Origin: Roseimicrobium gellanilyticum
Lineage (GTDB): Bacteria; Verrucomicrobiota; Verrucomicrobiia; Verrucomicrobiales; Verrucomicrobiaceae
Length of the DNA: 64,000 bases
NCBI RefSeq assembly: GCF_003315205.1
Contig: NZ_QNRR01000008.1
Coordinates: 186,001 to 250,000 of the forward strand
Direction: 5' to 3'
Position numbers and translations under genes: made by a program. A model generated the notes under the pieces. That model saw only the letters and a list, made by a program, of their open reading frames with translations. It searched no databases and had not been told where the DNA came from. Each line of letters opens with the position of its first letter. Positions within the stretch are counted from its first letter, which is position 1. Of the stretch, positions 1 through 64,000 are shown one piece after another.

Positions 1-143
1 CACCGGGCATTGCGGTGCAGTTTGTGAAGTGTGGACTCACGCACGGCATGGTCTCTCCGCAGCACCATGTGTACCGGAGACGGATGCATGGCATGCAGGA
101 GAATGGTGATGTGCTGCTGCGGGCGGGGAAGGTGACGGTGTGA
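1..143 (+). CDS. C-terminal end of an unidentified protein (partial)
   Basis: The third forward frame is open from the left edge to a TGA at 141-143, giving about 46 visible residues that end in LLRAGKVTV. The piece is rich in His, Met and Arg (for example HHVYRRRMHGM) and shows no motif I can assign. The gene begins outside the window. It converges on the DUF1501 gene, with an inverted-repeat element between the two stop codons. That it is coding is inferred from the open frame and from the repeat starting only 9 bp after the stop. The product is unknown. Confidence 0.45.
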   Translation, partial: PGIAVQFVKCGLTHGMVSPQHHVYRRRMHGMQENGDVLLRAGKVTV

Positions 144-152
144 ATTGGCTTT

Positions 153-246
153 AACGCAAAGCAACAAAGCAGCAAAGGATGCTGAGGAGAGCGAGCTTCC
201 GCTGGCTCATCAGATTTCAATCTTTGCTGCTTTGTTGCTTTGCGTT
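153..246. repeat. Inverted-repeat element, AACGCAAAGC family, copy 1
   Basis: A perfect 25-bp inverted repeat has arms at 153-177 and 222-246 around a 44-nt loop. Each arm is built from GCAAAGC/AGCAAAG-type units and begins AACGCAAAGC. The element fills the gap between two convergent stop codons at 143 and 259, so here it could act as a bidirectional terminator. Related elements at 14561-14699 and 21263-21430 have similar arms but unrelated interiors. Confidence 0.8.
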
Positions 247-258
247 TCGCCTCTGGAG

Positions 259-1662
259 CTACGCAAAGATCTCTTTCACCACGCGGCCATGCACGTCCGT
301 GAGGCGGAAGTCGCGGCCGGCGTAGCGGTAGGTGAGTTTCTCGTGATCGAGGCCAAGCAGCGCGAGGATGGTTGCGTGCCAGTCGTGGATGTGGACTTTG
401 TCTGATACGGCCTCATAGCCGTAGTCATCGGTGGCGCCATAGGAGAGGCCACCTTTCACGCCGCCGCCCGCCATCCAGAGGGTGAAGCCCTTGTTGTTGT
501 GGTCGCGTCCATCACCGGACTGCGCGTGCGGGGTGCGGCCAAACTCACCGCCCCAGATGACGAGGGTGTCCTTGAGCAGGCCGCGTGCTTGCAGGTCGGT
601 GAGGAGACCGGCGATGGGCTTGTCGATGTTGTTGCAGTTGCGCTCCAGATCCGCAGTGAGATTGCGGTGGTGGTCCCAGTTGCCGTGGGAGACTTCAATA
701 AAACGCACGCCGGACTCGGCGAGCCGACGCGCCATGAGGCACTGGCGGCCGAAGGTGTCCGTGCCTTCATCACCGATGCCGTACAGCTTCTTTGTGGCTT
801 CGGATTCCTTTTCGATATCCATCACCTGGGGAGCCACGTTCTGCATGCGGAAGGCGAGTTCATTGCTCTCGATGACGCCTTCGATCTGTGGCTCGTACGC
901 TTCCTGCTGGAGCTTTGCCTTGTTGAGCGTCTGGATGAAATCGAGCTGTGTGCGCTGTGCTTCCGTCGTGTAACGAGGGTTCGCGATGTTGCTGATGGTT
1001 TGAGGCGAACCGCCACCATAGCGTCGGCCAGCACCGCCGCCTCCGGGGAAGTTGGAACCGATGCGCGTGCCCTGATAGATCGCGGGAAGAAAGGAGCTGC
1101 CATAGTTCCTGGCACCGCCCTGGGGCGCGGGATTGATGGTGATGAAGCCTGGGAGATTTTCATTCGTCGTGCCCAGTCCGTACAGAGTCCATGAACCAAG
1201 CGAGGGCCGGATGAATTGCGCGGTGCCGGTGTGCATCTGAATCACCGCCTGGGGATGGTTCGGCATGTCCGTGTGCATGGAGCGCACGAGGCAGAGATGG
1301 TCGGCGTGCTTTGCGACTTCCGGAAACAACTCGGAGATCCACAGGCCGCTGCGTCCGTGCTGGGAGAATTTCCAGGGAGAACCCAACAACGTGGCTGGAC
1401 CACCGCGACCACGGCCGGATTCTTTTCCAGTGTCCGCAGTCAGCTTGGGTTTGTAGTCGAAGGTGTCCACATGCGAGGGAGCACCGGGCATGAAGAGGAA
1501 GATGACCCGCTTCGCACGCGGAGCGAAGTGAGCGGGCTTGGGCGCGAGTGGCGAGGTGGCAGCCGCGCCCCAGGTGGAAAGTGCTGAGAAAGCGAGGTAA
1601 CCAAAACCAGCAGAGGTGCCTTGCAGGAAGCTGCGTCGCGAGAAGGGAATGGCAGTATTCAC
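259..1662 (-). CDS. DUF1501 domain-containing exported protein
   Basis: This 467-residue protein belongs to the DUF1501 family, sulfatase/phosphatase-fold proteins that are abundant in Planctomycetes and Verrucomicrobia. The N-terminus carries a twin-arginine signal (SRRSFLQG, residues 8-15), so Tat export is expected. Family-typical stretches include FLFMPGAPSHVDTFDYKP, HTDMPNHPQAV, GGEFGRTPHAQ and GRDHNNKGFTLWMAGGG, whose His and Asp residues probably bind metal. The start is GTG at 1662. It follows the PSCyt1/DUF1549 gene by 28 bp on the same strand, so the two are probably cotranscribed. This pairing is characteristic of the phyla. The substrate is unknown. Confidence 0.9.
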   Translation of the reverse strand: MNTAIPFSRRSFLQGTSAGFGYLAFSALSTWGAAATSPLAPKPAHFAPRAKRVIFLFMPGAPSHVDTFDYKPKLTADTGKESGRGRGGPATLLGSPWKFSQHGRSGLWISELFPEVAKHADHLCLVRSMHTDMPNHPQAVIQMHTGTAQFIRPSLGSWTLYGLGTTNENLPGFITINPAPQGGARNYGSSFLPAIYQGTRIGSNFPGGGGAGRRYGGGSPQTISNIANPRYTTEAQRTQLDFIQTLNKAKLQQEAYEPQIEGVIESNELAFRMQNVAPQVMDIEKESEATKKLYGIGDEGTDTFGRQCLMARRLAESGVRFIEVSHGNWDHHRNLTADLERNCNNIDKPIAGLLTDLQARGLLKDTLVIWGGEFGRTPHAQSGDGRDHNNKGFTLWMAGGGVKGGLSYGATDDYGYEAVSDKVHIHDWHATILALLGLDHEKLTYRYAGRDFRLTDVHGRVVKEIFA

Positions 1663-1690
1663 GTGGGAGACAGGTTTGGGTTCTCGATGA

Positions 1691-4174
1691 TCAGTTCAGG
1701 AAGCGGAATTCCGCGGAAGCCATGAGCGCCTGGCAGAAGGCGCTCCACGCGTACATGGTGATATCGGCATCTTTGGCGCTCTTTGCCTTTGCCGCGTCCT
1801 GCGCGTACTCGCTGAAGAAGGTGCGTGTGGCCAGGATCTCCTGCTGCGTGGGGGCACGGCCAAAGGCGAGCCAGTAGGCATTCACCACGCGTGTGGGATT
1901 GTCCTTGGAGGAATCATACACGCGCCGTGCGAACGCATCACTCAAGGCGATGACCTGGGCGTTGTTCATCAGGTAGAGACTTTGCGAGGGGACGTTGGTG
2001 GTCTCGCGGTCGCCGGTGACGAGTGCTGGATTGGCAAAGTCAAAGAGCGCGAGCGCCTCTGGCACCACATCACGAATGAGTGGCAGATACACGGAGCGAT
2101 ACCTGGTGGGCTGCTGCGTGGCCTGGTAGAAGCGGAAGATGGCCTCACGACCTTCGCCCGTGACGCGTGACACGGGTGAGCCCGGCGGTGGATAGAAATC
2201 AATCTCGCCACTGACGGAGAGCATGGCATCACGCAGAGACTCCGCATCGAGACCGCGTGTGCTCATGCGCCAGAAGAGGGTATTGTCCGGATCTGCGGCG
2301 AAGTTCTGCGGAGCGTGCTGGCTCGAGAGCTGGTAGGTACGGCTGAGCACGATCTCGCGCACCATCTTCTTCACGGACCATCCGTTCTCCATGAAACGAA
2401 GGGCGAGCCAGTCCAGCAACTCGGGATGGGAGGGCTTCTCGCCCATGGCACCGAAGTTATCCACGGAAGCTACAATGCCGCGACCGAAGAGCCAGCGCCA
2501 CATGCGGTTCACCATCACGCGCGCGGTCTGGGGATTCTCCGTGCTGGCGAGCCAGTTCGCGAGGTCGAGCCTCCCGCTGCCCTTCGTGACTTGCGGTGGC
2601 GTGGAGGGGAACATCACCTGCACAAAGCCGCGTGGCACCATCTCGCCCGGCTGGGTGGCTTCACCCCGATTGAAGAGCGGGCTGTTGACGGGAGTCCTGC
2701 GCTCATACACGCCCATGGCGAGGATGCGGGCGCTGCCATCTTCCGCGTAGCGATTGATCTGTCCTTTGAGCTCGCTGGTCTGCTGGCGCACGGCGAGCAG
2801 ACGGAAAGCGTCGATCTCCTTGCCACTGCGGCGTGCAGCCATGGCCTCCTGCTGGCGTTCGGCGCGGGTGTCGTCGAGTTGTTTCATGCGGCGGGCGAGA
2901 TCCGCGCGTGCAGAGGCGCTGATGCCCTCGAAGCCCGGGGCCATGCCGGAGTCACGACCAAGCTCGATGAGGTCGGATGGTTGATTGTTTTGTATCACAC
3001 CATTGGTGCCATACAGCGTCTCGCTGCTCAGGAAGATGCCGGCGAGGGCGTAGTAGTCCTTCTGAGGGATGGGGTCGAACTTGTGATCGTGGCAGCGGGC
3101 GCAGGCCACTGTGGTGCCGAGCACGGCCTGGGTGAGAGTATCTATTTGTTCATCCGCCACTTCGAGTGCGAACTGGCGCGGGTTGCGTTCGTTGTGCGGC
3201 TTCGTGCCGATGGCGAGGAATCCCGTGGCCACGATCTTCTTGCTCTGGTCCACCGCATCCTTGAAGGGCAACAAATCACCCGCGACCTGCTGACGGATGA
3301 ACTCGTTGTACGGCATGTCCTCGTTGAAGGCTCCAATCACCCAGTCGCGATAGCGCCAAGCGAAGGGGTAGGGGACATTGATGTCCTTCCCGCTGGACTC
3401 CGCATAGCGCGCGACATCCAGCCAGTGGCGGCCCCAGTATTCGCCGAAGCGCTCTGATGCGAGAAGATTGTCCACTACCCGCGTGAGAGCCTCCGGTGAG
3501 GCATCCTTCATGAAGGCCTGAATCTGATCCAATGTGGGAGGCAATCCTGTGAGGTCAAAGGTCACACGGCGCAGCAGATCCAGCTTCTGCGCATCGGCCA
3601 CGGGTTGCAGTCCCTTTTCTTCGAGCTTTGCGAGGATGTAGCGATCGAGATCCGATCTTGGCCATGCGGTGTTTTTCACTTCAGGCACCGGCGACTTCTT
3701 CGGCGGCTGGTAGGCCCAGAACTTCCGGCCTTCCACGACATCGATGTCTTTCTTCTTCCATTGTGAGGCAGCGTTGCCTGCATCTGCCACCTGCTCACCG
3801 CGTGGATCCGGTGCTCCCATCTTCACCCATGCCTCGAAGTCGGCGATGACACTCGCGGGGAGCTTGCCCTTGGGTGGCATCTCCATGTCCTTGTTGCCAT
3901 AGCGGATGGCTTCGATGAGCAGGCTGTCCGTAATCTTGCCCGGCACTACTGCGGGACCGGTATCGCCGCCGTGCAGCGTGGCTTCCTTCGTATCCAGCAT
4001 CAGGCCGCCCTTGACCTTCTTGGACTGGGTGGAGTGGCACTCGTAGCACTGCTCCACCAGCACGGGGCGTATCTTCCGCTCGAAGAAGTTGCGCTGTTCG
4101 TCGGTGAGTTCGCCATGAACAGCACCGGCCTGAGCGGCCAGGACCAGAAGCAGGCTGAAGGTGGAGCGTTTCAT
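1691..4174 (-). CDS. PSCyt1 / DUF1549 / DUF1553 cytochrome-like secreted protein
   Basis: The protein has 827 residues when started at ATG 4174, which gives a signal peptide (MKRSTFSLLLVLAAQAG, then cleavage near VHG). Residues about 25-120 form a planctomycete-type cytochrome c domain with a CYECH heme motif at residues 43-47. DUF1549 follows from about residue 140 (FDLTGLPPT, HWLDVARYAES, CARCHDHKFDPI), and DUF1553 takes up the last third (NRMWRWLFGRGIVAS, NQTSF-like C-terminal region). An upstream ATG at 4252 would add 26 non-signal-like residues and is disfavoured. The pair with DUF1501 is a well-known conserved unit of unproven function, often proposed to act in periplasmic oxidation of polymers. 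Confidence 0.9.
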   Translation of the reverse strand: MKRSTFSLLLVLAAQAGAVHGELTDEQRNFFERKIRPVLVEQCYECHSTQSKKVKGGLMLDTKEATLHGGDTGPAVVPGKITDSLLIEAIRYGNKDMEMPPKGKLPASVIADFEAWVKMGAPDPRGEQVADAGNAASQWKKKDIDVVEGRKFWAYQPPKKSPVPEVKNTAWPRSDLDRYILAKLEEKGLQPVADAQKLDLLRRVTFDLTGLPPTLDQIQAFMKDASPEALTRVVDNLLASERFGEYWGRHWLDVARYAESSGKDINVPYPFAWRYRDWVIGAFNEDMPYNEFIRQQVAGDLLPFKDAVDQSKKIVATGFLAIGTKPHNERNPRQFALEVADEQIDTLTQAVLGTTVACARCHDHKFDPIPQKDYYALAGIFLSSETLYGTNGVIQNNQPSDLIELGRDSGMAPGFEGISASARADLARRMKQLDDTRAERQQEAMAARRSGKEIDAFRLLAVRQQTSELKGQINRYAEDGSARILAMGVYERRTPVNSPLFNRGEATQPGEMVPRGFVQVMFPSTPPQVTKGSGRLDLANWLASTENPQTARVMVNRMWRWLFGRGIVASVDNFGAMGEKPSHPELLDWLALRFMENGWSVKKMVREIVLSRTYQLSSQHAPQNFAADPDNTLFWRMSTRGLDAESLRDAMLSVSGEIDFYPPPGSPVSRVTGEGREAIFRFYQATQQPTRYRSVYLPLIRDVVPEALALFDFANPALVTGDRETTNVPSQSLYLMNNAQVIALSDAFARRVYDSSKDNPTRVVNAYWLAFGRAPTQQEILATRTFFSEYAQDAAKAKSAKDADITMYAWSAFCQALMASAEFRFLN

Positions 4175-4267
4175 GCCGGTTGAAGGGTGAGCGGGTGATG
4201 CATCATTCAACCGTGGTGACGTGTGAAGGTTGCAGGCAGTTACGTGCAACAAACACGGTGGCAGGCG

Positions 4268-5149
4268 CTACCGCTGCAGCTCCTTGAAGGCGGCGCGGAA
4301 GTTTGCGAGCACGGGCGAGTCGTCCTTCTTCCTCCAGACGAGCACGGTGGGCACCCTCGGGAGAGTCGAAGGCAACGCCCGGAAGACGAGGCCCGGACGC
4401 TTCACCTGGCGCAGGGTATCGGTGACGGGGGCAATGCCGAATCCGGCGGAGATGAGCCACATCTTGATCTGGATATCATGGGCATACTGCACCGGACGGG
4501 GCGCTGCGCCCGCTTTCGCGCACGCTGCGAGGAAGGTGTCGTAGTAGCCGTGCTGGACCCGGGGATCCATCATGACGAGCCCTTCGCCATCAAAGTCCTG
4601 CCACCTGAGTGTCTTCAGCTTGGCAAGGCGATGCCCGGCTGGCATGGCGAGGACCTGGCCGGATTCGTCCACCAGCATGGACTCGAAGTCGGCATAGCCC
4701 ACCGGGGGGCGCAGCAGGCCCACATCCAGCTCGCCACTGCGCAGGCGGGTGATCTGATCCGGGCTGGTGAGATCGAAGAGGGAGAGCTGCACCCCGGGAT
4801 AGGTCTGATGGAAGCCACGCAAGATGCGTGCGAGCCAGGCATTGGCTGCCGGAGCGAGCACGCCCACGCGCAAGTGACCCACGAGGCCGTGCTGGGCATT
4901 TCGTGCGCGATTTTCCGCCTGAGTGGCCGACGCCAGCACGGTGCGCGCCTCCGCAAGAAACACGCGACCGGCATGCGTGAGCGACACGGAGCGGGTGGTG
5001 CGGTGAAAGAGCTGCACGCCCAGTTCATCCTCAAGGGATTTGATCTGCGAACTCAGCGCAGGCTGGGCGAGGTGCAGGATCTCGGCGGCACGGTGGAAGT
5101 TCAACGTGTCCGCCACCGCGGTGAAATAGCGCAAATGGCGTAGTTCCAT
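4268..5149 (-). CDS. LysR-family transcriptional regulator
   Basis: A full-length 293-residue LysR regulator. The winged helix-turn-helix spans residues about 1-60 (MELRHLRYFTAVADTLNFHR start, then AQPALSSQIKSLEDELG and LFHRTTRSVSLTHAG). A type-2 periplasmic-binding-like effector domain runs from about residue 90 to the end. It is divergent from the RND efflux operon across a 120-bp gap, the usual arrangement for LysR proteins that control their neighbour. The probable role is therefore effector-dependent control of the pump and of itself. The ligand is not predictable from sequence. N-terminal similarity is of the CatR/BenM type. Confidence 0.92.
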   Translation of the reverse strand: MELRHLRYFTAVADTLNFHRAAEILHLAQPALSSQIKSLEDELGVQLFHRTTRSVSLTHAGRVFLAEARTVLASATQAENRARNAQHGLVGHLRVGVLAPAANAWLARILRGFHQTYPGVQLSLFDLTSPDQITRLRSGELDVGLLRPPVGYADFESMLVDESGQVLAMPAGHRLAKLKTLRWQDFDGEGLVMMDPRVQHGYYDTFLAACAKAGAAPRPVQYAHDIQIKMWLISAGFGIAPVTDTLRQVKRPGLVFRALPSTLPRVPTVLVWRKKDDSPVLANFRAAFKELQR

Positions 5150-5269
5150 ACGATTCGGTAATCAGGTTGGATTAATACATTCCATATATCAGTGCGGGAG
5201 CAATCTTGTATTGGGCATTTTGCGCCATTCATGGCAGCCATCCGTACTTCCCGAAAAGGAATCACTGCC
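5150..5269. promoter_or_regulatory. Divergent control region between LysR gene and RND operon
   Basis: This 120-bp gap must hold promoters for both directions. At 5175-5187 the sequence ATACATTCCATAT has ATA and TAT half-sites around 7 bp and fits the T-N11-A pattern of LysR boxes. It lies about 25 bp from the regulator start. A purine-rich AAAAGGA at 5254-5260 lies about 9 bp before the pump ATG at 5270 and can serve as its ribosome-binding site. The LysR box is a weak pattern match only. Confidence 0.35.
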
Positions 5270-8200
5270 ATGTGGATTGTCCGCCTCGCGCTTCGCCGCC
5301 CCTACACTTTCATCGTTGCGGCGCTGGTGCTGCTGCTCATGACGCCGTTCATGCTGATGCGGACGCCGACGGACATCTTCCCGTCCATCAACATCCCGGT
5401 GATCTCGGTCATCTGGCAGTACCAGGGGCTGAGTCCCCAGGAGGTGGAGCAGCGCATCATCTACAATCATGAGCGCTCCCTCAGTGCGACGGTGAATGAC
5501 ATCGAGCACATCGAATCGAATTCCTACAATGGCGTGGGCATCATCAAGGTGTTCCTCCGCCCCGGCGCCTCCGTGGATGCGGGCGTCGCACAGCTCACCG
5601 CGGTGGCGCAGACCATTCTTCGCCAAATGCCCCCTGGTCAGACGCCACCGTTGGTGATCCGTTACAATGCCTCCACGGTGCCCATCCTGCAGTACGCTTT
5701 CACGAGCGACAAGATGTCCGAGCAGGCGATCTATGACACAGCGCAGACACAGGTGCGCGTGGGCCTCTCCAGCACGCAGGGGGCGCAGCTTCCGTGGCCG
5801 TATGGCGGCAAGACGCGCGTGGTCTCCGTGGACCTGGACCTCACAGCGCTGAAGGCGAAGAACCTCACCGCACGCGATGTGGTGAACGCCATGGATGCGC
5901 AGAACCTCATCCTGCCGGGTGGCACCGCGAAGATCCAGGAGACGGAATACAACGTGGGTGTGAACAGCAGCCCGCGCATGCTGGAGGAGCTGAACAACCT
6001 CCCGGTGAAGACCGTGAATGGCGCCACCATCTATGTGAAGGATGTGGCCCAGGTGCGCGATGGCTACCAGCCGCAGCAGAACATCGTGCGCAAGGATGGC
6101 GTGCGCGGCGTGCTGCTCACGGTCATGAAGAGCGGCATGGCTTCCACTCTGGACGTCGTAGACGGCGTAAAGGCCCAGCTGCCGAAAATCATGAGCGGCT
6201 TGCCGCCAGAGTTGAAGGTGGAGGAGTTCGCGGACCAGTCTGTTTTCGTAAAAGCGGCGGTGAGTGGCGTGGTGCATGAGGGCATCATCGCGGCGGCGCT
6301 CACGGCGTTGATGATTCTGCTCTTCCTGGGGTCGTGGAGGAGTACTTTGATTATCGCGATTTCGATCCCGCTTTCGGTGCTGTGCTCCATCGCGGTGCTG
6401 AGTGCGCTGGGTGAGACCATCAACCTGATGACGCTGGGTGGGCTTGCGCTCGCCGTGGGCATCCTGGTGGATGATGCCACGGTGGAGATTGAGAACGTGC
6501 ACCGGCACATGAGCATGGGGAAACCCTTTATCCAGGCCATCCTCGATGGCTCCAAGGAAATCGCGCTACCTGCGTTCGTGTCCACGCTGTGTATCTGCAT
6601 CGTGTTCGTGCCGATGTTTTTCCTCACGGGGGTGGCGCGGTATCTCTTCGTGCCGCTCGCCGAGGCGGTGGTGTTTGCGATGATGGCGAGCTACTTCATC
6701 TCCCGTACGCTGGTGCCTACGCTCATCATGTTCCTCTACAAGAACGTGCCGCATCATGAGGAAGGCGCTGCTCATGTGGCGAAGAAGGTGCCTCTCTGGC
6801 AGCGGCCGTTTGTGGCATTCTACCAGGCGTTTGAGCGCGGCTTCACGAAGTTCCGCGCTGGCTACCAGCGCCTGCTCGCTGCGGTGTTGCAGAAGCGTGT
6901 GGCGTTCGTGCTCATCTTCATCCTGCTGTGTGGCGGCTCCCTGGCCCTGGTGCCGCAGCTCGGTCAGGACTTCTTCCCCACGGTGGATGCAGGTCAGATC
7001 AAGCTGCACCTGCGGGCTCGCAGCGGTACGCGCATCGAGGAGACGGCGCGTCTCGTGGACAAGGTGGAGGAGGTGATCCGCAAGGAGATTCCTGAAGAGG
7101 AACTCGCGGGCATCCTGGACAACATTGGCATCCCGAACTCGGGCATCAGTCTTTCCTATTCCAACAATGGTCTGTACGGCACGGGCGATGCCGATGTGCT
7201 GGTATCGCTGAAGCATGGACACAGTCCGACAGAGGAGCACATCCGTCGCTTGCGCCTGCGGCTGAATCAGGAATTCCCCGGCACTACATTCTATTTCCTG
7301 CCTGCGGACATCGTGAGCCAGACACTGAACTTCGGTCTGCCTGCGCCGTTTGACGTGCAGATCTATGGGCGCGATCAAGCAGGCAACCGTGCGGTCGCGG
7401 CAAGGCTCGCGGAAAAGATTCGCGCCATTCCCGGTGCGGTCGACGTGCGCGTGCAGCAGGCCGCAGATCAGCCGCAGTTCACGGTGAATGTGGATCGCGA
7501 CAAGGCACAGGAGATTGGACTTACCGAGCGCGACGTGGCGAACTCCGTGCTGCTCAGCCTGAGCGGCAGTGGACAGGTGCAGCCACTGTATTGGTTGAAC
7601 CCAAACAACGGCATCCAGTACCTCATCAATGCCCGCACGCCGGAGCATGAGATGAGTTCGCTGGCGAATCTCGAAGCCATCCCGGTGAGTCGCAGCCAGG
7701 CAGGTGAGGGTGATGGGCAGCTCCTCTCGAATCTCGCGACGCTACAGCGAGGCCAGGGACCGGGCGTGATCTCCCACTACAACGTGCAGCCGGTGATCGA
7801 CATCTTTGGAGGTGTGAGCGGTCGCGATCTCGGTGGCGTGGTGCGCGATGTGCAGAAGCTGGTGAAGGAAGTGGAGCATGAGCTTCCGCGCGGCAGCTTC
7901 ATCGTGGTGCGTGGTCAGGCGGAGACGATGCAGAGCAGCTTCCAGGGACTTGCTGCTGGTCTCGTGATGGCCGTCGTGCTGATTTACATGCTCCTCGTGG
8001 TGAATTTCCAAAGCTGGACGGATCCGTTCATCATCATCACTGCGTTGCTTGGCGCCATCACGGGCGTGGTGTGGGGGCTCTTCCTCACACAGACCACGCT
8101 GAGTGTGCCGGCGCTGATGGGCGCCATCATGAGTCTGGGTGTGGCCACGGCGAACTCGGTGCTCATTGTGAGCTTCGCGCGAGATGAGGTGCGACAAGGC

Positions 8201-8506
8201 GCCTCGCCGCTGAAGGCTGCGTTCAATGCAGGCAGCACGCGCATCCGGGCGGTGCTCATGACCGCGCTGGCGATGATCATCGGCATGGTGCCCATGAGTC
8301 TGGGCGTGGGTGAAGGTGGCGAGCAGAATGCGCCACTCGCCCGCGCGGTGATTGGTGGTCTGACGGTTGCCACGTTTGCCACGCTCTTCTTTGTGCCTGC
8401 GGTGTTTGCCCTGCTGCACCGTCGTCGCGAGCAGGTGATGGATCCTCTGCTTCGTGAAGAAGACGATGAGATCAGCGAGCTGCCTGCTCAGACTGCGACG
8501 GCTTAA
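5270..8506 (+). CDS. RND efflux pump, inner-membrane permease
   Basis: The 1078-residue permease has standard AcrB/MexB length. The start at ATG 5270 gives the classic N-terminus MWIVRLALRRPYTF running into TM1. An upstream ATG would add 26 residues and has no ribosome-binding site. A first large periplasmic loop is followed by the TM4 proton-relay motif VGILVDDATVEIENVHR, with the paired Asp residues of the drug-exporting (HAE) type. A second repeat half follows (TM7 near AFVLIFILLCGGSLALVPQL, then a second loop). This supports export of hydrophobic compounds by proton antiport. The adaptor gene follows after 41 bp. No TolC-like channel gene is nearby, so a channel must be supplied from elsewhere. 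Confidence 0.93.
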   Translation: MWIVRLALRRPYTFIVAALVLLLMTPFMLMRTPTDIFPSINIPVISVIWQYQGLSPQEVEQRIIYNHERSLSATVNDIEHIESNSYNGVGIIKVFLRPGASVDAGVAQLTAVAQTILRQMPPGQTPPLVIRYNASTVPILQYAFTSDKMSEQAIYDTAQTQVRVGLSSTQGAQLPWPYGGKTRVVSVDLDLTALKAKNLTARDVVNAMDAQNLILPGGTAKIQETEYNVGVNSSPRMLEELNNLPVKTVNGATIYVKDVAQVRDGYQPQQNIVRKDGVRGVLLTVMKSGMASTLDVVDGVKAQLPKIMSGLPPELKVEEFADQSVFVKAAVSGVVHEGIIAAALTALMILLFLGSWRSTLIIAISIPLSVLCSIAVLSALGETINLMTLGGLALAVGILVDDATVEIENVHRHMSMGKPFIQAILDGSKEIALPAFVSTLCICIVFVPMFFLTGVARYLFVPLAEAVVFAMMASYFISRTLVPTLIMFLYKNVPHHEEGAAHVAKKVPLWQRPFVAFYQAFERGFTKFRAGYQRLLAAVLQKRVAFVLIFILLCGGSLALVPQLGQDFFPTVDAGQIKLHLRARSGTRIEETARLVDKVEEVIRKEIPEEELAGILDNIGIPNSGISLSYSNNGLYGTGDADVLVSLKHGHSPTEEHIRRLRLRLNQEFPGTTFYFLPADIVSQTLNFGLPAPFDVQIYGRDQAGNRAVAARLAEKIRAIPGAVDVRVQQAADQPQFTVNVDRDKAQEIGLTERDVANSVLLSLSGSGQVQPLYWLNPNNGIQYLINARTPEHEMSSLANLEAIPVSRSQAGEGDGQLLSNLATLQRGQGPGVISHYNVQPVIDIFGGVSGRDLGGVVRDVQKLVKEVEHELPRGSFIVVRGQAETMQSSFQGLAAGLVMAVVLIYMLLVVNFQSWTDPFIIITALLGAITGVVWGLFLTQTTLSVPALMGAIMSLGVATANSVLIVSFARDEVRQGASPLKAAFNAGSTRIRAVLMTALAMIIGMVPMSLGVGEGGEQNAPLARAVIGGLTVATFATLFFVPAVFALLHRRREQVMDPLLREEDDEISELPAQTATA

Positions 8507-8547
8507 CGTATCGATTTTTTTCCCTTTAAAACCCCACCTTTCATTCC

Positions 8548-9789
8548 ATGTCCGAGCAACCTTCCAATCCCACACCTTCGGAGCCGAGCAGTCAGAGCCC
8601 GCCCACCGAAGAACTTTTGCCAGACCAGCAGCGGAAGCCCCGCCTGAGCCTCTATCTTGTTGGCGTGCTCGTGCTCCTTGGTGCGGGTGTGTATGCGGGC
8701 ATGTCTCCGCGCATCGCCCAACGCAAGGCCGTCGAGGAGGAATCCAAGCAACTCTCGCTGCGTACCTTTGCCACCGTGAATCCCACCCCCGGAAAGCCGC
8801 CAGAGCAGGTGACGCTCTCTGCGGAGCTCAAGCCGATCATCGAGACCCCGGTGTATGCGCGTGCCAGCGGCTATGTGCGGAAGTGGTATGTGGATCTCGG
8901 CGCGAAGGTGAAGGAAGGCGAGCTGCTCGCAGAGCTGGAAACGCCTGAGATTGATCGCGAACTCGCGGAAGGTCGCGCCACGCTGCGCCAGGCGGAGGCG
9001 GCACTGGGCCTTGCGGAATCCACCGCGAAACGTTGGGAAGAACTCGCCGGCACCAAGTCCGTGAGCGCGCAGGAAGTGGAGGAAAAGCGTGCCGATGCCG
9101 CGCTGAAGACTGCCGCGATGGAGGCGGAAAAGGCGCGGGTGCAGCGGCTGGAACAACTCACTTCGTTCTCGAGGATCACGGCTCCGTTCGATGGCACGAT
9201 CACCTCTCGTGAAGTGGACGTGGGCCAACTCGTGAGTGCGGGCAGCAGCCATGAACTCTTCCGTCTCGCGAAAACGAACAAGCTGCGTGCCTACATCCGC
9301 GTGCCGCAGACCCAGGCGCGTGGCGTGCGGATTGGCCAATGCGCGGAAGTGGTGGTGCCTGAGATTTTGGGTGAGACTTTCATTGCGAAGATCATCCGCA
9401 CTGCAGGTGCCATGGATACCGCTTCGCGTACACTGCTGACCGAGTTGGAGATTGATAACGAGAAGGGCGAGATCCTTGCCGGCAGCTATGCCCGTGTGCG
9501 CCTGGCGCAGAATCAGCCGGATGCGCTGCTGACGCTGCCTGCGAACACCCTGCTCTTCCGTGCGGAAGGCATCCAGGTGGGAGTGGTGGATGCACAGAAC
9601 AAGGTGCAGATGCGCACGCTGAAGATTGGCCGCGACTTCGGTCCTAATGTGGAAATCCTCGGTGGTGTGGAGACGGGAGACCGCGTGGTGCTGAATCCGC
9701 CGGACTCGCTGGCGAGTGGGACTGAGGTACGGCTGGCGGCGGTGGAGCCTGTGGCGGCCAGTGGAGAGGTGAAGACGGCGGCGAGGTGA
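8548..9789 (+). CDS. RND efflux pump, periplasmic adaptor subunit (MFP/HlyD family)
   Basis: A 413-residue membrane-fusion protein. Residues 1-33 are a polar Ser/Pro-rich cytoplasmic tail. One membrane anchor spans about 34-50 (LSLYLVGVLVLLGAGVYAG). A lipoyl half-motif (ARASGYVRKWYVDLGAKVKEG) precedes an Ala/Glu-rich coiled coil (about residues 130-205), and the second lipoyl half is SRITAPFDGTITSREVDVGQ. Beta-barrel and membrane-proximal domains follow. It bridges the permease to an outer-membrane channel. It is the last gene of the operon, and a palindromic hairpin lies 24 nt after the stop. Confidence 0.93.
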   Translation: MSEQPSNPTPSEPSSQSPPTEELLPDQQRKPRLSLYLVGVLVLLGAGVYAGMSPRIAQRKAVEEESKQLSLRTFATVNPTPGKPPEQVTLSAELKPIIETPVYARASGYVRKWYVDLGAKVKEGELLAELETPEIDRELAEGRATLRQAEAALGLAESTAKRWEELAGTKSVSAQEVEEKRADAALKTAAMEAEKARVQRLEQLTSFSRITAPFDGTITSREVDVGQLVSAGSSHELFRLAKTNKLRAYIRVPQTQARGVRIGQCAEVVVPEILGETFIAKIIRTAGAMDTASRTLLTELEIDNEKGEILAGSYARVRLAQNQPDALLTLPANTLLFRAEGIQVGVVDAQNKVQMRTLKIGRDFGPNVEILGGVETGDRVVLNPPDSLASGTEVRLAAVEPVAASGEVKTAAR

Positions 9790-9812
9790 GGAGGTGCCGA
9801 GCGTGATGGTGG

Positions 9813-9833
9813 TCCGCACACTCCGTGTGCGGA
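9813..9833 (+). repeat. CCGCACAC palindrome family, copy 1
   Basis: A perfect hairpin has 9-bp arms (TCCGCACAC / GTGTGCGGA) and a TCC loop. It starts 24 nt after the adaptor stop codon and reads in the same direction as the gene. Copies with the same flanks (GGTCCGC...GCGGTCA) occur at 10405-10426 and 55235-55253, also just after stop codons and in the sense orientation. It has no T-run, so a REP-like or RNA-stabilising role is as likely as termination. Confidence 0.75.
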
Positions 9834-9889
9834 TGGCATGTGTCAGGATGGCTCGGCTCTCATATGAGGTGAGAGCGTTGCATGCTGTC

Positions 9890-10040
9890 AAGGAGTGGGG
9901 GCATTCCTGCCCCAATTGGTGTTGCATGCCGATTTGGCGTTGAGTGTTCTCCGACGCGTTGCCTAGTCTGAAGGTACTATCGCCTTTGTTGGAGAAGGTG
10001 TGCTACAGACCGAAATGGGGGCAGGAATGCCCCCACTCCT
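9890..10040. repeat. Inverted-repeat pair with GGGGCA-TTCC-TGCCCC hairpins
   Basis: Arms at 9890-9917 and 10013-10040 are inverted copies matching at 27 of 28 positions, about 95 bp apart. Each arm contains its own small hairpin (GGGGCA / TGCCCC with a TTCC loop). Two inverted palindromes flanking a spacer is the layout of REP doublets (REPINs). No gene is present in the spacer. This element lies inside a larger repeat-filled gap. Confidence 0.7.
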
Positions 10041-10183
10041 TGGCGGGTGCGACATGTTACCGAAGAAAGGACGTCGGGAGGTTTTGCCACACTTTCGGGA
10101 ATGAGGCGTTCCCGGTCCTTGGGACTGGCGCAGCGCGCTATGGCGTGTGATGTCGTTTGTTTCGTTGAGTGGCGAGAGAGCTT

Positions 10184-10341
10184 CTTGGAGTGCTGGAGCT
10201 TGCTCCAGCTTTTGGGAGCAGAGCTTGCTCTGCGTGAAGTTACATTGATGGTGCACCCGCACTGGAGGATGACTGACTCAGCGCTGGCTTCACGGCAGCA
10301 AGCTGCCTGCGGAAAGCTGGAGCAAGCTCCAGCAGTCCAAG
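10184..10341. repeat. REPIN-like element with two inverted double-hairpin arms (complete copy)
   Basis: The left arm (10184-10239) and right arm (10288-10341) are inverted relatives. Each holds a GCTGGAGC-TTGCTCCAGC hairpin followed by a second hairpin. The second hairpin differs between arms (GCAGAGC-TTGCTCTGC on the left, GGCAGC-TTGCTGCC on the right) but stays fully paired. The right arm recurs at 51734-51787 with all 54 bases identical. Such a double-palindrome unit is typical of REPINs mobilised by RAYT transposases; no RAYT gene lies in the window. Confidence 0.75.
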
Positions 10342-10404
10342 TTTGTTGGTGAGTGGTGTGAAATGCTGGGGGAGTCGTCGCGTCGGGGTGTGCGACGCGG
10401 CCTG

Positions 10405-10426
10405 ACCGCACACGGAGTGTGTCGGA
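10405..10426 (-). repeat. CCGCACAC palindrome family, copy 2
   Basis: The palindrome here is CCGCACAC-GGA-GTGTGTCGG on the plus strand, imperfect by one inserted T. It lies 25 nt downstream of the minus-strand stop at 10450 and reads in that gene's sense direction as GGTCCGACACACTCC and so on. Together with copy 1 it frames the 660-bp gap. Confidence 0.7.
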
Positions 10427-10449
10427 CCACTTTGATGGGACCACCAGGG

Positions 10450-12690
10450 CTACTTCACCGCCACCTTCGCCTTCGGCAGTGGCACGAAGTGCTCCACGTA
10501 GCCGATCATCATCTCATCATAAGTCTGGGCACCCCAACGGACTTCCTTGGTGGGGTCGGGATTGGCGGGATTGTTCGTGCTGTTGTCGTACACGGCGGTG
10601 ATCTTCACGACGCTGCCGCGAGGGACAAACTTGGGCTGCTTGTAGTCATAGGCGAGCTGCCAGTTGAAGTCATAGCGGGGAATGTCGAGCAGGGTCTCGG
10701 TCTTGCCGTCCGGGTAGGTGACTTCGTATTTGAAGGCTTTGCCTCGCACATGCATGTGGGCCATGTAGGCGCTGAAGAGCATGTCGGTGGGCACGCCTTG
10801 ATTGCGCACTTCAACGTGATCGGAGGCACCAGCAGGGATGCGGATGCGGGGGTGGGACACGGCGGCCACTTTCACTTCGTACTCGGGTGGTTCTTTGGAG
10901 AAGATCATGCCGATCTTCAGCTGATCCTCCACGGTCGTGCCATTCGGCGTGTAGTGGATCTGGAAGCTGATGGTGGAGCCGGCAGGCAGGCGCTTCGCGT
11001 GGGCAGGCGGCAGGATGCGATGCGTATTCCCGGGAACATAGGCGGCCCAGTAGCCATCGCTGCCTTCATCGCGGTCTGAGATCTTTGAGCCCTTCTCATG
11101 CACACGGACAATCACGTGATGCACGACCTGCGGTGCGGTGGGAATGATTTCGTAGGCTTGTACCCAGCGGTCCTCGGGGAAGGAAGTGGTGATGGTGGCC
11201 TTTTGATAGGGCATGGTGCCTTCCGCTTTGATGGCAAAAGGCTTGGGCAGCGCAAAGACGACGTCGGGTTTTCCGATGGTCCACTCACCGGAGAACTGGC
11301 GGGGCAGAGGAGCCTCCTTCGGATCGCCGGCGGGACGGTCACTGCTGGTGAGCCAAGAGAGCAGGTCAGTCTTGTCGCGTGTGGAGAGAGAGCAATCGTT
11401 GGCCCACGGGCTCTCGTTGGAAGCATCGCTCTTCGCTGCAAACCACGGAGGCATGGTGCCACGTTCCACCTGCTTGCGAATCATGCCGGCGTTGTCGATG
11501 ACGTCAGCGAGGGTTTCGAGCGGGAAGGGGCCGACGCCATCGGCGCGGTGGCACTCCACGCAGTGATTCTGCAGGATGCGGGAGACTTGATTGTGGTAGG
11601 TGACGTTCGTATTGGCGGTGGCCAGCTTGTCATTGGCGGGAAGATCCAGCGCGCAGCCGGGTGCGGTGGTAGCGGCGATGGAGATGGGCTGCCCTTTGAC
11701 AAGGTCATTCATCGCCATGCGGAGGTACTCTTTCGTGGGAGCATCCTTGCTGTAGCCCAGCCCATACTGGTCATGCACGGCACCGCGATACTTCAGTGTT
11801 CGAGCGGCATCGATGAGGAATACTTCCGTGGTGGTCGTGGCCGAGAGGGTGCGCAGCAGAGTGGACTGGGGATCATTCAACACGGCGGCGGTGATCTGAT
11901 GATCCTTGGTGAATTTCTGCAGGTCTTCCGTTTTGTCGGAAGGCACGGCATTGAGGAGGACGAAGGCGATGTCGCGCTCGCTGCATTCCTTGGCGAGGCG
12001 GGCGTACTCCGCACCGAGCTTGTTGCTAATGGGACAGGTGGCACTGAAGAGAGCGATGATGAGGCCGTTCTTTGCCTTGAGTTGGGAAAGGGTGACATCC
12101 TTGCCGGAGAGATCCTTCAAGGTGATGTCTGCCACCAGATGGCCGATGCCATGGTCTGAGCCCTTAAGTTGCTGGGGTTGTTCCTTCAGGGATTTTTCGT
12201 CGGGCTTCGCGATGGGCGCGGAGTTTTCAGGGCGGGGCAGGTACTTGCGGGAGACCTGGCTGCCGAGCACGGTGCGGGCTTCGTCGAGCACCACGATGCC
12301 GTCCTTGTTGCCATCGAGTTTGTTGAACCACTCTGGGTTGGGCAGTTCTTCTTTGTTGATCTTGCCGTCGTCGTTCGCATCCACCTGTCCGAAGAGGACT
12401 TCGAGTGGCACGGTGCCCTGCTCGTCTTTGCCGTTCTTGATGCGATTCGCGACGGCGCCGCGGAGGCGGGCCATGCCGGAGCGGGTTTCTTCCAAGGTCA
12501 CGAAGCCATCACCGTCCTGGTCCAGCTTCTTGAGCATGGGCTTCTCTTCCAGTTCCGCCATGCTGACACGTCCGTCGCCGTCTTTGTCGAAGGCCTTGAA
12601 CTGATTGGCCAGCGGATCGTCTGCACGGAGCGATGCAGGGATGGCGAGCGTGCTGGCAAGCAGGACGGGGAGAAGGCGGAGGGGCTTCAT
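10450..12690 (-). CDS. Secreted EF-hand / redoxin / cytochrome c / PHM-like copper monooxygenase fusion
   Basis: This 746-residue exported protein has a signal peptide of about 22 residues (MKPLRLLPVLLASTLAIPAS). Four EF-hand loops lie at residues 35-46, 57-68, 104-115 and 126-137 (DKDGDGRVSMAE and similar). A redoxin-like domain covers about 185-340, with a single Cys in ATCPISN. A CVECH heme site lies near residue 380. The C-terminal third resembles copper type II ascorbate-dependent monooxygenases and contains all expected ligands: HH at 524-525, H579, HMH at 645-647 and Met at 727/728. The product may oxidise a C-H bond using copper and receive electrons through the heme domain. The fusion is recognisable in Planctomycetes/Verrucomicrobia; the substrate is unknown. 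Confidence 0.85.
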   Translation of the reverse strand: MKPLRLLPVLLASTLAIPASLRADDPLANQFKAFDKDGDGRVSMAELEEKPMLKKLDQDGDGFVTLEETRSGMARLRGAVANRIKNGKDEQGTVPLEVLFGQVDANDDGKINKEELPNPEWFNKLDGNKDGIVVLDEARTVLGSQVSRKYLPRPENSAPIAKPDEKSLKEQPQQLKGSDHGIGHLVADITLKDLSGKDVTLSQLKAKNGLIIALFSATCPISNKLGAEYARLAKECSERDIAFVLLNAVPSDKTEDLQKFTKDHQITAAVLNDPQSTLLRTLSATTTTEVFLIDAARTLKYRGAVHDQYGLGYSKDAPTKEYLRMAMNDLVKGQPISIAATTAPGCALDLPANDKLATANTNVTYHNQVSRILQNHCVECHRADGVGPFPLETLADVIDNAGMIRKQVERGTMPPWFAAKSDASNESPWANDCSLSTRDKTDLLSWLTSSDRPAGDPKEAPLPRQFSGEWTIGKPDVVFALPKPFAIKAEGTMPYQKATITTSFPEDRWVQAYEIIPTAPQVVHHVIVRVHEKGSKISDRDEGSDGYWAAYVPGNTHRILPPAHAKRLPAGSTISFQIHYTPNGTTVEDQLKIGMIFSKEPPEYEVKVAAVSHPRIRIPAGASDHVEVRNQGVPTDMLFSAYMAHMHVRGKAFKYEVTYPDGKTETLLDIPRYDFNWQLAYDYKQPKFVPRGSVVKITAVYDNSTNNPANPDPTKEVRWGAQTYDEMMIGYVEHFVPLPKAKVAVK

Positions 12691-12778
12691 GGGTGAGATG
12701 CCACCTGAGACGCGTGGGGCGGGGGGAAGGTTACATGGAGTGTGGGGAAATGGCGAGAGTTTGCGCTTGGGTCGGGAA

Positions 12779-12853
12779 GAGGGTGCTGGGTGTGGCGGGG
12801 TGCACTGGATTCAACACAGAGACACAGAGACGCAGTGGAACTTCGGAGACTGA
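12779..12853. repeat. ACACAGAGAC dispersed repeat, copy 1 (in the 346-bp gap 12691-13036)
   Basis: About 75 bp here (GAGGGTGCTGGGTGTGGCGG, then CAACACAGAGACACAGAGAC and CTTCGGAGACTGA) match 62138-62213 almost base for base. A shorter copy lies at 51580-51615. The repeat begins 89 bp upstream of the minus-strand start at 12690. The rest of the gap 12691-13036 shows only short imperfect hairpins, and no convincing gene was seen. Confidence 0.75.
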
Positions 12854-13036
12854 TCCGATGGCCGGGATTTGTTCCTGCCGAGCTGATGGGGTACGTGATG
12901 TCAGCCCGCTCCGTTCGAAAGCGGTGTCGCGCTTGAGCGCTTGCCACACGCACTCCACGACGCAAAGCACCCCAAGGAGGTGAGAAGGTATTCTCAAACC
13001 CTTGGAGCCGCGAGATGGAGGGTCTTTTCTGGAGGC

Positions 13037-14533
13037 CTATACCTCCAGCGCCTGCTTCATGCGCTCGATGATGAGTTCTGTGGGCTCGAGTCCCACGGAG
13101 ACGCGGATGAGGAAGCGGTCCACGCCGCAGCGGGCGGCCCAGTCGAGTTCGTCGTAGTGGGCGAGGAGGGTGTAGGGGCACACGAGGGTGAAGTTCGTGC
13201 CGAGGCTGGGGCCTTTGCTGAACTGCATGGCGTCGTACACACGCTGGGTGCTGTCGCGATCCTTCAGCACGAAGGAAAGCAGGCAGCCGTGGCCGCCGTC
13301 CACCTTCTGCAAGTGATCATACAATCCACTATCATCTGCGATGGAGTGATACACCTTTTCCACGGAGGGATGCTCGGCGAGGAATTCGTAGAGGGCCACG
13401 CTGTTCTTGCTGACCGTCTTCATGCGCTCCACGTAGTCGCGGGAGTTCTGCTCCAGTGCCACGGCATCGCCGCGCCACAGTTCGTGGTCGGCGTGCGCAC
13501 GGAGGAAGGCGGCAAACTCGTCGTGCCAGGGGGATTCGCTGTTGATGATCACGCTGCCTGCAAGCACATCCCCCACGCCGGAGAAGGACTTGGTCAGGCT
13601 GGTGGTGACGATGTCCGCAATGAGGAAGGCGTCCACGTTCACATTGGAGCCCACGGTGTCATCCACGATGATGGGCACGTCCTTCTCTTCGAGGAAGAGC
13701 ATCTCGGTGACCTTGCGGAGGTCCACGCATTTCAGCAGGGGATTGCTGGGCAGTTCGGCGAAGATGCCGGCGAGCGGCTCGCTCTTGATGATGGCGCGAA
13801 GTTTCTCGTAGTCTCCATCGTCCGCGAACGGGAGGAAATGCGCCCCGGCGCCAAAGCGCTCCTGCAGCTTCAACACATCCACATAGGGGAAGTCGAGCTG
13901 CACGGTCTTGCGATTTGGCAGGATGGTGGAGAGCATGCGGTGCACGGCGTAGTTCGCCGCCATGCCGGAGGGGAAGAGGAAGACGTCCTCCTTGTTCTGG
14001 CCCGTGATGTCCGCGAGGCGCTGCTTGATGAGTTCCGTGGCGATGTGACCTTCCTTCTCGGTGTATTCGTTGTGCGCGGTACCGAGGGCGGCTTCGCTCT
14101 GGCGGATGCTGAGCACCTCACCGCAGAAGCGCCAGAAGAGGCGTGCGGTCTTGTAAGAGGCCTCGGGGAAGAGAGTGACGCCGAAGGACTCCTTGCCGAA
14201 CTCTGCCACACGTGCGGGACCGGCGTTGTTCTTTTCGATGAACTCCGCACAACGCTCCGCATGCACGAGGCGCGGGAAGACGAGGGCGCGCTCACCGGGT
14301 TTGGCATGCTCCTTCTCCGCGGCGGTGAAGACTGCGGCGATGGCCGGTGGCACGAAGAATCGGGGGTAGCCGCTCTTGAATTTCTCCACCACCCGCTGGT
14401 CGCCTTCCTCGTAGCCGATAACGTGCTCCCAGAGAGGCAGGCACACCGAGATGCCGTACGGTGTGGGTGGTACGGCAGAGCCGAGGTCTTCGGGCTTGCA
14501 GAGGGGATCGGTCAGGAGATTGCGTGTGCTCAC
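13037..14533 (-). CDS. Cystathionine gamma-synthase-like PLP enzyme, long form
   Basis: At 498 residues this is a Cys/Met-metabolism PLP enzyme with an N-terminal extension of roughly 130 residues. The extension and the LFPEASYKTARLFWRFCGEV / LSIRQSEAAL region recall fungal cystathionine gamma-synthases (STR2/MET-7 type) more than short bacterial MetB. The PLP lysine is in TTSLTKSFSGVGDVLAG, and the cofactor Asp is in IIVDDTVGSN. It probably makes cystathionine or a related thioether from an activated homoserine. Start codon GTG at 14533. A second, ordinary trans-sulfuration enzyme lies 3.6 kb away. The exact reaction (gamma-synthase, lyase or sulfhydrylase) is not settled by sequence. Confidence 0.8.
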   Translation of the reverse strand: MSTRNLLTDPLCKPEDLGSAVPPTPYGISVCLPLWEHVIGYEEGDQRVVEKFKSGYPRFFVPPAIAAVFTAAEKEHAKPGERALVFPRLVHAERCAEFIEKNNAGPARVAEFGKESFGVTLFPEASYKTARLFWRFCGEVLSIRQSEAALGTAHNEYTEKEGHIATELIKQRLADITGQNKEDVFLFPSGMAANYAVHRMLSTILPNRKTVQLDFPYVDVLKLQERFGAGAHFLPFADDGDYEKLRAIIKSEPLAGIFAELPSNPLLKCVDLRKVTEMLFLEEKDVPIIVDDTVGSNVNVDAFLIADIVTTSLTKSFSGVGDVLAGSVIINSESPWHDEFAAFLRAHADHELWRGDAVALEQNSRDYVERMKTVSKNSVALYEFLAEHPSVEKVYHSIADDSGLYDHLQKVDGGHGCLLSFVLKDRDSTQRVYDAMQFSKGPSLGTNFTLVCPYTLLAHYDELDWAARCGVDRFLIRVSVGLEPTELIIERMKQALEV

Positions 14534-14560
14534 GGGACGGGGTTAGTAGCGCATGCTCAG

Positions 14561-14699
14561 GTGAAACGCAAAGCAGCGAAGCAGCAAAGATGATGGGAGC
14601 AAAGGGAGGGTCAGGTCACACGCATGGGCGCCGGTGGGACCATCCTCCAGAGCGTACGTGGCTCGTCATATCTCACCTCTTTGCTGCTTTGCGTTTCAC
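14561..14699. repeat. Inverted-repeat element, AACGCAAAGC family, copy 2
   Basis: The arms are GTGAAACGCAAAGCAGC plus one further AGCAAAG unit at 14561-14590, and the inverse at about 14678-14699. The left arm carries one more 8-bp unit (GCAGCGAA) than the right. The interior of about 87 bp is unlike copies 1 and 3. The element fills the gap 14534-14717, between the stop of the PEP-CTERM gene and the start of the PLP enzyme gene on the minus strand. Confidence 0.75.
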
Positions 14700-14717
14700 T
14701 CCGACAGCGGCCGTTTG

Positions 14718-17700
14718 CTACTGCCGCTTCCGGCGGAAGAGCATGCCGACCATGCCAAATACGAACAGCAATGCCTTTCCGGGTTCCGGCACGATGCTGA
14801 CCGTGAGCGAGCTGGAGCCGGTGAAGTTTTCCACCTGCCAGAAGAGGCCGGCGGAGAGTTCGGGGAGATCGAGATTGCCTTCATTGCCATCCAAATTGTT
14901 GCCGGTGCGGTTGTTGTCGCCGGGGTTGAAGCCCGCGGCATTCAGAGCACCGACCCAGTCGATGAGAGTCCAGCTTTGACCCGCACCAAGCGTGAAGGGA
15001 TTCGCGTTGTCAAAGGTCACGACGATGTTGCTGTTCGCATCCAGCGAGAGGGAGCCACCGATGTCGATCTTGTCGGAGGAAGAGGGGCTCTGGATTTTGA
15101 ACTCCGCCACGGTGGAGAGGCTGGAGGGATTGAAGGTGAGATTCCCCGTGACGGTGAGTGTGCCGACGCCATCGCCAGCGGTGGCGATGTTCGCGGGATC
15201 AGAGGTGGTGCCGGGCTTGAGCACCTTGCCCGCGCCGATGTTCAGGCTGCCCTGGATGGTGCCGCTGCCGCTGATGACGCCAGTGCCTGCGGAGGCGTAC
15301 GAGTAACCGCCGGAGATGGCGCTGACATTGAGCGTGGCTCCCGAGTCCACCTGAATCCACGGGCTGGAGTCAATGCGGCCAGAGGCACCGAGCGTGAGGG
15401 TGCCCTGGCTCACGGTGGTCTTGCCGGTGTAGGAATTCACTGCGTTCAAGGCCAGGATGCCTGCACCAGTCTTGTTGATGCCGCCCCCTGTTCCCACCAC
15501 ATTCATGTTTACCGTGGTCGTTCCGCTCGTGATGTCAAAGGTGCGGACTTGAGTTCCCAAGTCGATTTGAGAGACTCCATTGCTATCACCATTGGGGGTG
15601 ATGGTGTTGTTGTTGGAAGCGGTGACGTTGCCATTCAGTATCAGAGCACTGCCCTGATTGCCTGCGGCCGTGCCCTTGTTGAAGGTCATGGTCTGGCCAT
15701 TGAGGAACAGGCCGCCTGAACCCACGGTGAAGGTGGTGACGACAGAACTGGAATTGCCACCCACCAGCAGGACATTGCCGGTGAAGTCAGTAAAATCTGC
15801 CTTGCCCACGGTGGTCTGCCCGCCGCTGTTGACTGTGTAGATGTTTCCGCCGGAGATGCGCATGGTGCCCGTGATATTCACGGAGCCCGCGTTGTCCGTG
15901 CTGCTGACAGGGAGGCCGCCGCCAGACTGGGTGTAGCTGGCAAAGGTTTCGCTTCGACCGTTGAACAGCATGGTGCCGCTGGTGACGGTGATGTTGGTGG
16001 TATCCGCGAGCTGATTGTTTTGTCCCCAGGAGAGCGTGCCGCCGTTCACGAGAATGTCTCCCGCGATGGCGTTTACCCCGGCTGTCTTGGCCATGCTGAG
16101 GATGCCCTGGGAAATGGTGGTGAGACCAGTGTAGGTATTGGATGCGAGGCCGTTGAAGGTGAGTGTGCCTGCACCCGTCTTGGTGAGCGAGCCATTCACG
16201 ATGACTATGCCCTGATTGGAGCCGGTGCTGTTGATGGAGGTGGTGCCGCCGTTGATGTTGAAAGTGCGAATACCTCCGCCCAGATCGATTTCATGAAACG
16301 CGCCAGCGATCAGGGTGGCGGCATTCATGCGAAAAGTGTTCGTGCCGGAGGCTGTGACATCGCCATTGAGCACAATGCGATTGCCTCCTGACCCTGCGTT
16401 CATCTGGATGAACTGGCCGTCGAGCAACAGCCCGCCCGTGCCCACCGTTAGCACGGTGCTGGTGTTGGCACCCATGAGAAGAGAGATGTTGGAGGTACCT
16501 CCCGAGCCGTTGTAGTTGCTGCCGCGCAGATCCACGGTATTGGCGCTGACCTGTGCTCCCGAGTTTATGGTGAATCCCGTGCCGGTGCCGGCGCCACTGG
16601 AGATCTTCAACTCGCCCAAGATGGTCAGTGAGGCATTATTCCCGGTCACACTGCCTGCGGTGGTGGAGGATGTTTGCGTGAAGCTGGCGATGGTTTCGGT
16701 CTGGCCGTTGAAATTCACCACGCCGCCATTCACAAGGATGCCGACCGTGTCCGCGACCTGACCGCCCTTGACCCATTGGAGGGTGCCTCCCTGTACGGTG
16801 ATGCTGCCGGGCGCGATGAGGTTGCCATTCGTGGTGGTATCGAGGGCAAGCGTGCCTGCGCCGGTCTTGGTGAAGCCGCCCGTTCCGACAATGGCGAGGC
16901 CGTTCTGAATGGTGGTGGTGCCGGCAGTGATGTTGAAATTCCGATTCACAGAGCCAACATCGATTTGTGTCACCGCCCCGGGGATGGCGGAGGGATTGCC
17001 ACTGGCGCGGATGAGGTTGGTGCCGCTGGCATTGAGGTCGCCGTTCAGGATCAGTGCGGCACCCAAGGCATTGGTGGTGGTGGCGACATTCAGGGTGATT
17101 TGCTGGCCGGTGAGGGTCATGCCTCCGGAACCCACGGTCAGCGACGTCAGACGGTTGAGGCCATTTCCACCGAAGAGGATCGCGTCACCGGTGACCGACC
17201 ATCCGGTGAAGTCCACTTTGTTCACAGACCACCGGGCATTGCTGTTCAGGGTCATCCCGCTGCCACCGGAAATGGCGAGGGTGCCAGTGAGAGTCACGAT
17301 GCCGGAGTTGGACCCATTGGGGATGCCCGTGCCGCCAGTCTGGGTGTAGTTGGCGAAGGTTTCGCTGGCGCCATTGAAGGTCAGGGAGCCGCCGCTTACG
17401 GTGATGCTCGCAGTATCCGCGATCTGATTGCTCGCGCTCCATGCCAGGGTGCCGCCTGCCACCGTGATGTCGCCGGCGATGGCATTGACGCCCGCCGTCT
17501 TGCTCATCGTGAGCGTGCCGGCATTGATGGTGACCGTGCCTGTAAGGGTATTGGCCACGGCTCCGCCACCCAGGGTGAGATTTCCTGTCCCTTCCTTGGT
17601 GAAACCATTCGTGCCGGCAAGGGAGGCGCTGATCGTGGCATTGGCCGTGGTGGTGATGCTGGAGCCCGCCGCCAGCGTGAGCGCATTTCCACCGCCGGCA

Positions 17701-18017
17701 ATGGTGTATCCCGCTGTCTGAAAGGTGATGTCCTCCACCGTGATGGCTTCACCGAGTGTCACTGTGTAGGGACCAGCGCCACCCTGGCCGAAGATGGCAC
17801 TGTCCGGTGTGGCATTGTTCCAAGGCTGGTAGCCTGGAGTTGGAAGCGCTGCAGGATTGAACCACCTGTCTGGAGCTGTGGTGTTCCAGGTGCCGCTTCC
17901 GTCCTGCAGGTTTGCGGCGGTAGTGTCGCCGTCCCAGGTGAGGATGTCGGCACGCAAGGATGTCGTGGCGAGAGAGACCAGCAGAAGTGGCAGAAGACGG
18001 AAGCGACGATGTCTCAC
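14718..18017 (-). CDS. Autotransporter-associated beta-strand repeat protein with PEP-CTERM anchor
   Basis: A surface protein of about 1099 residues if started at GTG 18017, which yields a short Arg-rich signal peptide ending TTSLRA. Most of the sequence is imperfect beta-helix repeats rich in Gly, Thr and Asn, with recurring GTLTLSK/TGAGTL, DTTNITVTSG and NTYTGLTT-like units. These match the autotransporter-associated PATR type. The C-terminus is a PEP-CTERM sorting signal: VPEPGKALLFVFGMVGMLFRRKRQ shortened here to VPEP, a hydrophobic helix and RRKR. No outer-membrane beta-barrel domain is present. A TTG at 18137 would place the start before a terminator hairpin and is rejected. The likely role is an exosortase-processed surface or matrix protein. 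Confidence 0.88.
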   Translation of the reverse strand: MRHRRFRLLPLLLVSLATTSLRADILTWDGDTTAANLQDGSGTWNTTAPDRWFNPAALPTPGYQPWNNATPDSAIFGQGGAGPYTVTLGEAITVEDITFQTAGYTIAGGGNALTLAAGSSITTTANATISASLAGTNGFTKEGTGNLTLGGGAVANTLTGTVTINAGTLTMSKTAGVNAIAGDITVAGGTLAWSASNQIADTASITVSGGSLTFNGASETFANYTQTGGTGIPNGSNSGIVTLTGTLAISGGSGMTLNSNARWSVNKVDFTGWSVTGDAILFGGNGLNRLTSLTVGSGGMTLTGQQITLNVATTTNALGAALILNGDLNASGTNLIRASGNPSAIPGAVTQIDVGSVNRNFNITAGTTTIQNGLAIVGTGGFTKTGAGTLALDTTTNGNLIAPGSITVQGGTLQWVKGGQVADTVGILVNGGVVNFNGQTETIASFTQTSSTTAGSVTGNNASLTILGELKISSGAGTGTGFTINSGAQVSANTVDLRGSNYNGSGGTSNISLLMGANTSTVLTVGTGGLLLDGQFIQMNAGSGGNRIVLNGDVTASGTNTFRMNAATLIAGAFHEIDLGGGIRTFNINGGTTSINSTGSNQGIVIVNGSLTKTGAGTLTFNGLASNTYTGLTTISQGILSMAKTAGVNAIAGDILVNGGTLSWGQNNQLADTTNITVTSGTMLFNGRSETFASYTQSGGGLPVSSTDNAGSVNITGTMRISGGNIYTVNSGGQTTVGKADFTDFTGNVLLVGGNSSSVVTTFTVGSGGLFLNGQTMTFNKGTAAGNQGSALILNGNVTASNNNTITPNGDSNGVSQIDLGTQVRTFDITSGTTTVNMNVVGTGGGINKTGAGILALNAVNSYTGKTTVSQGTLTLGASGRIDSSPWIQVDSGATLNVSAISGGYSYASAGTGVISGSGTIQGSLNIGAGKVLKPGTTSDPANIATAGDGVGTLTVTGNLTFNPSSLSTVAEFKIQSPSSSDKIDIGGSLSLDANSNIVVTFDNANPFTLGAGQSWTLIDWVGALNAAGFNPGDNNRTGNNLDGNEGNLDLPELSAGLFWQVENFTGSSSLTVSIVPEPGKALLFVFGMVGMLFRRKRQ

Positions 18018-18060
18018 TAGAAAACGTGGGGGTGCGGGGGAGCGAAAGCCGTGAAAAGGC

Positions 18061-18086
18061 CCATCTTTGATTCGTCTCAAAGATGG
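18061..18086 (-). terminator. Rho-independent-type terminator after the short trans-sulfuration gene
   Basis: A perfect 10-bp stem (CCATCTTTGA / TCAAAGATGG) has a 6-nt loop and, on the minus strand, is followed by GCCTTTT. It lies 52 nt downstream of the stop at 18138. It separates that gene from the PEP-CTERM gene, which supports starting the latter at 18017. Confidence 0.65.
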
Positions 18087-18137
18087 TCGATTCTTGCACC
18101 TATTTGTTGTCGCGAGACTGCTCGCGCAGCACTGCAA

Positions 18138-19313
18138 TCAGCCAGCGCGTTGCAGGGCCTGCTCCACATCCGTCCACAAGTCCTCGATGTGCTCGATGCC
18201 CACGGAGAAACGCACGACACCATCGGTGATGCCTACGGCCTCGCGGACTTCGCGCGGGATGCTCGCATGCGTCATGCTGGCGGGGTGGCAGATGAGGCTC
18301 TCGATGCCGCCGAGGCTCTCGGCCTTGGTGAAATAGCGGGAGGCTTCCATGAAGGCCATGGTCTGCTCCAGCGAAAGGCCGAGGTCGGCAGTGACGATAC
18401 CGCTGCCATTGCGCATCTGTTCGATGGCCAGCTCATGCTGGGGGTGGGAGAGCAGGAAGGGATAGCGTACCCACTTCACGCCTTTCACGCGCTCCAGACG
18501 TCCGGCGAAAGCGAGGGCATTGGACGCGTGACGCTCCATGCGTACCGCCTCGGTCTTGAGACCACGGGAGGTGAGCCACGCATCGAAGGGGGAGGGTTGC
18601 AGGCCGAGCGCTTTCTGGGCGAAGATCATCTTCTCCTGCCACTCGTTATCATTCGTGCAAACTGCACCGCCGAGGGCATCGGAGTGACCGTTGGAGTACT
18701 TTGTGGTGCTCAGGAGGGACAACGTCGCGCCGAGCGCGATGGGCTGCTGCACGTAGCTGGAGGCAAAGGTATTGTCCACCACCACGGGGGCGTTCACTTC
18801 CTTCGCCACGGCGGAGATGGCGGCGATGTCGAGCACCTTGAGGAGTGGATTGGTGGGCGACTCGATCCACACCAGCGCGGGTTTGAGGTCCGTGATGTGG
18901 TGGTAGTTGGCAGGATTGCTTAGGTCGAAGTAGGCGGTCTTTACGCCGAACTTCTCAAACACCCGGGCAAAGAGGCGGTAGGTGCATCCATAGACATTTT
19001 CCTCCAACACTACCATGTCACCGGCCTTCAAGGTGGAGACCACGGCGGTGATGGCACTCACTCCGCTGGCGAAGACGCAGGCGTGCTTGCAGCCCTCCAG
19101 CGCGGCGAGCGTTTGCTGGAGGTTGCGGAAATTCGGATTGCCACTGCGCGTGTAGTCGAAGCCGCCGGAGTTGCCGTACTCGAAGGTGCTGGTGAGATAC
19201 ACCGGCGGAATGACCGCACCCGTTTCATCCTTCCAGTTTTGCCCAACATGAATGGCAGCCGTTTCGAAATGGCCGTGGGACTCGGGGGTGGGGGATGTGG
19301 AAGGAGAGGACAT
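18138..19313 (-). CDS. Trans-sulfuration PLP enzyme (cystathionine gamma-synthase/beta-lyase family)
   Basis: A 391-residue enzyme of normal length for MetB/MetC/CGL proteins. Motifs include TRSGNPN (substrate/PLP phosphate region), ASGVSAI, WIESPTNPLLKVLDI, VVDNTFASSYVQQP with the cofactor Asp, and the PLP lysine in STTKYSNGHSDALGG. The C-terminal VRFSVGIEHIEDLWTDVEQAL is typical. The enzyme acts in the cytosol in methionine/cysteine interconversion. The precise activity among synthase, lyase and sulfhydrylase cannot be decided by eye. The stop is followed by its own terminator hairpin. Confidence 0.9.
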   Translation of the reverse strand: MSSPSTSPTPESHGHFETAAIHVGQNWKDETGAVIPPVYLTSTFEYGNSGGFDYTRSGNPNFRNLQQTLAALEGCKHACVFASGVSAITAVVSTLKAGDMVVLEENVYGCTYRLFARVFEKFGVKTAYFDLSNPANYHHITDLKPALVWIESPTNPLLKVLDIAAISAVAKEVNAPVVVDNTFASSYVQQPIALGATLSLLSTTKYSNGHSDALGGAVCTNDNEWQEKMIFAQKALGLQPSPFDAWLTSRGLKTEAVRMERHASNALAFAGRLERVKGVKWVRYPFLLSHPQHELAIEQMRNGSGIVTADLGLSLEQTMAFMEASRYFTKAESLGGIESLICHPASMTHASIPREVREAVGITDGVVRFSVGIEHIEDLWTDVEQALQRAG

Positions 19314-19465
19314 TGGCGTGTTGAGGGGTGTGACAGTCCGAGGTCAGGAGGCGGTGGTCAAGAGAGGAGTGTGTGTGCAGGAAAGGTACGCTTGCACAGT
19401 CCATCCGGAGTACCGGGGACTTTCTTGTCTGGCATTCTGCGGAACTAAAACCAGAATAGCCAGCC

Positions 19466-20011
19466 ATGCCCATGACACCCACCCTCGACGCGTTGCTAGG
19501 CATGCTCTCCACAGACAAGCCTGCGATGGATATCACATCGAGCCGTGAGTTTTATCGACCCTGCCTTTCTGAGCTCGAGGGGTCGAGCCTGTTCGAGTGC
19601 TTCATGAGGGATGACGAGGCCTATGGGAGCACGTTCCTTACATACCTGGTGTTTCCACGGGACGAACGTTCCATTCGTCTGGATCGGATATCGTACCGTG
19701 GGACGGGACTGCTGCTGTACCTGTGCACAAGTTACCCGGTCGCTGTCTATGGAGCCATGGGGGTGTATGCGGGGAGCCACTCGACAGGATCGGGCTGGCT
19801 GGCACCGGAGGAGATTGAGTCCTTGCCTTCGCCTGATTGGTCAGACGTGGAAATGGAACTGCTTGGGGTGATGCAACGGCATGGAATCAAGGTTTTGACG
19901 AGGGAGGAGGCCTGTCTGCAGCTGCGCTCGCTGGGATTGCAACCGCCGGCGGAGTCCAACATGGGAAATCCGGACACGCTGTTCTATGCATTCTTCAACA
20001 ATGACTACTGA
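19466..20011 (+). CDS. Hypothetical protein, 181 residues
   Basis: No domain recognised. The protein is acidic and soluble with no signal peptide, has aromatic-rich strands (FLTYLVFPRDERSIRLDRISYRG) and ends NPDTLFYAFFNNDY. The start at ATG 19466 is followed by a second in-frame ATG two codons later. It is followed after 68 bp by another orphan gene in the same direction. Size, acidity and lack of motifs would fit an immunity-type protein, but no toxin gene is adjacent, so this is speculation. Confidence 0.65.
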   Translation: MPMTPTLDALLGMLSTDKPAMDITSSREFYRPCLSELEGSSLFECFMRDDEAYGSTFLTYLVFPRDERSIRLDRISYRGTGLLLYLCTSYPVAVYGAMGVYAGSHSTGSGWLAPEEIESLPSPDWSDVEMELLGVMQRHGIKVLTREEACLQLRSLGLQPPAESNMGNPDTLFYAFFNNDY

Positions 20012-20079
20012 CGGAGGCGTGTGAAGTTCATGCCAGAGCGAATCCATATCACAGGTCCGCTTCTCCACGCATCTTCCTC

Positions 20080-20502
20080 ATGAGTACTGAGTTTGCCCTC
20101 TCCCGATTGCATCAGTCGAAGCCGATCGCGATGGCGCTGCACCTGCGAGTGGTGCCTGGATGTTTCGCCAGTGTGGATGACGCTGCGATGGCCGTGGGAT
20201 TAAAACCTATCGGAACCAGTTGGGAGGAAGTGGATCGTAGCAATGCAGAGATCGTGCTGGCCACCATTCTGGGCGAGTACATGTCCTTCAATCTTCCGAG
20301 GCTTGATGCCTCCATGGTTGCGCTATCCATCCGGGAGTTTCTGGATGCATGCCCGGCTGATGGCCGCTTCTTCACCAACGGAGACTGGGGCCGCGGCACG
20401 AACCGGGGATGGATGCCAGCGACCGAGGCAACCTTTGATGGAGGCATCTTGGCCCTTGGGGCCACCGCTGCGGGAGTGTTCTGGCTTGAGGACGAGGACT
20501 GA
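20080..20502 (+). CDS. Hypothetical protein, 140 residues
   Basis: No known family was recognised. The protein is soluble, with a predicted alpha/beta character and an acidic C-terminus (VFWLEDED). A central stretch, FFTNGDWGRGTNRGW, is Gly/Trp-rich. It is probably cotranscribed with the orphan upstream. Convergent bioD begins 45 bp after its stop. The coding assignment rests on a clean frame with an ATG start and good codon use. Confidence 0.6.
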   Translation: MSTEFALSRLHQSKPIAMALHLRVVPGCFASVDDAAMAVGLKPIGTSWEEVDRSNAEIVLATILGEYMSFNLPRLDASMVALSIREFLDACPADGRFFTNGDWGRGTNRGWMPATEATFDGGILALGATAAGVFWLEDED

Positions 20503-20546
20503 GATCTGAGGCGTGAAGATACGCCAGTTTCAGACCTCCCATCGAC

Positions 20547-21188
20547 TCAGGGAACTGCCGCCTCTACCGCCCGCAGCAGCTCCGCCGCATCCGTTTCGCC
20601 ATGCATGAGTTCGCCGAGGACGGGGATGCCCATGCGGTCGAGGATCATGCTGTTGGAGATGCTGGCGGCGTCGCGTTCGGCGGAGGCGTAGTTGAGGATG
20701 ATGCCGGGGCAGGTGAGGCCGCGGGCATTGATGTTCCGCACGGTGAGGATGGTGTGGTTCAGCGCGCCGAGTTTGTTGTTCACCACCACGACCACGGGCC
20801 AGCCAAGGTGTTCGGCGAAGTCGGCGGCGGTGTACTTCTCCGTGATGGGCACCTCCCAGCCACCCACGCCTTCCACCAGGATGTGTTCAGAGCGGGAGCG
20901 CAGGGAGACACAAGCGGCGAGCACGGCACCCGGCTCGATGGGCTGGTTCTCGATGAGTGAGGAGGCGTAGGGTGATGCAGGGATCTTCATCCAGCAGGGA
21001 TTGAGTTCATCCATGCTGAAGCCATCGGCGCCGGCGGCGCGCAAGTTGGCGACGTCTTCACGGCTGCCGCAGCAGAAGGGTTTGCATCCCACGGCGACGC
21101 GCCCGCTGGCTTTGAAGGCTTCGAGAAGGCGGCAAGTCACGTAGGTCTTTCCGGCATCCGTATCCGTGCCGGTGATGAAAATCTGCAT
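20547..21188 (-). CDS. bioD: Dethiobiotin synthetase
   Basis: A 213-residue enzyme that forms dethiobiotin from 7,8-diaminononanoate, CO2 and ATP in biotin synthesis. The N-terminal P-loop is GTDTDAGKT (residues 7-15). The substrate lysine lies in GCKPFCCG, and VEGVGGWEVPI matches the conserved catalytic EGAGG-like loop with Val in place of Ala. VVNNKLGALNHTILT forms the nucleotide-base region. Full length compared with E. coli BioD. Other biotin genes are not adjacent, so it appears to be a stand-alone gene here. Confidence 0.93.
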   Translation of the reverse strand: MQIFITGTDTDAGKTYVTCRLLEAFKASGRVAVGCKPFCCGSREDVANLRAAGADGFSMDELNPCWMKIPASPYASSLIENQPIEPGAVLAACVSLRSRSEHILVEGVGGWEVPITEKYTAADFAEHLGWPVVVVVNNKLGALNHTILTVRNINARGLTCPGIILNYASAERDAASISNSMILDRMGIPVLGELMHGETDAAELLRAVEAAVP

Positions 21189-21262
21189 GCGTGCATGGTT
21201 AAGCAGAAGCGTGACGGCGCAAGTGAGGACTTACGTGGGGGTGGGTGCGCTGATTTCGTTGG

Positions 21263-21430
21263 AACGCACAGCAGCAGAGCAGCAAAGAACATCGAATGAG
21301 TGGGTCATGGGAGGTGAAGGGTCGGGAGGGCATTTCAAGTTCGCCCACAGCTGCCCCTGATGTACTGCCTACCCTTAGTTCCGGTCATTCGACTTCCTTT
21401 TGCTCCTCTGCTGCTTCGCTGCTTTGCGTT
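21263..21430. repeat. Inverted-repeat element, AACGCAAAGC family, copy 3
   Basis: The left arm at 21263-21287 begins AACGCACAGCAGC and ends AGCAAAG. The right arm at about 21397-21430 carries extra units (CTTTTGCTCC, then CTGCTGCTTC, then GCTGCTTTGCGTT). The interior is about 110 bp and unlike the other copies. This copy lies between divergent genes (bioD minus, pentapeptide plus), so the element cannot simply be a terminator. Confidence 0.7.
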
Positions 21431-21533
21431 TTTACCCTCCTTCGTGCAATCCCTGCGCGCCCCGACCCGTTGAAATTTAGAGAAAATCGCGTGACGGACC
21501 CGCGTAGGTGTGGGTAACACTGGCCATACCTTT

Positions 21534-22040
21534 ATGTCCCAAGACCTGACACCCCAGGAACTGCGTGCGCACTCGGAATGGCTCTCCAGCAATGGAGCGT
21601 CTGGCAAGCAGCTGTCCAAAAAGAATGCCGACCTCACGGGGACCGACCTCACGGGAGCGAACCTGGCGAAAGCCATCCTTCCGGATGCGCGCCTAGATCG
21701 GGCGACCCTGGTGGGCACGGATCTGACCGGTGCGGATCTGCGTGGAGTGAACCTCGAAGGCACGGATGCGGATGGCGCGCGCTTCATCAATGCGAACATG
21801 CGCGATGCCAATCTCTGCGAGACCAGCCTGCAGGGCGCACAACTCGATGGCGCGGATCTCAGCCACGCCTTTGCCGAGGGTGCCCAGTGCTCCGGTGCGA
21901 GCTTCGTAGGAGCGGATCTTACCGAGGCTGATTTCAGCGAGGCGGATCTCGATGGTGCGAATCTCACGGATGCCAAGCAGGGTGGCCTGAATCTCAGCGG
22001 TGCTGAGACCTCGGACACACGTGGTCTGACGAGGGGGTAG
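21534..22040 (+). CDS. Pentapeptide-repeat protein
   Basis: A 168-residue protein. After a short polar head it consists almost wholly of pentapeptide repeats with the A(D/N)LXX pattern from about residue 35 onward (ADLTGTDLTGANLAKA, ARFINANMRDANLCE and others). This predicts a right-handed quadrilateral beta-helix. Some family members mimic DNA and protect gyrase, but most have no known role. It is small, cytosolic and lacks a signal peptide. ATG 21534 is chosen; a GTG 24 bp upstream is possible. Confidence 0.88.
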   Translation: MSQDLTPQELRAHSEWLSSNGASGKQLSKKNADLTGTDLTGANLAKAILPDARLDRATLVGTDLTGADLRGVNLEGTDADGARFINANMRDANLCETSLQGAQLDGADLSHAFAEGAQCSGASFVGADLTEADFSEADLDGANLTDAKQGGLNLSGAETSDTRGLTRG

Positions 22041-22078
22041 CTTTTCCCCGGCTTCATCTTCCACGGAGGGCTCCTGAA

Positions 22079-23038
22079 TTGGAAAAGGAGGCATACACGG
22101 AGCCTGCACTGGCCTCGAGCGCTGTAGAAGTGCTCGCGCAATACCCTGCGTGGCCATGGTGGCGGACCTGGGTGACGACCGCCTTCTTTCTGGCGTGCGT
22201 GGTGATCTTTGTCGGCATCAATCTTCAGGAAAAGATTGAGTCTGGGGATGACCTCTACGGTTTTGGCTATGTGCCAGGGACCTGGATCTGGGGAGGTGAG
22301 TGGTGGGGAACCTTCACCTCAGTTTTTGTTCATTACGATCTGCTTCATCTGGTTCCCAATCTCTATTGGTTGTGGGTGCTCGGTCGATCCATGGAGGCTG
22401 CCTTGGGCTCGGTGAGGTTTCTGGTGTTTTTCGCGGTGGCTGCGATGCTCACCTCCACGGTGACGCTGGCCATGTCAGATGATACAGGCATTGGGATTTC
22501 CGGCGTGCTATTCGCCCTCTTTGGGTTCATGTGGCGGGCAAGAGGGAGCTACGCGCGGTTCCAGCCCGTGATGGTGAGGGATACCGTGCTGACTTTCATT
22601 GTCTGGGTGGTTGTGTGTCTGGTGTTAGACGAAGCGGACTTGCTTGAAACGGAGAACTCAGCGCATGTGAGTGGCTTGCTTCTCGGGATGGCGGTGGCGG
22701 AGGGTCTGGTGGTACGGAGACCCCGCATCATTCTGGTCCCGGCTCTGACGGTAGGTGTGGTTTTGGCGCTTGTACCGCTCTGGTGGGCGCCATGGTCCCT
22801 CAGTTGGCAGGTTGCCATGGCTGCAAACGCCACCAACGATGGCCGTCTTGAGGAAGGTCTCTCAAGACTCAATCATGTGCTTGAACGGGATCCCCAGAAC
22901 GCGTGGGCCTACCAGGAGCGTGGCTGGGTGTATGAGCAGATGGAGGAGTTTGACCTCGCTGAGCAGGATTTTGCGAAGGCTGCGGAACTGGAGCAGGCCG
23001 CCCAGGCTGAAACCGAAAAATTGGCGGAAGCGGAGTAA
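22079..23038 (+). CDS. Rhomboid-family intramembrane serine protease with C-terminal TPR, paralog 1
   Basis: A membrane protease of 319 residues. It has about seven hydrophobic segments. The rhomboid signatures are H85-x4-H90-x3-N94 (HYDLLHLVPN), the GxSG catalytic serine S141 (GISGVLFALFGF) and the second catalytic residue H196 (SAHVSGLLLG). After the last membrane segment, residues about 250-319 resemble a tetratricopeptide region (ERDPQNAWAYQERGWVYEQM). The start is TTG at 22079, supported by a GGAGGG ribosome-binding site 8 nt upstream. It forms a tandem pair with the next gene. The substrates are unknown. Confidence 0.85.
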   Translation: MEKEAYTEPALASSAVEVLAQYPAWPWWRTWVTTAFFLACVVIFVGINLQEKIESGDDLYGFGYVPGTWIWGGEWWGTFTSVFVHYDLLHLVPNLYWLWVLGRSMEAALGSVRFLVFFAVAAMLTSTVTLAMSDDTGIGISGVLFALFGFMWRARGSYARFQPVMVRDTVLTFIVWVVVCLVLDEADLLETENSAHVSGLLLGMAVAEGLVVRRPRIILVPALTVGVVLALVPLWWAPWSLSWQVAMAANATNDGRLEEGLSRLNHVLERDPQNAWAYQERGWVYEQMEEFDLAEQDFAKAAELEQAAQAETEKLAEAE

Positions 23039-23092
23039 GGTCCAAGCGTGTCCGGCTTGTCCGGACCGGTTCACTACCTATAGTACATTTCG

Positions 23093-24028
23093 ATGGAGCA
23101 AAAACAGGAGAGCACCCACGACCATGCACTTCACGAGTCTGAAGGTGCGCCCTCGCCTGTCCCCCTGATCACGAAACCTACCTGGGTGACTTGGGCAGCA
23201 TTTTTCGCCTGCATCGGTATCTTTATCGGGGTGAATCTGGAGGAGACCAAATCCCTGGAGGTGCTTTCCCGATTTGGATTCTTCACTGCCGAGCGGATTT
23301 GGGAGGGGCTGTGGTGGGGGACCATGAGCTCCACGTTCGTGCACATCAATTTGATCCATGCCTTCTTCAACCTGTACTGGCTTTGGTTGCTGGGGAGGCT
23401 CATGGAGGATGAAATCGGCTCCTCGCGCTTCCTTGTTTTCTATCTGGGGGCATCCATCGTCAGTTCCACGGTGCAGCTAGCGGTTTCCGACACCACCGGG
23501 ATTGGGGCATCGGGCGTGTTGTATGCCATCTTTGGTTTCATGTGGCGTACCCGCATGGTCTACCCGCGGTTTCAGAGCATCATCGTACCCCAGACCGTCA
23601 AGGTATTCTTCATCTGGCTGGTCGCCTGCTTTTTCCTGACTGCGGGGAAGCTCATGAACATCGCCAACGGAGCGCACCTCGCGGGGCTGGTCTATGGAGT
23701 GGTGATGGCGGAGTGCTTTGTGGTGCGGAGACCTCGTCTTCCCTATGCGGCTGGCGCGGTGGTGCTGGCTGGGCTGGCTCTCGTGCCACTCTGGTGGGCA
23801 CCGTGGTCTCCCACCTGGCAGGGAGTAAAAGCTTACGATGCAATCGAGGCTGGCAGGAGGGAGGAAGCCGTGGAACGGCTGACCACCATGATCAGGCTCG
23901 AACCCCAGGAGCCCTGGGCCTACCTTCAGCGAAGCAAGCTGTACCGGGAGATGGGCGAGTCTGACAAGGCGGTGTCCGATCTGAGGAAAGCACAGGATTT
24001 GGGCACCCCGACGCGAGGGGGTGAGTAG
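23093..24028 (+). CDS. Rhomboid-family intramembrane serine protease with C-terminal TPR, paralog 2
   Basis: Paralog of the preceding gene at 311 residues, with the same order of features. H84-x4-H89-x3-N93 (HINLIHAFFN), catalytic S140 in GASGVLYAIFGF and H195 in GAHLAGLVYG are all intact. The C-terminal TPR-like tail has EPQEPWAYLQRSKLYREMGE. Conserved VVRRPR and VPLWWAPWS stretches in both proteins show a local duplication. The gap between the two genes is 54 bp, so they are probably cotranscribed. Both retain the catalytic Ser-His pair, so neither copy looks like a dead pseudoprotease. Confidence 0.85.
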   Translation: MEQKQESTHDHALHESEGAPSPVPLITKPTWVTWAAFFACIGIFIGVNLEETKSLEVLSRFGFFTAERIWEGLWWGTMSSTFVHINLIHAFFNLYWLWLLGRLMEDEIGSSRFLVFYLGASIVSSTVQLAVSDTTGIGASGVLYAIFGFMWRTRMVYPRFQSIIVPQTVKVFFIWLVACFFLTAGKLMNIANGAHLAGLVYGVVMAECFVVRRPRLPYAAGAVVLAGLALVPLWWAPWSPTWQGVKAYDAIEAGRREEAVERLTTMIRLEPQEPWAYLQRSKLYREMGESDKAVSDLRKAQDLGTPTRGGE

Positions 24029-24060
24029 CCTCCGGCCGCCGCCCAGGCCTGCAAGCGTCG

Positions 24061-24897
24061 CTACTGGCTCAGCCCCGGCACTGTCTTGCCCATGAGCAGC
24101 GGTGCTACATGGTCGCGGATGAACTCCATCTTGATGTTGTCGAAATGGTGGCCGTAGTCGCCATCGGCTTCGAGTTCCTTGGTCCAGCGGATGGCGACCA
24201 CCTTTTCCGCATAGAGCTGGCGGGTTTCGGAGCTGGCCCCACGCGGCAGGATGAAGCCATGGATGCCCGCGCCAGGGTCATGCTTCTTCCGGTCGGCGGT
24301 ACCGGAAAATGGCATGAGGAAGCGGAGCATGCGATCGTGGGTGGAGGTGTAGAGGTAGACCTTGCCTCGCACCCGCCGGAGGGCCTTGGTGAGATCATAG
24401 TCCTCGCTCATGGAGCAGCCGAGGAGCACCACGTGCTCCACATCCACGGACTCGGGAAGATACTCCAGTGCGTAAATGGCGACGGCGGTGCCGGCGGAGA
24501 ACCCGAGGATGCTGACCGGGGCGTCGGGGAAGGCGGCGGTCTGGCGCTGGACCTCGGCGGCCATCTTTTTCGCGCCCGCGCGCTTGTAGGCCACGGGGGC
24601 GTCCTGGTCGGCCACGAGTCCCCTGCCTGTCTCCCAGGAGAACATCTCGCCTGCACCCCGGTAGCCTGCGGCCAACAGACCTTCCTTCACCCCTTCGGAC
24701 CAGTTCTTCTTTTCCGTGCCACCGCCAGCGCCATCGAGGAAGTAGAGGTAGCCGCGCTTCATCCGCTTGTCCCGGTCCGGCAGGTGCTCAGGAAGGCCGG
24801 TCGATTTGCTGGCACAACTGACAAGCTGACTGCTGAGAGCTCCGAGGGCGAGGCTCCTGGCGAAATGGCGGCGGCTCAGCGTGGGGTGGGTGTGCAT
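24061..24897 (-). CDS. Exported alpha/beta-hydrolase-like lipoprotein
   Basis: Of 278 residues, the first 30 form a twin-arginine-type signal (SRRHFARSLALGALSS) that ends in a lipobox-like LVSC, so it may be a Tat-exported lipoprotein. The nucleophile elbow is GFSAGT, the usual GxSxG position of alpha/beta hydrolases and serine esterases. A late acid/His pair is plausible (DGDYGHHFDN). The substrate is unknown. It lies alone on the minus strand, convergent with the rhomboid pair and divergent from the EamA leader region. Confidence 0.78.
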   Translation of the reverse strand: MHTHPTLSRRHFARSLALGALSSQLVSCASKSTGLPEHLPDRDKRMKRGYLYFLDGAGGGTEKKNWSEGVKEGLLAAGYRGAGEMFSWETGRGLVADQDAPVAYKRAGAKKMAAEVQRQTAAFPDAPVSILGFSAGTAVAIYALEYLPESVDVEHVVLLGCSMSEDYDLTKALRRVRGKVYLYTSTHDRMLRFLMPFSGTADRKKHDPGAGIHGFILPRGASSETRQLYAEKVVAIRWTKELEADGDYGHHFDNIKMEFIRDHVAPLLMGKTVPGLSQ

Positions 24898-25114
24898 GTG
24901 GGAGGATGCTGGTCGGGGGTGGGGGTAGGGGAGATGGCTCTCTGGCGATTGGACCTGCGCGCCGCGGAAGTGTCAAGCCGCGTTGGGCATGGTGAAGAAA
25001 AACTAAGGCCTCGCGTTGCGCTCCAGTGGAGTCAGAGCGCAGGGCAGTAGAGCAGGGATGCGTTTGTTCCTGCCATTGACGGGCCAGCATTCGTACCTTA
25101 TGGAGTGACCGTTC

Positions 25115-25204
25115 ATGCGCGCCATCGCCGCCATCATTATTAGCGCCATCCGCCTCTGGCTCATCAAGCCGGACGGGCGGAGTGGTGACGCGGTGATGCA
25201 TTGA
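25115..25204 (+). CDS. Possible 29-residue leader peptide upstream of the EamA transporter
   Basis: An ATG at 25115 opens a 29-codon frame ending at TGA 25202-25204. The peptide is hydrophobic at its start (MRAIAAIIISAIRLWLI) and polar at its end. A GGAG lies 9 nt upstream. It stands in the 429-bp gap 24898-25326, before a terminator-like hairpin and the transporter gene. It may be a regulatory leader peptide or a chance frame. The GGAG overlaps a possible -10 box, which weakens the case. Confidence 0.2.
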   Translation: MRAIAAIIISAIRLWLIKPDGRSGDAVMH

Positions 25205-25266
25205 CGCAGCCGAGCGAAACGCGAGACAGCAGCAGCAGTCGGTTTCCCAAGTTTCCCCACCACCCG

Positions 25267-25298
25267 CCCGCCTCCCCGGTGAGCGGGTTTTTTGTTTT
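25267..25298 (+). terminator. Attenuator-like terminator in the leader of the EamA gene
   Basis: CCCGC (25267-25271) pairs with GCGGG (25283-25287) across an 11-nt loop and is followed directly by TTTTTTGTTTT. It lies 29 nt before the transporter ATG at 25327. No upstream gene on this strand needs it, because the preceding gene is on the minus strand. It is therefore more likely a conditional terminator in the transporter leader. A candidate promoter (TTGACG, 17 bp, TATGGA) lies at 25076-25104. Confidence 0.5.
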
Positions 25299-25326
25299 CC
25301 AGCCCCTACCCCTGCCAGACCACTCC

Positions 25327-26316
25327 ATGTCCCAGTCATTACTACCACCATCATCATCTCCCCTCCGGTCCTCGCTCGCCACCTATGGCATCGTGGCGGC
25401 GAGCTCCCTGTTCTTTTGTTCCAAGGCGGTCTTTGTGAAGCTGGCTTTCCGCTACCAGATGGATGCGGTCACGGTGCTGGCACTCCGCATGGCAATGGCG
25501 CTGCCCTTCTTCCTCATCGGTGGCTGGCTGGATGCGCGGAAGAATCCGCGCCCCATTTCACGCAAAGACTGGGGAATGCTCGCCTTGCTCGGCTTCTTCG
25601 GATGGTACCTGTCCTCAGTGGTGAACTTCATGGGGCTGGAGCACGTGAGCGTGGGTCTGGAGCGGATGATCCTCTACACCTACCCGTCGATCGTGATCCT
25701 GGGATCCGTGCTCTTTTTCAAGAAGCCGCTGCGGCTCGTGGTGGTGGGGGCCATGGCTGTTTCCTATCTTGGCATCGTCATCGGATACCAAGCGGAGGCT
25801 GCTGCCTCGAGCTCTGAAACCCTCTATGGTGCCCTCCTCGTTTTCGCGAGCGCGGTGAGTTATGCCGTTTTTGTCATGTTAAGTGGTCAGGTCGTTTCTC
25901 GCATCGGTCCGGTCCGATTTACCTCGTGCGTGGTAGGTTTTTCCGCAATTTTCGTGCTCATCCATTTCTGCCTCACGCACCCGCCATCGTTGCTTGTAAA
26001 TCTTTCTTCCGGTGCATACGGGTGCGGAATCGCGCTTGCAATTGCTGGCACGGTGATTCCGTCTTATCTGTTCGGAATCGGTTTGAAAAGAGCGGGCTCT
26101 CAGGCCTTTGCAATCATAGGCATGGTCGGCCCGCTGGGCACCGTTTTCCTGGGCTGGTTCATTCTGGGAGAGTCGTTAAATCTCACCCAGATTCTTGGTC
26201 TCCTCCTCACACTGGCAGGTGGTCTCGCTGTAAGCTTGTTAAAGAACAAGCCTGTTTCTGAGGCTACTACCACGCCGGAGAAAGCTAAGGCAATGCGTGA
26301 CGCATCTCAGTCTTGA
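25327..26316 (+). CDS. EamA/DMT-family transporter
   Basis: A 329-residue drug/metabolite-transporter-superfamily protein with about ten transmembrane helices arranged as two EamA repeats. The start is ATG 25327 (MSQSLLPPSSSPL), which removes a non-homologous upstream extension. The first repeat begins VAASSLFFCSKAVFVKL and the second ALLVFASAVSYAVFVML. VVSRIGPVRFTSC and GWFILGESLNLTQILG are typical. The substrate is unpredictable (amino acids, nucleosides or other metabolites). The second half has visibly lower GC than the first. Its 3' end overlaps the convergent CHAD gene by 32 bp. Confidence 0.87.
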   Translation: MSQSLLPPSSSPLRSSLATYGIVAASSLFFCSKAVFVKLAFRYQMDAVTVLALRMAMALPFFLIGGWLDARKNPRPISRKDWGMLALLGFFGWYLSSVVNFMGLEHVSVGLERMILYTYPSIVILGSVLFFKKPLRLVVVGAMAVSYLGIVIGYQAEAAASSSETLYGALLVFASAVSYAVFVMLSGQVVSRIGPVRFTSCVVGFSAIFVLIHFCLTHPPSLLVNLSSGAYGCGIALAIAGTVIPSYLFGIGLKRAGSQAFAIIGMVGPLGTVFLGWFILGESLNLTQILGLLLTLAGGLAVSLLKNKPVSEATTTPEKAKAMRDASQS

Positions 26317-27115
26317 TTTTGCATGAAGGACGTGAAAAGGCTTTTTCCGCCCGCTGCTCAATTCGCGAGAGCAGGGAGGAGCGCTCCTGCTTCACTTTGG
26401 ACTTCCATCCACTCTCCGGATGGATTCTGCCCGTTTGCACGGAGTCATTAAACACGTCCAAATCGTGACAATCTCCTAGCAGGGAGCCGAGCTTGCGGGT
26501 GCGGCGAAGGCGTTTGGGGTGGTGAAGCCACCGCTCCAGCGCGGTCGATTGGTAGTAGAGACGCTTCACCTTTTTACGCCAATCGTGGAGATTCTCCGCG
26601 CTGGGGTCCTCTTGGGCTCTCCTCCACGCCCTGCGGCTGGCCTTGTAGGATTTCACATACATGGCTCCTACCATGTCCCAAGTGAGCTGGGACAGATCGA
26701 GCAAGCCGATGTCGATGAGTAGTTGCTCGGAGAGGAGCATGGCCTTCCGGACTTTGCCGCCAGACGACTGGAACTCCGCGTGCAGATCAGGCACTGGAGT
26801 ATCAAGTTTACGCGCCAGTTTCGTGAGAACCAAGGTGTCCCGTTGACCTGAGAGAAGGTTTTTCAGATCGCGGACATCCCGGAGAACGGATTTCATGGAG
26901 GACTCCGGGGCCACGGGTGCAGCCAGGCGTAGCATGGCCTGCAGCTTCTTCATCCGCTTGCGCAGGCTGTGGACTCCCTGCTCTTCCCACTGCGGCACCT
27001 TGTGGATGTCCCGTGTGGACTGCTGCACCAGTTGTGTGAGCAGACGATGCAGCCAGCGGCCGGCATGGCTGTGGGAGCTGCGGGTGGATGCGGTGCTTTC
27101 CAGATCCAAGCTCAT
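26285..27115 (-). CDS. CHAD-domain protein
   Basis: A 276-residue, strongly basic, all-helical protein with two copies of the CHAD signature: VHSLRKRMKKLQAMLRL and LHDWRKKVKRLYYQ. The conserved histidines and Lys/Arg residues of this family bind polyphosphate. CHAD proteins often occur with polyphosphate granules or with CYTH triphosphatases; no CYTH domain is present here. Small basic segments (SRRAWRRAQ and others) fit polyanion binding. The reading frame overlaps the end of the transporter gene by 32 bp in convergent orientation. Confidence 0.82.
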   Translation of the reverse strand: MSLDLESTASTRSSHSHAGRWLHRLLTQLVQQSTRDIHKVPQWEEQGVHSLRKRMKKLQAMLRLAAPVAPESSMKSVLRDVRDLKNLLSGQRDTLVLTKLARKLDTPVPDLHAEFQSSGGKVRKAMLLSEQLLIDIGLLDLSQLTWDMVGAMYVKSYKASRRAWRRAQEDPSAENLHDWRKKVKRLYYQSTALERWLHHPKRLRRTRKLGSLLGDCHDLDVFNDSVQTGRIHPESGWKSKVKQERSSLLSRIEQRAEKAFSRPSCKIKTEMRHALP

Positions 27116-27192
27116 GGCACCCTACGATTACGCAGTTCGTGGGGCCTTTGCTCCCCACGGATTGCGATCAATTACGCAGGTGCGATTGTCAC

Positions 27193-27699
27193 TTACCCCT
27201 CTCCGCGCGTCAAAAGGTGTTCCTTCCGGCGGAGTCGGGCAGCTTTGATCTGGGCGAGCTCTTGAGCGCGGGAGAGAGTCCAGCGAGGTGGGGAGACCCG
27301 CAGGTTCCAGTGCCAGGCGTGAATGAGCACTCGCTGGCGCTGTTCATTGAACCACTCAAAGAACAGCAAATTCTTGAGGCTGCCTTTCGGCGGAGCGATG
27401 ACGATGCTGGCGGGTGGAGCGCTTTTCCGCAGGGTCTGTGTAATCCTTCGTGAGGCAGTCATCTCGCCCACCGTGCCAATTTGATGCCGGTGAAGCTTTG
27501 CCAGCAGGGCATTGTCGGTCTTTGGGACGTGATTGACAATTTCAAGACTGCATCCAGCGATGTCACTGAGGAAGTTGCCTTGTAATTCTACATTGATAAC
27601 GTGTTGAGCGCCCGCGAGTTGAATGGTGCCGGTGACGAGATTGGGGATTTCGTTGCTGAACGTGGCGGTGAGAACAGCATTACTGAGCTGGAGGTCCAT
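27193..27699 (-). CDS. Hypothetical protein, 168 residues
   Basis: No family recognised. With ATG 27699 the protein starts MDLQLSNAVLTATFSN. The first half looks like beta-strands, and the last half is Arg/Lys-rich and ends RAARLRRKEHLLTRGEG-like. A PilZ-like or similar small domain cannot be excluded, but the key motif was not found. No signal peptide or membrane helix. The region has lower GC than its neighbours. The stop is 78 bp from the CHAD gene start, and the two may be cotranscribed. Confidence 0.6.
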   Translation of the reverse strand: MDLQLSNAVLTATFSNEIPNLVTGTIQLAGAQHVINVELQGNFLSDIAGCSLEIVNHVPKTDNALLAKLHRHQIGTVGEMTASRRITQTLRKSAPPASIVIAPPKGSLKNLLFFEWFNEQRQRVLIHAWHWNLRVSPPRWTLSRAQELAQIKAARLRRKEHLLTRGEG

Positions 27700-27938
27700 T
27701 GCTAAAAATATAAGAGGATCCACAATAGCGGGCAAGTGGCACGATGGATGGATGATTCCTCATTTGTGGTCCGAAAACTGACCGACGCCCATATCTTGCC
27801 CCCTCGACCCTTGCCTGCGTCTGTGCTGGATCCTGCGTCCTGCCCCGCTCAGTTTCAGGCTGTCAACCATCCGCCACAGACTATCAACCGCCCGTTGACT
27901 TCCGCCCTGTTGGCTCCTTGACTGGGGCTGTCTTCCCC

Positions 27939-28706
27939 ATGGCCTTTCCGCTTTCGATTTCCATCATCTCCTGCAACGAGGAGGCAAACATCGCCCGCTG
28001 CCTGAAAAGTGCCGCGGACCTGGCGGAGGAGATTGTGGTGGTGGACTCGGGGTCCAAGGATCGCACCCGCGAGGTCGCAGAAGAGTTCGGGGCGAAGGTG
28101 AGCCACCAGGATTGGCTGGGACACCGCGACCAGAAGAATGTGGCCCTCGGCCTGTGCACCCGACCGTGGGTGCTGGCGCTGGATTGTGATGAGGAGTTGT
28201 CACCGGAGCTGCGCCGGAGCATCGAGCGCTTCTTCCAGGACGGGCTGGCGGACAGGTTCGATGGAGCGGAGTGCAACCGGAAGGTCTGGTTCCTCGGACG
28301 CTGGATCACTCATGGCGACTGGTACCCGGATCGGAAACTTCGACTTTTCCGCCGTGAAAAATCCAAGTGGGGCGGCAGCCCGGAGCACGATTACATCGAA
28401 CTCGCAGGCCCGACGATGCGGCTCGAGGGGGACCTGCACCACTATTCCTTCCCCTCGATGAGCCGGTACGTGGAGAAGATCAATACCTTCAGTGATGTCT
28501 TCCTCGCCCGGCAAAAGGCGGAGGGGAAAAAGTGGTCGGTGGGAGCGAATGTCACGCGTCCGTTCTGGCGTTTCTTCCGGGCTTACTTTCTGCGCCGGGG
28601 CTTTCTGGATGGCTTTCCGGGCTTTTGGATTGCGGTGTCGACAGCCTATTTCGCCTTTGTGCGGTACAGCCGGAAGTTCGAGCACGAGGTGAATGAAGGG
28701 AAGTGA
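27939..28706 (+). CDS. Family 2 glycosyltransferase
   Basis: A 255-residue enzyme starting at ATG 27939 (MAFPLSISIISCNEEANIAR). The GT-A fold is shown by VVVDSGSKDRTREVA and by the metal-binding LDCDEE motif (DXD-like). SPEHDYIELAGPTMRLEGDLHHYS matches the lipopolysaccharide-core beta-glycosyltransferases of the WaaE/KdtX kind. Two hydrophobic segments near the end (FLDGFPGFWIAVSTAYFAFV) suggest a membrane-associated tail. It probably adds a sugar to a lipid-linked glycan in the inner membrane. It stands alone. Confidence 0.87.
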   Translation: MAFPLSISIISCNEEANIARCLKSAADLAEEIVVVDSGSKDRTREVAEEFGAKVSHQDWLGHRDQKNVALGLCTRPWVLALDCDEELSPELRRSIERFFQDGLADRFDGAECNRKVWFLGRWITHGDWYPDRKLRLFRREKSKWGGSPEHDYIELAGPTMRLEGDLHHYSFPSMSRYVEKINTFSDVFLARQKAEGKKWSVGANVTRPFWRFFRAYFLRRGFLDGFPGFWIAVSTAYFAFVRYSRKFEHEVNEGK

Positions 28707-28712
28707 GGGGGT

Positions 28713-28747
28713 GGTTCTTGGTTCTTGGTTCTTGGTTCTTGGTTCTT
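28713..28747. repeat. Five-copy 7-bp tandem repeat (GGTTCTT)
   Basis: Five perfect copies of GGTTCTT, followed by a partial unit, begin 7 bp after the glycosyltransferase stop. This is a microsatellite-like tract in non-coding DNA. A similar tract of another unit follows the alcohol dehydrogenase gene at 50623. Confidence 0.85.
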
Positions 28748-28810
28748 GGTTGGTGCAACCGCGGATCTGCCGGTTCGCGATTCAGTGGGTGAAACAACCC
28801 CCTGAATACT

Positions 28811-28969
28811 ATGAGCTTGGGAACCATTCTTCTCATTGTCCTGATCCTTCTCCTCATCGGCGCCCTGCCGTCCTGGCCCTACAGTTCGGGCTGGGGTTAC
28901 GCTCCTAGCGGTGGCCTCGGCTTGGTGCTCGTGATTCTGATCATTCTCCTTTTGATGGGGAGGCTGTAG
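28811..28969 (+). CDS. DUF3309 small membrane protein, 52 residues
   Basis: A 52-residue protein starting MSLGTILLIVLILLLIGALP, then the conserved SWPYSSGWGYAPSGG turn, then a second hydrophobic helix ending LLMGRL. This is the characteristic pattern of DUF3309: two short membrane helices joined by a Trp/Tyr/Gly loop. The function of the family is unknown; members are widespread single genes in Proteobacteria and other phyla. A strong rho-independent terminator follows 70 nt after the stop, supporting a real transcription unit. Confidence 0.88.
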   Translation: MSLGTILLIVLILLLIGALPSWPYSSGWGYAPSGGLGLVLVILIILLLMGRL

Positions 28970-29039
28970 CCCCTGACCGAGTGAGATGTGGCCCTCTGGC
29001 TGCTTTGGGAGCAATCGCAAAGCAGCGGAGCGACCCGGA

Positions 29040-29066
29040 AACGGCGACCTGGTCGCCGTTTTTTTT
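29040..29066 (+). terminator. Rho-independent terminator of the DUF3309 gene
   Basis: A perfect 9-bp stem (AACGGCGAC / GTCGCCGTT) with a CTG loop is followed by a run of T. This is the strongest terminator in the window on the plus strand. Confidence 0.85.
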
Positions 29067-29119
29067 GGCCCGGGGGCAATGGCGGGTGGTGATACTCCCT
29101 CGGCCTTCTGTAAGCCCCG

Positions 29120-29148
29120 AAAAAAAGAGGGGCAGTTCTGCCCCTCTT
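29120..29148 (-). terminator. Rho-independent terminator of the PfpI-family gene
   Basis: A perfect 10-bp stem (AAGAGGGGCA / TGCCCCTCTT) has a GTTC loop on the plus strand. Read on the minus strand, it is followed by a run of T. It lies about 55 nt after the stop at 29203. Confidence 0.8.
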
Positions 29149-29202
29149 CGTCGTCCCATGGGTGAGACATCGGTCTGCAGGTGGTCGTCCAGACCTCCCA
29201 CT

Positions 29203-29781
29203 TCAACCAGCAGGAGTCCTGCCAGTGGAGGAATGGTAGCCGCCTTCCGCGATTTCCTCGATGACCTTTGCATTGAATGCCTTCAGGTCATCCGGCTTGC
29301 GACTGGTGACGAGACCGTGATCCACGACCACCGGTTCGTCCACCCACTCTCCGCCGGCGTTGCGGATGTCGCTCTGGATGGCCGGCCAGGAGGTGAGGCG
29401 GCGACCATTCACAATGCCGGCCTCAATGAGAATCCACGGACCGTGACAAATGGCGGCGATGGGTTTGCCTGCATCGGCGAATTCGCGAACGAATTCCACG
29501 GCCTGCTCGTTGGAGCGCAGTTCATCCGGATTGGCGAGGCCACCGGGGAGCAGCAGGGCATCGAAGTCCTCGGAGTGCGCGCTTTTGAGCGGGATGTCCA
29601 CGTCGAACTCATCGGCCTTTTCCAGGTGGTGCATGCCCTGGATGCGCCCGCCATGGGGTGAGATGATGGTGACATTCGCTCCGGCCCGCTCGAGGGCGTG
29701 GAGGGGCTCCTCCAGCTCGGATTGTTCAAAACCATCCGCAGCAAGGATGGCCACATGCTTGTCAGACAGGTCTGTTTTCAT
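29203..29781 (-). CDS. PfpI/DJ-1 family protein (type 1 glutamine amidotransferase-like)
   Basis: A complete 192-residue member of the PfpI/YraA branch of the DJ-1 superfamily. The nucleophile cysteine is in the elbow AAICHGPW with the following His, and the conserved Glu lies in DGFEQSELEEP. LLLPGGLANPDELR is typical. Members are reported as proteases, glyoxalases or deglycases; the sequence supports a stress-response or aldehyde-detoxifying role but does not decide between them. Cytosolic, single gene, with its own terminator. Confidence 0.87.
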   Translation of the reverse strand: MKTDLSDKHVAILAADGFEQSELEEPLHALERAGANVTIISPHGGRIQGMHHLEKADEFDVDIPLKSAHSEDFDALLLPGGLANPDELRSNEQAVEFVREFADAGKPIAAICHGPWILIEAGIVNGRRLTSWPAIQSDIRNAGGEWVDEPVVVDHGLVTSRKPDDLKAFNAKVIEEIAEGGYHSSTGRTPAG

Positions 29782-29930
29782 GTGAGTGAATCGGTACCGG
29801 AAAATGAGGTGGATGCGTTTGGATGGGTTCTTGGTCCCTGGATTGCGGCGATTGAATGAGGGGCGTGAGGTGATCGTCCAGAGATGGGCGGCGGTGCGAT
29901 GTTTGATTGTGTTAAGGAGGTTCCCCGCTG

Positions 29931-30944
29931 ATGACTCTTGATATGAAATCCCCCTGGATGTCTGTGTGGTGTGGCGTGATGGCGTGTGGACTCATGGCTC
30001 CGATGCGGGGTATTGCACAGCCAGCGGTGCCGAAGGCCATTCCGGTGGAGGAGGTGAAGAAGAGCGAGGACCCGAAGAAAATTGAGCGGCTGCAGGTGTA
30101 CCTGGACCGCGAAGGCTTCCCGCCCGGGCAGATCGATGGGAAATGGGGTGAGTTCACCGGGAAGGCGCTCAAGCGACTTCAGATGCACCGGAATGGCGTG
30201 GCTGCGAATGCAGCCGTGGATCTGCCCACCGATTTTGATGTTTTCACCGAGTACACCGTGAAGGAAGAAGACTTCAGCCAGGTCGGTGAGGTGGGGGCTA
30301 CGCCTGAGGAACAGTCAAAGCAGAAGTCGAGTCCGTATCCCACCATGGTGCACTTCCTGAAGGAGCGCTTCCATTGCGATGGGGACTACCTGCGCAAGCT
30401 GAACCCGGGACTGAACATGGATGCCCTGAAGGCGGGCGATGTGGTGAGGGTGCCGAACGTGACGCCGTTTCTGGTTGAGAAGCTGAAGGTGAAGGACCGC
30501 ATCCAGCCCAAGCCCCAATTCCAGAAACGCATGCTGCGGGTGGACACCAAGGAAAAGATGCTGGACGTGATGGAGAACGGGAAGGTGCTCGCGGCATTTC
30601 CCATTACTCCCGGATCCGAGTCATTGCCTGCGCCGGTGGGTACGTGGGAGATCGAGACCATGACCACACTGCCGCTCTTCCGCCGGGATGAGTCCATGCT
30701 GAAGACGGGGGTACGCAGTGATGTATACCACCTCATCCCACCGGGACCCTCCAGCGCCGTGGGCGTGCTCTGGATGCAGCTCAATAAAAAGGGCATTGGC
30801 ATCCACGGCACAAACAACTCGGAAACGATTGGCCGCGCGGCGAGCCATGGCTGCATCCGCCTCGCGAACTGGGACGCGGTCCGGCTGAGTGAGATGGTGA
30901 CGGACAAGGTGGTGGTGGAGATTATGGAAGGGGTTGGTGGTTAG
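29931..30944 (+). CDS. L,D-transpeptidase (YkuD family) with peptidoglycan-binding domain
   Basis: A 337-residue exported cell-wall enzyme. A signal peptide covers about residues 1-29. A peptidoglycan-binding-type domain follows (LQVYLDREGFPPGQIDGKWG), then a LysM-like middle (PYPTMVHFLKERFHCDGDYL) and the YkuD catalytic domain. The catalytic histidines are H292 (GIHGTNN) and H306, and the nucleophile is C308 (SHGCIRL). It cross-links or anchors peptidoglycan through L,D bonds in the periplasm. An AAGGAGG-type ribosome-binding site lies upstream, one of the few good ones in the window. Confidence 0.92.
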   Translation: MTLDMKSPWMSVWCGVMACGLMAPMRGIAQPAVPKAIPVEEVKKSEDPKKIERLQVYLDREGFPPGQIDGKWGEFTGKALKRLQMHRNGVAANAAVDLPTDFDVFTEYTVKEEDFSQVGEVGATPEEQSKQKSSPYPTMVHFLKERFHCDGDYLRKLNPGLNMDALKAGDVVRVPNVTPFLVEKLKVKDRIQPKPQFQKRMLRVDTKEKMLDVMENGKVLAAFPITPGSESLPAPVGTWEIETMTTLPLFRRDESMLKTGVRSDVYHLIPPGPSSAVGVLWMQLNKKGIGIHGTNNSETIGRAASHGCIRLANWDAVRLSEMVTDKVVVEIMEGVGG

Positions 30945-31011
30945 TAGTTAGTGAGACGCGTGAATTTTGCCCTCGGTGGCAAGACGCGGTTGGGGATGGC
31001 GTTCTCGGGGG

Positions 31012-32850
31012 ATGCGTTTCCGATGGGTGTCGTTTGGTGTTGGTTTGGCAGGGCTGCTGATGGCGGTGCTGCCGGGTGTCGTGCGTGCGGCTGAGAGGCC
31101 GAATATTTTGTGGCTCACGAGTGAGGACAACAGTCCCTACCTCGGATGCTATGGGGACAAGCTCGCGAAGACTCCCCATCTCGACAAGCTGGCCACGGAG
31201 GGCGTGCGCTATCGGAATGCGTTTGCGAATTCGCCGGTGTGCTCGGCGGCGCGCACGACTCTCATCACGGGCATGAATGGCTGTGCGCTTGGCGTGCAAC
31301 ATCATCGCAGCAAGGTGGCCATTCCGGAAGGGTTCCAGCTTTACCCGGAAGTGCTGCGGGCCGCAGGCTACTACTGCACGAACAACTCGAAGACGGACTA
31401 CAACCTCACTGACCGCCAGGGCATCTGGGATGAGAGCAGCAAAAATGCGCACTACAAAAATCGTGCGCAGGGCCAGCCGTTCTTCGCCGTCTTCAACTTC
31501 ACCACCACGCACGAAAGCCAGGTGGCGCCGAAAGAAGGGAAGACAGACTTCCGCATTCCGCCTGAGCAGATGCCGCTGCCGCCCTACCACCCTGATACAC
31601 CCGAGATTCGCCGTGACTGGGCGAACTACTATGACCAGATGACGCTCATGGATGAGCAGGTGGGGCAGATGCTGGATCAGTTGGAGAATGCGGGGCTCGC
31701 AGAGGACACCATCGTCTTCCACTACAGCGATCATGGTGGCGCGCTACCAGGAGGGAAGCGGCACCTGCATGATTCCGGCACGCGCGTGCCGATGATTGTG
31801 CGCATCCCGGAGAAGTGGAAGCAGTGGCGGCCTGCGCAGCCCGGAGAGTGGGTGGAGGACCCGGTGAGTTTCGTGGATTTGCCCGCAACCGTTTTCAGTC
31901 TGTGCGGGGTGGAGAAGCCTGCGAACTACCAGGGACGTGCTTTCCTCGGTGAGAAGAAGGAAACACCGCGTGAGTATGTGTTCCTGTATCGAGGCCGCAT
32001 GGATGCGCGCTATGACAACTCCCGCGCCATCAGGGACAAGCAATACCTCTATATCAAGAACTACTCGCCGCATCGTCCATGGGGGCAGTACTACGAGTAT
32101 GCCTTCGAGCAGCAGCCCAGCATGCGCTCCTGGTATGCGGAATATCTGGCGGGGCGATGCAACGAGGTGCAGTCTGCCTACTGGAAACTGAAGGCCTCGG
32201 AAGAGCTGTACGAAATCGGCAATGACCCATTCCAGAACAAAAATCTCATTGATGACCCGGCACAGAAAGAGCTTGTCGCAGCAATGCGGAAGAAGCTTCT
32301 TGAGGAAATGCTCTCGGTGCGGGACACAGGATTCATACCAGAAGGCATGTATGAGAAGCTCGCGAGCAAGCGGACCATTTTCGACTTTGCTCAGAACAAG
32401 GATGCCTATCCCCTGGCGGAAATCATCAGTGTTGCGGATTTCGCGATTGCGCAAAATCCTCCTCGTGTACAACCACTGATTAAGTCCATGTACACGGATC
32501 AGCCTTTGATGCGCTACTGGGGCACGGTGGGTTGTCTGGTGTTGCAGAAGGACGCCATGCCGGCGAAATCCGCACTGATCGCGCGGCTGAAGGATGAGTG
32601 GAACGACGTGCGCATCGTTGCCGCGGAAGCCCTGGGCTGGCTGGGCGAGTCCGATGCAGCGGCCAATGCCCTTGCGGAAGTCATCCGCAATGGTTCGCGG
32701 TACGAAGTGGTTGCCGCATTGAATGCGCTGGATGCCATGCGCGCGGCCGGACATGTGCCGCTGGCGAGGGCGCAGGAAATGGTGCGTGGGGTGAAGTTTG
32801 CGGAGCCTGCGAATCGGGTGGCGGACTATCTGCTTTCGCTGGAGAAGTAG
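31012..32850 (+). CDS. Secreted sulfatase with C-terminal HEAT-like repeats
   Basis: This 612-residue S1 sulfatase starts at ATG 31012, which gives a signal peptide ending near VVRAAERPN. The activating motif is C77-S-A-A-R81, with Ala at the position that is Pro in the CXPXR consensus. The Ca ligands are SED (residues 37-39) instead of the usual DD. The active-site partner is HYSDHGGALPGGKRHLHD. The last 120 residues look like HEAT-type repeats (EALGWLGESDAAANALAEV). Such enzymes remove sulfate from glycans or small molecules in the periplasm. It is the first of three adjacent sulfatase genes. The formylglycine-generating enzyme is not in the window. Confidence 0.88.
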   Translation: MRFRWVSFGVGLAGLLMAVLPGVVRAAERPNILWLTSEDNSPYLGCYGDKLAKTPHLDKLATEGVRYRNAFANSPVCSAARTTLITGMNGCALGVQHHRSKVAIPEGFQLYPEVLRAAGYYCTNNSKTDYNLTDRQGIWDESSKNAHYKNRAQGQPFFAVFNFTTTHESQVAPKEGKTDFRIPPEQMPLPPYHPDTPEIRRDWANYYDQMTLMDEQVGQMLDQLENAGLAEDTIVFHYSDHGGALPGGKRHLHDSGTRVPMIVRIPEKWKQWRPAQPGEWVEDPVSFVDLPATVFSLCGVEKPANYQGRAFLGEKKETPREYVFLYRGRMDARYDNSRAIRDKQYLYIKNYSPHRPWGQYYEYAFEQQPSMRSWYAEYLAGRCNEVQSAYWKLKASEELYEIGNDPFQNKNLIDDPAQKELVAAMRKKLLEEMLSVRDTGFIPEGMYEKLASKRTIFDFAQNKDAYPLAEIISVADFAIAQNPPRVQPLIKSMYTDQPLMRYWGTVGCLVLQKDAMPAKSALIARLKDEWNDVRIVAAEALGWLGESDAAANALAEVIRNGSRYEVVAALNALDAMRAAGHVPLARAQEMVRGVKFAEPANRVADYLLSLEK

Positions 32851-32882
32851 TGCGGCCCACCCCTGCATCCTCTGTTCAGACC

Positions 32883-34265
32883 ATGAGATCTTTTGTCCTG
32901 CTGCTTCTTTTGTTCGCAGTGCCATGCCCGCGAATCTTCGCGGCGGAGAAGCCGAACATCATCATCATCCTTGCAGATGACCTCGGCTGGGCGGACCTGC
33001 CTGCGTATGGTCATCCTTTTCATGAGACGCCGCATCTGGATCGGCTGGTGAAGGAAGGCATGCGGTTCACGCAGTTCTACGCGGGGCCGGTGTGCTCACC
33101 CACGCGTGCGAACCTGCAGAGCGGGCAGGACCAGGCGCGTTTTGGGATCACGCAGCATATCCCGGGACATCGGCGTCCTTTTGCGAAGCTGAGTGATCCT
33201 GAGGTGCCCAGGCAGCTGCCGCTGGAGGTGAAGACCTTCGCCGAGCGGTTGGGTGCGGCAGGATACAAGACGGGTTACTTTGGCAAGTGGCATCTGGGAG
33301 GCGAGGGTTTTGGGCCGGAGAAGCAGGGCTGGCAGACCGCTTTGGAAGCGAAGGGGAACGTTGCGTCACCCAAGGTGAACGGCAAATCGGAGGCGGAGCG
33401 CATGGCGGATTTCCTTTCCCAAAAAGCGACGGCATTCATTGAGGAGCACAAGAAGGAGCCTTTCCTTCTGCAAGTCTCTCATGCTGCCGTGCACATCCCG
33501 CTTTCCACCACACCAGCGCTCCAGGCAAAGTATGAGGGCAAGGCGAAGACCGCGGGCTATCCCTGCAATCCCACGTACGCCGGATTGTTGGAAGAACTGG
33601 ATCAAAGCGTGGGCCGCATCATGGACACCGTGGAGCGCACCGGGTTGGCGGAGAGGACACTCATCATCTTCCTCTCGGACAATGGGGGACTCGAGCACGA
33701 GCAGAGTGGCAAGGTCGTGACGACGAATAGACCCCTCCGTGGTGAAAAGGGCATGCTGTACGAAGGTGGCATCCGGGTTCCGGCAATCATGCGCTGGACC
33801 AGCCACGTGCCGCCCGGCAGTGTGTGTGACGTGCCAGCCATCACCATGGATGTGTATCCCACCTTGATGCACCTCGCTGGGGTAAATCTTGAGGAAGCGG
33901 GTGCCGCAGCGCTGGACGGCACGAACCTGGCCACCCTGCTGCAGGACCCGAGGGCGCCGCTCTCTCGCGAGACCCTGTGCTGGCATCTGCCGCACTACCA
34001 TCACAGCACGCCAGCGAGCGCCATCCGTCGTGGCGACTGGAAATTGATCGAGTTCTTTGAGAGTGGCGATCTGGAGCTCTACCATCTGAAAGCGGATCCC
34101 GGTGAGAAGCTGAACATGGCTGAGATGGAGAAGGCCAAGACGGAGGAGCTGCGCACAGCCCTGGTGGAATGGAGGCAGAAGGTGGGTGCGAGAATGCCCG
34201 TGCCGAATCCGAACTATGATGCTGCAAGGGCCGACGAACTGGGCAAGGGAAAGCGGGAGGAGTGA
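32883..34265 (+). CDS. Secreted sulfatase (460 residues)
   Basis: An S1 sulfatase of 460 residues started at ATG 32883. The upstream extension to 32598 lies inside the previous gene and is rejected. Signal peptide MRSFVLLLLLFAVPCPRIFA. The motif C71-S-P-T-R75 is a canonical formylglycine site, ADD at residues 31-33 supplies metal ligands, and FLSDNGG and the late KWHLGGEGF region are typical. The stop lies 57 bp before the next sulfatase. It is likely cotranscribed with its neighbours and acts on exported sulfated substrates. Confidence 0.92.
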   Translation: MRSFVLLLLLFAVPCPRIFAAEKPNIIIILADDLGWADLPAYGHPFHETPHLDRLVKEGMRFTQFYAGPVCSPTRANLQSGQDQARFGITQHIPGHRRPFAKLSDPEVPRQLPLEVKTFAERLGAAGYKTGYFGKWHLGGEGFGPEKQGWQTALEAKGNVASPKVNGKSEAERMADFLSQKATAFIEEHKKEPFLLQVSHAAVHIPLSTTPALQAKYEGKAKTAGYPCNPTYAGLLEELDQSVGRIMDTVERTGLAERTLIIFLSDNGGLEHEQSGKVVTTNRPLRGEKGMLYEGGIRVPAIMRWTSHVPPGSVCDVPAITMDVYPTLMHLAGVNLEEAGAAALDGTNLATLLQDPRAPLSRETLCWHLPHYHHSTPASAIRRGDWKLIEFFESGDLELYHLKADPGEKLNMAEMEKAKTEELRTALVEWRQKVGARMPVPNPNYDAARADELGKGKREE

Positions 34266-34321
34266 GAACGCATCTTGGGAAAAGATGCAAGGGCAGGAGG
34301 CTCCACGTCGTCTAGCTTCGG

Positions 34322-36115
34322 ATGATGTGCCGCTTCCTTCTTTCCCTGGCTCTTTCCATCGTGCTTGCAGCCCAGGTTTCTCGCGCTGAGAAACCCGACA
34401 TAATCGTCATCCTGAGCGATGACATGGGCTTCAGCGACATTGGCTGCTACGGCGGCGAAATTGAAACCCCGAATCTGGACGCGCTGGCAAAGGGTGGGCT
34501 GAAGTACACGCAGTTCTACAATACAGCACGGTGCTGTCCGACTCGTGCGGCTTTGCTCACAGGACTGTATCCGCATCAGGCAGGCATCGGGCACATGATG
34601 GATGACAAGGGGCTGGATGGCTATCGCGGCGAGCTCAGCCGCAACGGTGCGACCATGGCGGAGGTGGTGAAACCCGCGGGCTACCGCACCTACATGGTGG
34701 GCAAGTGGCATGTGACGAAGAAGGTGAATCCGCAGGGTGAGAACGAGAAGGGCAACTGGCCGCTGCAGCGTGGCTTCGAGCGCTTCTACGGCACCATCCA
34801 TGGGGCGGGCAGTTTCTTTGATCCAAACTCGCTGGTGAAGGACAACACGCTCATCTCGCCCTACGCAGATCCGGATTACAAGCCGGAGCAGTATTACTAC
34901 ACGGATGCCATCAGCGATCACGCGGTGCGTTTCATTGCGGACCATGCGAAGGAAAACAAGGACAAGCCCTTCTTCATGTATGTGGCGTACACCGCGGCAC
35001 ACTGGCCCATGCATGCGAAGGAGGCAGACATGGCGAAGTACAGACACAGGTATGCTGCGGGTTACGATGCCGTGAGGGCAGCGCGACTGAAGAAGGCACG
35101 GGAGCTGGGTGTGGTGGATGAGAGCTGGGCCATCGCGCCGCAGGCGGGAGGCAAGTGGGAGGCGGTGAAGAATCGCGAATACGAAGAGCGCTGCATGGAG
35201 GTGTATGCGGCGATGGCGGATTGCATGGATCAGGGGATCGGGCGCATCGTGGAGGAACTGAAGAAGCAGGGGCGCTATGAGAATACGCTCATCTTCTTCA
35301 TGCAGGACAATGGTGGTTGCGCGGAGACCATCGGCAGAGGCACTGGTGGTGGGAACAAGAAGAAGCAGAATGCAAACGCGGCCGGTGGTCCGGCGCAGCG
35401 ACGTGCGGAGAAGCCCTCACCGTCGGCAGACTACCCGCAGCCCTCGTTGCCTCCGCTGGCGGCTGACTATCTGCAGCCTGACATGATTCCCAAGCAGACG
35501 CGCGATGGCTATCCCATGCGCCAGGGGTATGGCGTGATGCCGGGAGGTGCGGATACGTATTGCGGCTATGGCGAGGCATGGGCGAATGTGAGCAACACGC
35601 CCTTCCGCGAATACAAGCACTGGGTGCACGAGGGCGGTATCAGCACGCCATTGATCGCTCACTGGCCAGCGGGCACGGACCATCCGGGTCGGTTGGTGAA
35701 GGAACCGGCGCACCTCATCGATATCATGGCTACGGTGGTGGATCTGAGCGGGGCCACTTATCCGAAGGAGTTGGGTGGTGTTGCGATCACTCCCATGGAG
35801 GGGGTGAGTCTGAAGGCGCCTTTCCTGGGTGGCAAAGTGGTGCGCTCGCAGCCCATCTTCTGGGAGCATGAAGGGAACCGGGCAGTGCGTGACGGGAAGT
35901 GGAAGCTGGTGGCAAAGGGACCGCGCGGTAAATGGGAACTTTATGACATGGAGGCGGATCGCACGGAGCAGCATGACCTTGCGGGCCAGCATCAGGATGT
36001 GGTCAAGGATATGGCTGCGAAGTGGGAGGTGTGGGCGAAGCGCTCGCAGGTGATTCCGTGGATCTGGGGTGCGCCGTATGGGGAGGAGAAGGGGAAGAGT
36101 GGGAAGGAGAAGTGA
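34322..36115 (+). CDS. Secreted arylsulfatase (597 residues)
   Basis: A third S1 sulfatase, 597 residues. Signal peptide at residues 1-22. The motif C71-C72-P-T-R75 belongs to the TARCCPTRAALLTG class common in Planctomycetes and Verrucomicrobia. SDD at residues 32-34 and FFMQDNGG supply metal/active-site residues. Between about residues 340 and 410 lies a low-complexity insertion rich in Gly, Asn, Lys and Pro (GRGTGGGNKKKQNANAAGG). The C-terminus ends in the Lys-rich KGKSGKEK. The three sulfatases run head to tail and probably form an operon. Confidence 0.92.
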   Translation: MMCRFLLSLALSIVLAAQVSRAEKPDIIVILSDDMGFSDIGCYGGEIETPNLDALAKGGLKYTQFYNTARCCPTRAALLTGLYPHQAGIGHMMDDKGLDGYRGELSRNGATMAEVVKPAGYRTYMVGKWHVTKKVNPQGENEKGNWPLQRGFERFYGTIHGAGSFFDPNSLVKDNTLISPYADPDYKPEQYYYTDAISDHAVRFIADHAKENKDKPFFMYVAYTAAHWPMHAKEADMAKYRHRYAAGYDAVRAARLKKARELGVVDESWAIAPQAGGKWEAVKNREYEERCMEVYAAMADCMDQGIGRIVEELKKQGRYENTLIFFMQDNGGCAETIGRGTGGGNKKKQNANAAGGPAQRRAEKPSPSADYPQPSLPPLAADYLQPDMIPKQTRDGYPMRQGYGVMPGGADTYCGYGEAWANVSNTPFREYKHWVHEGGISTPLIAHWPAGTDHPGRLVKEPAHLIDIMATVVDLSGATYPKELGGVAITPMEGVSLKAPFLGGKVVRSQPIFWEHEGNRAVRDGKWKLVAKGPRGKWELYDMEADRTEQHDLAGQHQDVVKDMAAKWEVWAKRSQVIPWIWGAPYGEEKGKSGKEK

Positions 36116-36170
36116 GGTTTTTGGGATTGAGGAGACGTTTTTGATGGAGGGGTGATGGTAGGGTGGCTGA

Positions 36171-36187
36171 CCGCCGAGGCTCGGCGG
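36171..36187 (-). repeat. CCGCCGA palindrome, variant member of the CCGCACAC family
   Basis: The palindrome CCGCCGA-GGC-TCGGCGG lies 9 nt downstream of the acyl-CoA dehydrogenase stop (36197) and reads in its sense direction as GTAGTCCGCCGAGCC and so on, ending GCGGTCA. It shares the outer flanks (AGTCCGC, GCGGTCA) with the CCGCACAC copies but has a different, still fully paired stem. This is the best evidence that the family is a structured RNA or REP hairpin. Confidence 0.55.
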
Positions 36188-36196
36188 ACTACTTTC

Positions 36197-38059
36197 TTAT
36201 GACTCCATCATGCGCTTGGCGACGAAGTAGCCCTTGCTGTCGGTGACGCTGAAGAGGCTGCGGAAGAGATCGCCAGTTCTGGCTTCCACGAGTCTGCCGA
36301 GGTAGCTCACGAGTTCGGTGACGCGATCCACTTCTTCATGCGTGGTCATGGCGTCTTCAATGATCCGTTGGGCATGGGAGACAGCGCAGCTCAGGGCGAA
36401 GATGTCGGTGCCGATGTCCACGAGGCGGCCGAGCACCAGTTGCTGACGCTCCAGCTTCGGGCCAAACTTCAGCATGGCGTGGAAGATGCCGCGGGCGAGG
36501 CGGCGGCTGCGGGAGCGGGCGATGCGCATGGGCCACTCCAATGAGGGATGCAGGGCACGATCATCGGCATCATCAGAGAGGGGAATCCACTTCGCGGGAT
36601 ACCAGGTGGCGTAGTGCTTCCCGGCGCGGAAGAAGACCTTCGCACGATCCTTCAGAGACAGGGTGGGATTGAACATGGCCGCACCCAGACGCAGATGCGG
36701 GTCCAGCATTTCACGTGCAATGAAGAGACGCATGATCTCGCTACTGCCTTCGAAGATGGTGTTGATGCGTGCATCTCGGAAGAAGCGCTCCACAGCAATG
36801 GCAGGTTCGCCGCGAGCGCGGAGGCTGTCGGCGGTTTCGTAGCCACGACCGCCGCGGATCTGCATCGTATCATCCACGATCTCCCAGCACTTCTCGGAGC
36901 CCCAGAGCTTGGCCAGCGCGGCTTCGAGGCGCACATCGGCCATCTTGTCCTTGTCCACGAGGGAGCTCACATAGCGCACCATGGCTTCCATGGCGAAGCG
37001 ATGCGCAGACATGCGCGCGAGCTTGTCTGCGATGGCGGCGTGTTTGCCGATGGGAGCGCCCCATTGCTCGCGGGTCCTGGCCCATTCCGTGGAGACTTCC
37101 ACGCAACGTGCGGCGAGTCCCGCGCAGGCGGCGGGCAGGGTGATGCGACCTGTGTTCAGCGTGGTGAGGGCCACCTTCAACCCGCGGCCTTCACCTCCGA
37201 GGATGTTCGCACGCGGCACACGCACATTGGTAAAGCGCATCACGCCATTGTAGAGAGCTCGCAGTCCCATGAAGTGGCAGCGGCGTACCACTTCCACACC
37301 CGGGGCATGGGCTTCCACGATGAAGGCGGTGGTGGCGTTTGGATTCTTTGGCGTGGGCGTTTTCGCCATCACCACGAGAAGTCCGGCCTTGGTGCCATTT
37401 GTGCACCAGAGTTTCTCGCCGTTGATGATGAAGTCATCCCCGTCTGGAAAGGCCATGGTCTTCATGCGCGCGGGATCGGAGCCGACATCTGGCTCGGTGA
37501 GTGCGAAGGCGCTGATCTCACCACCGGCGCAGCGAGGCAGGTACCTGGCCTTCTGCTCTTCGGTGCCAAACATGAGCAGTGGTTGTGGCACGCCAATCGA
37601 TTGATGGGCGGAGAGCAGAGCGGCGAGATTGCCGCAGTAGCTGCCGAGCAGCATCGCGGCGCGTGAGTAGTTTGTCTGGCTCAGTCCGAGCCCGCCGTAT
37701 TTCATGGGAATCTTGATGCCGAAGGCACCGAGTTTCCTCAGGCCATCCAGCACGTCATCCGGGATCTCGCCCTCGCGGTCGATGGCGTCGGGATCGACAT
37801 GCTCATCGAGGAATCGTTTCAGCCGCGCGAGGAAGGCATCGCCTTGGTCGCGATCTTCCAGGGATTGCACAGGGAAGGGGAGGAGGCGCGAGCTGTCCGG
37901 GGCGCCATTGAAAATGGAGGCAGCGAAGCCAAGGTTGCGCTCGCGATCGTCACGGGCTGCTTCGGTCATTTCGAGCGCAGCGCGTTGCCCGGCCGACATC
38001 TTGGAAGTGTCGATCACCGACTTCGTATTCTCATCGGATGGGGTGTTGGTGGAGTTCAT
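36197..38059 (-). CDS. Acyl-CoA dehydrogenase (ACAD9/VLCAD-like)
   Basis: A 620-residue flavoprotein that introduces the first double bond in fatty-acid beta-oxidation. The N-terminal helical region is extended. Core motifs are EPDVGSDPARM, WCTNGTKAGLLV, MGLRALYNG and the catalytic Glu in TIFEGSSEIMRLF. The extra C-terminal helical domain of about 170 residues makes it similar in length and layout to very-long-chain acyl-CoA dehydrogenases and ACAD9. FAD-binding residues are intact. A 224-bp gap separates it from the hydratase/dehydrogenase gene upstream, so it may have its own promoter with the palindrome at 38118. Confidence 0.92.
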   Translation of the reverse strand: MNSTNTPSDENTKSVIDTSKMSAGQRAALEMTEAARDDRERNLGFAASIFNGAPDSSRLLPFPVQSLEDRDQGDAFLARLKRFLDEHVDPDAIDREGEIPDDVLDGLRKLGAFGIKIPMKYGGLGLSQTNYSRAAMLLGSYCGNLAALLSAHQSIGVPQPLLMFGTEEQKARYLPRCAGGEISAFALTEPDVGSDPARMKTMAFPDGDDFIINGEKLWCTNGTKAGLLVVMAKTPTPKNPNATTAFIVEAHAPGVEVVRRCHFMGLRALYNGVMRFTNVRVPRANILGGEGRGLKVALTTLNTGRITLPAACAGLAARCVEVSTEWARTREQWGAPIGKHAAIADKLARMSAHRFAMEAMVRYVSSLVDKDKMADVRLEAALAKLWGSEKCWEIVDDTMQIRGGRGYETADSLRARGEPAIAVERFFRDARINTIFEGSSEIMRLFIAREMLDPHLRLGAAMFNPTLSLKDRAKVFFRAGKHYATWYPAKWIPLSDDADDRALHPSLEWPMRIARSRSRRLARGIFHAMLKFGPKLERQQLVLGRLVDIGTDIFALSCAVSHAQRIIEDAMTTHEEVDRVTELVSYLGRLVEARTGDLFRSLFSVTDSKGYFVAKRMMES

Positions 38060-38117
38060 GGCAATCCATGGTGAAGATGTGGAGATGTGAGGGGAGGAAA
38101 GAATTCAGAAATCGGCC

Positions 38118-38133
38118 AAACGAACTATCGTTT
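38118..38133. promoter_or_regulatory. Operator-like palindrome upstream of the acyl-CoA dehydrogenase gene
   Basis: AAACGA-ACTA-TCGTTT is a perfect 6-bp inverted repeat with a 4-bp spacer, 58 bp upstream of the start at 38059. Spacing and position fit a TetR-type operator such as those that regulate fatty-acid genes elsewhere. No regulator gene of that class lies in the window. Confidence 0.3.
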
Positions 38134-38283
38134 TGTAGGGCGTTGGATTTCAGCGGGTGGATGTGGCCGTTGTGGGGCTGACTGAGTTGACCGCAGATTT
38201 CGCAGAGGGCGCAGATGGGGATTCGATGAGAAGGAGCGGGTGAGGGTTGGAAATTTTGTTTCGATTTATTTGTTAAACAAGTG

Positions 38284-40383
38284 TTAAGTTATTTGTGGGG
38301 ATGGGTTCGATTGGGAGGGGAACAGGGACTGAAAAGGCGGGTAGCCGGAGCCGAGCATCATGGCGAGTTCGATGTCTCCGGCGCTGGAGGCTACGCCTTC
38401 TTCGAGCACGAGCGCGGCTTCCTTCTGCATGAGGCCGTTCAGGTGCTCTGCCATGGCATCCGTATTGGCGAATGCGGAGAGTGCTCGGGGTCTGAGCAGC
38501 TTCATCACCTCGGGATTGGGCTGGTCACCCGCCTTGCTGCCGAAGGCGCGGTAGAAGCCGCGGCCATTCTTTCGGCCCAGCATGCCGGCGTGCACCATGC
38601 TCGTGAGCAGCGTGGAGCGCGGGATGCGATCGCCGAAGGCGTCACGCATGGTCTTCTCCACGTGAAGAGCGACGTCGAAGCCGATCTCATCCAGCAGGCG
38701 CAGCGGTCCCATCGGCATGCCGAACTCGGTCATGGCGTCATCCAGCGCCCAGGGATCGCGCATGGTTTCGGCGAGCTGTACTGCGCCCAGGAGGTAGGGC
38801 ATGAGGATGCGGTTCACCACGAAACCGGGACGGTCCTGCACGAGGATGGGCGTCTTGCCGAGCGACTGCACAAACTTCACCACTGTGGCGATGACCTCGG
38901 GCGTGTTGTGCTTTGTCACAATCACCTCCACCAAGGGCATGAGGTGGGCGGGATTGAAGAAGTGCAGGCCGATGACGCGCTCAGGATTGGGAACGTCCGC
39001 CGCCATCTCAGTCACGGAGAGCGCGGAGGTGTTCGTGGCGAGCACGGTCTTTTCATGACAGCGGCTGGCGAGCTCCTTGAAGAGACTTTTCTTCACCGCC
39101 ATGTCTTCGACCACGGCTTCGATGATGACGTCCATGCGATGGAGCGGGACATTTTCAGCGGTGGTGCCGATGCGATCCATCGTTTCACGAGCCTGCTTGC
39201 GGGTGAGGGCGTGACTCTTCAGACCCGTGTAGACAAGTTTCTGGATGTTGCCCATGCCACGAGCGAGGAATTCCGGCTTGGTGTCCGTCATGAGCACGCG
39301 GGTGCCCTTTCCCGCGATGGTGTACGCAATGCCTGAGCCCATGACCCCGGAGCCGATGACGGCAGTGTTCATCACGGGGCGTGGATTGGCGCCAATGCAT
39401 GCCTTGGGCAGCTTCTTCGACGCGGCCTCCTTGCGCAGGAAGGCGCCGATGAAGCGGCGGGTCATATCTGTCGCGGTGAGCTCACGAATGGCCTGCTGCT
39501 CCAGCGCGAGTGAGTGCTCGAAGGACTTTGCTGCGCCGCGGGTGATCACTTCCACGGCCTTCACAGGCGCGGCAGCATGCTTGCGCGTCCAGGGGAACTT
39601 GCCATGAATCATCGCCTTCGCCCGCAGACGCAGGTACTGCGGCACGGGCCAGACCTGAGTGAAGTGGAAGTGGTGCTTCTTCGCTCCGGTGGGTTTGAAG
39701 GCGAAGCGTCGGGCGAGGGCTTCCATGTTCTCCACGGGCACGACTTCATGCACTAGGCCGAGACGCCTGGCGTGTTTCGACTTCAGCAGCTTGCCACGCA
39801 CAATGAGGTCCATGGCCTTTGGCAGGCCAATGAGGCGCGACAATCGTGTGCAACCTCCCCAGGCGGGAACGAGGCCGAGTTGTGTCTCAGGCAGACCGAT
39901 GCGTGTGGCATCGCTATCACTGGCGATGCGCCAGTCGCAGGCGAGGGTCATTTCAAAACCGCCGCCAACGCAGGCGCCGTGAATGAGGGCGATCTTCGGA
40001 ATGCGCAGGGATTCAAGGTGTGTGAAGACGTCCTGGCCCAGGGAGAGCAATTCGTTCAGCTCATCCTGAGGCAGAGTCTGTACGGCCTTCAGGTCTGCGC
40101 CGGCCACATAGACGCGGTCCTTTGCGCTGCGGATGACGAGCGCGCGGATGTCCGTATCGCGATGCAACTCCTCAATGTGGCAGTCGAACTCATCCAGCGT
40201 GTCCAGGTTCCACACGTTCGCCGCGGAGTCCGGCGTGTCGAAGGTGAGCCAGCAGATGCCGTCTGCATCCACCTCGTGGTGGAAACATTGCGTGCGATGC
40301 ACACGATGCGCATGCGCAGGCTGCGGGCGCAGGATGGTGTCTTCCACCGGGTCCTGTGTGGGATCGAGTACGAAAAGGTCCAT
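38284..40383 (-). CDS. Bifunctional enoyl-CoA hydratase / 3-hydroxyacyl-CoA dehydrogenase (FadJ/FadB-like)
   Basis: A 699-residue multifunctional beta-oxidation enzyme from ATG 40383. Residues 1 to about 290 are the crotonase domain: the oxyanion-hole GGGFEMTLACDWRIAS with catalytic Glu, then GLPETQLGLVPAWGG with the second Glu. The NAD-binding Rossmann start is AVIGSGVMGSGIAYTIAGKG. The catalytic region is FFNPAHLMPLVEVI, and the C-terminal 3-hydroxyacyl-CoA domain closes the protein. It catalyses hydration and oxidation, working with the thiolase upstream. Order and strand match a fad operon. The stop is 34 bp from the thiolase on the other side. Confidence 0.92.
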   Translation of the reverse strand: MDLFVLDPTQDPVEDTILRPQPAHAHRVHRTQCFHHEVDADGICWLTFDTPDSAANVWNLDTLDEFDCHIEELHRDTDIRALVIRSAKDRVYVAGADLKAVQTLPQDELNELLSLGQDVFTHLESLRIPKIALIHGACVGGGFEMTLACDWRIASDSDATRIGLPETQLGLVPAWGGCTRLSRLIGLPKAMDLIVRGKLLKSKHARRLGLVHEVVPVENMEALARRFAFKPTGAKKHHFHFTQVWPVPQYLRLRAKAMIHGKFPWTRKHAAAPVKAVEVITRGAAKSFEHSLALEQQAIRELTATDMTRRFIGAFLRKEAASKKLPKACIGANPRPVMNTAVIGSGVMGSGIAYTIAGKGTRVLMTDTKPEFLARGMGNIQKLVYTGLKSHALTRKQARETMDRIGTTAENVPLHRMDVIIEAVVEDMAVKKSLFKELASRCHEKTVLATNTSALSVTEMAADVPNPERVIGLHFFNPAHLMPLVEVIVTKHNTPEVIATVVKFVQSLGKTPILVQDRPGFVVNRILMPYLLGAVQLAETMRDPWALDDAMTEFGMPMGPLRLLDEIGFDVALHVEKTMRDAFGDRIPRSTLLTSMVHAGMLGRKNGRGFYRAFGSKAGDQPNPEVMKLLRPRALSAFANTDAMAEHLNGLMQKEAALVLEEGVASSAGDIELAMMLGSGYPPFQSLFPSQSNPSPQIT

Positions 40384-40417
40384 GGGGGTGAGGGGTGGAG
40401 AGATGGAATGGCTTATT

Positions 40418-41695
40418 TCAGAGGGATTCGAGGCAGACGGCGCCGCCCTGGCCGCCACCGACACAGAGGGTGACGAGGGCGCGCTTCTTGCCGGTGCGCT
40501 TGAGTTGCTTCAGGGCAGTGAGGATGAGTCGAGATCCTGTGGCACCGACGGGGTGGCCGAGGGCGATGGAGCCGCCTTGAGGATTGAGCCGCGCTTCGTC
40601 AACCTCACCCAGAGGGGTATCGAGACCAGCGCGTTTTGCTGCGGCTGGATCGCGGAAGCATTTCAACACAGCCAATGCTTGCGAGGCGAAGGCTTCATTG
40701 AGCTCCATAAGATCTACGTCTGCCAGCGTCCAGCGAGCACGGCGCAGTGCAAGCGCACTGGCCTGTACTGGACCGAGGCCCATGCGCTCCGGATCACAAC
40801 CGGTGTAGGCATAGCTCACCATGCGACCCAGCGGCTGCATGCCGAGTGAGGATGCTTTCTCCTCGCTGCATACGATCATAGCGACCGCTCCGTCTGTGAT
40901 TTGTGAGGAGTTGCCCGCGGTGACCGTGCCGGTGAGCGGGTCGAAGATGGTAGGCAATTTCGCGAGCTTCTGCACGGAGCTGTCTGCTCGCACGCCATTG
41001 TCCTGCATCACGGCCTTCACCTCGCGCGTGCCGGAGAAGGCGGGCACCATTTCTTCTGCGAGGAATGCTGCGGCCGCCGCCGCCTTCAGATGGGATTTCA
41101 CGGCAAAGGCATCCTGCTCTGAGCGTGTGATACCGAACTCGCGAGCGAGTACTTCAGCGGTTTCCCCCATGTTCAGTTCGGCCACGGGATCGGTGAGGCC
41201 CATCTTCAGCGCGAGCAGCGGCATGAAGTCCTGCGGACGGAAGGCCGCCATGGCGCGAGCCCTGGAGCCGAAGGTCTTTGCCCGCCCCAGCATGGCAAAC
41301 TTCAGTGCTGCTTCATGGCGGAAGAGCAGTGGCATCTGGGACATGCTCTCCACACCACCGACGAGAAAAACTTCGCCCTGTCCCGCGGCAAGTTTCTGAT
41401 GCGCGGTGGTCACGGCCTCCATGCCGGAGGCACAGTTGCGGTGCACCGTCATGGAGGGCTTCTCTTTCGGGATGCCAGTGCGCAAGGCAATGACGCGGGC
41501 GATATTCGCTGCATCCGCCGGCTGGGCGACGCAGCCGAAGATGGTCTCATCCACCAAGGCAGGATCGAAGCCGCTTCGGATAAGCGCGCCTGAAGCCGCG
41601 AGTCGGCCGAGGTCCGCGGCATGCATTTCCGAGAGAGCGGAACCAGAGCGGCAGAAGGGTGTCCTGGCACCATCGAGAATAACCAGAGATTTCAT
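40418..41695 (-). CDS. Acetyl-CoA C-acyltransferase (thiolase)
   Basis: A 425-residue thiolase starting at ATG 41695, which gives the normal MKSLVILDGARTPF N-terminus. The nucleophile is C88 in HRNCASGMEA. The second set is GHPVGATGSR (H381) and C411 in CVGGGQGG. These are the three residues of a degradative thiolase. It performs the last step of beta-oxidation, releasing acetyl-CoA. The next gene (PaaK-like) ends 75 bp before it, and the hydratase/dehydrogenase follows 34 bp after, so cotranscription is likely. Confidence 0.93.
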   Translation of the reverse strand: MKSLVILDGARTPFCRSGSALSEMHAADLGRLAASGALIRSGFDPALVDETIFGCVAQPADAANIARVIALRTGIPKEKPSMTVHRNCASGMEAVTTAHQKLAAGQGEVFLVGGVESMSQMPLLFRHEAALKFAMLGRAKTFGSRARAMAAFRPQDFMPLLALKMGLTDPVAELNMGETAEVLAREFGITRSEQDAFAVKSHLKAAAAAAFLAEEMVPAFSGTREVKAVMQDNGVRADSSVQKLAKLPTIFDPLTGTVTAGNSSQITDGAVAMIVCSEEKASSLGMQPLGRMVSYAYTGCDPERMGLGPVQASALALRRARWTLADVDLMELNEAFASQALAVLKCFRDPAAAKRAGLDTPLGEVDEARLNPQGGSIALGHPVGATGSRLILTALKQLKRTGKKRALVTLCVGGGQGGAVCLESL

Positions 41696-41770
41696 GGGAA
41701 AGATCAGGGTGAAATTGGATCCTGCCATCAGGGGCTCGCGCCCCCGATGGGAATTGGACGCCTCAGCAGA

Positions 41771-43300
41771 TCACTTCACAGACGACTGCTGTGAGGACGG
41801 CGAGGGGGACGAGGGCGCAGAGCTGGCTGTGCCCACCTTGGGGCGACGGTCCGCGAGCTTTTCTTCCTTCAGCAACCGGCCCACGCCGAGCATGTCACGC
41901 ATCTCCGCGAGCGGGTGAAAGGTGATGGCATTCGGCTTCAACTCGGTCACCTCCAGGAAGCGGCGGTTCAGGTGCTCTCGCAAGGTGCTCTCGCTGACCG
42001 CGTCGTCAGGTGTCACGTGCAGCAGCACCTCGTCGCACTCCAGCGGGTCATCGTTGCGTTTGCGCAGCTCAATCTGCCAGGCGGCGACACCGCGCTGGTC
42101 ATCGAGCAGATGCTCCAGCATGTTGAAGTCCACCAGGGTGCCCTTGAGCTTGTCCAGACTCAGGCTGCGTACCTCGCTCACACGCGAGATGGGGCCGATG
42201 AGGCGCGGGCAGTGGCGGCCGCAGTGCGGACACATGTCCCACGTGATGCCGCCTTCGGCAATGTCGCCGGTGCGATAGCGCAGCACCACGGTGCCGCGGG
42301 CATCCAGCGAGGTGTAGACGATTTCACCGGGCGTGCCATCCGGCACCACTTCTCCCGTCTTGGAATTGATGAGCTCGATGATTCCGAGGTCCGGATACAG
42401 GTGGAATCCACTCGCGCCTTCATGAGGCATGGTGGGGCATTCCGGCCAGGCCATCTTGGCTTCCGTAAAGGCGTAGGTGCTGATGATGTGCACACCGAGC
42501 GAGCCGAGCTGGGCGCAGAGTTCGCGCAGTTTGGCGCGGAGCCCCTGGGGTGTCTTTTCACCACCGAGCGTGATACGCTTGATGTTCGGCCAGCGCCGCT
42601 TCTCCTCCACGGCCTGACGCAGGACGTGATACATGAAAGTGGGCATGCCGATGATGACATCGGGCTGGATGCGCTCGATGAGATTGATGTTCCCCTCCGT
42701 GCCGAGAGTCTTCCCGCCACCGGTGGAGAGCATGAAAGTACCGAGTCCCAGTCCTGCGTAGTGCGCCTGCCAGAAGGCGAGGTGCGGCGCATAAGGGAAC
42801 ATATTCACATGGCGGTACTCGCGGTCGCTGCGGCCGACTTCCATGATGCGCTTGCCTGCGAGCTCGAGGTGGGCGAGGTCATGCTTCGTGTATACAAAAG
42901 GCACCGGGTCGCTGCTGCGGCCTGTGGTGCTGGTCAGCAGGATGGGGCGGAACTCCGCCTCCAGCTTGTCCTTTGCATACTGCCTGCCGTGGAAGATGGC
43001 ATTGAAGATCGTGCGCGGCTCGCGCTTCAGGACCTTCTGATCAGGAATGAGCACAAACTCGCGCTGCTTTTCCCGGTTGCCCGCGAGGTCACCTTTGCTG
43101 GAGAGCGGGACCTTTGCCCAGTCTTCGAAGGAGCGGATGTCATCCGGGTGAATCCCGTGCTCCTCGAACATCTTGTGATAGTGCGCCGAGAAGGGCAGCA
43201 CCCTATGTTTCAGGTATTCGCGGAGGCGGCGGACTTGCCAGGCTTTCCAGAACTCCGGAGTCCCGGCGTCCCACAGTGGAGAGGAGAGGAATGGTTTCAT
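41771..43300 (-). CDS. PaaK-like AMP-forming CoA ligase
   Basis: A 509-residue adenylating enzyme of the phenylacetate-CoA-ligase type. P-loop-like STTGRSSDPVPF, acyl-pocket YAFTEAKMAWPEC, YRTGDIAEGG and a CPHCGRHCP zinc-like cluster mark this branch. The C-terminal small domain lies in the last 150 residues. A long Ser/Pro tail follows (SSAPSSPSPSSQQSSVK). It activates an aryl- or fatty-acid to its CoA ester, matching its position at the head of a beta-oxidation gene set. The substrate is not predictable. It is the first gene of the likely operon. Confidence 0.87.
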   Translation of the reverse strand: MKPFLSSPLWDAGTPEFWKAWQVRRLREYLKHRVLPFSAHYHKMFEEHGIHPDDIRSFEDWAKVPLSSKGDLAGNREKQREFVLIPDQKVLKREPRTIFNAIFHGRQYAKDKLEAEFRPILLTSTTGRSSDPVPFVYTKHDLAHLELAGKRIMEVGRSDREYRHVNMFPYAPHLAFWQAHYAGLGLGTFMLSTGGGKTLGTEGNINLIERIQPDVIIGMPTFMYHVLRQAVEEKRRWPNIKRITLGGEKTPQGLRAKLRELCAQLGSLGVHIISTYAFTEAKMAWPECPTMPHEGASGFHLYPDLGIIELINSKTGEVVPDGTPGEIVYTSLDARGTVVLRYRTGDIAEGGITWDMCPHCGRHCPRLIGPISRVSEVRSLSLDKLKGTLVDFNMLEHLLDDQRGVAAWQIELRKRNDDPLECDEVLLHVTPDDAVSESTLREHLNRRFLEVTELKPNAITFHPLAEMRDMLGVGRLLKEEKLADRRPKVGTASSAPSSPSPSSQQSSVK

Positions 43301-43364
43301 GGCTGTTGTCGTTCATGAGGTTGGGTTGATGGCGATGTTGATACATGATACAAAATGATGGGAA

Positions 43365-44465
43365 TCATTCCGGCTGGCCGCACTCGGCAGCTGCGGCGAC
43401 TGCATAGCCTGCCTTCTGATCATTCGGCCCCAGCACCATGCCTGGGTGTGGCGACTGCTCCAAGGGGGAGGGCGCCTCGGGGCGCGGGATTTGGAGCAGC
43501 CTCCGAATCTGCGGCAGTGCCTCCAGTGCGGCGGTGCGGCCCGATTCTATATAGCGGTTGAAGTTTTCGAAGTCGTACCAGCGTGACTCCTGGCAGAAGG
43601 GGTGGATGAGCACGTCGGCACGGGCGCCTTCGTGTGCGATGACGCGGAGCTGCGAGCTCGTCAGACAGCGCTTGAAGGTATCCAGTACATTACCGTAGGC
43701 GAAGAGGTTCAGGTTCCGGCTGAGTGTCCCAAAGAAACGGGACATCATGGAGGACGGGATGGGCGGGGGGATGGGATAGCTCTGCATCTTGCTGGAAGAG
43801 ATGTCTTCCAGAGTGGGCATCACATTCACGGCTATAATATAGTCCAGATCCGCGACCTTATGCAGCAATTCCACGGGAAGGGGTTCCGCAGCGCCGCCAT
43901 CGATCCAGCGTTTATCATTGAGTAAAACCGGTGACACGATGCCGGGAATGGCGCAACTCGCCTGCACCGCGGCCGCAGCCGGGGTGGAGGCAGGAAGCAC
44001 CTCTCCGCACACCGTGTCGAGATTGGTGGCCACCACATGCACGGGTCTGGCAAGGTCCCCCAGGGTCATGTCCCCCAGGGTGCGTTCCAGGTGCTTGCGG
44101 ACTTTGTGGCCTCGAAGAAATCCTTTGAGCGGAGGCAGGGCGAGATCCATCAAACGCATCAGCGTACGACGATCGCGGATCTCAGCAGCCAGCTTGGTAA
44201 GCTCCTGTCCGGAAACCCCGGCGGCCCACAGGGTGCCTACATAGGCCCCCATGCTGCTGCCCATGATGACAGAAATGGGTATCTGTGCCTCCTCCAGGAC
44301 CTGGATGACACCAATGTGTGCTAGGCCTCGCGCACCGCCGCAGGAGAGTGCCAGACCGATTCTGGGAGGGTCCTGGGCCGAGGCGGGAGCAGGGTCGTGA
44401 AATCGCTTCAGCAGTCCGTCAATACTAAACCACGGGAAGCGCAGTATGGGCGAGGAGGCGCGCAT
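43365..44465 (-). CDS. Patatin-like phospholipase
   Basis: A 366-residue protein with the patatin domain at residues about 35-240: the oxyanion loop SCGGARGLAHIG, nucleophile S71 in GSSMG and catalytic Asp in WIDGGAAEPLP. These define the Ser-Asp dyad. The rest is alpha/beta with a Pro-rich C-terminus. Members act as phospholipases or esterases, often in lipid remodelling or virulence. No signal peptide, so probably cytosolic or membrane-associated. It is divergent from the CehA-like gene. Confidence 0.87.
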   Translation of the reverse strand: MRASSPILRFPWFSIDGLLKRFHDPAPASAQDPPRIGLALSCGGARGLAHIGVIQVLEEAQIPISVIMGSSMGAYVGTLWAAGVSGQELTKLAAEIRDRRTLMRLMDLALPPLKGFLRGHKVRKHLERTLGDMTLGDLARPVHVVATNLDTVCGEVLPASTPAAAAVQASCAIPGIVSPVLLNDKRWIDGGAAEPLPVELLHKVADLDYIIAVNVMPTLEDISSSKMQSYPIPPPIPSSMMSRFFGTLSRNLNLFAYGNVLDTFKRCLTSSQLRVIAHEGARADVLIHPFCQESRWYDFENFNRYIESGRTAALEALPQIRRLLQIPRPEAPSPLEQSPHPGMVLGPNDQKAGYAVAAAAECGQPE

Positions 44466-44667
44466 GACTGTAGTGGGGGTTCACTATGTTAGACATGCGG
44501 GTCGCTTCAAAATTCAAAAAATCAGAAGTAAAACACCGAGTTATGGTGTGAGACAAAATGTCTGAATCCATTGTCAAACGACACGCGAATATGACAGATG
44601 GGGAAGCAAGTTTTCGAAACGAAGTTTTTGCTTGTTTCCGGCGGGTTGCCGCGTTTGAAAAGGTGCC
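44466..44667. promoter_or_regulatory. Divergent AT-rich promoter region between patatin and CehA-like genes
   Basis: About 200 bp between the two divergent starts is clearly AT-richer than its surroundings. It contains short hairpins (ACACC-GAGTTAT-GGTGT and AGACA-AAA-TGTCT). A TTGTCA near 44571 could be a -35 element. No gene was seen. The promoter assignment rests on composition and position only. Confidence 0.3.
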
Positions 44668-47262
44668 ATGCGCACCTCCGGCACTCTCTCCACCCTTCTG
44701 GCCTGCCTGTCATTGACGGCCTCTGTCCCTGCTGCGGATTCGTTTGAAATAGGCGAAGGCCAGGAGGGCGAGCTGCCCCAAGGGAAGGAGGCGGATGGCA
44801 TCCGCGGGGACTTTGTCCTGAAGAATGACAAGATCGTGGCGCTGGTATCCCAGAATGCCCCCCTGAGGCGCGCGAACATGAGCACCTTCTACGGGGCGGA
44901 TGGCGTGACCCCCGGCTGCCTCTATGACCTGACGCTGGTGGGGGCGCAGAATGACCAGCTCATTTATTTCGGACCCACGGGGCAGAAGGGGCAGGTTTCC
45001 TGGGTGCGGGTGGTGGCGGAGGATGATGCAAACAGTGCGGGTGTGGAGACGGTGATCACCGCAGCGAAGAATGGAGGACTCTACGAGCGGCATGAGTACC
45101 GCGTGCGAGATGGCGAGCATGGTCTCTGGATCATCACGACTCTGCGCAACGAGGGGAAGGAAAAAACAAAAGCGAAGACCAAGGATGCCTGGACCCGCTT
45201 CAACGAAAGCGGTCAGAAGGATGGCATCCAGTGGGCGGACGCGGTAGACCCCCGGGACAAGGCGGGCTATGCGTATGCGAACCTCCCCCTGGAAGACTGG
45301 AAGAAAGAGCCACCCGCTGAGGAAGTGGAGCTGGTACCGGGTGAACAGGTGACGTGGGCTCGCTTTCTGGCGGTGGGGACGTCTCCGGCGGAGGCCTGGA
45401 GCCGGGTGCGTGAGAAGCGCGAGGGCAAGGAAGGCATGCTGACGGTGAAGGTGGCAGACAAGGCAGGGCAACCAGTATTGTCGGCTTCTGTTTCGCTGGT
45501 GGATGACAAGAATGTGCTCAAGGGATACCCGGACGAGAAGGGGGAGGTGAAGCTGGCGCTCCCCGCAGGCAGGCACACGGTGGTGGTAGAGGATATGGGA
45601 CGGCCGGCGGTGACGCAGGAGGTGAGCATCGCCTCCGGAAAGACAGCGTCCATCGGTGCGGCCCTGGAATCTGCGACAAAGCTGAAGTTCACCATCACGG
45701 ATGAAAGGGGGCGCAGCATCCCCTGCAAGGCGCAGATCCTCGCACAAGGAGAGACGCAGCCGGTGGACCTTGGTCCTACGATGAGGGCACATGGTTGCCG
45801 TGATCAATGGCACAGCGAGCGTGGTGACTTCACCGTGCAGGTGCCGGCCGGGAACTATCGAGTGGTGGTGACGCGTGGTATCGAGCACAGCCACCTGGCG
45901 CAGGACGTGACGCTGGCTCCGGGGCAGGAGATTGAGGTGAAGGGCACGCTGAAGAGGCTGGTGGACAGCACCGGCTGGGTGAGCGCGGACTTCCACAACC
46001 ACTCCACGCAGAGCGGGGACAACATCTGCGGTACACCCGATCGGCTGATCAATATCGCTGCTGAACACATCGAGTTTGCCCCCACCACGGAGCACAACCG
46101 CATCTACGACTGGCGGCCTCTCATTGAAAAGCTGGGGCTACAGAATGATATCCAGACTGTGGTGGGCATGGAGCTCACGGGCAGCGCGGCGCACCTCAAT
46201 TGCTTTCCGCTGACGGTGGAGCCTTTCCTTCAGGACAATGGTGCACCCGTGTACAATCTGGATGCGCGCATCACGGCGCTGACACTGCGTGGCTGGCAGG
46301 GCGAACGCGTGGATCGCTGGGTGCAGGTGAATCATCCGGACAACGCCTTCCTCTTCAATGACCGCAATCTGGATAGCAAGCCGGACGGCGGCCTCGTGGG
46401 CATCGAAGCCATGGTGGATGGCATGGAGACGGAGAACTTCATCGGCGATGGGATTCTCGCGGATTCCCCGTGGACGCTGAATCGTCCCAAGGGTGCCCTC
46501 GCCACGAAGGTGAGCTACGTGCGCCAGTTCATCTGGCTGCAGCTTCTCAATGCCGGCTTCCGGGTGAAGCCGGTGGCGGTGGCAGATGCGCATACGGTGT
46601 TCGGCAATGGGGTGGGTGGCTGGCGCATGTACCTGCCGAGCAAGACGGATGAACCCGCAAAGATTGACTGGACCGGTGACCTCGCGGCGCAGGCGAAAGC
46701 GGGGCACTATTTCCTGACCACCGGACCCTTCCTCAACGTCACCACGGCGGATGGAAAGGTGCCGGGTGATGACGTGCGTGTGAATGGGGTGGTGCAGCTG
46801 AAGGTAAAGGTGCAGTGCACGGACTGGGTGAACATTGACCGCATCCAGGTGCTGGTGAACTCGCGCAAGGAGCCGACGCTGAACTTCACCCGCAAATCAC
46901 ATCCTGAGATATTCAAGGATGGTGTGGTGCAGTTTGACCAGACCATCACCGTGCCGCTGCAGAAGGACGCGCACCTCATCGTGGTGGCTGTAGAAGAAGA
47001 GGGTGACCTGAAGACCGGCTACGGCAGCAGTGACCAGGCGCGCCTGCGCCCCATGGCCTACCACACGCCCATCTATGTGGATGTGGACGGAAATGGATTC
47101 CAGGCGAATGGCGACACGCTGGGCTATGACATTCCCGTGGCGAGAATGACGGTGGATACCGTACGCGAGAAGCTGGGCCTGCCGCCCGAGCCGAAGCCGG
47201 AAGCGCCGGCGCCGAATGGGGCTCCCGCTGCTGCCGCGCCGGGGGCGAAGAAGGGCTCGTAG
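44668..47262 (+). CDS. CehA/McbA-family PHP-domain metallohydrolase, secreted
   Basis: An exported protein of 864 residues with a signal peptide (MRTSGTLSTLLACLSLTASV). Residues 24-430 are beta-sandwich and carboxypeptidase-regulatory-like modules. The PHP-type metal site begins at D441-F-H443-N-H445 (SADFHNHSTQSG). Further ligand candidates are TTEHN, NHPDN and VADAHTVFG. The C-terminal part is again beta-rich and ends in a Pro/Ala tail. CehA/McbA proteins hydrolyse esters or carbamates in some soil bacteria, but this protein is much longer and is likely to act on a different, possibly polymeric, substrate. It is a single gene. Confidence 0.82.
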   Translation: MRTSGTLSTLLACLSLTASVPAADSFEIGEGQEGELPQGKEADGIRGDFVLKNDKIVALVSQNAPLRRANMSTFYGADGVTPGCLYDLTLVGAQNDQLIYFGPTGQKGQVSWVRVVAEDDANSAGVETVITAAKNGGLYERHEYRVRDGEHGLWIITTLRNEGKEKTKAKTKDAWTRFNESGQKDGIQWADAVDPRDKAGYAYANLPLEDWKKEPPAEEVELVPGEQVTWARFLAVGTSPAEAWSRVREKREGKEGMLTVKVADKAGQPVLSASVSLVDDKNVLKGYPDEKGEVKLALPAGRHTVVVEDMGRPAVTQEVSIASGKTASIGAALESATKLKFTITDERGRSIPCKAQILAQGETQPVDLGPTMRAHGCRDQWHSERGDFTVQVPAGNYRVVVTRGIEHSHLAQDVTLAPGQEIEVKGTLKRLVDSTGWVSADFHNHSTQSGDNICGTPDRLINIAAEHIEFAPTTEHNRIYDWRPLIEKLGLQNDIQTVVGMELTGSAAHLNCFPLTVEPFLQDNGAPVYNLDARITALTLRGWQGERVDRWVQVNHPDNAFLFNDRNLDSKPDGGLVGIEAMVDGMETENFIGDGILADSPWTLNRPKGALATKVSYVRQFIWLQLLNAGFRVKPVAVADAHTVFGNGVGGWRMYLPSKTDEPAKIDWTGDLAAQAKAGHYFLTTGPFLNVTTADGKVPGDDVRVNGVVQLKVKVQCTDWVNIDRIQVLVNSRKEPTLNFTRKSHPEIFKDGVVQFDQTITVPLQKDAHLIVVAVEEEGDLKTGYGSSDQARLRPMAYHTPIYVDVDGNGFQANGDTLGYDIPVARMTVDTVREKLGLPPEPKPEAPAPNGAPAAAAPGAKKGS

Positions 47263-47282
47263 TGGAGGTGGCTTGAATCAAC

Positions 47283-47313
47283 AAAAAAGGAGGCAGCTTT
47301 GCGGGCTGCCTCC
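47283..47313 (-). terminator. Rho-independent terminator of the OsmC gene
   Basis: A 9-bp stem (GGAGGCAGC / GCTGCCTCC) with a 7-nt loop. Read on the minus strand, it is followed by TTTTTTGTTG. It lies about 25 nt after the OsmC stop. Confidence 0.75.
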
Positions 47314-47337
47314 GTGACAGAGAGATGCGCGTCTGAA

Positions 47338-47763
47338 CTACGCCACCAGCGTGGCAGTCATCGTGATCTTGGCGTTCAGCAGCTTTGAGATGGGGCAGTT
47401 CGCCTTGGCGGTTTCGGCGGCTTCCTGGAAGGCGGTTTCATCTGCGCCAGGGATGGTGACCTTCACGTCGAGATGGCTTGCGGTGACCTGGAAGCCATCG
47501 CCAACCTTCTCCAGCGTGACCGTGGCCTCGGTCTCAATCTTTTGGGGTGTCATGTTTGCCAGGCCGAGAATCATGGAGAGAGCCATGGAGAAACATCCGG
47601 CATGCGCTGCACCGACCAGCTCCTCGGGGTTCGTGCCTTTCTCACCCTCGAAGCGGGTGCGGAAGGAGTAGGGGACACCAGAGAGCACGCCGGAACCCGT
47701 GGTGATGGTTCCGCTTCCGTCCTTGAGACCGCCGTTCCAGATTGCTGATGCTTTTTGTTTCAT
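47338..47763 (-). CDS. osmC: OsmC-family peroxiredoxin
   Basis: A 141-residue OsmC protein of normal length. It reduces organic hydroperoxides with two redox cysteines: AAHAGCFSMALS and KANCPISKLLNAK. Family motifs GTNPEELVGAAHAGC and ITMTATLV are intact. It is cytosolic and acts as a dimer in peroxide and osmotic-stress defence. A classic terminator follows. It is divergent from the ceramidase-like gene. The symbol follows the family; the Ohr branch is less likely because its hallmark Arg pattern is not evident. Confidence 0.88.
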   Translation of the reverse strand: MKQKASAIWNGGLKDGSGTITTGSGVLSGVPYSFRTRFEGEKGTNPEELVGAAHAGCFSMALSMILGLANMTPQKIETEATVTLEKVGDGFQVTASHLDVKVTIPGADETAFQEAAETAKANCPISKLLNAKITMTATLVA

Positions 47764-47916
47764 GGTTTTTCAGCATCGCATGAGTCGCTGGAATTGGCTG
47801 CAATTTTTTGTCGTCAGTTTTGCCTCAAAAGGTTGGACGTGAAAGAAAGGCGGAGCGGGCCGGGTAGGTCAGACTTCCGCAGTCTGCATCTTGATTCATC
47901 AAGCAGTTCATCCGCC

Positions 47917-49497
47917 ATGTCCCGAATTCCATTTTTTCCCGGCCGTCATGGGTCCAGTGTCGGCGAGAGAGCCGCAGGCTACGGTAGTGTGGTGAGGTTG
48001 TTCATGGGGCTGATGCTGGGCCTGTTGTCGTGGAGTGTGGCGAGCACAGCGACCCAGGCTGCCACACTGCAGGCAGGAGCTGCGCGTGTAGAAATCACGG
48101 ACCGGACGGTGCCCGTGGTGAATGACCCGCTCTATGCGAAGGCGTTGGTGCTCAAGAGCGAGAAAACTGTGGTGGTGATCATCACGCTGGACGTGGTTTC
48201 GATGGGTGAGATAGGCCGCATTGGCAATGGATTCCTGGCCACGGTGCGTGGAGAGCTGAAGAGGGAACTCGGGATCGCGCCGGAGAGCGTGATCATCAAT
48301 GCAAGCCACTGCCATGGAGTGCCGCGACCGGACACGGCTGCGCTCACGGTGCAGGCGGTGAAGGAGGCATGGCAGAAGATGGCGCCAGCACATGTCGCTG
48401 CTGGCAGGGGCAGTGAGCAGCGCATCAGTGAAAATCGCCGCATCAAGATGAAGGATGGCAGCGAGGTGGACATGCGCCGTGCCTACCCGCTGCCACGAGA
48501 TGAAGATGTGAAGGCGGTGGGGCCGATTGATCCTGAGATAGGGATTCTGCGTGTGGACCATGCCGATGGGAAGGCGATGGCGGTGGTGTACAACTTTGCG
48601 TGCCATCCCATCATGAACCCGCCCAGCACGGGGAACTCGGCGGACTATCCCGGCTTTGCTTCGAAGGTGATTGAAGAGGAGCTTGGCAATGGCGCGGTGG
48701 CATTGTTTGTGCAGGGCTGTGGCGGTGACATCAATCCCATTGGCTACAAGGGCGTGGCGCACCCTCCGCAGGCGGAGCCGCTGGGCACGATGCTGGGACT
48801 CAGTGTGATGCGTGCCGTGAGGGAGATGAAGACGAGGGCGGATGAGTCGTTGGGCATTGCGAGCACGACGCTGGCGCTGCCACGCGCGGCAGACTTTGAG
48901 CGCCGTATCGCGGCCAATGAGGCAGAGCAGGTGAAGCTCACGAGGTCCCTTCGTGGGACCAATCTGAACTTCAAAAGTTTTCTGCCCCTGCTGATGCAGC
49001 ATCGTCTTTTTCCCGAGCAGCCTGCGGCGCACGCTCAGCAATACCTGCGACAGAAGGATGGCGGCAGGGAGGACTACACGCGCCTGGATGCGGACAACCG
49101 CGCGAGCATCGAGGCATATCTGCACAACATCGAGGTAATGGAGAAGCTCACGCGACTGAATGCGAATCTCGCGCTGCTGAAGAAGCATCAGGCGCAGACT
49201 GTGGCGGCAGGTAACACCACGCTGGACGTGGAGATGGCTTCGGTGAGGGTGGGAGAGTTTCGCCTGGTGACCTTCCCCGGGGAGGTGACGGTGGAGGTGG
49301 GGCTGAACATCAAGAAGGCTGCTCCACATCCGCACTGCTTTGTCGCAGGGTACACGAATGGCTACATCTACTACACGCCTACGGTGGCCCAGCGGAACAA
49401 CACAGGCTATGCGCAGGAGGATTGTGACACTTTGGTCGCGCCGGAGTGGCAGGCGCTGTTTGAGAAGCGGGCGCTGGAAATGTTAAAGGGCTTGTGA
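47917..49497 (+). CDS. Neutral/alkaline ceramidase-like secreted hydrolase
   Basis: A 526-residue exported protein started at ATG 47917; a later ATG near 48003 (MGLMLGLLSW) is also possible. The N-terminal hydrophobic stretch VVRLFMGLMLGLLSWSVAST is a signal peptide or anchor. Ceramidase-type zinc-site motifs are INASHCHGVPRPD, VYNFACHPIMN and LFVQGCGGDINPIGYKG. The C-terminal half has the family's YTNGYIYYTP. Members hydrolyse ceramide or related amides; the bacterial substrate is unknown. It is upstream of the alcohol dehydrogenase with 103 bp between them. Confidence 0.82.
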   Translation: MSRIPFFPGRHGSSVGERAAGYGSVVRLFMGLMLGLLSWSVASTATQAATLQAGAARVEITDRTVPVVNDPLYAKALVLKSEKTVVVIITLDVVSMGEIGRIGNGFLATVRGELKRELGIAPESVIINASHCHGVPRPDTAALTVQAVKEAWQKMAPAHVAAGRGSEQRISENRRIKMKDGSEVDMRRAYPLPRDEDVKAVGPIDPEIGILRVDHADGKAMAVVYNFACHPIMNPPSTGNSADYPGFASKVIEEELGNGAVALFVQGCGGDINPIGYKGVAHPPQAEPLGTMLGLSVMRAVREMKTRADESLGIASTTLALPRAADFERRIAANEAEQVKLTRSLRGTNLNFKSFLPLLMQHRLFPEQPAAHAQQYLRQKDGGREDYTRLDADNRASIEAYLHNIEVMEKLTRLNANLALLKKHQAQTVAAGNTTLDVEMASVRVGEFRLVTFPGEVTVEVGLNIKKAAPHPHCFVAGYTNGYIYYTPTVAQRNNTGYAQEDCDTLVAPEWQALFEKRALEMLKGL

Positions 49498-49600
49498 GTT
49501 TTGTATGACCGGACTCTACTGGTGGTCCGTATCGAATCTGAACTGAAGGCTGCGGCAGGCCGTGGTCGATGGGTTCATTCAACCTCAGCCTATTCTTCCC

Positions 49601-50620
49601 ATGAAAAGCAGCTTTCACGGATTTGCCTCTCTCGAAAAAGGCAAGAAACTGGAGTCCTTCTCCTTCGACCCGGGTCCGTTGGGTGACGAGCAGGTGGAAA
49701 TCGCCGTGGAGTACTGCGGCGTGTGTCACAGTGACCTTTCCATGATCGACAACGAGTGGGGGATGTCCGCCTATCCCCTGGTGCCGGGGCATGAAGTCGT
49801 GGGACGCATCGTGGAAGTGGGGGGCAACGCGAAGGGACTGAAGGTAGGGCAGCGCGTGGGAGTTGGTTGGTTTTCGGGAAGCTGCATGCACTGTGCGCAG
49901 TGTCTCTCGGGAAATCACAACCTGTGTCCGAATGGTGAGGGCACCATCGTGAATCGCCACGGAGGTTTTGCCAATCGGGTGCGTGCGCACTGGGCGTGGG
50001 CCACACTCCTGCCTGAGCAGCTGGATGGCGCGAGCGCCGGGCCGCTCTTCTGCGGAGGCATTACGGTGTTCAATCCTATTGTGCAGTTTGGAGTGCGGCC
50101 GACGGATCGTGTGGGTGTGATTGGCATTGGTGGACTCGGTCACATGGCGGTGCAGTTCCTCAGCAAGTGGGGTTGCGAGGTCTTTGCTTTCACCTCCAGT
50201 GATTCCAAGAGGGAGGAGGCGATGAAGATGGGAGCGCACCAGATTGTGAACTCGCGTGATGAGGCCCAGCTCAAGAAGATTGCAGGATCGCTCGATTTCA
50301 TCATCAGCACGGTGAATGTCGCCATGCCGTGGGATGCCATTTTGAGCAGTCTCGCGCCGAAGGGACGACTCCACTTGGTGGGGGCAGTGTTGGAGCCCAT
50401 CCCGGTGGGAGCGTTCTCCCTCATTGGAGGGCAGAAGAGCATCTCAGGCTCTCCGGTGGGAGGTCCGGCTACGGTTGCAAAGATGCTGGACTTCGCTTCG
50501 AGGCATAAGATTCCGCCGATCACCGAGGAGTTTCCCATGAGCCAGGTGAACGAGGCGCTGGATCATGTGCGCGCGGGGAAAGCACGCTATCGCGTGGTGT
50601 TGAAGAACGACTTGGGCTGA
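49601..50620 (+). CDS. Zinc-dependent alcohol dehydrogenase (YahK-like)
   Basis: A 339-residue MDR-type oxidoreductase started at ATG 49601. Catalytic zinc ligands are in YCGVCHSD (C42) and GHEVVG (H64, E65), with a third Cys in LFCGG. The structural zinc loop is CMHCAQCLSGNHNLC. The Rossmann start is GIGGLGHMAVQFLSKWG. The pattern matches the NADP-preferring aldehyde/alcohol reductases of the YahK/CAD branch. It probably reduces broad-specificity aldehydes. A tandem repeat begins 3 bp after the stop. Confidence 0.9.
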   Translation: MKSSFHGFASLEKGKKLESFSFDPGPLGDEQVEIAVEYCGVCHSDLSMIDNEWGMSAYPLVPGHEVVGRIVEVGGNAKGLKVGQRVGVGWFSGSCMHCAQCLSGNHNLCPNGEGTIVNRHGGFANRVRAHWAWATLLPEQLDGASAGPLFCGGITVFNPIVQFGVRPTDRVGVIGIGGLGHMAVQFLSKWGCEVFAFTSSDSKREEAMKMGAHQIVNSRDEAQLKKIAGSLDFIISTVNVAMPWDAILSSLAPKGRLHLVGAVLEPIPVGAFSLIGGQKSISGSPVGGPATVAKMLDFASRHKIPPITEEFPMSQVNEALDHVRAGKARYRVVLKNDLG

Positions 50621-50622
50621 TG

Positions 50623-50670
50623 GGAGTAATGGAGTAATGGAGTAATGGAGTAATGGAGTAATGGAGTAAT
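50623..50670. repeat. Six-copy 8-bp tandem repeat (GGAGTAAT)
   Basis: Six perfect copies of GGAGTAAT and one decayed unit begin 3 bp after the alcohol dehydrogenase stop. Each unit contains TAA, so nearby frames close. It lies 50 bp upstream of the methyltransferase start and could change length by slippage. Confidence 0.85.
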
Positions 50671-50719
50671 GGAGTAGTGCGGTGGGTGCCGCCATATCCC
50701 CCCTCAATGACTTTGACGC

Positions 50720-51487
50720 ATGTCTGACGTATCCCGTGACCCTGAGAAGCGGTTTTCGAACCGTGTGGCGGATTATGTGAAGTATCGTCCTGGGTATCCG
50801 GATGGGATCTTGGAGCTGCTGCGGGAGAAGGTGGGGCTGAGTGCTCGGTCAATGGTGGCGGATATCGGATCGGGCACGGGCATCTCGGCGGAGTTTCTGC
50901 TGCAGGTAGGATGCACCGTGCACGCGGTGGAGCCGAATGCGGACATGCGTGCGGCGGCGGAGTTGATGCTGAGTGGTAGAGCGGGATTTCACAGCGTGGC
51001 GGGAGCTGCGACGGCCACGACATTGCCAGAGCGCTCGGTGGATCTGGTTGTGGCGGCGCAGGCGTTTCACTGGTTCGCGGGAGAGGCGACGCGGGCGGAG
51101 TTCGATCGCATCCTGAAACCGGAAGGTTGGGTCGCGTTAATCTGGAATGTGCGCAAGGTGGATTCTACGCCCTTCCTCGTAGCGTATGAGGCGCTGTTAT
51201 TAAAACATGCCACGGACTACGGACAGGTGCGGCACGAGCTCGTGGATGACAAGGTGCTCGCGAGCTTTTTTCGCGATGGGAAGTTCAGCTCCACATCATT
51301 TCCAAACGCGCAGTACTTCGACTACGATGGGCTCAAGGGACGGCTGCTGTCTTCTTCCTATGCACCTGCGGTGGGGCAAGCGGGGCATGAGGAGATGATG
51401 GCGGAGCTGGAGAGGATTTTTCGGGAGTATGAGGTCGAGGGCAAGGTGGCGATTGACTATGACACGTGGGTGCATTTGGGGCGGTGA
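50720..51487 (+). CDS. Class I SAM-dependent methyltransferase
   Basis: A 255-residue methyltransferase of the UbiE/type-11 kind. The SAM-binding motif I is VADIGSGTGISAEFLL, motif II acid in AVEPNADM, and motif III LPERSVDLVVAAQAFHWF. The latter, with QAFHWF, is typical of small-molecule methyltransferases. FDRILKPEGWVALIWN is the post-motif region. No substrate can be assigned. It is a single gene, with a microsatellite upstream and repeats downstream. Confidence 0.87.
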   Translation: MSDVSRDPEKRFSNRVADYVKYRPGYPDGILELLREKVGLSARSMVADIGSGTGISAEFLLQVGCTVHAVEPNADMRAAAELMLSGRAGFHSVAGAATATTLPERSVDLVVAAQAFHWFAGEATRAEFDRILKPEGWVALIWNVRKVDSTPFLVAYEALLLKHATDYGQVRHELVDDKVLASFFRDGKFSSTSFPNAQYFDYDGLKGRLLSSSYAPAVGQAGHEEMMAELERIFREYEVEGKVAIDYDTWVHLGR

Positions 51488-51579
51488 GGGGTGTGGTCAC
51501 GTGCAGTGAGTTCAACGCAGCGCCGAGCGGAGCGAGACGACTGCAAAGCAGCCCGAAGGGTGAGGACGGCAGGACGAAT

Positions 51580-51615
51580 CAAACACAGAGACGCAGAGGA
51601 ACTTCGGAGACTGAG
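51580..51615. repeat. ACACAGAGAC dispersed repeat, copy 2 (short)
   Basis: The core CAAACACAGAGACGCAGAGG, then AACTTCGGAGACTGAG, matches the other two copies but lacks the GGGTGCTGGG head and one GACACA unit. It lies after the methyltransferase stop, next to a REPIN-like fragment. Confidence 0.6.
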
Positions 51616-51669
51616 GTGGGGGAGTGGTCTAAGCGGTGGTGCACGCGGTATGGTGATTTGAGGTGCGGA

Positions 51670-51787
51670 AGCTTGCTCTGCGAGAAGCTGTCGAGCATTT
51701 TTGTCTGGTGGAGGATAGCCGTGTTGATGCTGGCTTCACGGCAGCAAGCTGCCTGCGGAAAGCTGGAGCAAGCTCCAGCAGTCCAAG
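51670..51787. repeat. REPIN-like element, partial copy whose right arm encodes the end of the nucleoside-hydrolase fusion
   Basis: The right arm 51734-51787 is identical over 54 bp to 10288-10341. The left side keeps only the AGCTTGCTCTGCG part of the second hairpin (51670-51682). The arm supplies the last residues (NLDCWSLLQLSAGSLLP) and the stop codon of the minus-strand gene at 51736. Confidence 0.75.
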
Positions 51788-54700
51788 TTCGTTGCGTCGC
51801 AATGTTTAGTGGCAAGCGCGTGGCAGCGTGCGATCACATGAGAGTGATATCGACTTGAGAACTCTGCGAGGTGGCGAGTGATCTTCAGTTGGCGGGCTGA
51901 AGTTTCAGTGTTACGAGCGTTCCAGGGGGGGAGTTTGATGGGGAGCTTTGAGAAGGTGCCCGCGATTACGTCGAATGCCGGAAGCGGTTCTTCTTTTCCA
52001 CCTTCCTCCAGCATTGCTTTGTACTTTCCGGGTTTCAGCAGGCGGAGTTCGGCTTCGAAAAAGCGATCTTCCTCGCCAAAGTGAAACAACTCTGCCGTGA
52101 GGTGGGTGGTATTCGCCTTCGTTACGAACACCGCCATGTCCTGCGCGGGAGTGACCCAGCGCACGGCCATTTGGGGGAAGCGGGGTGCATTCGTATCGCC
52201 GCTCACCATGCGGTAGAGCAGTTCGTGCTTGGGCAGGGTGACTCCTTTGTAGTCATCAAACTTGTAATCCTCCGCGAGGAACTGGGCGAAGCGCATGACG
52301 CGGTCTGTCGAGCGCACTTCGCTGGTGAAGCCGGGGAAGTTCACGCGCAGAGCTTTGGCGCTGTCGCGCAGGGCGGCGGTGATCTCTTCGCGGCCCGTGG
52401 CGTCTGAGCGCAGGGTGTGCTGGGCGCTTTCCAGGGCGAGCAGTTCATCGAATTCCGTGGTGCCGGTCAGGGCTTTGCAACGGGCGAGGGACTTCACCAG
52501 AGCGCCGAAGTTGCTGTTCGCATTTTCACGAGGGCCGAGATTCTCCGCGCACCAGGCGTCGCTGCCGGGCTTCGCATGGCTGGGTTCTTTCTGCTTCAGC
52601 CACTTCAGACGCATGGCGGCCATGGAGCGCAGGGGTTGCAGGTACTTGTCCTTGCCGGTTTTCACGTGGGCGATGACCATCGCATCCGTGAGCTCGGTCA
52701 TGACGCTGGGCCAGATGTAGTAGGAGTGCATGTAGCCACCTGGCTTCACCGGTTCCCACCACGGCTTCTCCGCGCCAGCGGTGGCACCATCGGGCCAGCG
52801 GATGGAGGCCGGGAGGATGCCGGCGGGCTTGCCATTCTCTGCGCGGGCGGTGGCATCCACCCAGGTGTCCAGCCATGCGGGAAGGAGGTCATCCAGCACC
52901 GCATCATTCTGCTGCTGCCAGATGAGGAAGGCGGGATGCAGCGCTCCCACGTCGGCCATCACATCGAATGCGCGAGCCGGAGCGGGACTGGTGCCCGTGG
53001 CGCTGAAGTAGAAGCTCTTGAACTGGAGCTGGCCGCGCTCATTTTTTCCCGTCCAAGCATCGCGCATGAAGGGGCCCATCTTCAGAGCCCAATCCTTCCA
53101 CCGCTTTTGCTGCGGCTCCAGCACCATGAGGGGAATGAGATTGTCGGTGGTGTCCTCAGCGGCGTGCTCCACATCGGTGATCTCCTGATTGAAGCCGCCC
53201 TTGAGATGCGGGCGGTTCATGGCGGACTTGGAGAACTTGAGCTGGGCTGTGAGGGATTTCTTGTCGTCAAAGCCCAAGAGCACGGAGGCCCACCAGCGCC
53301 ACATTTCGCAGTCGTCGCCCCAGCCGCCGCCGAACTGGCCGTCTTCGCGTTGACGGTTATCGATCCACCAGTGGATGATTTCCCGCAGGCGCTCAATCTG
53401 CTCGCGTTGGAGCACGGCCCACTCGGGGGCATCGGGTGTATCAGGAAGTGAATTTGTATCAAAGGATGTTTGAGAGACTGAATTCAACCATGGGATGGGT
53501 TTTCCCAGATACATGCCGGGGATGGGATTCTGCGGGAAGGCTTTCTGGTAACGGCGAAAGTCTTCGCAGGCTCGCTGATGCAGCTTTGGCCCCTCTACGG
53601 GATGGCTGCGGATGGTGCTGTTCTCGATCAACTGCCACGCACGCATGCGGCCCTGATACAATGCGGTGATGACGTGCAGGGGCGAGCTCTCGGGAATGCC
53701 GAAGTCGTAGGCATCCCACTGCTTCCCGTAGAACTTCAGGCCGCTGCGATTCCACTTTTCAACAAACGCGGCAAGCGTGGCTGCTTCGGCTTGGAGAGAA
53801 GGGCTGGCGGTAGATGATTTCGAAAGCTCCCTGAGCAGGCGCTGGCGTTCGGTCTCATCCTGCGCATTCCCCGCTTGTTTGATGAGTTCTTCACTGCTCG
53901 TGTCGCCGGTCCTCTTGTCCTGCGGCTTTCCGACAGTCGTGGGAGGCTGGATGAGCAGTTCATCCAGCACGGATTCGATGTAGCGGTCATTGGGCTTCCC
54001 GGAGGCGTCCTTCTTCTTGAGCAGGTAGGACTGGTCCTTGTCCGGCTCGGACTTCCACTCGAAGGTCATGTCGTCCTTCAGATCCATGAAGCCCGTGGAC
54101 TGCAGGTCCCAATAGTCCCGCTGACCGCGCACCGCGTAGAGCACGGAAGCAAGATCCGCCACGTGGCGGTCCTTCGCGGTGCCGCCGAAGTAGTGCTCAT
54201 AGGAGCGGCGGACGGGATTGTTCGCGGGTGTCTTCGCAAGGCTCTTGCCAATCTGCAGACCACTAGGCACGGAACACACCTCACGACCGGCAAAGACGAT
54301 GGGGGTGGGCCATTCGCGAATCACCTTCAAGACGGAGGCGGGCTCGCGCTGGAAGTTCACATTGCCCAGCTTCAGGTCATCCTTCGCAGGTGAGCCGATG
54401 AAGTTGCCGCCCATGCACACATAGAGCTTCACCTTGCGCTTCACGAGGTCGGCTCCGGAGAGGCGGGTGCCTTCTGCGGGGAGTTCCAGGAGGTTTCCCA
54501 GGTTCGTGAGGTAACCCACGGTGACGATGGTCACGGAATGGTCGGGCTGCTTCTCGAGGATGTCGCGGTATACCAGGGCGGCGTCAGGCGCATCGGCGGT
54601 GGATTTGAGTGCGGTGGGGAACTCCCGGGTGATTTGATCCACATACTTGGAGGGATGGCTGGTGCCATGTTTCTTCGGAGCTCCGATGGGAAGATGGGGG

Positions 54701-54990
54701 CGGCCGTAGTAGGCATTGATGGCGGCGACCGTGGGCGCGGCACCGGGGTGGGTGACACTGACTACCGTACCGAGGATTTCGCACTCTCCGCGATCCGCAA
54801 GAGCGTGCAGCACGGCCATGGCACCCGCGTCGTCGCAGTCGGTATCCATGTCGGTGTCGAAGAGAATCTTCGGGACGGACGATGGGGGCGGGGTCTGCGC
54901 CTGGCCCTGTGCCGGAGCGAGTGAGAGGAAGGTTGCTGCCAGCAGTGAGATTCTGGAAAGGCGGGGCAAAAAAGAGAGAGTCGCCGTCAT
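51736..54990 (-). CDS. Secreted nucleoside-hydrolase-like / alpha-toroid fusion protein
   Basis: A 1084-residue exported protein from ATG 54990, with a signal peptide ending near APAQGQAQ. Residues about 40-330 match inosine-uridine nucleoside hydrolases: FDTDMDTDCDDAGAMAV (residues 44-60) supplies the Ca-binding Asp cluster. Residues about 450-1050 are mostly helical, with WWIDNRQREDGQFGGGWGDDC resembling alpha/alpha-toroid glycan-lyase or glycosidase folds shortened here to WWIDNRQREDGQ. It may cleave a nucleoside-like or glycan bond outside the cell. The C-terminal tail and stop come from an inserted repeat, so the true ancestral end may have been different. Two other maximal starts upstream have no signal peptide. 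Confidence 0.8.
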   Translation of the reverse strand: MTATLSFLPRLSRISLLAATFLSLAPAQGQAQTPPPSSVPKILFDTDMDTDCDDAGAMAVLHALADRGECEILGTVVSVTHPGAAPTVAAINAYYGRPHLPIGAPKKHGTSHPSKYVDQITREFPTALKSTADAPDAALVYRDILEKQPDHSVTIVTVGYLTNLGNLLELPAEGTRLSGADLVKRKVKLYVCMGGNFIGSPAKDDLKLGNVNFQREPASVLKVIREWPTPIVFAGREVCSVPSGLQIGKSLAKTPANNPVRRSYEHYFGGTAKDRHVADLASVLYAVRGQRDYWDLQSTGFMDLKDDMTFEWKSEPDKDQSYLLKKKDASGKPNDRYIESVLDELLIQPPTTVGKPQDKRTGDTSSEELIKQAGNAQDETERQRLLRELSKSSTASPSLQAEAATLAAFVEKWNRSGLKFYGKQWDAYDFGIPESSPLHVITALYQGRMRAWQLIENSTIRSHPVEGPKLHQRACEDFRRYQKAFPQNPIPGMYLGKPIPWLNSVSQTSFDTNSLPDTPDAPEWAVLQREQIERLREIIHWWIDNRQREDGQFGGGWGDDCEMWRWWASVLLGFDDKKSLTAQLKFSKSAMNRPHLKGGFNQEITDVEHAAEDTTDNLIPLMVLEPQQKRWKDWALKMGPFMRDAWTGKNERGQLQFKSFYFSATGTSPAPARAFDVMADVGALHPAFLIWQQQNDAVLDDLLPAWLDTWVDATARAENGKPAGILPASIRWPDGATAGAEKPWWEPVKPGGYMHSYYIWPSVMTELTDAMVIAHVKTGKDKYLQPLRSMAAMRLKWLKQKEPSHAKPGSDAWCAENLGPRENANSNFGALVKSLARCKALTGTTEFDELLALESAQHTLRSDATGREEITAALRDSAKALRVNFPGFTSEVRSTDRVMRFAQFLAEDYKFDDYKGVTLPKHELLYRMVSGDTNAPRFPQMAVRWVTPAQDMAVFVTKANTTHLTAELFHFGEEDRFFEAELRLLKPGKYKAMLEEGGKEEPLPAFDVIAGTFSKLPIKLPPWNARNTETSARQLKITRHLAEFSSRYHSHVIARCHALATKHCDATNLDCWSLLQLSAGSLLP

Positions 54991-55234
54991 GAGTGATGGC
55001 GATGATACGGAGAAAGTGGACGGGTCTTTTAGGAATGAGAGCGCTACGCTGGATTCCTGAACAGAGGACGCGGAAGTGGACGAAGTACCTGAGGGTGGTG
55101 CGTGCCGCACGCTGTTCCACACCCCCTCCGCCCACGGAAATTTGGAGGCCGACGCAGCAGCCCCCTACCGGTCAACAGGTGGGCTGCGTCATAGACCTGA
55201 GGTGCGATGCCCTCTTTTCTCCACCTGCTACTGA

Positions 55235-55253
55235 CCGCACACGGAGTGTGCGG
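55235..55253 (-). repeat. CCGCACAC palindrome family, copy 3
   Basis: The perfect palindrome CCGCACAC-GGA-GTGTGCGG lies 27 nt downstream of the minus-strand stop at 55280 and reads in its sense direction as GGTCCGCACACTCC and so on. The gap around it (54991-55279) also has an 8-bp hairpin at 55151-55200 (GACGCAGC / GCTGCGTC) and no gene. Confidence 0.7.
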
Positions 55254-55279
55254 ACCACCACGTCTGGTCCCTTCGCTTG

Positions 55280-56110
55280 TTACTTTGCCGCGGTCTGTTC
55301 CTTGAGAAGTTCAGATGGGGTGAGGAAGCGGCAGCCCTGGTCGCGGAGGTAGAGGACGGCTTTCTTGAAGTTCTCAAAGCGAGCGTCGTCCCACTGGTTG
55401 GGATGGCCCTGGATCACGAAGTAGGGCACGGTGTCCTTCTTCTGCTCGTAGGTGGCTTTTACGTTCTCCGGATTGGGAACGAAGAGGGGCTTCTCCAGTT
55501 CCATGAGACGCTTGAAGACAAACTTGCTCGTGGGCACGTCCTTGGGCGGGCCGTAGTAGAAGACCATCTTGATTTCCGGGATGCCTTCCAGAGCCTTGTA
55601 GGTGGTGCCATCGATGGCGGTGCTATGCGGACCGAACGCATTCATCTCGATGCCGGTCTTCTGCTTCATGAGGTCGATCGACTTGCGGAACATGGCGGCC
55701 TGGTCCTCGGGGGTGCCGCCCATGTACTCGGCGGTGCGGCCATTCACCTTCATCTCCTGCGGGAGCAGGCGGGCGTAGTAGCCGTGGTGCCAGAACTCGA
55801 TGTAGCCCTTGGCAGCTCGCTCTTTGATCCAGGCGACGTAGGCGGGGCAATCGCCTTCGAGGGAGTCGCAGAGGATGCCGTAGGAATACTTGAGCTTCTC
55901 ACCCTCGAGGAAGTCCGTGGTGCGCTGGAAGCGGGGCGAGACGGTGGCGGTGGGGGGCTTGCCGCCCTTCACGAGGTCATCAAGCTTGAGGACGACCGCG
56001 AGGGGCTTCCTGGCCGTGTCATTGCCGGCGGGCGTTTGGGCAGAACCGCCAGCGCCGGAGAAGAGGGCCAGTGCGGCAGTGACGATGGCGAGAAAGGGAA
56101 GCGGCTTCAT
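55280..56110 (-). CDS. Secreted polysaccharide-deacetylase-like protein (DUF2334-like)
   Basis: A 276-residue exported protein started at ATG 56110, with a signal peptide ending near GGSAQTP. VVLKLDDLVK near residue 40 holds the Asp pair and IEFWHHGYY the His pair, which is the pattern of DUF2334 and related NodB-type deacetylases with metal-bound sugar deacetylation. GPHSTAIDGTTYKALEG follows. It could remove acetyl groups from amino sugars or polysaccharide. It is 10 bp from the aldolase gene and clearly cotranscribed. Confidence 0.75.
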   Translation of the reverse strand: MKPLPFLAIVTAALALFSGAGGSAQTPAGNDTARKPLAVVLKLDDLVKGGKPPTATVSPRFQRTTDFLEGEKLKYSYGILCDSLEGDCPAYVAWIKERAAKGYIEFWHHGYYARLLPQEMKVNGRTAEYMGGTPEDQAAMFRKSIDLMKQKTGIEMNAFGPHSTAIDGTTYKALEGIPEIKMVFYYGPPKDVPTSKFVFKRLMELEKPLFVPNPENVKATYEQKKDTVPYFVIQGHPNQWDDARFENFKKAVLYLRDQGCRFLTPSELLKEQTAAK

Positions 56111-56120
56111 GCAAGGTGGC

Positions 56121-56936
56121 CTAGATGTTGATCTCCGCTGTCGCAGATTTCGAGACATTTCTGATGCCTGCGGCTTCTTTCACCGCGGCAAGCTCGAGCG
56201 GCAGGTGCTTTTTGAAGAGGAGGATGTCCGCACTGTGGATGAGCAGGTTGGCCCCCAGCTTCAGGAAGCGGGCCTGCTGCTCAATGCTACCCCAGAAGTG
56301 GATGCCTGCGCCGATGCCAGCGGCACGCGCCTTGCGGAAGATGGTCTCGCACGCGGCGAGGAAGTCAGGATGGTCGTACTGCTCGGGCACACCGAGATTG
56401 CACGAGAGATCATGAGGGCCGATGAGCACGGCATCGAGGCCGGGCACGGCGAGGATCTCATCCAACGCATCGATGGCGGGCTGGCTCTCGATGTTGACGA
56501 TGAGAATGCGGTCGGAAGCGGCGGAGGTGATGTAGTCGTGCAACACGGGCTCTGCGGCAGCACCCTCCAGCATGGACTGCAGCTTTCCACCCTTGATGGG
56601 GCGCAGCTTCACCGCACCGCGCAGGGCCTGCACCTGCGCGGCAGTCTCGATGTAGGGCGCGATGATGCCTGCGGCACCACCATCCAGAACCATGGTGGCC
56701 TCATAGGGACTGGGCGAGGGGATGCGCACCAGCGGTGCCAGACCCATGCCGGCATAGATCTGGCACATCCACGAGAGTTGCTCGCGATCGAGCGCGATGT
56801 GCTCGGTATCAATGAAGACGAAGTCCAGCCCGCAACTCCGCACCGCCTCCGGCCACCGTGGGGAGGGGGAGACAATCAGCGTGCCAAAGACATGCTGTCC
56901 CTCGTGGAGAGCGGTGGAGAGTTCGCGGGCGTTCAT
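56121..56936 (-). CDS. HpcH/HpaI-family aldolase
   Basis: A 271-residue class II aldolase. The TIM-barrel metal/pyruvate site is shown by FVFIDTEHIALDREQL, PLVRIPSPSPYEATMVLDGGAAGIIAPY, IVNIESQPAI and VLIGPHDLSCNLG. The family splits 2-keto-3-deoxy acids (for example 2-keto-3-deoxyglucarate or -rhamnonate) into pyruvate and an aldehyde. It is intact in length. In a cluster of sugar enzymes it fits the last step of a sugar-acid path. There is no signal peptide, in contrast to most neighbours. Gap to the FAD oxidoreductase is 14 bp. Confidence 0.88.
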   Translation of the reverse strand: MNARELSTALHEGQHVFGTLIVSPSPRWPEAVRSCGLDFVFIDTEHIALDREQLSWMCQIYAGMGLAPLVRIPSPSPYEATMVLDGGAAGIIAPYIETAAQVQALRGAVKLRPIKGGKLQSMLEGAAAEPVLHDYITSAASDRILIVNIESQPAIDALDEILAVPGLDAVLIGPHDLSCNLGVPEQYDHPDFLAACETIFRKARAAGIGAGIHFWGSIEQQARFLKLGANLLIHSADILLFKKHLPLELAAVKEAAGIRNVSKSATAEINI

Positions 56937-56950
56937 TTCACAAGGTCGTG

Positions 56951-58630
56951 TTACTTTTTCTTTTTGTTTTTCTCAGCAGCTTCCTGCATCTCCTTCGTCC
57001 ACTCGAGCACCTGGTGGTCGGCGACGAGACGTTCGCGGAGCTTGGTGTAGTCCACCTTTTGCACAGTCACTCCGGCATCGATTGCTTGTACGGCGGCGGT
57101 GGCGGCAGATTGGCCGAGAATCATGAAGACAGGTTCCATGCGGATGGAGCCGTACGCCACGTGCGTGGAGGAGAGGCACACGGAGACGAGGAGATTCGAG
57201 CACTCAGATTCACGCGGCACGATGCTGCGATAGCTGACGGGATAGGGATGCGGCACCTTGATCTCGATGCAGCCCTCCGCCTTCACCTTGCCATCCACGA
57301 GCACGCGGGAGGTGTGATGGGAGTCCATGGTGTAGCTCGCGAGGCCCACGCTATCCGGCACGACTTCGCGGCTGTCGCAGTTCTTCTGCGTCATCACATA
57401 GTCGGAGACCATGCGGCGGCCTTCGCGCACGTAGAGCTCATGCGGCCAGCCGTTCGTTTCCGCGAATTCGCCCTTGGGCAGGCCAAAGCTCTTCGTGAAC
57501 TCGCGCACTTTCTCAGGCAGCTTCTCATCATGCGCGAGGAACCACATCATGCCCTGCTGGTAGGTCACGTGCTGCTGGAAGATCTTTTCACGCGCTTCAT
57601 AGTCCGCATCCGGCCAGTCATTGCTGGCGCCGACGAAGTCCGTGGAGATGGGGCCGGCGTTGTTGCAGTCGCCAATGTTCAGCTTCACCGGGCCGCTGCC
57701 GTAGGTGAACTTCCACTCGGCATTGAGGTCGGTGGTAAGGTAGCGCTCGAGCAGGGCGAAGTCGCCACGGTTGTAGCCTTGAGGCTTGGGCCAGGCGATG
57801 CCATCGGCGGCCTTCACGGCCCACATGCGGAAATTGTAGGCCTGCACGAGTTTATCGCCGGTGCCGGGAGCGGGGAGAGGGCCGCCGGTGATGCCTGGGA
57901 GGAGTCCGCTGCTAGGGTCGCCCGCTTTCACATACGGATCCACGGCGAAGCGGAACTGGTGAGTGCGCGCGAGTTGGAAGCCATTCACGGTTTCGCCATA
58001 GGCGCTGTTGTCCTCGCGGCCCACGAAGTACTTCACTCCGGCGCGGGCAAAGAGATCGCCCTCGTAGGTGGCATCGATGAACATCTTCGCCTCGATGCGA
58101 TTGCCGTTTTCGAAGACGAGAGCGGTGATGCGGGTGCCGTCCTTCTCCACGGTCTTGAGGCGGTGCTCGTAGTATACGGGCACATTGGCGTCGCTGAGCA
58201 TCTTGCGAAAGATGGTCTCGGCCTGGGAAGGGCGGAAGCCCAACTCGCCACTCACATCATTCATGGCTTCACGCTTCGCGGTGCTGGCGCTCTTCAGAAA
58301 TTCGGCGCCCATGCCGCCGATGGAGCGCGCATTTCCCACGTCCACGGCGGTAAGACCGCCTGAGGTCATGCCACCCACGTGACGACGAAACACGGCAAAC
58401 GCAGCCTTCTTTCCCATGCGATGCGCCTGGGTCGCTGCGGCCACGCCACCGGGGGTGCCGCCGTAGACGCACACGTCCACCTGGATGGTCTGAGCCGGAT
58501 TCGCCGCAGGCACGGGGTAGTAGTAGCGCAGGCCGGGATTTGGAGTGGCAGGAACGTCAGCCGCGGGGGCGAGAGAGGCGGCACCGATGCACGAGGCGGC
58601 GGTGGCCAATGAGAGAAGAAGGCGATTCAT
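56951..58630 (-). CDS. Secreted FAD-dependent oxidoreductase
   Basis: A 559-residue exported flavoprotein from ATG 58630, with a signal peptide (MNRLLLSLATAASCIGAAS). The dinucleotide motif VDVCVYGGTPGGVAAATQAH is at residues 51-70, and the second FAD motif is RHVGGMTSGGLTAVD. KMFIDATYEGDLFARAGVKYFVGRE is characteristic of the FAD_oxidored family (Pfam PF12831 type). It may oxidise an exported sugar or alcohol. The Lys-rich C-terminus (AAEKNKKKK) is basic. It ends 14 bp before the aldolase start; the propeller hydrolase lies upstream. Confidence 0.87.
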   Translation of the reverse strand: MNRLLLSLATAASCIGAASLAPAADVPATPNPGLRYYYPVPAANPAQTIQVDVCVYGGTPGGVAAATQAHRMGKKAAFAVFRRHVGGMTSGGLTAVDVGNARSIGGMGAEFLKSASTAKREAMNDVSGELGFRPSQAETIFRKMLSDANVPVYYEHRLKTVEKDGTRITALVFENGNRIEAKMFIDATYEGDLFARAGVKYFVGREDNSAYGETVNGFQLARTHQFRFAVDPYVKAGDPSSGLLPGITGGPLPAPGTGDKLVQAYNFRMWAVKAADGIAWPKPQGYNRGDFALLERYLTTDLNAEWKFTYGSGPVKLNIGDCNNAGPISTDFVGASNDWPDADYEAREKIFQQHVTYQQGMMWFLAHDEKLPEKVREFTKSFGLPKGEFAETNGWPHELYVREGRRMVSDYVMTQKNCDSREVVPDSVGLASYTMDSHHTSRVLVDGKVKAEGCIEIKVPHPYPVSYRSIVPRESECSNLLVSVCLSSTHVAYGSIRMEPVFMILGQSAATAAVQAIDAGVTVQKVDYTKLRERLVADHQVLEWTKEMQEAAEKNKKKK

Positions 58631-58694
58631 AAGGGAAAGAAGTCCGTGAGGTGGCTTTTTGGACGTCCCATTTGACCAGACACTCCCATTCTCA

Positions 58695-60224
58695 TCAAGG
58701 CTCGGTGGCGGCTTGGGCATACAGGCTGTAGAGCCGGGCGTTCTTCAGTTCCACCAGGATGCGTACGGGACGGTCGGTAGGAATGGCGGTGCCTGATTTC
58801 CACGAGGCTTTCCATTGGGTGGCGTCTGCACGAAGTTCGTTGCTTTCGTCGAGGGAGAGGCCCGGAATGGGCGCGCCGTGTTTCTCCAGCACTGCGATGC
58901 GGACGAGACCATCGTTGGAGGTGGAAGCATTGATGATGAGGTGCGGTGAAGCGTGGCGGAGGGGAATGGTCTGCACGGTGCCTGTTTGCTCTCCTGCATC
59001 GAGTGAGGCAAAGCCGTGCCTCCGCCACACGGCGCGACCGATGGAATTGCGCTTCTCCGGAAGAGCTCCTCCGTGAGAAGTGGTGAGGCCGGTGTAGTAC
59101 ATCCATGTCTCATCTCCGACATGCACAGCGGTGCTGGAGACGCCGAGGATGGTGCCGGCGTCGAAGGTGCCAGGCTTGCCACGGGCGATGATGGCAATGC
59201 GTGGCTCAGTGCGCTGCCAGTGGAGTCCATCGGCACTGGTGATGAGTTGCACATCGATGTAGCCGTCCGTGGGGCTTTGACCTTTGGGGAAGGGGATGGG
59301 CTTGCCCTCGGGCGAGAGGTTCTTCCGGTCGGGAGCGGTGACGCGGAAGATGGTGGGAAAACCGAGGTAGCCTGCGGCGTGCGTGAGCACGGACATGTTA
59401 TTCACCTCGGTGCGTTGCTTGGGTTCGGTGACCCAGGCATCATCGATTTCATCCGGGGCGAAGGTGAGCTCTGCCTTGCTCCATGTGGCGAAGTCCTTGC
59501 TGCGGGAGAGCCACACGGTGCGACGTGAGGTGCCTCGAAGAGTGGCGTGCAGGCGATGGTAGGCAAGGTATTCACCCGTGATGGGATCCTGCGCGAGGCT
59601 GATGTTATCTCCCTCGGGGAAAATGGGCTTCTTATCAGGATGGCTCTTCCACTTCAGGCCATCGGGCGAGACGGCGGCGTAGTAGTCACCTCCGAAGTAG
59701 CCGAGCATCTTCCAGCGCTTGGCTGGGTCAGTCTCGTGCTGATCCAGCAGCACGCTGGGGCTGTGCAGGTCGAAGACAATGTTGTTTTCCTTCGAGCCTG
59801 CGAAGGCGTGCAGCCCGAGTGATGGCTTCTCCCACGTGAGGCCATCGCGTGAGGTGGCGTACAGGGTCACATCATAGCGATTCCTACGGAAGCCGGGGAC
59901 GGCAATGTTCTTGATGTCCGGAATGGCCTCCTGCCGCGTGAGGTACCACATGCGGTAGCCGCCGGTGGCATCATCCGGATAGACGGAACCGTGGATGTAA
60001 ACACGGTCGCCCTCCCAAGGTTTGTCTGCCTGGAGTACAGGAGAGCTTGATTGCTTCGCGGGATGAATGGTGCGGGTAACGCCGCTCTTCGTCGCGATAC
60101 CACCGTCGTCCGCGAAGAGAAGCGGTAGCTCTCCCAGGGTGATGCTCCTCTCCTCTGCGAAGGCGCCTGTGCTGATGAGGAGCGGCAGGCAGCATGCGAT
60201 GCTGAGGGAGAGGAGAGGACGCAT
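58695..60224 (-). CDS. Secreted beta-propeller glycoside-hydrolase-like protein (GH32/GH43 type)
   Basis: A 509-residue exported protein from ATG 60224 (signal ending STGAFAEE). The middle shows repeated blades with RYDVTLYATSRDGLTWEKPS, YYAAVSPDGLKWKSHPD and VQLITSADGLHWQRTEP, the pattern of five-bladed propellers (GH32, GH43, GH130-like). FAVSRD-style Asp/Glu catalytic positions are not certain, so the exact family is open. It probably binds or cleaves an external glycan. Just 5 bp separate it from the next gene upstream. Confidence 0.78.
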   Translation of the reverse strand: MRPLLSLSIACCLPLLISTGAFAEERSITLGELPLLFADDGGIATKSGVTRTIHPAKQSSSPVLQADKPWEGDRVYIHGSVYPDDATGGYRMWYLTRQEAIPDIKNIAVPGFRRNRYDVTLYATSRDGLTWEKPSLGLHAFAGSKENNIVFDLHSPSVLLDQHETDPAKRWKMLGYFGGDYYAAVSPDGLKWKSHPDKKPIFPEGDNISLAQDPITGEYLAYHRLHATLRGTSRRTVWLSRSKDFATWSKAELTFAPDEIDDAWVTEPKQRTEVNNMSVLTHAAGYLGFPTIFRVTAPDRKNLSPEGKPIPFPKGQSPTDGYIDVQLITSADGLHWQRTEPRIAIIARGKPGTFDAGTILGVSSTAVHVGDETWMYYTGLTTSHGGALPEKRNSIGRAVWRRHGFASLDAGEQTGTVQTIPLRHASPHLIINASTSNDGLVRIAVLEKHGAPIPGLSLDESNELRADATQWKASWKSGTAIPTDRPVRILVELKNARLYSLYAQAATEP

Positions 60225-60229
60225 GGGCG

Positions 60230-61240
60230 TTATGGGGTGGAGTCTTCCTGAAGCACGATGTCCGAGCCGCCAGGAAGCGCATCGTAGCGTGCAGTGCCGT
60301 TGCTCACGCTGACGGTGGTCTTCTGCGTGCCCTGCGTGATTCTGCACTTCTTCCATGTCGTGGGCACGTGGGTCAGTAGGGTGAGTGGTTGATCGTAGAG
60401 CTTGGGGTCCGCTTTGGAGGTCAACTGGAGGCGGATGGATTTGTCCGTTGCTTCTACGATCTTCACCTCAGCGCTTTCGCGCTCTGTGAGATACTGGTGA
60501 TAGGAGATGTGGTCTGTGACCCAGAGTGCGCCTTTGTCGGAGCGTTCCTTCAAGCCGTCCAGCAATGGGAAGAAGACTGCCTGGGCGAGCGGCCAGAAGT
60601 CCTGGTACTTCACTACGGGACCCACACGCTCCACGCCATGCACCACGAGGTACTCCATGTCCTTGGCGGCGATGGCCTTGTCCGCGAGGGCGATCATCTC
60701 CTCAGTGGTCTTGAGATGGTAGACGGCGCCGTGATCCTTGAAGGGAGGGCGGTCGATGAGCTGATGTTTCTTCAGCAGTGCGGCCTCTTCTTCATTCGTG
60801 ATGTTCCAGGTGCCGGGTTTCGTTCCTGGTCTGGCGTAGGAGACGAGCTTGTCCTTCGTGTGCGGGACGATGGTGCGGATGTAGCTGGCGTTCTCGCCGA
60901 TCTCATACTCGCCATGCGCGGCGTCCTTGATGCCGCCGTGCGTCATGGTGTGCACGCCGTAGACCATCCCCTTCTTCCACAGTTCCTTTTCCCATTTTTC
61001 GATGGAGTGCTTGTACTCGCCCTTGGCGGGGCAGATGTAGAAGGTGGCGGTGAGGCCGCGCTTCACCAGTTCCGGAGCGGCCACCTGCCAGTGGCTCGGC
61101 CAGCTGTCGTCAAACATCAGGAGGAAGACCGCAGTGCGATCATCCTTCCATTTGGCGATGCGGGTCTCGCCAGGTGACTGTGCGGAGGCGGTCGCGCAGA
61201 CGAGGAGGAGGGTGAGGGCGGAGGCAAGGAAGAGGCGCAT
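60230..61240 (-). CDS. Secreted polysaccharide deacetylase (NodB-like)
   Basis: A 336-residue protein started at ATG 61240 with signal peptide MRLFLASALTLLLVCATASA. The NodB-type metal motif appears as FLLMFDDSWPSHWQ (Asp pair) and VYGVHTMTHGG (His pair). A C-terminal beta-rich extension of about 100 residues lacks known motifs. It could deacetylate N-acetylated sugars. It lies 5 bp after its upstream-start neighbour and 26 bp from the LamG-like gene, so one transcript is likely. Confidence 0.83.
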   Translation of the reverse strand: MRLFLASALTLLLVCATASAQSPGETRIAKWKDDRTAVFLLMFDDSWPSHWQVAAPELVKRGLTATFYICPAKGEYKHSIEKWEKELWKKGMVYGVHTMTHGGIKDAAHGEYEIGENASYIRTIVPHTKDKLVSYARPGTKPGTWNITNEEEAALLKKHQLIDRPPFKDHGAVYHLKTTEEMIALADKAIAAKDMEYLVVHGVERVGPVVKYQDFWPLAQAVFFPLLDGLKERSDKGALWVTDHISYHQYLTERESAEVKIVEATDKSIRLQLTSKADPKLYDQPLTLLTHVPTTWKKCRITQGTQKTTVSVSNGTARYDALPGGSDIVLQEDSTP

Positions 61241-61266
61241 GGTGTGCGAAAGACGTTTGAGAGAAC

Positions 61267-62055
61267 TCAACTCTTAGGCTTCGTCGCGGGAGCTGCGGGC
61301 AGGGCCTTGCTGGCCTTCATGCTGGCTAGGATGGTCGCCTTGTTCTTGGCCCAGTCGGAATTGGGCGTGGCTTCCCACACCTTGAAATTGCGTACGGCGC
61401 TCTCCACGCCGGCCACGAACATGACGCTGCACTTCGCCGAGGTGATGAGGGGGTGCTGGCCGGTCATCGTCTTGCCATCCACGGTGAGGGTCATTTCGTC
61501 GCCGAGGATCTCGAAGAGCACGGTGTGCCATTCGCCGAGGGCCATGGGCGTGAGAGTGAGTCCGAGTGGCACGGCCTTGTCGGGACCACCGTGGTCGTTG
61601 TCATCCTTGCGGATGTTGAAGCCCTTTTCATCGATGCCCACGCTGCAGATGTAGTCCTTGGTATCGGTGGTGCGCACCTGCACATGGCGCTTGGGGCGGC
61701 CCTCCATGGGGACATCATGCATCTGCACTTCGCATTGTATGACGACGTCCTTAAAGTCGAAGCCGTAGGAGGCGGTAGCGGGGTGTTGCACGGCGGGATT
61801 CTCCTTTCCTACGAAGGTGCCATTCACCACGTCCCAGTGACCGCCGCGTGCGGCGGAGTTGTAGCGCCAGGCCTTGAAGCCACTGGCGAAGCCGTTCGAC
61901 TTGCCATCGAAGGGCGGCAGGGGCTTCTCAAAGTCCTGCTGCACGAGGAGTTTTCCTCGTGTGGTCATGAGGGTGGGCAGCAGGTCCTCGGCATTCGCAG
62001 TGGCAAAGCCGAGTGCGAGGCAGAGGAGGGGGAGGAGGAGAGGTGGGAGTCGCAT
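61267..62055 (-). CDS. Secreted LamG/DUF1080-like carbohydrate-binding protein
   Basis: A 262-residue exported protein from ATG 62055, with a signal peptide ending near FATANAEDL. The main domain is a single jelly-roll beta-sandwich: LVQQDFEKPLPP, WDVVNGTFVGKEN, VVIQCEVQMHDV and WHTVLFEILGDEMTLTVDG are typical of 3-keto-disaccharide hydrolase (DUF1080) or LamG-type lectins. A catalytic set was not identified. It could bind or hydrolyse a glycan. A dispersed repeat lies 83 bp upstream of the start. Confidence 0.75.
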   Translation of the reverse strand: MRLPPLLLPLLCLALGFATANAEDLLPTLMTTRGKLLVQQDFEKPLPPFDGKSNGFASGFKAWRYNSAARGGHWDVVNGTFVGKENPAVQHPATASYGFDFKDVVIQCEVQMHDVPMEGRPKRHVQVRTTDTKDYICSVGIDEKGFNIRKDDNDHGGPDKAVPLGLTLTPMALGEWHTVLFEILGDEMTLTVDGKTMTGQHPLITSAKCSVMFVAGVESAVRNFKVWEATPNSDWAKNKATILASMKASKALPAAPATKPKS

Positions 62056-62137
62056 GGTGTGCGCCAAGTCTGAATGACGGATGCGGAATGTCGAACGGGA
62101 ACGCCGGACTGGGGGCTGTGGGCTGGCATGCCACGGG

Positions 62138-62213
62138 GAGGGTGCTGGGTGTGGCGGGCTGCATTGGCTTCAACACAGAGACACAGAGACGCAGAGGAAA
62201 CTTCGGAGACTGA
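62138..62213. repeat. ACACAGAGAC dispersed repeat, copy 3
   Basis: About 76 bp with the same head (GAGGGTGCTGGGTGTGGCGG) and core as 12779-12853, differing at a handful of positions and by one inserted A. It begins 83 bp upstream of the minus-strand start at 62055, almost the same distance as copy 1 from its gene (89 bp). Confidence 0.75.
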
Positions 62214-62252
62214 GAAGGGATGAGATGGGGGCTCCAAAATTGCGAGGCGGTC

Positions 62253-64000
62253 CTATCGGCGTTCTTTGGCGAGCTTGTCCGTCTCCTGCAGGTTGAAGCG
62301 TACGCTTACGACGGAGTTTTGCTCGGGGCCTTCACGGTACTTGATGTAAGTGGTGGCCACGAAGGTGCCGTCCGGCAGTAACTCAAGTCCGGGATAGCCG
62401 CAGTCGCCGCCCTTGTAGCTGTGGAGCAGCTTCAGACGATACTGGCCATCACGACCGGAGATGATGTCCTCATACTTGCCGACCCAGGCGACGAAGTGAG
62501 TCTTGGTGGAGCTCTTGAGGCCGGTGTCGCGGAAGCATACGACGAGTCTGCCATCCTCTGCGTAGTGCGCCATGTGACGATCGCCGTGCAGCCCCGCAGG
62601 AAGCGGCTTCGCAGGAGACCATGTTTTACCTTCGTTGTTGCTCACCATGGAAAGCGCCACGCGCTCCTTGTTCTCGCGAATGAGGCAGAGGAGTTGCTTC
62701 CCGTCCGGAGAGCGTACGAGGTAGGGCTCGCAAGGCTTCAGATCACCCATGTCGAGAATGATCCTCCAGGGGCTCCAGGTGAAGCCGCCGTCTTCGGAAA
62801 TGCTCTGGGTCAGGATATTTGACTTCGTGTCCTTTGTCTCGCCGGGACGGCGGATGTTGGTGAGGCCAATCAGCTTCTTCCCACCTTCGACGGGAATAAT
62901 GGTGCAGAAAGGCATGACGCACACGAGCTTGTTGGAGACCATGGGAGACCACGTCTTGCCGTCGTCCTCCGAAACGGACTGATGCATCGTGCCATCGGGA
63001 CCCTGACCGGCGAAGACAAAGAGGCGTGCCTTGCCTTTCGGATCCGTGAGACGGTAGATGGAGGGACAGTTCTTCAAGGTCTTCCAGCTTTCGGGCACCG
63101 GGAGGAGGTCGCTCCAGGTATTGCCACCGTCGTCACTGCGCTTCAGCGGACCGCAATTGCCCCCGTGCTTGTAGGTCCACACGCAGTACATGGTCTTGCC
63201 ATCGGGCAGGAGCACGGTGGTGGGGTGGCCTTGATATTCCTCAGCGGTGCCCTGGGCGATGACGACCTGACGCGCGGTGTCCTTGGAAAGGTCCACGGCG
63301 GCGGGCGGCTTGGGAGCGAAGATGTCCTCCAGTGGCCAGGTGTCGGTGCGGAAGGGGGAGGCGGGAAGACCGGCGCCGTTGTAGAGATTGCATACGGGGC
63401 TGGCTTCCCAGGCGTAACGCACGGCGACGGGGGATGGTGTATCAGGACTGGATGCGATTACCTTGTCGCCCTCAATGACCGCGGTGGCGGGTTTCCATAC
63501 CTTGTCCTTTCCCGCGATGAGGAAGCCCTTCAGCGGACCATCCTTGGCCGCGAGACCGCCGTTGGTGTGGTCGAAGGTGATGACCATCTTTCCATTCTGG
63601 ACTTCTCCGCCTTGGAACAGTGGACCGGAGGTGGCGGGAACGTCCTTCTTGTAGACGGTGCCGAGCGCCCAGTAGGAGAGGCGCTGGCCCACGCCCTGTT
63701 TATTGCGTGGATGGTTGTCTTTGGCTTCGCCGATGTCCACGGTGATGGCCATGCCGGTGTTCTTCACCTTCAGGCTTTCCAGCATGGCTTCACGTACAAG
63801 CGGACGGTAGCCCACATGCTCGAAGTTCGGGAGCTGCACCCAGGCGAATGGCATCTCGGGAATGCCGAAGCGGGCGCGCCAGTCATTCACGAGCAGTGGG
63901 AGCTGGGTCTTGTACAGCGTGGCTTTCTCCAGGCCGGAGCAGTTGTGCTCGCCCTGATACCAGATGGCTCCCTTGATGGCATAGGGCAGCAGCGGGGCGA
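62253..64000 (-). CDS. Sialate O-acetylesterase / sialidase (BNR) fusion, N-terminus beyond the window
   Basis: The frame is open from the right edge to a stop at 62253, giving 581 visible residues. The first part continues a sialate O-acetylesterase (SASA) domain: PYAIKGAIWYQGEHNC near residue 5-20 and LPLLVNDWRARFGIPEMPF, with the catalytic Asp/His in DIGEAKDNHPRNKQG (about residues 87-101 visible). The C-terminal half holds four Asp-boxes (SDDGGNTWSD, SEDDGKTWSP, SEDGGFTWSP, SNNEGKTWSP) of a sialidase propeller. The apparent GTG start at 63890 is internal. It could both deacetylate and release sialic acid or a similar sugar. The signal peptide is not visible. Confidence 0.85.
   Translation of the reverse strand, partial: APLLPYAIKGAIWYQGEHNCSGLEKATLYKTQLPLLVNDWRARFGIPEMPFAWVQLPNFEHVGYRPLVREAMLESLKVKNTGMAITVDIGEAKDNHPRNKQGVGQRLSYWALGTVYKKDVPATSGPLFQGGEVQNGKMVITFDHTNGGLAAKDGPLKGFLIAGKDKVWKPATAVIEGDKVIASSPDTPSPVAVRYAWEASPVCNLYNGAGLPASPFRTDTWPLEDIFAPKPPAAVDLSKDTARQVVIAQGTAEEYQGHPTTVLLPDGKTMYCVWTYKHGGNCGPLKRSDDGGNTWSDLLPVPESWKTLKNCPSIYRLTDPKGKARLFVFAGQGPDGTMHQSVSEDDGKTWSPMVSNKLVCVMPFCTIIPVEGGKKLIGLTNIRRPGETKDTKSNILTQSISEDGGFTWSPWRIILDMGDLKPCEPYLVRSPDGKQLLCLIRENKERVALSMVSNNEGKTWSPAKPLPAGLHGDRHMAHYAEDGRLVVCFRDTGLKSSTKTHFVAWVGKYEDIISGRDGQYRLKLLHSYKGGDCGYPGLELLPDGTFVATTYIKYREGPEQNSVVSVRFNLQETDKLAKERR

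Follow-up and report, generated by a model that had tools for sequence, protein, structure and literature searches.

What is the repeat that lies in the convergent intergene between an HlyD-family membrane-fusion protein gene (8548-9789, plus strand), which ends upstream of it, and a gene for an EF-hand/redoxin-type protein (10450-12690, minus strand), whose 3′ end faces it, and what could have spread it? The window, by which we mean the whole stretch of 64,000 nucleotides analysed here, belongs to the genome of Roseimicrobium gellanilyticum (G000), and a congener (G001) served for comparison. An earlier note described the repeat as a REP doublet (REPIN) and stated that no such description was known in the phylum. 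This last statement fails, since the available text of PMC3733652 (2013) reports that Opitutus terrae, a verrucomicrobium, is highly enriched in GTAG repeats; REPs in Verrucomicrobia are therefore not new. It was the sole paper naming Verrucomicrobia found in the literature searched, although two planctomycete papers (PMC10509075, PMC10817699) contain the name Opitutus terrae together with words beginning in rep and rayt, and a word search of PMC2817692 returned no mention of Verrucomicrobia, Planctomycetes or Opitutus. No account of the tag TTTGGA[G/C]T, which marks the ends of the present repeat, was found in the literature searched, matches to the tag letters being judged by titles among those listed.

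The element is non-coding and 160 bp long (10183-10342, plus strand; G000:C8:196183-196342), one base wider at each end than the two-hairpin arms first noticed at 10184-10239 and 10288-10341, both of which are present. The left or A arm begins with the tag TCTTGGAGT (10183-10191; family consensus ATTTGGA[G/C]T), followed by the first hairpin, H1, GCTGGAGCTTGCTCCAGC (10192-10209), then by TTT, by the second hairpin, H2, GCAGAGCTTGCTCTGC (10218-10233), and by GTGAAG (10234-10239). After a spacer (10240-10287), which shows partial likeness by eye among some copies, the parts recur in reverse order on the minus strand as the right or B arm: CTTCAC, H2 GGCAGCTTGCTGCC (10294-10307; GGCAGCAAGCTGCC in the window reading), H1 (10316-10333) and the right tag, ACTTGGACT in minus-strand reading (10334-10342). 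H1 is common to both arms; H2 differs between them (GCAGAGC versus GGCAGC cores), and both its versions, left GCAGAGCTTGCTCTGC and right GGCAGCAAGCTGCC, pair fully, as had been claimed. The terminal inverted repeats are 29 nt long with 97% complementarity, and the window has 4 occurrences of GAGCTTGCTC, where chance would give 0.28. At 160 bp there is no room for a transposase gene, and the element thus lacks the TnpA of its own by which an IS200/IS605 member is recognised. Folding as ssDNA gave both hairpins for the left arm (-12.1 kcal/mol, z -2.10, with 6 of 200 shuffles equally good) and a single long hairpin for bases 1-148 of the element (-40.7, z -4.55, 0 of 200 shuffles). The right arm by itself did not outdo its shuffles (z -0.82, 43 of 200), and neither did the stretch 51650-51700, which holds a collapsed arm of the second window copy (z -0.58).

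Other repeats occur around the element and elsewhere in the window. The same intergene holds a second REPIN-like inverted pair of another family, CAAGGAGTGGGGGCATTCCTGCCCCAATT (9889-9917 and 10014-10042), and query positions over this pair gave dozens of short matches in G001. Repeats like GGTGGTCCGCACACTCCGTGTGCGG, at 9807-9832, about 10403-10430 and 55235-55260, resemble the inverted repeats flanking the Y1 genes G000:C16:76230 (L039/L059) and G001 L102. At about 10100-10125 lies half of a CCAAGGAG-type repeat resembling the termini of the L038 Y1 gene, and the orthologous place in G001 has an inverted pair of this type. A tandem array with the 8-base unit GGAGTAAT spans 50615-50686, and a further dispersed repeat, AACACAGAGACACAGAGACGCAG..., is found at 12779-12840, 62138-62199 and 51583-51614.

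The second window copy (51656-51788, plus strand) joins a collapsed A arm (51656-51687) to an intact B arm (51734-51788). The claimed 54-bp identity between 10288-10341 and 51734-51787, about 41 kb away, holds letter for letter, but the second site is more than a single arm: its left arm is kept in collapsed form at 51656-51687, where loss of H1 has joined the tag ATTTGAGGT directly to H2. The same kind of collapse was found at G000:C8:285250-285600 (L184). The family extends well beyond these two copies, as the 18-bp H1 has 28 exact occurrences in the 7,930,206 bases of G000 (reversed control 0) and the covariance model of the arm, R1, built from alignment A1, detected, at a threshold of 45 bits, at least 34 arms in G000 and at least 17 in G001. 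One of the 34 (C4:159183, L180) proved on inspection to belong to a sister family. At E <= 1 the model gave at least 122 matches in G000 and at least 128 in G001; weak members are undercounted, since the best 150 of about 8,500 candidates per genome were scored. The copy number in G000 is modest. Unit length was 158-162 bp in 8 of 10 elements compared and 187 bp in the other two. Among the 38 genomes of the relatives set the longer string TTGGASTGCTGGAGCTTGCTCCAGC occurred only in G000 (21) and G001 (12), and a search of a plasmid collection with the element gave no match. The REPINs L022 and L027 stop at the ends of contigs C10 and C18; past the B arm both continue into an identical 50-base flank, so that a larger repeat, perhaps an IS, may adjoin the two.

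The doublet architecture proposed in the earlier note is borne out by the dispersed copies. There are 13 inverted pairs in G000 and 7 in G001, with tags pointing outward in 20 of 20, and the lower coordinates of paired arms are a constrained distance apart (101-109 bp in 17 pairs, 130-131 in 3). Every pair combines one A arm, with H2 GNNGAGCTTGCTCNNC, and one B arm, with H2 GGCAGCTTGCTGCC or GGCAGCCTGCTGCC, although the 20 pairs are not independent trials because their ancestry is shared. Nineteen pairs were typed by script and one, C15:82953, by eye because its B-arm H2 is mutated; one G000 partner arm, C15:83060, reached only 38.5 bits. As judged from these sequences, the element shows distinct left and right ends. 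The difference between the two window arms is no drift between equal arms: it is the left/right asymmetry of all 20 doublets. H1 exists in at least three types combined with the same H2s, namely GCTGGAGCTTGCTCCAGC, GCTGGATC[CT]CGCATGCGGGACAGC (L150, L151, L167) and GCGGGAGCTTGCTCCCGC (L169), and in at least three mixed elements (L025, L168, L178) one end has the first of these types and the opposite end the second. The foot of the hairpin is GA[G/C]T, rarely GAAT or CAAGT, in the family arms aligned. Membership in the GTAG-tagged REPs was considered and rejected, GT[AG]G being absent from this position. We conclude that the element represents a genuine REPIN family, which differs from known ones by its tag, double hairpin and asymmetry.

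Pairing has been retained while the stems changed. Alignment A6, which together with A7 (see below) supersedes A1 (19 of 32 distinct arms) and A2 (hairpins preselected for pairing), comprises 32 arms with the first H1 type, 29 of them distinct after trimming, H1 being invariant by the choice of rows. In A6 99.4% of cells are paired, and three H2 pairs changed on both sides account for 26 double-changed cells, a value reached by 0 of 500 shuffles; sliding the partner by 1-3 columns left 0 such cells. The number of further pair types was not above shuffles (499 of 500 as high). The signal comes mostly from A versus B arms, and among the A arms the variants GCAGAG, GCGGAG, GTGGAG and GCTGAG are each still matched by a pairing partner. 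Compensation can also be seen at one orthologous site, G000:C4:459743 and G001:2719438, with flanks 88-90% identical and a diverged spacer: eight stem substitutions amount to four compensated pairs, with a T-A to G-C exchange in both H1 stems and two exchanges in the A-arm H2.

Comparison with the congener shows shared and missing copies, and forms that suggest decay. In the G001 intergene matching that of the window copy the element is absent, with about 270 bases against about 610 between alignable flanks, and the C4:457376 copy is likewise missing from G001, which has about 30 bases where G000 has about 610; the junctions of both empty sites are not base-exact, and the absences could be deletions. 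When 25 G000 and 11 G001 element loci were compared by flanking sequence, three sites were shared, a fourth overlap of 244 bases being the neighbourhood of one of the three. Part of the family therefore predates the split of the two genomes. At one shared site G000 carries a double-foot solo palindrome (C1:426536) and G001 a full doublet (1200960); at another the full doublet is in G000 (C8:156387) and only a B arm in G001 (2026946). Decayed forms were common in the stretches inspected and included five double-foot solos (four in G000, one in G001), collapsed A arms and lone B arms. According to the available text of PMC6006769, double-foot forms could come from central deletion of an inverted dimer, and the pair C1:426536 and G001:1200960 would fit such an origin. 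Judging by the forms seen, copies would later decay in place through deletion between like hairpins.

At L044:5250-5800 a window-family copy lies between arms resembling the inverted repeats of the RAYT gene C1:698632, and a similar arrangement occurs at G001:2719438. The idea that the C4:457376 copy, inside such arms, travelled as cargo was set aside, because C4:457376 and G001:2719438 were the only 2 of 36 loci scanned with arms on both sides.

A candidate enzyme was sought among the Y1 genes. G000 does contain RAYT genes, with 12 matches to NF047646 (3 over cut-off) and 13 to PF01797, partly the same genes. The product of C1:698632 scores 92.4 bits against NF047646 (cut-off 80) and against Pfam Y1_Tnp 22.9 bits in one search, slightly below the cut-off of 23, and 23.6 bits in another, contains the HUH and catalytic-Tyr motifs of Y1 enzymes, and matches E. 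coli TnpA-REP 4ER8 (phmmer E 9e-7) with NHYH and YVHGNP aligned. Hairpins of the form TTTGGAGTGC...GCTTT, their stem bulged, lie in the flanks of its gene. In both genomes most Y1/RAYT loci (L029-L041, L054-L065, L087-L103) have hairpin-bearing inverted repeats of their own.

The tag was searched for by a strict test that required the tag itself, a GC foot, pairing of the four outer positions and TT, applied to 500 bases beyond and 150 inside the ORF, with first-order Markov sequences as shuffles. A strict tagged hairpin was present at 26 of the 37 loci of the order whose RAYT has NHYH (73 hits against 0.04 expected) and at 0 of 24 other Y1 loci; L032, with no ORF over the profile cut-off, was left out of this set. 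Since L040/L104 and L089/L116 are the same genes, the count is 25 of 35 distinct loci. Among the 11 loci failing the test, L040/L104, L056 and L091 show a bulged-stem version by eye. A search across the phylum gave a match in 49 of 288 genomes, from which 30 loci were fetched, 6 already in the set and 24 new, and scanned whole: 19 of the 24 were tagged (60 hits, reversed controls 0), including 17 of the 21 outside the order, and one of the five that failed, L222, shows the TTTGGAGTGC repeat by eye. A tree of 57 rows was made after removing L104 and L116, which duplicate L040 and L089, as well as L037 and L122, which exceed 400 aa. A single clade of 34 rows with support 98/99 contains every one of its 26 rows labelled as tagged; L040 was so labelled by eye because its stem is bulged. 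The 34 clade rows were chosen on NHYH, and 33 have the motif W[H/Q/Y/N/F]N with Y[V/T]xxN[P/A], L123 being cut short. Set against the subclasses in Table 1 of PMC6006769, as available, the motif triplets match no row exactly; subclass 2.1 is nearest by eye, on motif comparison only. Another tag, CCA[AT]GGAG, flanks 6 of the 24 non-NHYH loci on at least one side, 2 of them on both, and stands on one side of 4 of the 37 NHYH loci.

The loose pattern TTGGASTGCN{8,38}GCTTT was counted over 141 genomes of the order. Its hits numbered 1838 (control 202) among the 57 genomes that have the RAYT and 335 (control 199) among the 84 that lack it (p = 2e-16, kinship among genomes uncorrected). Hits exceeded the control by at least 8 in 38 of 57 RAYT-bearing versus 7 of 84 RAYT-lacking genomes, 19 of the 57 having no such excess. 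Alignment A7 was made across genomes from 38 distinct tagged hairpins of 25 RAYT loci plus that of the window, selected solely on TGGA[GC]TGC, 14 bases and GCTT, so that the GC foot and GA[G/C]T were fixed by choice. In its 39 H1 hairpins 55 cells are changed on both sides, a value that 0 of 500 shuffles reached and that dropped to 1-13 on sliding the partner. Changed pairs number 5, no more than shuffling gives (263 of 500), and 17 of the 39 hairpins have their innermost pair open. The covariation suggested by the two window arms is present in the alignment of further copies, A6, with double-changed cells above shuffles, as also among the tagged hairpins of A7. The sharing of the tag with one RAYT clade and its enrichment in the genomes of that clade argue for a REPIN class with a tag other than the published GT[AG]G, and the association of tag and clade, in the order and beyond, is well supported by these comparisons.

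The window family's own GCTGGAGC hairpin was found at 0 of 42 Y1/RAYT loci of G000 and G001 (13 + 12 + 17, about 1.5 kb each side, some genes twice). In G001 the RAYT gene 836607 lies between REPINs of a sister family (L090, L164) with H1 GCGGCAGCCTGCTGCCGC (GGCAGCC), the usual cognate arrangement. Because none of the 42 loci bears the family's hairpin, we can only infer from sequence that the RAYT clade sharing its tag would mobilise the window family.

How does the family relate to systems already described, as far as the available texts of the papers cited here go? With the REPINs/BIMEs of Proteobacteria (PMC3116915, PMC6006769) it shares the inverted hairpin doublet, dispersed in many copies in a genome with RAYT genes, and singletons that are remnants of doublets; it differs in its tag, which is TTTGGA[G/C]T and not GT[AG]G, in two hairpins per arm, in strict A/B asymmetry, and in that a cognate RAYT was not found at the 42 loci. 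PMC3733652 recognises GTAG and CGTC superfamilies of tagged REPs, which are likewise short palindromes tagged at one end, with sub-families having alternative complementary stem residues and with heterodimers, those of the GTAG type also being associated with RAYTs. The present tag, however, is neither GTAG or one of its variants (GYAG, GYRG, GTRG, GTMG, GTGG) nor CGTC. The TIRYTs/TIRtrons of the same paper, RAYT-like genes with long TIRs, are alike in that inverted repeats, in part double palindromes, enclose a transposase gene and recur at other places, but their GGGGWSAS is not in our tag, and here one tag runs through most of the clade. The solo palindromes with a tag on both sides resemble the "double foot" REPs of TnpA-Y1 subclass 2.4 (PMC6006769), which have another tag, whereas here an orthologous full doublet exists in the congener. 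IS200/IS605 elements, with guide sequences 5′ to palindromes (PMC8266576), also have two distinct ends and hairpins read as ssDNA by a Y1 enzyme, as would be the case for the window element; in contrast to them it has no transposase gene inside and, in most copies, the same H1 at both ends.

One match came from further away. An exact scan with 28 bases, whose coverage may exclude G000 and genomes close to it, hit only one MAG, labelled Candidatus Hydrogenedentota, in which the exact string of tag plus H1 stands on 11 contigs. The rest of the repeat differs: it is shorter (L076-L086) and, opposite the end that bears the matching tag and H1, has GCGCAAGCAAGCTTGCGC-AGTCCA. The MAG has three distant RAYT-like genes (26-28% identity), with no tag nearby (locus positions 1000-2500). 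Considered as a case of transfer between phyla, the match may reflect a shared class, convergence or a mixed bin.

The element is one of a large class of short, probably mobile palindromes with an unusual end tag, which are associated with one group of transposase genes. The explanation that we hold with high confidence is that it is a REPIN, non-autonomous and spread as one asymmetric unit, whose tag and H1 would be recognised by a RAYT of the tag clade. An HUH/Y1 RAYT of this particular clade would recognise TTTGGA[G/C]T beside the foot of H1 (GC...GC-TTT) in single-stranded DNA, and would cut and join at the tag and H1 foot of each end; the unlike H2 hairpins of the two ends may serve to distinguish left and right, a guess drawn from the asymmetry of 20 of 20 pairs. 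In the available text of PMC8266576, TnpA-REP reads single-stranded hairpins together with 5′ GTAG, the position of which could equal that of the IS200/IS605 guide. The tag clade would read TTTGGA[G/C]T in the place where TnpA-REP reads GTAG. The residues W94, Q95, E100, H101 and R104, discussed as the guide-reading region in PMC6006769, are aligned with W, H, D, S and T of the RAYT encoded at C1:698632 (alignment with 4ER8, numbered by hand). Another reason for heterodimers, protection from the removal of long hairpins, is given in PMC3733652.

A version of this explanation, which we would entertain only tentatively, regards the family as orphan and fossil, its own RAYT lost from the genus and its copies now only decaying. 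The 0 of 42 loci carrying its H1, the frequency of decayed forms and the 3 of 11 G001 sites shared with G000 all speak for it, whereas the absence of the window copy from the congener's matching intergene and the arm identical over 54 bp in the two window copies speak against it, as do the three tag-clade RAYTs left in G000 (one with an internal stop codon), which could act in trans. The long terminal inverted repeats and the similar unit length among elements would also be expected of a MITE moved by a DDE transposase through cut-and-paste of double-stranded DNA, but we consider this very improbable: no target-site duplication was seen by eye at the copies inspected (unscored), and the same tag flanks HUH/Y1 genes inside and outside the order. 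To our knowledge, moreover, DDE enzymes do not need covarying hairpin stems.

Covarying hairpins, and the position of the window copy between two convergent genes, would also be compatible with a structured RNA signal, a terminator or processing site that was duplicated and kept for its RNA function and is not mobile. We think this a highly unlikely account of the family, since it does not account for a tag conserved beyond the stems, for the outward symmetry or for the link to RAYTs; window 9600-10600, moreover, gave no Rfam family at cut-off, its two sub-threshold microRNA matches including one over the element with E 0.28. The host may make secondary use of the element as an RNA signal.

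Beyond the REPIN reading of the window family, we are inclined to favour, with some reserve, a phylum-wide further superfamily of tagged REPs, defined by TTTGGA[G/C]T, the foot GC...GC-TTT and a covarying stem, having its own RAYT clade and including asymmetric, miniature REPINs similar to IS200/IS605. As part of this reading, REPINs with a second hairpin marking left and right would behave as miniature IS200/IS605-like units and not as twin REPs. The two congeners, with their shared, altered and missing copies, allow the birth of a REPIN, the in-place change of its stems and its decay to be followed site by site. Published work on REPs and RAYTs, as far as available, has proceeded mainly via the GTAG tag, and a RAYT clade in which another tag has been widely kept would provide natural pairs for studying how a Y1 enzyme reads its guide.
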